Part shown: piece after piece, positions 1 through 16,331 of the stretch
Layout: the number at the start of each line of letters is the position of its first letter
Position numbering within the stretch: the first letter of the stretch is position 1
Origin: Phycisphaerae bacterium
GTDB lineage: Bacteria; Planctomycetota; Phycisphaerae; Tepidisphaerales; Tepidisphaeraceae
Assembly (NCBI GenBank): GCA_014380825.1
Contig: JACMJD010000498.1
Coordinates: forward strand, 1 to 16,331
Direction: 5' to 3'
Length of the DNA stretch: 16,331 nucleotides
Position numbers and translations under genes: made by a program
The notes under the pieces: model-generated
The model's input: the letters and a program-made list of their open reading frames with translations, nothing else
The model's database searches: none
What the model was told of the DNA's origin: nothing

Positions 1-1
1 C

Positions 2-1939
2 GGAAACTGGACCGGCGCGGGCGGCGCGAACTTCTCGGCCGCGAACAGTTGGAGCAACGGAACCGTGCCGGGAAACCTGACGGCCGTTACGTTCAACTCC
101 AGCGGCGGCGGGAATACCAACATCAATCTCGGCGGGGCGATCAACCTGGCGCGCATCACGTTCGACACCATCAGCGCGGCCGCGCACACGTTTCAGGCGG
201 GCGGCACGATCACGCTGAACTCTGGCGGCGGGATCACGATCACCAACACCGTCACCACGACGCAGACTTTCAACAACGCGTTCGCGCTCTCCGGCCCGAC
301 GATCTTCGCGAATTGGAGCGCGACGAACCTCCAGCGGCTTACGATCAACGGCCTGATCACGTCCGCCACTGCGACGCGAAATCAACTCGCACTCTTCGGC
401 AACGGCAGTGGACACCTGAACGGCGCGATAAGCGACGGCGTCGGCACGATCGCGCTGTTCAAAACCGGCGACGGAACGTGGACCGTCAGCGGCAACAACA
501 CGTTTTCCGGCGAGACGTATATCGGCTCGGGAAATCTTCAAGTCGCGCACAACAACGCACTGGGATCGACCGTCGGCGGAACGACCGTCGCGAACGGCGC
601 GTCGCTTCAGATCAACGGCAACGTGTCGGTCGGCGCTGAGCCGCTGTCCATCTCCGGCGACGGCGCGGGCGGACAGGGCGCGTTGCAACTGCTCGACCAA
701 GTCGCCTCCGGCACGTTCGGCGGCGACATTGCCGTTATCGGCAATGCCAAGTTCGCCAATCGCAGTTTCAACAACGGCAATGTGATCTTCACGCTCGGCG
801 GAAAACTTCGCGGCGGAAGCCCGACGTCTACGCTGACATTCTGGGGCAGCAACTCCAACCCCGGCTACTTTCGACTCGCGGGCAGCGGCAGCGATTACAC
901 CGGCACACTGTCGATCCTGTCGACGAAAGTCATCCTGGCCGGCGGCGATAACACGTTGTCGCCGGCGACCATCGTGAACCTCGACACGAATGGTCTCTCC
1001 ACCAGCTTCGATGCCGGCGTGCTCGATCTGAATGGCACAAATCAGACGATCGCCGGCTTGACGAACGTAACCCGCGCCACGCTGCCGCGCATCGTCAATC
1101 GGGCCAACGGCTCGTTTAAAACGTTGACGATCAACGCGACCAACAACTTCTCGTTCGCCGGCACGATTCGGAATGACACTGGACAGATCGCACTGACGAA
1201 AACCGGCGCCGGCAATCAGATTCTCAGCGGTGCGAACACGTACACCGGTGGAACGACCGTCAACGGCGGGACGCTTACGCTCACGAATGTTCTTGCGGTG
1301 GGCACCGGCACGCTTGGCGTGAACGCGGGGCGCGCACTGTACATGTCGGGATTGCCGACCGCGGCGAAGCACGCGTCGATCCATGTCGTCACATCCTCGG
1401 GTGCGATCGACTTGAACGATAATGATCTGATCGTGGGCGCCGCAAAGCCGCAAGCGGCGGTGGAGGCGTTGGTGGTCGCCGCGCGAAATGGCGGCGCGTG
1501 GGATGGTGGCGGGCTGACGAGCACGTCGGCGAAGAATCATTCGACTCACTCCACCACGCTCGGTGTGATGAGCGGCGCGGAGTACATTTCGTTCCACGGC
1601 GCCGGCGCGATCTTCGGCGGGCAGTCGATCAGCGCGGCCGACACGCTCGTCAAGTACACGTGGTACGGCGATACCGATTTCTCCGGCATCGTCGACTTCG
1701 ACGATTACGGCCGGATCGATACTGGCTTCAACAACGGCTTCGTCGGCTGGACCAACGGCGACTTCGACTACAACGGCATCGTCGACTTTGACGATTACTC
1801 GCTCGTCGATCAGGCGTTCAACACGCAAACCGGCTCGCTTCGTAGCGTCCCGGAACCGAGTGGATTGATCCTGATCGCCACGGCTGTATCGACGATGCTC
1901 GTACGACGACGACGCGTCGATAATCGGCAGACAATATGA
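2..1939 (+). CDS. Autotransporter-type beta-strand repeat protein with dockerin-like repeats and PEP-CTERM tail (5' partial)
   Basis: The frame is open from base 2, so the true start lies outside the window; the GTG at 65 is internal. The visible 645 codons are rich in Gly, Asn, Thr and Ser, as in parallel beta-helix surface proteins. Two stretches match the autotransporter-associated beta-strand (PATR) pattern: about 443-568 (KTGDGTWTVSGNNTFSG) and about 1181-1320 (KTGAGNQILSGANTYTGG). From 1661 to about 1830 come two dockerin-like calcium loops (DTDFSGIVDFDDY and DFDYNGIVDFDDY). The C-terminus has VPEP (1847-1858), a hydrophobic segment and a run of four arginines, which is the PEP-CTERM layout recognised by exosortase. 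I infer an exported, surface-sorted structural or adhesive protein, possibly tied to polysaccharide binding. No catalytic domain is visible. Its stop codon touches the promoter of the LacI gene, and no terminator hairpin is seen between them. Confidence 0.9.
   Translation, partial: GNWTGAGGANFSAANSWSNGTVPGNLTAVTFNSSGGGNTNINLGGAINLARITFDTISAAAHTFQAGGTITLNSGGGITITNTVTTTQTFNNAFALSGPTIFANWSATNLQRLTINGLITSATATRNQLALFGNGSGHLNGAISDGVGTIALFKTGDGTWTVSGNNTFSGETYIGSGNLQVAHNNALGSTVGGTTVANGASLQINGNVSVGAEPLSISGDGAGGQGALQLLDQVASGTFGGDIAVIGNAKFANRSFNNGNVIFTLGGKLRGGSPTSTLTFWGSNSNPGYFRLAGSGSDYTGTLSILSTKVILAGGDNTLSPATIVNLDTNGLSTSFDAGVLDLNGTNQTIAGLTNVTRATLPRIVNRANGSFKTLTINATNNFSFAGTIRNDTGQIALTKTGAGNQILSGANTYTGGTTVNGGTLTLTNVLAVGTGTLGVNAGRALYMSGLPTAAKHASIHVVTSSGAIDLNDNDLIVGAAKPQAAVEALVVAARNGGAWDGGGLTSTSAKNHSTHSTTLGVMSGAEYISFHGAGAIFGGQSISAADTLVKYTWYGDTDFSGIVDFDDYGRIDTGFNNGFVGWTNGDFDYNGIVDFDDYSLVDQAFNTQTGSLRSVPEPSGLILIATAVSTMLVRRRRVDNRQTI
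1661..1830 (+). repeat. Two dockerin-like EF-loop repeats within the surface protein
   Basis: Two calcium-loop units, each with the pattern D-x-D-x-x-G-x-V-D-x-x-D-Y, lie 30 codons apart. Their DNA is almost identical: 1685-1708 and 1775-1798 differ at a single base over 24 bp, which points to a recent duplication or gene conversion. Type I dockerins also have two such loops about this far apart, but the helices here are shorter and I cannot say whether a cohesin partner exists. Confidence 0.75.
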
Positions 1940-1968
1940 TTGACCCTCCCACCTCGATTCAACACAAT
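1940..1968 (+). promoter_or_regulatory. Predicted sigma-70-type promoter of the LacI gene / carbohydrate operon
   Basis: A -35-like TTGACC (1940-1945) and a -10-like CACAAT (1963-1968) are separated by exactly 17 bp, giving a predicted start near 1975 and a leader of about 22 nt. The -10 box forms the left half of the palindrome at 1963-1976, so a bound repressor would block polymerase. The -10 is a weak match (4 of 6), so the call rests on spacing and position. Confidence 0.5.
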
Positions 1969-1976
1969 CGATTGTG
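1963..1976. promoter_or_regulatory. Predicted LacI-family operator (14-bp perfect palindrome)
   Basis: CACAATCGATTGTG is a perfect palindrome with a central CpG, the hallmark of LacI/GalR-family operators, where the hinge helices pry open the central CG step. It lies 20 bp upstream of the LacI-family start codon and overlaps the predicted -10 box. Autoregulation of the regulator and the downstream transport genes is inferred. I saw no second full copy in the window. Confidence 0.7.
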
Positions 1977-1996
1977 ACGGCCTTTATCGAGTGCCT

Positions 1997-3046
1997 ATGA
2001 GTCGAGTTACGCTTCAGGATGTCGCCGCTCAAGTTGGCGTGGACCGCAGCACGGTCTCGCGCGTCCTGAGCAACAAGGCCGCCGAGGGCGGCATCAGCAG
2101 CGAGCTGGCGGCGCGGATCGTCAGTAAGGCGCGCGAGCTCAACTACATCCCGAACACGTCCGCCCGCGCGATTCGCATGGGGCGATTCAATTGCGCGGCG
2201 CTGCTGATGAGCACCGTGGCCGGGCGAAGTTATCTGCCGAGCCGGTTGCTGGATGGAATTCACGACGGTCTGGCGGCGGCGGATATGCATCTCACCGTCG
2301 CCAAGATTCCTGACGAGACGCTGAACAACGAAGACTACGTCCCCAAGATCCTCCGCACGCTGATGGCCGACGGCGTGATCATTAACTACACGAGCCATCT
2401 GCCGGAACATCTGGTCAAGATTGTCGATCAGCGAAAATTTCCGGCCGTGTGGATCAACACGCGGCGAGAAGTGGACGCGGTGTATCCGCAGAACTTCGAA
2501 GCCGCGCGCGAAGCAACGAAGCGACTGCTTGAAGCGGGGCATCGTAAGGTCGCGTATATCGATCTGTGCGCGGGCGAACGAGAGCTTGCCACGGCGCACT
2601 TCAGCGCGACCGATCGGCGGAATGGTTACTTCGCCGCGATGAAAGCTGCGGGCTTGCCGCCGCAGGAGCTGCGGCCGATCAATGCGTGTACGACGTTTGA
2701 GGCCGAGCACAAATTTGTGGCTGACCTGCTTCGCCGGCCCGATCGTCCGACGGCGCTGCTGTGTTATTTCTCGGTGTTCGTGCCGGCGATCCTTCGCATG
2801 TCCGCCGAGATCGGGATTAGGATTCCGCAGGACCTGTCGATCGTCACATTCGCCGCCGACAGCGACCGCGAGCGCGGCACGCCGGTGAGCGCGATGCTTG
2901 AACCGCACTATGAGATGGGTCTTGAAGCGGTGCGATCGCTCTGCGGCAAGATCGATGCGCCGCACCGCGCGGTGAAACCAAACGAGTTGAGCTTCATCTG
3001 GCAAGACGCCGGCACTTGCGTGGCGCCACAGCACGCTTCGCGGTAG
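1997..3046 (+). CDS. LacI-family transcriptional regulator
   Basis: This 349-residue protein has a LacI helix-turn-helix at residues 4-24 (VTLQDVAAQVGVDRSTVSRVL), a hinge around 52-61 (PNTSARAIRM) and a periplasmic-binding-protein-like effector domain from about 65 to the end. The effector domain shows family signatures such as DGVI, AGHRKVAYI, DRRNGY and IPQDLSIVTF. The ATG at 1997 is preferred to the TTG at 1940, because the extra 19 residues would precede the conserved HTH start and would place the start codon within the predicted -35 box. The hinge position usually held by Leu is Ile59. It is the first gene of a block with a glycoside hydrolase and two sugar permeases, so an oligosaccharide or sugar effector is likely; its identity is unknown. 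It probably represses its own promoter through the palindrome just upstream. Confidence 0.93.
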   Translation: MSRVTLQDVAAQVGVDRSTVSRVLSNKAAEGGISSELAARIVSKARELNYIPNTSARAIRMGRFNCAALLMSTVAGRSYLPSRLLDGIHDGLAAADMHLTVAKIPDETLNNEDYVPKILRTLMADGVIINYTSHLPEHLVKIVDQRKFPAVWINTRREVDAVYPQNFEAAREATKRLLEAGHRKVAYIDLCAGERELATAHFSATDRRNGYFAAMKAAGLPPQELRPINACTTFEAEHKFVADLLRRPDRPTALLCYFSVFVPAILRMSAEIGIRIPQDLSIVTFAADSDRERGTPVSAMLEPHYEMGLEAVRSLCGKIDAPHRAVKPNELSFIWQDAGTCVAPQHASR

Positions 3047-3094
3047 CCGTCTTTGTTTCACGCAACGACGCACAAGCGGGTAGGATTTCCGCCG

Positions 3095-5317
3095 ATGTTC
3101 TACTTCCTTCCCTTGCTGCTCCTGTTCATGACCGCCAGCCCTAACACTGCGATTATCATCACGCCAAACGAGCACACCTTCCGCGTGCATCAGCGAGCGC
3201 AGTGGAAGATCCTGCTGCCGCGCGATTACGCGAACCCGTTCGATCCAGATGAGATCGCCGTCGATGCGAGGTTCGTCGGGCCGGATGGGCGGGAGCTGGT
3301 TGTGCCGGCGTTTTGGTTCATTCCCGGGCGTATCGAAAGCGAACCAACCACGCGCGTGGCAACAGACGAGCAGTTGAGGCAGGCGAGCTTCACCGTGCGA
3401 TTCGTGCCGCCGGTGCCGGGTGCATGGAGCATGATGGTGAAAGTGCGCGATACGGAACGTACGCAGCGATCCGCACCGATTTTTTTCGAAGTCAAACCCG
3501 CGCCACCGGGCTCCCGCGGTTTTGTCCGGCGATCTCCGAAGACTTCCCACTACTTCCAATTCCATTCCGGCGAACCATTCTTCATGATCGGCCCGAACCT
3601 CTGCTGGGCGAACGAGCGGGGGATCGCGCAGTATGATGAGTGGTTCGAGAAGCTGACCAGCAACGGCGGCAACTTCGCGCGGATCTGGATGTCGCGGCCA
3701 AACCAGCTCTTCGAAACGAAGAAGCTTGGCGTCAACCGATACGACCAGGACGGCTGCGCGTTTTACGATGCGCTGTTCGAGACCGCTGAGCGGCACGGCG
3801 TGCATTGCATGCTCACCTTTAACAACTACCGCGACCTCGTCGATCGCGACATGTGGGGCCCAGCCGAGTGGCCAAACATTCCACATAACGCAATCAACGG
3901 CGGCCCGTGTACGCGGCCGACGGATTTCATCAACTCTGAAATTGGGCAGAAACTTTATCGCAATCGACTTCGTTACATCGTCGCGCGATGGTCGGCGTAC
4001 ACGTCCGTCGCGTGCTGGGAATTCTGGAACGAGCAGACGTTCACCAACGTCGACATCCCGCCCGCCTGGACGCGCGACATGGCGCGTTATCTCAAGTCGA
4101 TCGATCCGCATCAGCATCTGGTGAGCACCTCGTTCGGCGCCAACTCGCAGCACGAAGTCTGGGCGATGCCCGAGATCGATCTTGCCCAGGAGCATCAGTA
4201 CTTCGGCGAAGGCGTGCGCGATGCGTCCGCGCCGATCAGCGCGATGGCGCGCTCGCTGTGGGAGAAGTTCGACAAGCCGAGTCTCATCGCCGAGTTCGGC
4301 ATCGCCGGGGAAGGATCGGACATCAAGTTCGATCCCGACGGTATCGGCACGAACATGCACAACGGGATGTGGGCGAGCATGATGTCCGGCTCCGCGGGCG
4401 TGGGAGCGATGTGGTGGTGGGACAATTACATCGATCCGAAAAACCTCTGGTACCAGTTCTACGGCATCTCGCAGTTCGCGAAGCAAATCGACTGGATCAA
4501 CCAGCGATTCGAGCCGGTTACCCTCGCGCCGATCATGTCGGACAGGTCGCAGCCAGAGATTTTCGCTGACCTGATCATTCGCAGCGCCGGCGGATGGGGA
4601 AAGAGTCATGGCAAGCCGATCGCTGTGCTGCCGAACGGACAGACGTCGCTCGGCCTGCCGCAGTACATCTACGGAACCGAGCAGCCGAGATACCGGACGC
4701 AGACGATCCTGAACGTCGGGATTCCGCAGCCGACGAAGATGGTTGTGCGCGTGGGAAAAGTTTCGGATGCGGCCGTGCTGCGGGTAGTCATCGACGGTGA
4801 ACCGACCAAAGATTTCGCCTTCAGCGGCCTGCCTGGCGCGCCGGGGCAAACGAAAGTGGAAAGGCATCCGGAAGGAAAATGGCAGGCGGAATTTCATCAG
4901 GATTGCGAACTGGAAGTCCCCGCCGGCAAGCACGTGATCGAGCTGCGGAATGAAGGCAACGACTGGCTGGCGATCGAAGCAGTAACGTTTCGCAGCGCGC
5001 GATCTTCGCAGTATGCGGATCTGGAAACGTACGCGATGAAGAATGAGGCATCCGGCGATGTAATCGCCTGGCTGCATGATTCCGAATCGAACTGGTTCAA
5101 CGATCGCGCGAAAAAGATGCCGCGGACGATCAGCGGCGCGCGCCTGAATCTTTCGGTGCAATCGGGCAAAACGTATCGCATCGACTGGTGGGACACGTGG
5201 AAAGGCCGCGTGATCGAATCGCGCGAAATCACGGCGACCGGCGGCGGCGAGCTGCAACTTGAAATTCCGCCCGTTCACCGCGACATTGCACTGCGGGCGA
5301 CACGCATCGGATCGTAA
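3095..5317 (+). CDS. Secreted glycoside hydrolase, DUF5060-like N-terminus plus GH-A type (beta/alpha)8 barrel
   Basis: The ATG at 3095 is chosen because TAGGA (3081-3085) lies 9 nt upstream and the protein then opens with a signal peptide (residues 1-19, MFYFLPLLLLFMTASPNTA). The TTG at 3053 would bury this signal. The mature 740-residue protein begins with a beta-rich DUF5060-like domain (about 25-130). A barrel follows, with N-F-A-R-I-W after strand 2, the probable acid/base E313 in WEFWNEQ and the probable nucleophile E400 in LIAEFG, as in clan GH-A. The C-terminal 230 residues look like beta-sandwich accessory domains, possibly carbohydrate-binding. The substrate cannot be read from the sequence. 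It starts 48 nt after the LacI gene and ends 6 nt before the binding-protein/permease fusion, so hydrolysis and import are very probably linked. Family assignment below clan level is uncertain. Confidence 0.85.
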   Translation: MFYFLPLLLLFMTASPNTAIIITPNEHTFRVHQRAQWKILLPRDYANPFDPDEIAVDARFVGPDGRELVVPAFWFIPGRIESEPTTRVATDEQLRQASFTVRFVPPVPGAWSMMVKVRDTERTQRSAPIFFEVKPAPPGSRGFVRRSPKTSHYFQFHSGEPFFMIGPNLCWANERGIAQYDEWFEKLTSNGGNFARIWMSRPNQLFETKKLGVNRYDQDGCAFYDALFETAERHGVHCMLTFNNYRDLVDRDMWGPAEWPNIPHNAINGGPCTRPTDFINSEIGQKLYRNRLRYIVARWSAYTSVACWEFWNEQTFTNVDIPPAWTRDMARYLKSIDPHQHLVSTSFGANSQHEVWAMPEIDLAQEHQYFGEGVRDASAPISAMARSLWEKFDKPSLIAEFGIAGEGSDIKFDPDGIGTNMHNGMWASMMSGSAGVGAMWWWDNYIDPKNLWYQFYGISQFAKQIDWINQRFEPVTLAPIMSDRSQPEIFADLIIRSAGGWGKSHGKPIAVLPNGQTSLGLPQYIYGTEQPRYRTQTILNVGIPQPTKMVVRVGKVSDAAVLRVVIDGEPTKDFAFSGLPGAPGQTKVERHPEGKWQAEFHQDCELEVPAGKHVIELRNEGNDWLAIEAVTFRSARSSQYADLETYAMKNEASGDVIAWLHDSESNWFNDRAKKMPRTISGARLNLSVQSGKTYRIDWWDTWKGRVIESREITATGGGELQLEIPPVHRDIALRATRIGS

Positions 5318-5323
5318 AGCAAC

Positions 5324-7870
5324 ATGCGGCGAAAACGACGAGGACAAATTCCCCTGTGGATGGCGATCTGTCTCGCGGTCGCGCTGGTCATCGCACTGTC
5401 GATCTGGACGATCGCGCAGAAGAGCGAGCAGACCGAAGATGGCCGGCAGGCAATCGTGTTCTGGGGCAGCACGACGCAGCTTGGCGAAGAAATCCAAACC
5501 GTTATTCATCGCTTCGAAGAGAAGAATCCGGAATACCGCGTGATCATGAGCAGCGCCGCCGCGCGCGATCTTACCGGCGACGCGCAGCGCCTGATGTGCG
5601 CGGTGGCGGGGAAGGTGCCGCCGGATGTCGTGTACTTCGACCGTTTCGCGATCGGAGAATGGGCCGCGCGCGGGGCGCTGCTGGATTTGCGTCCGATGAT
5701 CGATCGTCAGAATTCGCGCGATCCGAGTCGCATCAATCTCGACGACTATTACGAATTCGCGGTGGGTGAAGCCAGCTATCGTCCGCCGGGATCGAGCGAA
5801 ACGCCCGGTGTTTACGGCGTGCCGGTGAGTACCGACATCCGCTTCATGTTCTGCAATGGCGATGTGCTCCGACAAGCGGGTTACGTCGACGAGAAGGGCG
5901 AGCCCAAGCCGCCGAAGAACTGGGACGAGCTGCGCGATTACGCCAACAAGCTGACGCTCTATCGCGTCCCGGGTAACAAGGCCAGCGGCATTTCGCGGCT
6001 GGGCTTCGCGCCAAACAGCGGCAACAGTTGGCTGTACATGTATGCCTGGCAAGCGGGCGGCGAGATGATGAACCCCGAGCGCACCCAAGTGACGATGACC
6101 TCGCCGCCGGTCGTGCGCGCGCTGCGATACATGACTGACGTCTACGACGACCTGGGCGGCGTTGGTCAGGTGAAGAGTTTCGAAGAAGCACAGCAAGGCG
6201 GCTCGCTCGATCCGTTCCTGCTCGGTCGCCTGGCGATCAAAATCGACGGCAACTGGTCGATGACGAACATCGCGGATTGGAAATCCGACATGGATTTTCT
6301 GGTCGCCCCCGCACCCCTGCCGCAGGATCAGATCGACAAAGGAAAAGATCCGGTCGCGTGGTCCGGCGGATACGCGCTGGTGATCCCATCGACCGCGCGG
6401 CAAAAGGAAGGCGCGTTCAAGCTCATCCAGTTCCTGCGCAGTTGGGAAAGCATCCAGATGCTCGAGCAGGGCAATCGCGAGCAGCGCGAGGCCGAGGGAA
6501 AAATCTACCTGCCGCGCATCGAGGTGAACCAGGTTTTCGCCAAGCGGTTGTTTCAGTCGGCGGTGTTCGACAATGCGCGATTGCCGCAAACGTATAAGCG
6601 CGCATACGCGATGATTCTCGATCTGCTGCCGCACACGCGGATTCGTCCGGTGACACCGGTGGGGCAGTTGTTGTGGACGAAACATGTGAACGCCTTCGAC
6701 GCGGCGGTGCGTCACGGTTACGCGGAAGAGGCTAAGAACAGCGGGCGCGATGAGATCGAGCTGGCGCTGCAAAAGAATCAGGAGATCGTGCAGGCGGAGC
6801 TGGATTCGATCACGCAACCGCCGCCGCCGCACATGGTGAACTGGACGCCGTATCTGTGGCTGTATGCGCTGCTCGTGATCGCGCCGTTCGTCGCGATGTG
6901 GCGGACGTATAAGAAGCGTCGCCGAGAGTACGGCTATCGCGCGCGGGAAGTCGGCGCCGCCTTGCTGTTCGCTTCGCCGTGGATCGTCGGCTTCACGGTT
7001 CTCGTCGGCGGACCGATCCTCTTCAGCATCGTTCTCAGTTTCTCACGGTACGACGTGCTGAACCCGGCGCGATATGTCGGCATGAGCAACTTCACCGGCG
7101 TTATCACCGACCCCACGTTCTACAAGAGCCTGTTGAACACGCTCTACATGGCGCTGGCGATTCCGCTCGGAATGATCATCAGCCTGGCGATCGCGCTGCT
7201 GCTGAACCGCGCGGTTGGCGGGATCGGGTTTTATCGCGCGGGCTATTACATGCCCGCGATCGTCCCGCTCGTGGCGGCGAGCCTCATGTGGATCTGGATC
7301 CTCAATCCAAACTACGGCCTGATCAACAGCGCGCTGGGCTGGCTGTACGACACCTGGCTGTTTCACGGCCTCGAAGGCTTCATCAGCAACTTCACGGCGG
7401 AGCCGTTCAAGTTCAGCTTGCCGCTTTGGCTGCAGCACGAATCGTCGAGCAAGCCGTCGCTCATCCTGATGAAACTCTGGGGCGCCGGCGGCGGGATGAT
7501 CATCTGGCTCGCGGGGCTTCAGTCGATCCCGGGCGAGCTGTACGAAGCCGCGCGTGTCGATGGCGCCGGCCCGTGGCATCGGTTTCGGCACGTCACGATT
7601 CCGATGCTCAGCCCGTACATCCTCTTCAATCTGATCATCGGGCTCATAGGGACGATGCAGATTTTCTCCGAAGCGTACATCATGACGCCCAACGGCGAAC
7701 CGTTCGGCTCGACGTTGTTCTACGCGTACTACCTCTTCCAACAGGCGTTCCAATTCTTCCGCATGGGCTACGCCAGCTCGCTGGCGTGGATTCTGTTCAT
7801 CGTGGTCCTCCTGCTGACGCTGCTGCAACTGTGGCTCAGCAAGAAGTGGGTTCACTATGAACAAGCGTGA
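5324..7870 (+). CDS. Fusion of extracellular sugar-binding protein and MalF-like ABC permease
   Basis: This 848-residue protein joins two normally separate subunits of a CUT1 sugar importer. Residues 10-30 are a hydrophobic anchor without lipobox cysteine. Residues 44 to about 490 form a cluster-B solute-binding domain (VFWGSTTQLGEEI; PPDVVYFDRFA; GVYGVPVSTDIRFMFCN; WSGGYALVIPS). A second membrane segment at about 509-527 returns the chain to the cytoplasm, and residues 540-848 are a MalF/UgpA-like permease with several membrane helices. The EAA loop, docking site for the ATPase, is intact at 741-758 (EAARVDGAGPWHRFRHVT). This order keeps the binding domain outside and the permease ends inside. 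The start follows the hydrolase stop by 6 nt with a weak ribosome site, suggesting translational coupling. The gene overlaps the next permease by 14 nt. The open frame is continuous, so the fusion is genuine unless there is a sequencing error. Confidence 0.92.
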   Translation: MRRKRRGQIPLWMAICLAVALVIALSIWTIAQKSEQTEDGRQAIVFWGSTTQLGEEIQTVIHRFEEKNPEYRVIMSSAAARDLTGDAQRLMCAVAGKVPPDVVYFDRFAIGEWAARGALLDLRPMIDRQNSRDPSRINLDDYYEFAVGEASYRPPGSSETPGVYGVPVSTDIRFMFCNGDVLRQAGYVDEKGEPKPPKNWDELRDYANKLTLYRVPGNKASGISRLGFAPNSGNSWLYMYAWQAGGEMMNPERTQVTMTSPPVVRALRYMTDVYDDLGGVGQVKSFEEAQQGGSLDPFLLGRLAIKIDGNWSMTNIADWKSDMDFLVAPAPLPQDQIDKGKDPVAWSGGYALVIPSTARQKEGAFKLIQFLRSWESIQMLEQGNREQREAEGKIYLPRIEVNQVFAKRLFQSAVFDNARLPQTYKRAYAMILDLLPHTRIRPVTPVGQLLWTKHVNAFDAAVRHGYAEEAKNSGRDEIELALQKNQEIVQAELDSITQPPPPHMVNWTPYLWLYALLVIAPFVAMWRTYKKRRREYGYRAREVGAALLFASPWIVGFTVLVGGPILFSIVLSFSRYDVLNPARYVGMSNFTGVITDPTFYKSLLNTLYMALAIPLGMIISLAIALLLNRAVGGIGFYRAGYYMPAIVPLVAASLMWIWILNPNYGLINSALGWLYDTWLFHGLEGFISNFTAEPFKFSLPLWLQHESSSKPSLILMKLWGAGGGMIIWLAGLQSIPGELYEAARVDGAGPWHRFRHVTIPMLSPYILFNLIIGLIGTMQIFSEAYIMTPNGEPFGSTLFYAYYLFQQAFQFFRMGYASSLAWILFIVVLLLTLLQLWLSKKWVHYEQA

Positions 7871-9596
7871 TGCGGGCGATGCAGTATCCGAGGTCCGACT
7901 GACGGACCGCTCGCGCAATCGGAATCGAAGATTCGCCGGCTACGTCGTCCGTCGCGGCTGGCTCCATCTGGTACTCCTCACGGGTCTCGGCATCTTCACG
8001 TTCCCGTTTCTGTGGATGCTCTTCACCAGCATGAAGACCGACGACGAGCTGACCGGTCCGAACTGGATGCCGGCCGTGCCGTCGTTTAAGTCCCATTCGC
8101 CTTATGTGCTCGATCCGCCGGAACCGATCAAACCGATCGGCGTGGCCGAGGCGGATTGGATTGCGGCGCTGCCGAACCTGCTTCAAGCGACGCGCGAAGC
8201 GGTTGTGGTCACGAAGGAAAAAGCCGACGCCGTCGGCGTGAACGCTGACGAGTATCGCGACTCCGCTGCCGCGATCGTCCTGAATCGCGCCGTCGCGCGC
8301 GTGCCCAGCGCGTTGTGGGGGACAGCTCCACTGCTCGACGGATATCGCAAGCTGCTCACGCCCGAGCTGATCGGTAATGCGCTAGTCGATCGGCTTGCCG
8401 TTCTTGAAATTCGCGGCCTGCTGATGCGCACGAACGATGCGCACATCACCGAGCTCTGCAACGCCAAAGATGTTTCCCGTCGTTGGAAGGTTGAGTCGGG
8501 CAACGGACAGATTCAGACGAAGGACGACGGCGCGGCCTTCCTTCGCTACAAGTTCGATTCGTCGAGCGACGCCCCCGTTATCCTGCGGCTGGACTTCGAT
8601 TCGCCCGCCGACGCGGAAGATCTGCACAAGCTGATTTTCAGTTTCGTCGCCGACAACAGTTGGCATCGCGTCGACTCGACGCTTCAGATCGGCGAGCGAA
8701 AGTTCGCCAGCGACCGCAGCACGTATTTCGCGCAGGCGCGCGCGGGCAGCATGCTGTTTCAGCCGCCGGGGTTTGAAGACGACACGTTCAAAGCGAAGAA
8801 CTGGGTGCCGATGTTGCCGCAGGCGAACGCCCCGAGCGCCGCGCCGGGCTCGCGCAATGCGACGCTGCGATTGATCATCCGCCCCAGCTCCACGCTCCAG
8901 GCGATCTACGGCAAGGTCACCTTCAACTACTGGCGCGCGTTTCGCCAGGTTCCGTTCTGGAAGTACGTCGGCAACAGCCTGATGCTGGTCGCGCTGTGCA
9001 CGCTGGGCACTGCGTTCAGCAGCACCTTCGTCGCGTATGCATTCGCGCGACTGCAATGGCCGGGTCGGAGCGTGGCGTTCATCTTGCTTCTTTCGACGAA
9101 GATGCTGCCCGGACAGGTCACGATGATCCCGTCGTTCATGATCTGGAAAACGCTCGGCTGGTACAACACGCTCAATCCGCTGTGGGTGCCGTCGTGGCTG
9201 GGCACGGCGTTCTTCATCTTCCTCATGGTCCAGCACATGAAGACGATCCCGCGCGAGCTTGAAGAGGCCGCGCGGATCGACGGGCTGAACGCGATCCAAA
9301 CCTGGTACTACATCATCCTCCCGCTGGTAAAACCCGCCGCCGCCGCGATCGCGATCATGACCGTCATGGGCGCCTGGAACGAATTCATGGGCCCGCTGGT
9401 TTACCTGCGCGATCAGGCGAAGTTCCCCTTGAGCCTGGGCCTGTTCGGCATCCGCGCCGATCAATCCACCGGCGCGAACGACTGGACGATGATCATGGCG
9501 GGCAACATCCTGATGACGCTGCCGGTCATCCTGATGTTCGTCGTCTTCCAGAAGTACTTCGTGCAAGGCATGGCGATGAGCGGAATGAAGGGATGA
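7857..9596 (+). CDS. MalG-like ABC sugar permease with large periplasmic insertion
   Basis: A MalG-type permease is normally about 270-300 residues; this one has 579. The first helix is at about 34-54 (LVLLTGLGIFTFPFLWMLF, then TSMKTDDEL). The family's usual continuation, NYWRAF..VPFWKYVGNSLMLV, appears only at residue 357. The rest of the permease is normal, including the EAA loop at 470-487 (EAARIDGLNAIQTWYYII) and the final helices. The roughly 280-residue insert faces the periplasm. Its first half (about 75-200) looks helical. Its second half (about 205-350) alternates like a beta-sandwich, with W-H-R-V and repeated aromatic residues that could fit a carbohydrate-binding or lectin-like fold. 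I do not recognise its family. It probably pairs with the upstream fusion to form the heterodimeric pore. No ATPase gene follows, so a shared ATPase is inferred. Confidence 0.92.
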   Translation: MNKRDAGDAVSEVRLTDRSRNRNRRFAGYVVRRGWLHLVLLTGLGIFTFPFLWMLFTSMKTDDELTGPNWMPAVPSFKSHSPYVLDPPEPIKPIGVAEADWIAALPNLLQATREAVVVTKEKADAVGVNADEYRDSAAAIVLNRAVARVPSALWGTAPLLDGYRKLLTPELIGNALVDRLAVLEIRGLLMRTNDAHITELCNAKDVSRRWKVESGNGQIQTKDDGAAFLRYKFDSSSDAPVILRLDFDSPADAEDLHKLIFSFVADNSWHRVDSTLQIGERKFASDRSTYFAQARAGSMLFQPPGFEDDTFKAKNWVPMLPQANAPSAAPGSRNATLRLIIRPSSTLQAIYGKVTFNYWRAFRQVPFWKYVGNSLMLVALCTLGTAFSSTFVAYAFARLQWPGRSVAFILLLSTKMLPGQVTMIPSFMIWKTLGWYNTLNPLWVPSWLGTAFFIFLMVQHMKTIPRELEEAARIDGLNAIQTWYYIILPLVKPAAAAIAIMTVMGAWNEFMGPLVYLRDQAKFPLSLGLFGIRADQSTGANDWTMIMAGNILMTLPVILMFVVFQKYFVQGMAMSGMKG

Positions 9597-9603
9597 CTTT
9601 CCT

Positions 9604-9673
9604 GTGGCATGGGCGCCTCGCCCGTGCATTCGCGGCTCGAGCCGCAAGCGCACCGGCGAGACGCCCATGCCAC
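9604..9673. repeat. Large nested inverted repeat between convergent genes (REP-like or bidirectional terminator)
   Basis: Two 24-bp arms (9604-9627 and 9650-9673) are inverted copies with two mismatches. They enclose a second, perfect 14-bp palindrome GCGGCTCGAGCCGC (9632-9645). The element fills nearly all the 81 bp between the MalG-like gene (plus) and the beta-helix gene (minus). It has no T-tract on either side, so it is not a classical intrinsic terminator. It may act as a structured 3' end for both transcripts or be a dispersed REP-type palindrome. Confidence 0.8.
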
Positions 9674-9677
9674 GATG

Positions 9678-11333
9678 CTACTTCGTTACGCTCAACCCTG
9701 TGATCCGCACGCTCTTCCCGGCTTCGGGTGCTTGAAGCACCAGGATGACTTCATCCTGCGCCTCCAGTGGCGGCGTGGCGCACATCGTCCGTTCGCCGAA
9801 CACGCGAATGGGATAATTGTGCGTCAGACTTTTGTTCCAGAGGAAGATTCCCGGGTCCAGCTTCACTTGCAGCACCGCACGCTTGCCGACCAGTTCCGGC
9901 GGCACGACCAGCGGAACGCGCACGCCGATGCTGTGCTTGTCGGGATTTGATTTCACGTCGATGCGCAACACGGATTCACCTGCGGCATTTGTCTCGGCGA
10001 CGACATCAAACTTCGCAGCCTCGCCAGGCTGATTCATCGGGTCCCGCACAACCCAGGTTGAAACATCGGCCGCATTGTTCGCCCGGGCCGCGCCATTCGC
10101 GGCGGCGGCGGTCGCGCCTCGGATCAAATCTACGCCGCGCGAAACCGGCGGGTTGTCGAGAATGGCTTTGGCGTGCTCGTTGAAAACTCGGCGGATCTTG
10201 AATTGATCGTTGTCGAGCCACCCGCTGTCCATTTGTGTCACGAGCAGGTCGACCATCACGTTGCTCTTGTCGTCCATGATGAACGTATTCGCGAGCGTTC
10301 CGCTGCGCACATCGAGCCGGCTGAACTGCATGATCTGGCAGTTTTCCATCTTCACTCTATGTTTCTCGCCCAGCAGTTTCAGATCGTCGAACTGGCCCCA
10401 GCAGTCTTTGAAGTGATAAGCGATCCCGTCTTTCGGCGTGATGACTTCCATCCAGTTGTTGATCCACGTGACGGAACCTTCCACGTAAAAAGCGACCGCC
10501 GGCTTGCTGCCGCTTTCGATGATGCAGCCGCTGATCGTGTTGCCCGCGCCGCGCACGGTGAGCCGGGCGGGTTCGCAGGCGAATTCCTTGTCGCCGTCTT
10601 CGCCTTCGGTGTTGATGCGATCGATGAGATTGGCATTGCCGAAGATCGTCGCAGCGCCGCCGCCATAGTTGAGGACTTTGATATTCTGCAGAACGCAGTC
10701 CTGGCTGTAGGCGTCAAGTCGGATCGCGAAATGGCCTTTGCCGCTGCGAAGGTGCAGGTTCTCGAGGCGGCAGTTGCTGACGTTCTTCACCGTCTTCGCA
10801 TCAAGGCTGATGCATTCGCTGGTGGGGGAGAAGATCTTCATCTCGCGCACCACCGCGCCGGTGTTGTATCCGTGGCCGAAGAGTGCGATCAGGCTGATGG
10901 TCGGCGCGTCACCGCGGCCGAGCAGGTAGGTGCCTTCGCCTTCGCCGACAAGCTGGATCGCCGACGGTAGTCGCAGGCTGGTCACGTTAAACGTTCCGCG
11001 CGGGATATAAACGACGCCACCTCGCGCCGCCACATCGTTCGGGACAGGAATCGAGTTGATCGCCGCCTGAATCGCGGCGGTGTCGTCGCGACGATCGTCC
11101 GGAACGGCGCCGAACGTTTTCACGTTCACACCATAGCCCGAGGTATCGGCCGGCGCAAACTGCGGTCGACGAGCTTGCAGCGGGTCCTGAATCATTTGGC
11201 CTGTTGCAATCTGTTGCACTGTGATGCATGCGATGAGCGCCGCCGCCACGGGCGCAATCTGAAAGCCAGATGAGAAACGGGTTCGTTTTGTGACTTCGCA
11301 TTCACGCTGCGCCGTTTGGGTTCGTTTTGTCAT
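9678..11333 (-). CDS. Secreted right-handed beta-helix protein (pectate lyase superfamily)
   Basis: The ATG at 11333 is preferred to the far upstream start at 11570, because GGAGAT (11346-11341) sits 7 nt before it and the extra 79 residues are Arg/Cys-rich with no secretory character. The 551-residue protein starts with a basic stretch followed by a hydrophobic signal segment (about 27-45, ending near IATGQ). The Pectate_lyase_3 signature follows at about 67-115 (YGVNVKTFGAVPDDRRDDTA, then GGVVYIPRGTFNV). Repeated short beta-helix rungs run to about 400 (CRLENLHLRS; CVLQNIKVLNYGGGA). The C-terminal 110 residues look like a separate beta-sandwich. Such proteins are lyases or hydrolases of acidic polysaccharides, or inactive binders; catalytic residues cannot be named here. 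It converges on the sugar-transport operon and may act on the same polymer, which is inference. Confidence 0.87.
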   Translation of the reverse strand: MTKRTQTAQRECEVTKRTRFSSGFQIAPVAAALIACITVQQIATGQMIQDPLQARRPQFAPADTSGYGVNVKTFGAVPDDRRDDTAAIQAAINSIPVPNDVAARGGVVYIPRGTFNVTSLRLPSAIQLVGEGEGTYLLGRGDAPTISLIALFGHGYNTGAVVREMKIFSPTSECISLDAKTVKNVSNCRLENLHLRSGKGHFAIRLDAYSQDCVLQNIKVLNYGGGAATIFGNANLIDRINTEGEDGDKEFACEPARLTVRGAGNTISGCIIESGSKPAVAFYVEGSVTWINNWMEVITPKDGIAYHFKDCWGQFDDLKLLGEKHRVKMENCQIMQFSRLDVRSGTLANTFIMDDKSNVMVDLLVTQMDSGWLDNDQFKIRRVFNEHAKAILDNPPVSRGVDLIRGATAAAANGAARANNAADVSTWVVRDPMNQPGEAAKFDVVAETNAAGESVLRIDVKSNPDKHSIGVRVPLVVPPELVGKRAVLQVKLDPGIFLWNKSLTHNYPIRVFGERTMCATPPLEAQDEVILVLQAPEAGKSVRITGLSVTK

Positions 11334-11340
11334 TTCGCTT
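11291..11340 (-). repeat. Tandem 21-bp repeat at the start of the beta-helix gene
   Basis: Read on the minus strand, a 21-bp unit containing the start codon is repeated 42 bp (14 codons) later with two mismatches. The protein therefore begins MTKRTQ and repeats VTKRTR at residue 15. The second copy has GTC, not a start codon. From memory, short in-frame repeats encoding TKRTQ-like strings recur in planctomycete genomes, so this may be a dispersed element that reached the 5' end of the gene. Confidence 0.6.
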
Positions 11341-11466
11341 ATCTCCGAGCTGCCGCAGTGTATGACTCGCGGCTTAAGTCGCCAGCGTCGCACGCGCGCG
11401 CCTGCGCAATACCTGAAGGCGCTGCGCAAATGCTCACGCGGCGCGCAGCGCAAGAGCGCAAAACGA

Positions 11467-11501
11467 CTCCCGCGAACGAATTTCGCGGGAGAAAAATTAT
11501 A
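11467..11501 (-). promoter_or_regulatory. Predicted promoter -10 box with inverted repeat at the start site, upstream of the beta-helix gene
   Basis: On the minus strand a consensus TATAAT lies at 11501-11496 in a short AT-rich island; the -35 region is poor. Transcription would start near 11489. Exactly there is a perfect 9-bp inverted repeat, CTCCCGCGA (11467-11475) and TCGCGGGAG (11483-11491), with a 7-nt loop. It could be an operator or a 5' mRNA stem-loop. The leader would be about 155 nt long. Confidence 0.5.
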
Positions 11502-11588
11502 TTTTCGTGTTTTGGTTGTTGCGCGCGGCGCGAAGTTCTGGCGCAGTGCAAGGAAAGGAATGGAGTACAAGCTCGCGCTTCGCGCTCG

Positions 11589-11726
11589 TTACGGGATCTT
11601 CGCGTACCGGCGTTCAGCAGCCTCGAAGCCGGCATTCAGTGCGTTGGTGATCGTGATCAGAAACGTGCCGATGCCGAAGCCGATTGCGAAACAAACGTTG
11701 GAAATAACGCGCTTTAGAAACTGCAT
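11589..11726 (-). CDS. Small single-helix membrane protein (45 aa), unknown function
   Basis: The ATG at 11726 is preceded by a perfect AGGAGG (11736-11731), the strongest ribosome-binding site in the window. This decides the start against the longer frame beginning at 11816. The 45 residues consist of a short basic lead (MQFLKRVI), one membrane helix of about 20 residues (NVCFAIGFGIGTFLITITN) and a charged tail (EAAERRYAKIP). The charge pattern suggests a single-pass inner-membrane protein; its role is unknown and I do not recognise a family. It lies about 255 bp upstream of the beta-helix gene on the same strand, but the -10 box at 11496-11501 lies between them, so co-transcription is uncertain. 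Confidence 0.65.
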   Translation of the reverse strand: MQFLKRVISNVCFAIGFGIGTFLITITNALNAGFEAAERRYAKIP

Positions 11727-12112
11727 GATTCCTCCTGAAACCAATGCAACTCGCCAACAGCCAGATAACGTTGGATTGCTCGTGAGGAGCGAATCCCAAT
11801 AACCCAGCGTGAACATGCCACGCGACTGCGAGAACGGTCAACGTATAAAATGCGCGGAATTTGGAGGAAAGACAGAGAACCTGAAGCAGGCGAGGTGTAA
11901 GTGTTGGGCATTGTACGAGTTGCGCGCGCCTTGAACGGGATCCGGGTCTTCGCAGCTGCTCAGACACCGGCGTGGGGCCCCTAATGGTCTGAACTCTGAC
12001 CTCTGAACTCTGCCACTATTCTTGGTACGTCCGTTGCATTTTCGTTCGCATCGTCGCGCGGGGCGGTTCCTCGCGCACATTCGTCGCTTTATGTCGCGAA
12101 CGGGAGCATCGC
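11727..12112. other. Divergent intergenic region, 386 bp
   Basis: The region lies between the small membrane protein gene (minus) and the dehydrogenase gene (plus) and should hold both promoters. I see no convincing -35/-10 pair on either strand: TACAAT on the minus strand near 11910 and TATAAA on the plus strand near 11843 lack good partners. The only clear structure is a heptamer tandem repeat at 11988-12015. The open frames crossing it show no family features. Confidence 0.6.
11988..12015. repeat. Heptamer tandem repeat (TCTGAAC-type, four units)
   Basis: Four consecutive 7-bp units read TCTGAAC, TCTGACC, TCTGAAC and TCTGCCA. The first three differ at one position and the last is degenerate. 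It lies about 100 bp upstream of the dehydrogenase start, outside any gene. Confidence 0.75.
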
Positions 12113-13018
12113 ATGTCCAAGGTGGCAGAAAAGAATGGGCGCTCAGCGCACGGCCGCGCCATGGCGTCTCAGAAAAATCGCCCGGCACAGCAGCAGCGCC
12201 AGCAGCCCGGACGCGAAACGGAAATGACCCCGCGACCCGAATCGCGGGCGCGGTTCTATCGGCCCGCGGGGAAGTTGAAGGGGAAAGTCGCGCTGATCAC
12301 CGGCGGCGACAGCGGTATTGGTCGCTCCATCGCCGTGATGTTCGCCATGGAAGGCGCGGACGTCGCTATCGTTTATCTGAACGAACACCGCGACGCCGGG
12401 GAAACCAAGCGCCTGGTCGAAGCCGAAGGCGAACGCTGCATCCTGATTCCCGGCGACATCGGCGACGAAGCCTTCTGCCGTAAAGCCGTTGAACAGACCG
12501 TTCGCGAGCTGGGCCATCTCGATTGTCTCATCAACAACGCGGCCGAGCAGCATCCGAAGAAGTCGATCGAAGAAATCACCGCGCAACAACTCGAGCGAAC
12601 GTTCCGCACCAACATCTTCGCAATGTTCTTCCTGACCAAGGCGGCCGTTAAGCATCTGAAGGAAGGCTCGACGATCATCAACACGACGTCCGTGACCGCA
12701 TATCGCGGCAGCGCCGGGCTGCTGGATTACGCGTCGACCAAAGGCGCGATTGTCGCGTTCACGCGATCGCTTTCGGAGAATCTCATCGACAAGGGAATCC
12801 GCGTGAACGGCGTGGCGCCGGGCCCGATCTGGACGCCGTTGATTCCGAGCACATTTCCGCCGGAGAAGGTGAAGAATTTCGGCAAAGACGTCCCGATGAA
12901 ACGCGTCGGCCAGCCGGACGAAGTCGCGCCGTGCTACGTCTTCCTCGCGTCTGAAGATTCCTCGTACATCAGCGGCCAAATCTTACATCCCAATGGCGGT
13001 GAGCCGGTGGAGAGTTGA
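12113..13018 (+). CDS. Short-chain dehydrogenase/reductase, YghA / general-stress type
   Basis: This 301-residue NAD(P)-dependent oxidoreductase has a basic, Gln-rich N-terminal extension of about 50 residues, typical of the YghA/GsP39 subgroup. The Rossmann-fold SDR core follows: cofactor motif TGGDSGIG (63-70), NNAA (141-144) in place of the common NNAG, catalytic S193, Y206 and K210, and a PG motif at 236-237. GGGAG (12102-12106) stands 6 nt before the ATG and supports the start. The substrate is not predictable; relatives reduce aldehydes or ketones and are often stress-induced. The lipoprotein gene starts 34 nt downstream and the topoisomerase gene follows closely, so the three genes probably form one transcript. 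Confidence 0.93.
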   Translation: MSKVAEKNGRSAHGRAMASQKNRPAQQQRQQPGRETEMTPRPESRARFYRPAGKLKGKVALITGGDSGIGRSIAVMFAMEGADVAIVYLNEHRDAGETKRLVEAEGERCILIPGDIGDEAFCRKAVEQTVRELGHLDCLINNAAEQHPKKSIEEITAQQLERTFRTNIFAMFFLTKAAVKHLKEGSTIINTTSVTAYRGSAGLLDYASTKGAIVAFTRSLSENLIDKGIRVNGVAPGPIWTPLIPSTFPPEKVKNFGKDVPMKRVGQPDEVAPCYVFLASEDSSYISGQILHPNGGEPVES

Positions 13019-13052
13019 TTCCTCGGTTGAAGTTTCACGGAAGGACCCGTTC

Positions 13053-14288
13053 ATGCGAAATGCGATGCTGTGCGCCCTGGCGCTTGTGACGCTCGCCGGT
13101 TGCCAGACCTTCGAGCGGGATGCGCCTCGCGCGCGGACGAACGATCGCCAGCGGTTGGATGATGCGCAACTGGCGCGCTCGGCCGACCCGAGCATTCGAT
13201 CCATCGGGAATCTGGAAACCGTCGCGCTGATCAGTGGCCCCATGCCCACCGGCGTAACGGTCTCGAAGAACGGCCGAATCTTTCTCTGCATCCCGCGGTG
13301 GGGCGATCCGGTGGATTTCACGGTCGGCGAGCTTCGCAACGGCAAGCTGGTACCGTATCCCAATATCTCAATCAATCGACTGAACAACGAGAATCAGACC
13401 GACGGGCTCATCTCAGTGCAGAGCGTGGTGGTCGATCAGGAAGATCGACTCTGGATTCTCGACACCGGCAGCATCAACTTCAGCCCGGTGAATCCAGGCG
13501 GGCCGAAGATGTTGTGCTTTGATCTGAAGACCGATCAGATCGTGAAGCGAGTGAACTTCCCGGAAAACGTTGTGTTGCCGACGTCATATCTCAATGACGT
13601 GCGCTTCAACCTGACGATGGGCAAGGAAGGCGTCGCGTTTATTACTGATTCATCTGACAAGGGCCCCAACGGAATCATCGTGGTCGACCTTGCCAGCGGT
13701 GAGAGCTGGCGGAAGCTGCACGATCATCCGTCGACGAAGGCGGACCCAAACTTCGTCCCAAGCGTCGAAGGCGAGCCGCTGAAAGCCCGACCCGGCCCGG
13801 GCCAGCCCGAAGCGACGATGAAGATCGGCGCGGACGGCATCGCGATCTCGAACGACGGCCGAACGCTTTACTATTGCGCGCTGGCGAGTCGTCGCACTTA
13901 CAGCGTCAGCACCGACGCGCTGGCGGACGGAAAAATGAGCGACGAGGAGACCGCCAAGTCCGTGAAAGAAATCGGCCCGCGCGATTTCGCATCGGATGGC
14001 TTGTTCACCGACTCGAACAACAATCTTCTGTTGACCGATTACGAGAACAACGCCGTCCGCCGCCGCGACACCAACGGCGAGCAATCGACGTATACAATTA
14101 TCGCGCAAGATCCTCGACTGATCTGGCCCGACACCTTATCGATGGATGCGCAGGGAATGGTGTACGTGATCGCAAATCAACTGAATCGGCAGCCGCGGTT
14201 TCATGAAGGCAAGGACCTGCGCAAGCAGCCGTACGCGTTGTTCCGCTTCAAGCCGGACGATCGCCAGCGGCGCGTGGCGTTGCGATAA
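13053..14288 (+). CDS. Lipoprotein of the major royal jelly protein / Yellow family
   Basis: The ATG at 13053 has GGAAGGA (13039-13045) 7 nt upstream. It gives a lipoprotein signal MRNAMLCALALVTLAGC with the modified cysteine at residue 17, so this start is preferred to the in-frame ATG at 12993, which overlaps the dehydrogenase gene. The 411-residue protein carries the MRJP/Yellow beta-propeller signatures: GVTVSKNGRIFLCIPRW, the segment QSVVVDQEDRLWILDTG, the SYLNDVR motif, FITDS, a DGIAISNDG segment near the middle, LLLTDYENNAVRR, and WPDTLSMD near the end. Insect Yellow proteins act on dopachrome-type substrates or bind amines. Bacterial members are mostly uncharacterised, so I infer an exported, membrane-tethered propeller enzyme or ligand binder without naming a reaction. 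It stands 34 nt after the dehydrogenase gene and 30 nt before the topoisomerase gene. Confidence 0.9.
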   Translation: MRNAMLCALALVTLAGCQTFERDAPRARTNDRQRLDDAQLARSADPSIRSIGNLETVALISGPMPTGVTVSKNGRIFLCIPRWGDPVDFTVGELRNGKLVPYPNISINRLNNENQTDGLISVQSVVVDQEDRLWILDTGSINFSPVNPGGPKMLCFDLKTDQIVKRVNFPENVVLPTSYLNDVRFNLTMGKEGVAFITDSSDKGPNGIIVVDLASGESWRKLHDHPSTKADPNFVPSVEGEPLKARPGPGQPEATMKIGADGIAISNDGRTLYYCALASRRTYSVSTDALADGKMSDEETAKSVKEIGPRDFASDGLFTDSNNNLLLTDYENNAVRRRDTNGEQSTYTIIAQDPRLIWPDTLSMDAQGMVYVIANQLNRQPRFHEGKDLRKQPYALFRFKPDDRQRRVALR

Positions 14289-14318
14289 GTCTTCTGTGCA
14301 AGGAGTGTTTGTTCCAAC

Positions 14319-15431
14319 TTGAGTGAATCACCTGTTATCGAAAAATCGATTGAGCACGCGAAGGAAGCGCGCCTCCGATACGTCACCGACGAGACGCCCG
14401 GGATAACGCGAAAGCGCGCAGGAAAATCGTTCAATTACTTCGCCGTGAGCGGCAAGAAAGTCCGGGACGCTGACACGCTGGCGCGCATCCGCGCGCTGGT
14501 GATTCCGCCCGCCTGGACCGACGTCTGGATCTGCCCCGACGAGAATGGCCATCTTCAAGCCACCGGGCGCGATGCGCGCCGGCGAAAGCAGCATCGATAT
14601 CACCGGAAATATCGCGCTGTACGGGATGAGGCGAAATACGATCGCATGATCGACTTCGCGAAGTCGCTTCCCAAGATTCATCGCGCCACCGCGAAAGATT
14701 TGAAACGGAAGGGCCTGACGAAAGAACGAGTGTTGGCCGCGCTGATCCAAGTAATGCAGAAGACGCTGATCCGCGTCGGCAATGAAGAATATGCCAAGCA
14801 AAACGATTCCTACGGCCTAACTACGCTCAAAGACAAACATGCTCGCGTGCGTGGCGGGAAAGTGCGATTCGAATTCCGCGGCAAGAGCGGAAAAGAACAC
14901 GAGATCGATCTGGAAGATCCGCGTCTCAGCACGATCGTCAAGAAATGCCAGGACTTGCCGGGCGAGCAATTGTTTCAATATCTCGACGATGACGAGAATG
15001 TCGTCGACATCAACTCAACCGACGTGAACGAATACCTGCGTTCCATCGTCGGCGAAGATTTCACCGCGAAAGACTTTCGCACCTGGGCCGGCACCGTGCT
15101 CGCGGCGCGGGCGCTGAGCGCGCTGGAAGAGATCGACTCGAACGCCGCACGCAAGAAAAATATCGTGCGCGCGGTGGAAGCGGTCGCCCAGCGCCTTGGA
15201 AATACCAAGGCGGTTTGTCGAAAATGCTACATCCATCCGCAGGTAATCGACGCATACCTTGACGGCTCGCTGGCGCTTACGCTGAGTAAGCGTGCGGGGC
15301 GAGAGTTGGCGCGGTCGGTGCATTCGCTCAACCCCGAAGAGGCGGCGGTATTGGCGCTGTTGCAGCAAAATCTGCTGCATGCATCCCGGAAATCACGCCA
15401 CGGACAAAATGGTCGCGCGCGCGGACGATAA
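14319..15431 (+). CDS. DNA topoisomerase IB (poxvirus/bacterial type)
   Basis: This 370-residue enzyme nicks one DNA strand through a 3'-phosphotyrosine and relaxes supercoils without ATP. All catalytic positions of the vaccinia-type family are identifiable: R152 (in RVGNEEYA), K189 (in FRGKSGK), R254 (in KDFRTWAGT), H306 (in YIHP) and the nucleophile Y313 (in VIDAY). The N-terminal domain contains IPPAW and GRDARRRKQHRYH, both typical of the family. The start is TTG at 14319; the frame upstream reaches the preceding gene's stop codon without an ATG or GTG. The nearest ribosome-binding site, AAGGAG at 14300-14305, is 13 nt away, longer than usual. It is probably the last gene of the dehydrogenase-lipoprotein-topoisomerase operon. 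The C-terminal tail is rich in Arg and Lys. Confidence 0.96.
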   Translation: MSESPVIEKSIEHAKEARLRYVTDETPGITRKRAGKSFNYFAVSGKKVRDADTLARIRALVIPPAWTDVWICPDENGHLQATGRDARRRKQHRYHRKYRAVRDEAKYDRMIDFAKSLPKIHRATAKDLKRKGLTKERVLAALIQVMQKTLIRVGNEEYAKQNDSYGLTTLKDKHARVRGGKVRFEFRGKSGKEHEIDLEDPRLSTIVKKCQDLPGEQLFQYLDDDENVVDINSTDVNEYLRSIVGEDFTAKDFRTWAGTVLAARALSALEEIDSNAARKKNIVRAVEAVAQRLGNTKAVCRKCYIHPQVIDAYLDGSLALTLSKRAGRELARSVHSLNPEEAAVLALLQQNLLHASRKSRHGQNGRARGR

Positions 15432-15539
15432 TGATCGTCAAGTGTGATCTGGCTTGCTCGCAGCCGTGACGATTTCGGACGCTGCGCTATGCCCAAGCTG
15501 GACAGTCTCCGGATTTTCCCCACCATGTTCCCCGCCTTA

Positions 15540-15564
15540 CATCATCGGCATGATGTTTGCCGAT
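15540..15564. repeat. Two overlapping small inverted repeats upstream of the promoter
   Basis: CATCAT-CGGC-ATGATG (15540-15555) and the pair ATCGGCA (15544-15550) with TGCCGAT (15558-15564) share bases, so only one can fold at a time. They end 18 bp before the -35 box and could be a regulator site or a topoisomerase 3' structure. Confidence 0.45.
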
Positions 15565-15582
15565 AAAGGAACAGCTGCGTGA

Positions 15583-15610
15583 TTGACAGGGTGCTGGGCC
15601 GTGGCATAAT
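15583..15610 (+). promoter_or_regulatory. Strong sigma-70-type promoter for the DUF2203 gene
   Basis: A perfect -35 box TTGACA (15583-15588) is followed by 16 bp and CATAAT (15605-15610), a 5-of-6 match to the -10 consensus. Predicted transcription start is about 15617. It faces the DUF2203 gene, 186 nt downstream. Confidence 0.8.
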
Positions 15611-15745
15611 CGCGCTGTGAATGTTCAGGCCTGTGATTGCGATGCGTTTGGCGATCACGTGGCGGTGAACACAAGGCAGGAGATCGAAACTGGGACATGA
15701 GACTTGGGGACTTTTAGTCTGGGAATCGCTCGGCTGACTGACTCA

Positions 15746-15778
15746 AGCGTGCCTGTGTATCGGAGTTCCGGGCACGCT
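15746..15778 (+). promoter_or_regulatory. Leader stem-loop before the DUF2203 ribosome-binding site
   Basis: AGCGTGCC (15746-15753) and GGCACGCT (15771-15778) form a perfect 8-bp stem with a 17-nt loop. It ends 9 nt before AAAGG (15788-15792), the probable ribosome site. It may modulate translation or stabilise the mRNA; no riboswitch class is recognised. Confidence 0.45.
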
Positions 15779-15802
15779 CGCAGAAAGAAAGGCAGCATCG
15801 TT

Positions 15803-16264
15803 ATGGCCGGTCCTTCTTCGTTCGTACCTTCGCCCGTTACCCCGTCGAAAAACAAGCGTCGATTCAGCCTTGAGCAGGCCAATCGGGCGCTGCCGCTGGT
15901 CAGTCGCATCGTGCGCGACATCGTCACGACGCATCAGAACATCACCACGCTCCAAGGTAAGCAGCCCGCCGGTACAACCAGCAGATCCGGCAAAACCATC
16001 AAGGCGGAAAAGCCGACAAAGCCGATCGACAAGGAGCTGGAAGCGGTCGTCGACCGCCTGCAGAGCTTCGTCGACGAGCTTACGAACGTCGGCGTTGAGC
16101 TGAAAGACTATCAAACCGGCTTGATCGATTTCATCGGCCGCCATCAGGGCCGCGACGTTTACCTCTGCTGGAAGCTCGGTGAAGAGTCGATCACGCACTG
16201 GCACGAACTGCACACCGGCTTCGCCGGGCGCTTGCCGGTGAGCCAGTTGGATGAACGCGAGTAG
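15803..16264 (+). CDS. DUF2203 family protein
   Basis: The ATG at 15803 is chosen over the one at 15704 because family similarity starts shortly after it and AAAGG lies 10 nt upstream; the extra 33 residues look like translated leader. The 153-residue protein matches DUF2203. It has FSLEQANRALPLVSRIVRDI at about 17-36, a coiled-coil-like middle interrupted by a Lys/Thr/Pro-rich linker, and the diagnostic end of the family, GVELKDYQTGLIDF followed by GRDVYLCWKLGEE, THWHELHTGFAGR. The conserved W-H-E-L with several acidic residues might bind metal, but the function of the family is unknown. It is cytosolic, as no signal or membrane segment is seen. It is monocistronic, with its own promoter and a terminator 26 bp after the stop. 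Confidence 0.92.
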   Translation: MAGPSSFVPSPVTPSKNKRRFSLEQANRALPLVSRIVRDIVTTHQNITTLQGKQPAGTTSRSGKTIKAEKPTKPIDKELEAVVDRLQSFVDELTNVGVELKDYQTGLIDFIGRHQGRDVYLCWKLGEESITHWHELHTGFAGRLPVSQLDERE

Positions 16265-16290
16265 CGTTTCGGAAAACTAAATCTTTCGAG

Positions 16291-16320
16291 GCACGGGTTT
16301 TCCAACCCGTGCTCTTTTTT
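16291..16320 (+). terminator. Rho-independent terminator after the DUF2203 gene
   Basis: A perfect 9-bp stem, GCACGGGTT (16291-16299) and AACCCGTGC (16304-16312), has a TTCC tetraloop and is followed directly by TCTTTTTT. This is a textbook intrinsic terminator. Confidence 0.95.
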
Positions 16321-16331
16321 GCTCACGCAAG

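Follow-up and report, generated by a model that had tools for sequence, protein, structure and literature searches.

The common view of sugar ABC importers is that they rely on a binding protein that diffuses freely or carries a lipid anchor. In Escherichia coli, the MalF-P2 domain serves the free maltose-binding protein in the way proposed below for a domain of the present locus, and in Bdellovibrio a binding domain is fused to a membrane subunit (MalE-MalF). In OpuA, GlnPQ and Bdellovibrio MalE-MalF, the permease that pairs with the fused subunit is not known to carry an additional outside domain. OpuA and GlnPQ are described, in the available portions of the sources, as importers with fused binding domains (PMC11065425, PMC8025302). 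According to the available text of a paper from 2008, MalF-P2 is placed between transmembrane helices (TM) 3 and 4 of MalF, and MalG1 and MalG2 of Thermotogales feature a large hydrophilic region of about 500 aa between TM1 and TM2 (PMC2246101). The group studied here is described as complex-carbon degraders in the title of PMC11266412, and no mention of permeases was found in the text of that paper as far as it was available.

The window analysed in this study is the whole stretch of 16,331 nucleotides. In the importer that it encodes, the binding protein is tethered to one membrane subunit, and the other one features an outside domain of its own.

Genomic features of the window

Two polypeptides encoded at positions 5324-9596 of the window make up the membrane part of a sugar ABC importer of the CUT1 type (Table 1). 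The first features a solute-binding domain (SBP) and, at residues 637-841 of the same frame, the BPD_transp_1 (PF00528) core of its MalF part, and is thus an SBP-fused importer subunit. Its extra TM would link the binding domain on the outside to the MalF core. The start of the second polypeptide, a MalG-like permease, overlaps the end of the SBP-MalF gene by 14 bases. PF00528 is the sole Pfam match of this permease (60.5 bits, cut-off 26.4) and provides the core expected of a CUT1-type importer permease of the MalG branch; the stretch IPRELEEAARIDG within it was read from the sequence and is presumably an EAA-like motif. PDB sequence matches were SugB, AlgM2 and MalG. For the maltose permease equivalog PRK10998 (NCBIfam), the protein scored 84.1 bits, which is below the curated cut-off of 261.

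Table 1 Features of the importer locus, given as positions in the window and residues of the respective protein
Feature	Position	Strand	Evidence
LacI-family regulator	1940..3046	+	Pfam, NCBIfam; same direction as permease genes
DUF5060 protein, directly upstream of fusion	3053..5317	+	Pfam
SBP-MalF fusion, 848 aa	5324..7870	+	open reading frame, Pfam
N-terminal hydrophobic anchor or signal of fusion, residues 9-27	5348..5404	+	hydropathy
Solute-binding domain SBP_bac_1 (PF01547), residues 48-373 of fusion	5465..6442	+	Pfam
Extra TM of fusion, residues 507-525	6842..6898	+	hydropathy
MalG-like (CUT1-type) permease with insert, 579 aa	7857..9596	+	open reading frame, Pfam, NCBIfam
TM1, residues 38-56	7968..8024	+	hydropathy; helix 18-59 in predicted structure
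Putative extracytoplasmic insert, residues ~66-352 (~287 aa)	8052..8912	+	hydropathy, predicted structures, alignment
Helical half of insert, about residues 98-179	8148..8393	+	DSSP of predicted structure; same order in insert-only model
Beta-sandwich (jelly-roll) half, residues 183-342	8403..8882	+	predicted structures, fold search
Y231	8547..8549	+	identical in 150/150 rows, many close kin
D266-N-S-W269 turn between two jelly-roll strands	8652..8663	+	alignment, predicted structure
BPD_transp_1 core, residues 395-572, including the EAA-like stretch (presumed)	9039..9572	+	Pfam

Among the neighbouring genes, the DUF5060 protein is possibly a glycoside hydrolase. At 2-1939 (+), the window encodes a beta-strand repeat (autotransporter-type) protein with a TIGR02601 match and, by eye, a PEP-CTERM-like tail. 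A pectate-lyase-like protein (Pect-lyase_RHGA_epim; 9678-11570, -) faces the permease operon. The frame at 14319-15431 (+) has no NCBIfam match; by eye we take it to resemble DNA topoisomerase IB.

Extent and predicted structure of the insert

The TM2 of the MalG-like permease was located at residues 375-393 by hydropathy. By a rough measure, TM1 and TM2 are spaced by 309 residues, compared to 31-67 (one 83) in 31 rows of ordinary MalG. The loop with the insert probably lies outside the cytoplasm, because the N-terminus of the MalG-like permease is basic (positive-inside rule). An earlier sequence-only reading had placed a domain between TM1 and TM2 at 8049-8918, within 6 bases of the span in Table 1, with a beta-sandwich as its second half, and had assigned the large loop to the MalG partner and the binding domain to the MalF partner. 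Hydropathy, Pfam and the predicted structures agree with this arrangement.

The Pfam scan of the window yielded no family for the insert, and its profile (A3) found no PDB sequence at E 1. The insert is retained in 59 aligned relatives at 34-74% identity, and P82, Y231 and D266 are invariant; it is therefore not a chance reading. In an alignment with many closely related rows, D266 was found in 150 of 150 and W269 in 146. At the base of the insert, where prolines are nearly invariant, P82 is present in 150/150 rows and S81 in 147/150.

Because the transmembrane core dominated the results when the whole permease was used for fold searches, the insert was predicted and searched alone, with the window slice as first row and the 59 relatives (whole) out of 120 matches listed. 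The insert is confidently predicted to be a real folded domain in two parts, the helical first of which the sequence-only reading had missed. The folds nearest to the jelly roll include, among the matches listed, CBM11, the GH50 N-terminal domain, FlaA1, CBM61, CBM35 and CBM27. The aligned part spans 128-281 of the model, i.e. residues 193-346 of the permease, and identity to CBM11 is 8%. MalF is not among the 50 fold-search matches listed, which is not evidence of a different fold.

Occurrence of the insert and the fusion

A search of 5.8 billion proteins with the permease yielded 1322 matches at E 1e-5, many of which perhaps cover the core only. Coverage of the query is 91% or more in 117 of the 120 listed and 69-77% in the remaining three; the source names among them are Tepidisphaeraceae, Planctomycetota and soil metagenome. 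Whole-length matches in the genome scan came from Phycisphaerae (two) and a Candidatus Hydrogenedentota bacterium (one). For the fusion, 768 relatives were found at E 1e-30, with PF01547 and PF00528 on all 120 matches listed. Among 298 genomes from the same class as G001, the insert-only profile detected the insert in 27. Together with five genomes from the phylum search, two loci of G003 and the window, 35 insert loci were compared; up to eight candidates per genome were scored in the insert search, three in the fusion search and four in the phylum search.

An SBP-MalF fusion adjoins the insert-bearing MalG in 30/35 loci, including one with MalG broken over frames (L082) and one paired by coordinates (L081). 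A contig end truncates MalF in four loci (L033, L047, L048, L049), and in one (L050) the MalF part of the fusion is split between two overlapping frames. An intact separate MalF was found beside the insert in none of the 35 loci; most loci of the insert clade were found via the insert itself, so that losses are under-sampled. Seen from the fusion, 24 of 30 full-length places with a fusion of the window's type (class 1) in the 298 genomes adjoin an insert-bearing MalG, two reach the end of their contig (G337:C175, G563:C101) and four lack an immediately adjacent MalG (G327, G394 twice, G337:C151). None of these 30 places is beside an ordinary MalG; the list takes in the full-length fusions, and shorter places only in part.

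Several loci differ in gene order. G394 harbours two fusions of 80% identity in tandem before one MalG (L053:3963-9222), and at L051:4109-10573 (L051/L124) an MFS gene lies between a second fusion and the rest. Lone SBP-MalF fusions not directly beside MalG were observed in L052 and L054. One MalG may serve several fusions. Some close class-1 fusions, e.g. P0122 and P0137, the latter from Fontivita pretiosa, have no insert-bearing MalG on a contig of equal length among the 120 matches listed and may pair with an ordinary MalG outside the length limits of that search. The Fontivita pretiosa fusion was not found at near-identity in the 26 genomes searched (best 64%).

Fifteen loci (L057-L065, L088, L093-L095, L105, L106) harbour SBP-MalF fusions of a second class, whose SBP is only distantly related (29-80 bits). 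Ten loci were picked by MalF, as matches of ~800 aa or full length (L057-L066); nine of them hold second-class fusions and L066 has separate SBP and MalF. All nine feature an ordinary MalG with a TM1-TM2 loop of 39-66 residues. Six more second-class fusions occurred in a biased sample, i.e. 20 loci picked for short MalG. The MalF-like frames of L096, L097 and L099 (478-525 aa) match the MalF core more weakly and perhaps represent MalF with an extra part of its own.

In the sequence-only reading, the two unusual proteins looked co-adapted, and the insert was suggested to cap, position or feed the tethered binding domain; co-adaptation would predict the fusion next door wherever the insert occurs and vice versa. 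The data support this in part. The first prediction holds, since the insert is always accompanied by the fusion where MalF is intact in the 35 loci. The converse fails as a general rule, given the ordinary MalG beside the second-class fusions. The four class-1 places without an adjacent MalG and the CBM48-type MalG loop found with separate MalF (see below) also speak against a general rule.

Phylogenetic inference and covariation

In quick trees with long branches flagged, all 33 insert-bearing rows form one clade of the MalG-core tree (SH-aLRT 95), which leaves out L086 (a copy of L050), L082 and L098, as well as L081, where no MalG core was readable. In the MalF-core tree, the class-1 fusions also form one clade (SH-aLRT 98; 35 rows), which takes in four fusions not directly beside MalG. 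The insert and the fusion mark corresponding single clades and thus reflect one evolutionary event rather than 35, which makes the pairing statistics weak. The rows nearest to the class-1 fusions are separate MalF genes (support 83), and the two classes of fusion may therefore have separate origins. The second class, possibly an independent fusion event, occupies one branch of 14 rows (94), with L095 placed elsewhere on a long branch.

Partial mirror-tree correlation between insert and SBP was 0.22 (permutation p 0.013, in a test that ignores relatedness), compared to 0.05 between insert and MalF core (p 0.29) and 0.31 between insert and its own MalG core. The SBP correlates with the two cores at 0.48 and 0.36, above its value with the insert. 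Median distances were 2.4 for the insert, which is the fastest-evolving part and near saturation in this comparison, 1.2 for the SBP and 0.6 for the cores.

Neighbouring genes and ATPase

In a subclade of six rows, a GH13 amylase is located directly upstream in 4/4 loci examined, preceded by a LacI regulator in 2/2 examined. Two GH31 proteins follow downstream in L113, and at other insert loci the neighbours are GH42-like, RhaT, BNR_4 or unrelated genes. No shared substrate emerged across the insert loci; as the neighbouring enzymes differ, the transported sugar probably differs as well.

Neither the window nor 20 insert loci (12-20 kb) yielded a MalK-like ATPase at E 1e-5. Two weak matches of this search in L122 (27-31%) belong to another ATPase. 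MalK-like genes are present elsewhere in 4/4 related genomes tested, and the ATPase is therefore probably shared. In the second fusion class, a MalK-like gene lies within 5 of 15 loci (L059, L064, L095, L105, L106).

Other MalG proteins with long loops

Loci chosen by frame length revealed a different MalG type in other genomes of the phylum (L036-L042, e.g. L036:3921-5333:-; homologues P0241-P0360), with frames of about 460 aa. Pfam identified CBM48 and/or AMPK1_CBM in the TM1-TM2 loop of five of the six frames scanned, and the loop matches AMPK beta-1 in its glycogen-binding domain (4qfg and others, E 2e-5). By hand count, CBM48 or AMPK1_CBM is present on 69 of the 120 homologues listed, with sources including Brocadiae, Acidobacteria, Blastocatellia and Uabimicrobium. 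MalF is separate in 6/7 loci, its frame being short in the seventh, and MalK adjoins in 4/7 (L036, L037, L038, L042). The residues that we took as AMPK-type glucan-binding positions in the alignment of this loop are kept in only about half of the rows (W 53, K 49, W 52 and N 44 of 104) and were dismissed as a conserved ligand site.

These proteins and the permease of the window both have a beta domain in the same MalG loop. They differ in the domain family (CBM48), the loop length (215-225 aa), the separate MalF and SBP and the position in another clade of the tree. The insert of the window has no PF02922 or PF16561 match at E 0.1, and the profile of the CBM48-type loop did not match in the window.

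Further long MalG loops were observed in L043:1279-2742:- (226 residues), L044 (187) and L045:5463-6740:+ (169), with no clear family; that of L043 has a weak Lyase_N match (E 0.002, under cut-off). Together with the CBM48-type loop, they indicate that foreign domains have probably entered the MalG loop repeatedly. Matches from Firmicutes and Bauldia with spans up to 1.2 kb were considered as partial versions of the insert and dropped; the MalG frames read among them (L004, L008, L014, L016, L018) are 274-387 aa long and by eye have no such loop.

Possible functions of the insert

We put about even trust in a role of the insert as a cradle for the tethered binding domain. It would stand above MalG as a fixed wall against the binding domain hanging from MalF, limit the movement of this domain and keep it poised over the pore. 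The role would be that of MalF-P2 for the free maltose-binding protein, here performed from the opposite subunit and for a binding domain that is tethered. In favour of this role are the confidently predicted two-part fold, the pairing, the invariant turn and Y231, and the weak correlation of the insert with the SBP (as opposed to the MalF core). Y231 and the D-x-S-W turn stay constant as the neighbouring enzymes change (GH13/GH31, GH42-like, DUF5060), which would suit an unchanging protein partner more than a sugar that varies. The single origin, the fast evolution of the insert, the higher correlation of the SBP with the two cores, close class-1 fusions such as P0122 and P0137 that may pair with an ordinary MalG, and the second-class fusions speak against it, the latter because they occur with an ordinary MalG, so that a tethered SBP needs no such wall.

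The many carbohydrate-binding modules among the nearest folds also count against the cradle. They lead to its main rival, a captive carbohydrate-binding module whose jelly roll would hold an oligo- or polysaccharide near the pore and pass the ends to the binding domain. We consider this possible, yet clearly less probable than the cradle. More tentatively still, the first outside loop of MalG could be a recurrent port for carbohydrate-binding domains (CBM48, the jelly roll and perhaps the Thermotogales region). In the present lineage, this port and the SBP-MalF fusion would have arisen on the same branch, and both capture modules, covalently built in, would hand sugar chains directly to the pore with a shared ATPase.

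A part in structure or assembly, stabilising the two-polypeptide complex or setting the distance to the cell wall or an outer layer, appears improbable. It would account for a helical half without a named function and for base prolines and an S81-P82 pair that are almost invariant amid rapid drift elsewhere, but the conserved D-x-S-W turn, which is separated from the base along the sequence, would point to a specific site. That the insert is a neutral passenger hitch-hiking in one lineage, as its single origin in the sampled tree and fast divergence might suggest, is very improbable in view of its invariant residues in a clade reaching Candidatus Hydrogenedentota (L003/L034) and its presence in all 33 clade rows, though these were mostly found via the insert.

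Fusions of the second class, tethered but devoid of the insert, provide a natural comparison for what a captive SBP gains from an additional outside domain. Judging from the CBM48-loop permeases, glycan-binding domains may become part of the importer itself.

Comparison with known systems

The importer of the window shares with E. coli MalFGK2 the CUT1-type permease core and a large outside domain beside the pore. However, the P2 domain belongs to the TM3-TM4 loop of MalF, whereas the insert is located between TM1 and TM2 of MalG. With OpuA and GlnPQ, as described in the available parts of the sources, it has in common that the binding domain is covalently attached to a subunit in the membrane. 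The Bdellovibrio MalE-MalF fusion was not found in the open-licence PMC papers as far as their text was available. CBM11 and galactose-binding-like jelly rolls differ from the insert by low identity (8% for CBM11), by the lack of an added helical half and by not being part of a permease.

Neither the insert-bearing MalG with an SBP-MalF fusion nor the CBM48-loop MalG was found in the accessible text of open-licence PMC papers, and both may be in print elsewhere. The closest likeness, by position alone, is to MalG1 and MalG2 of Thermotogales, which have a large region in the same TM1-TM2 loop. Their region comprises about 500 aa as opposed to about 287, and SBP, MalF and MalG are encoded by separate genes instead of an SBP-MalF fusion, according to the available text of PMC2246101. 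Hence, a long TM1-TM2 loop in MalG is already known from Thermotogales, while its combination with an SBP-MalF fusion is new with respect to the literature available to us.
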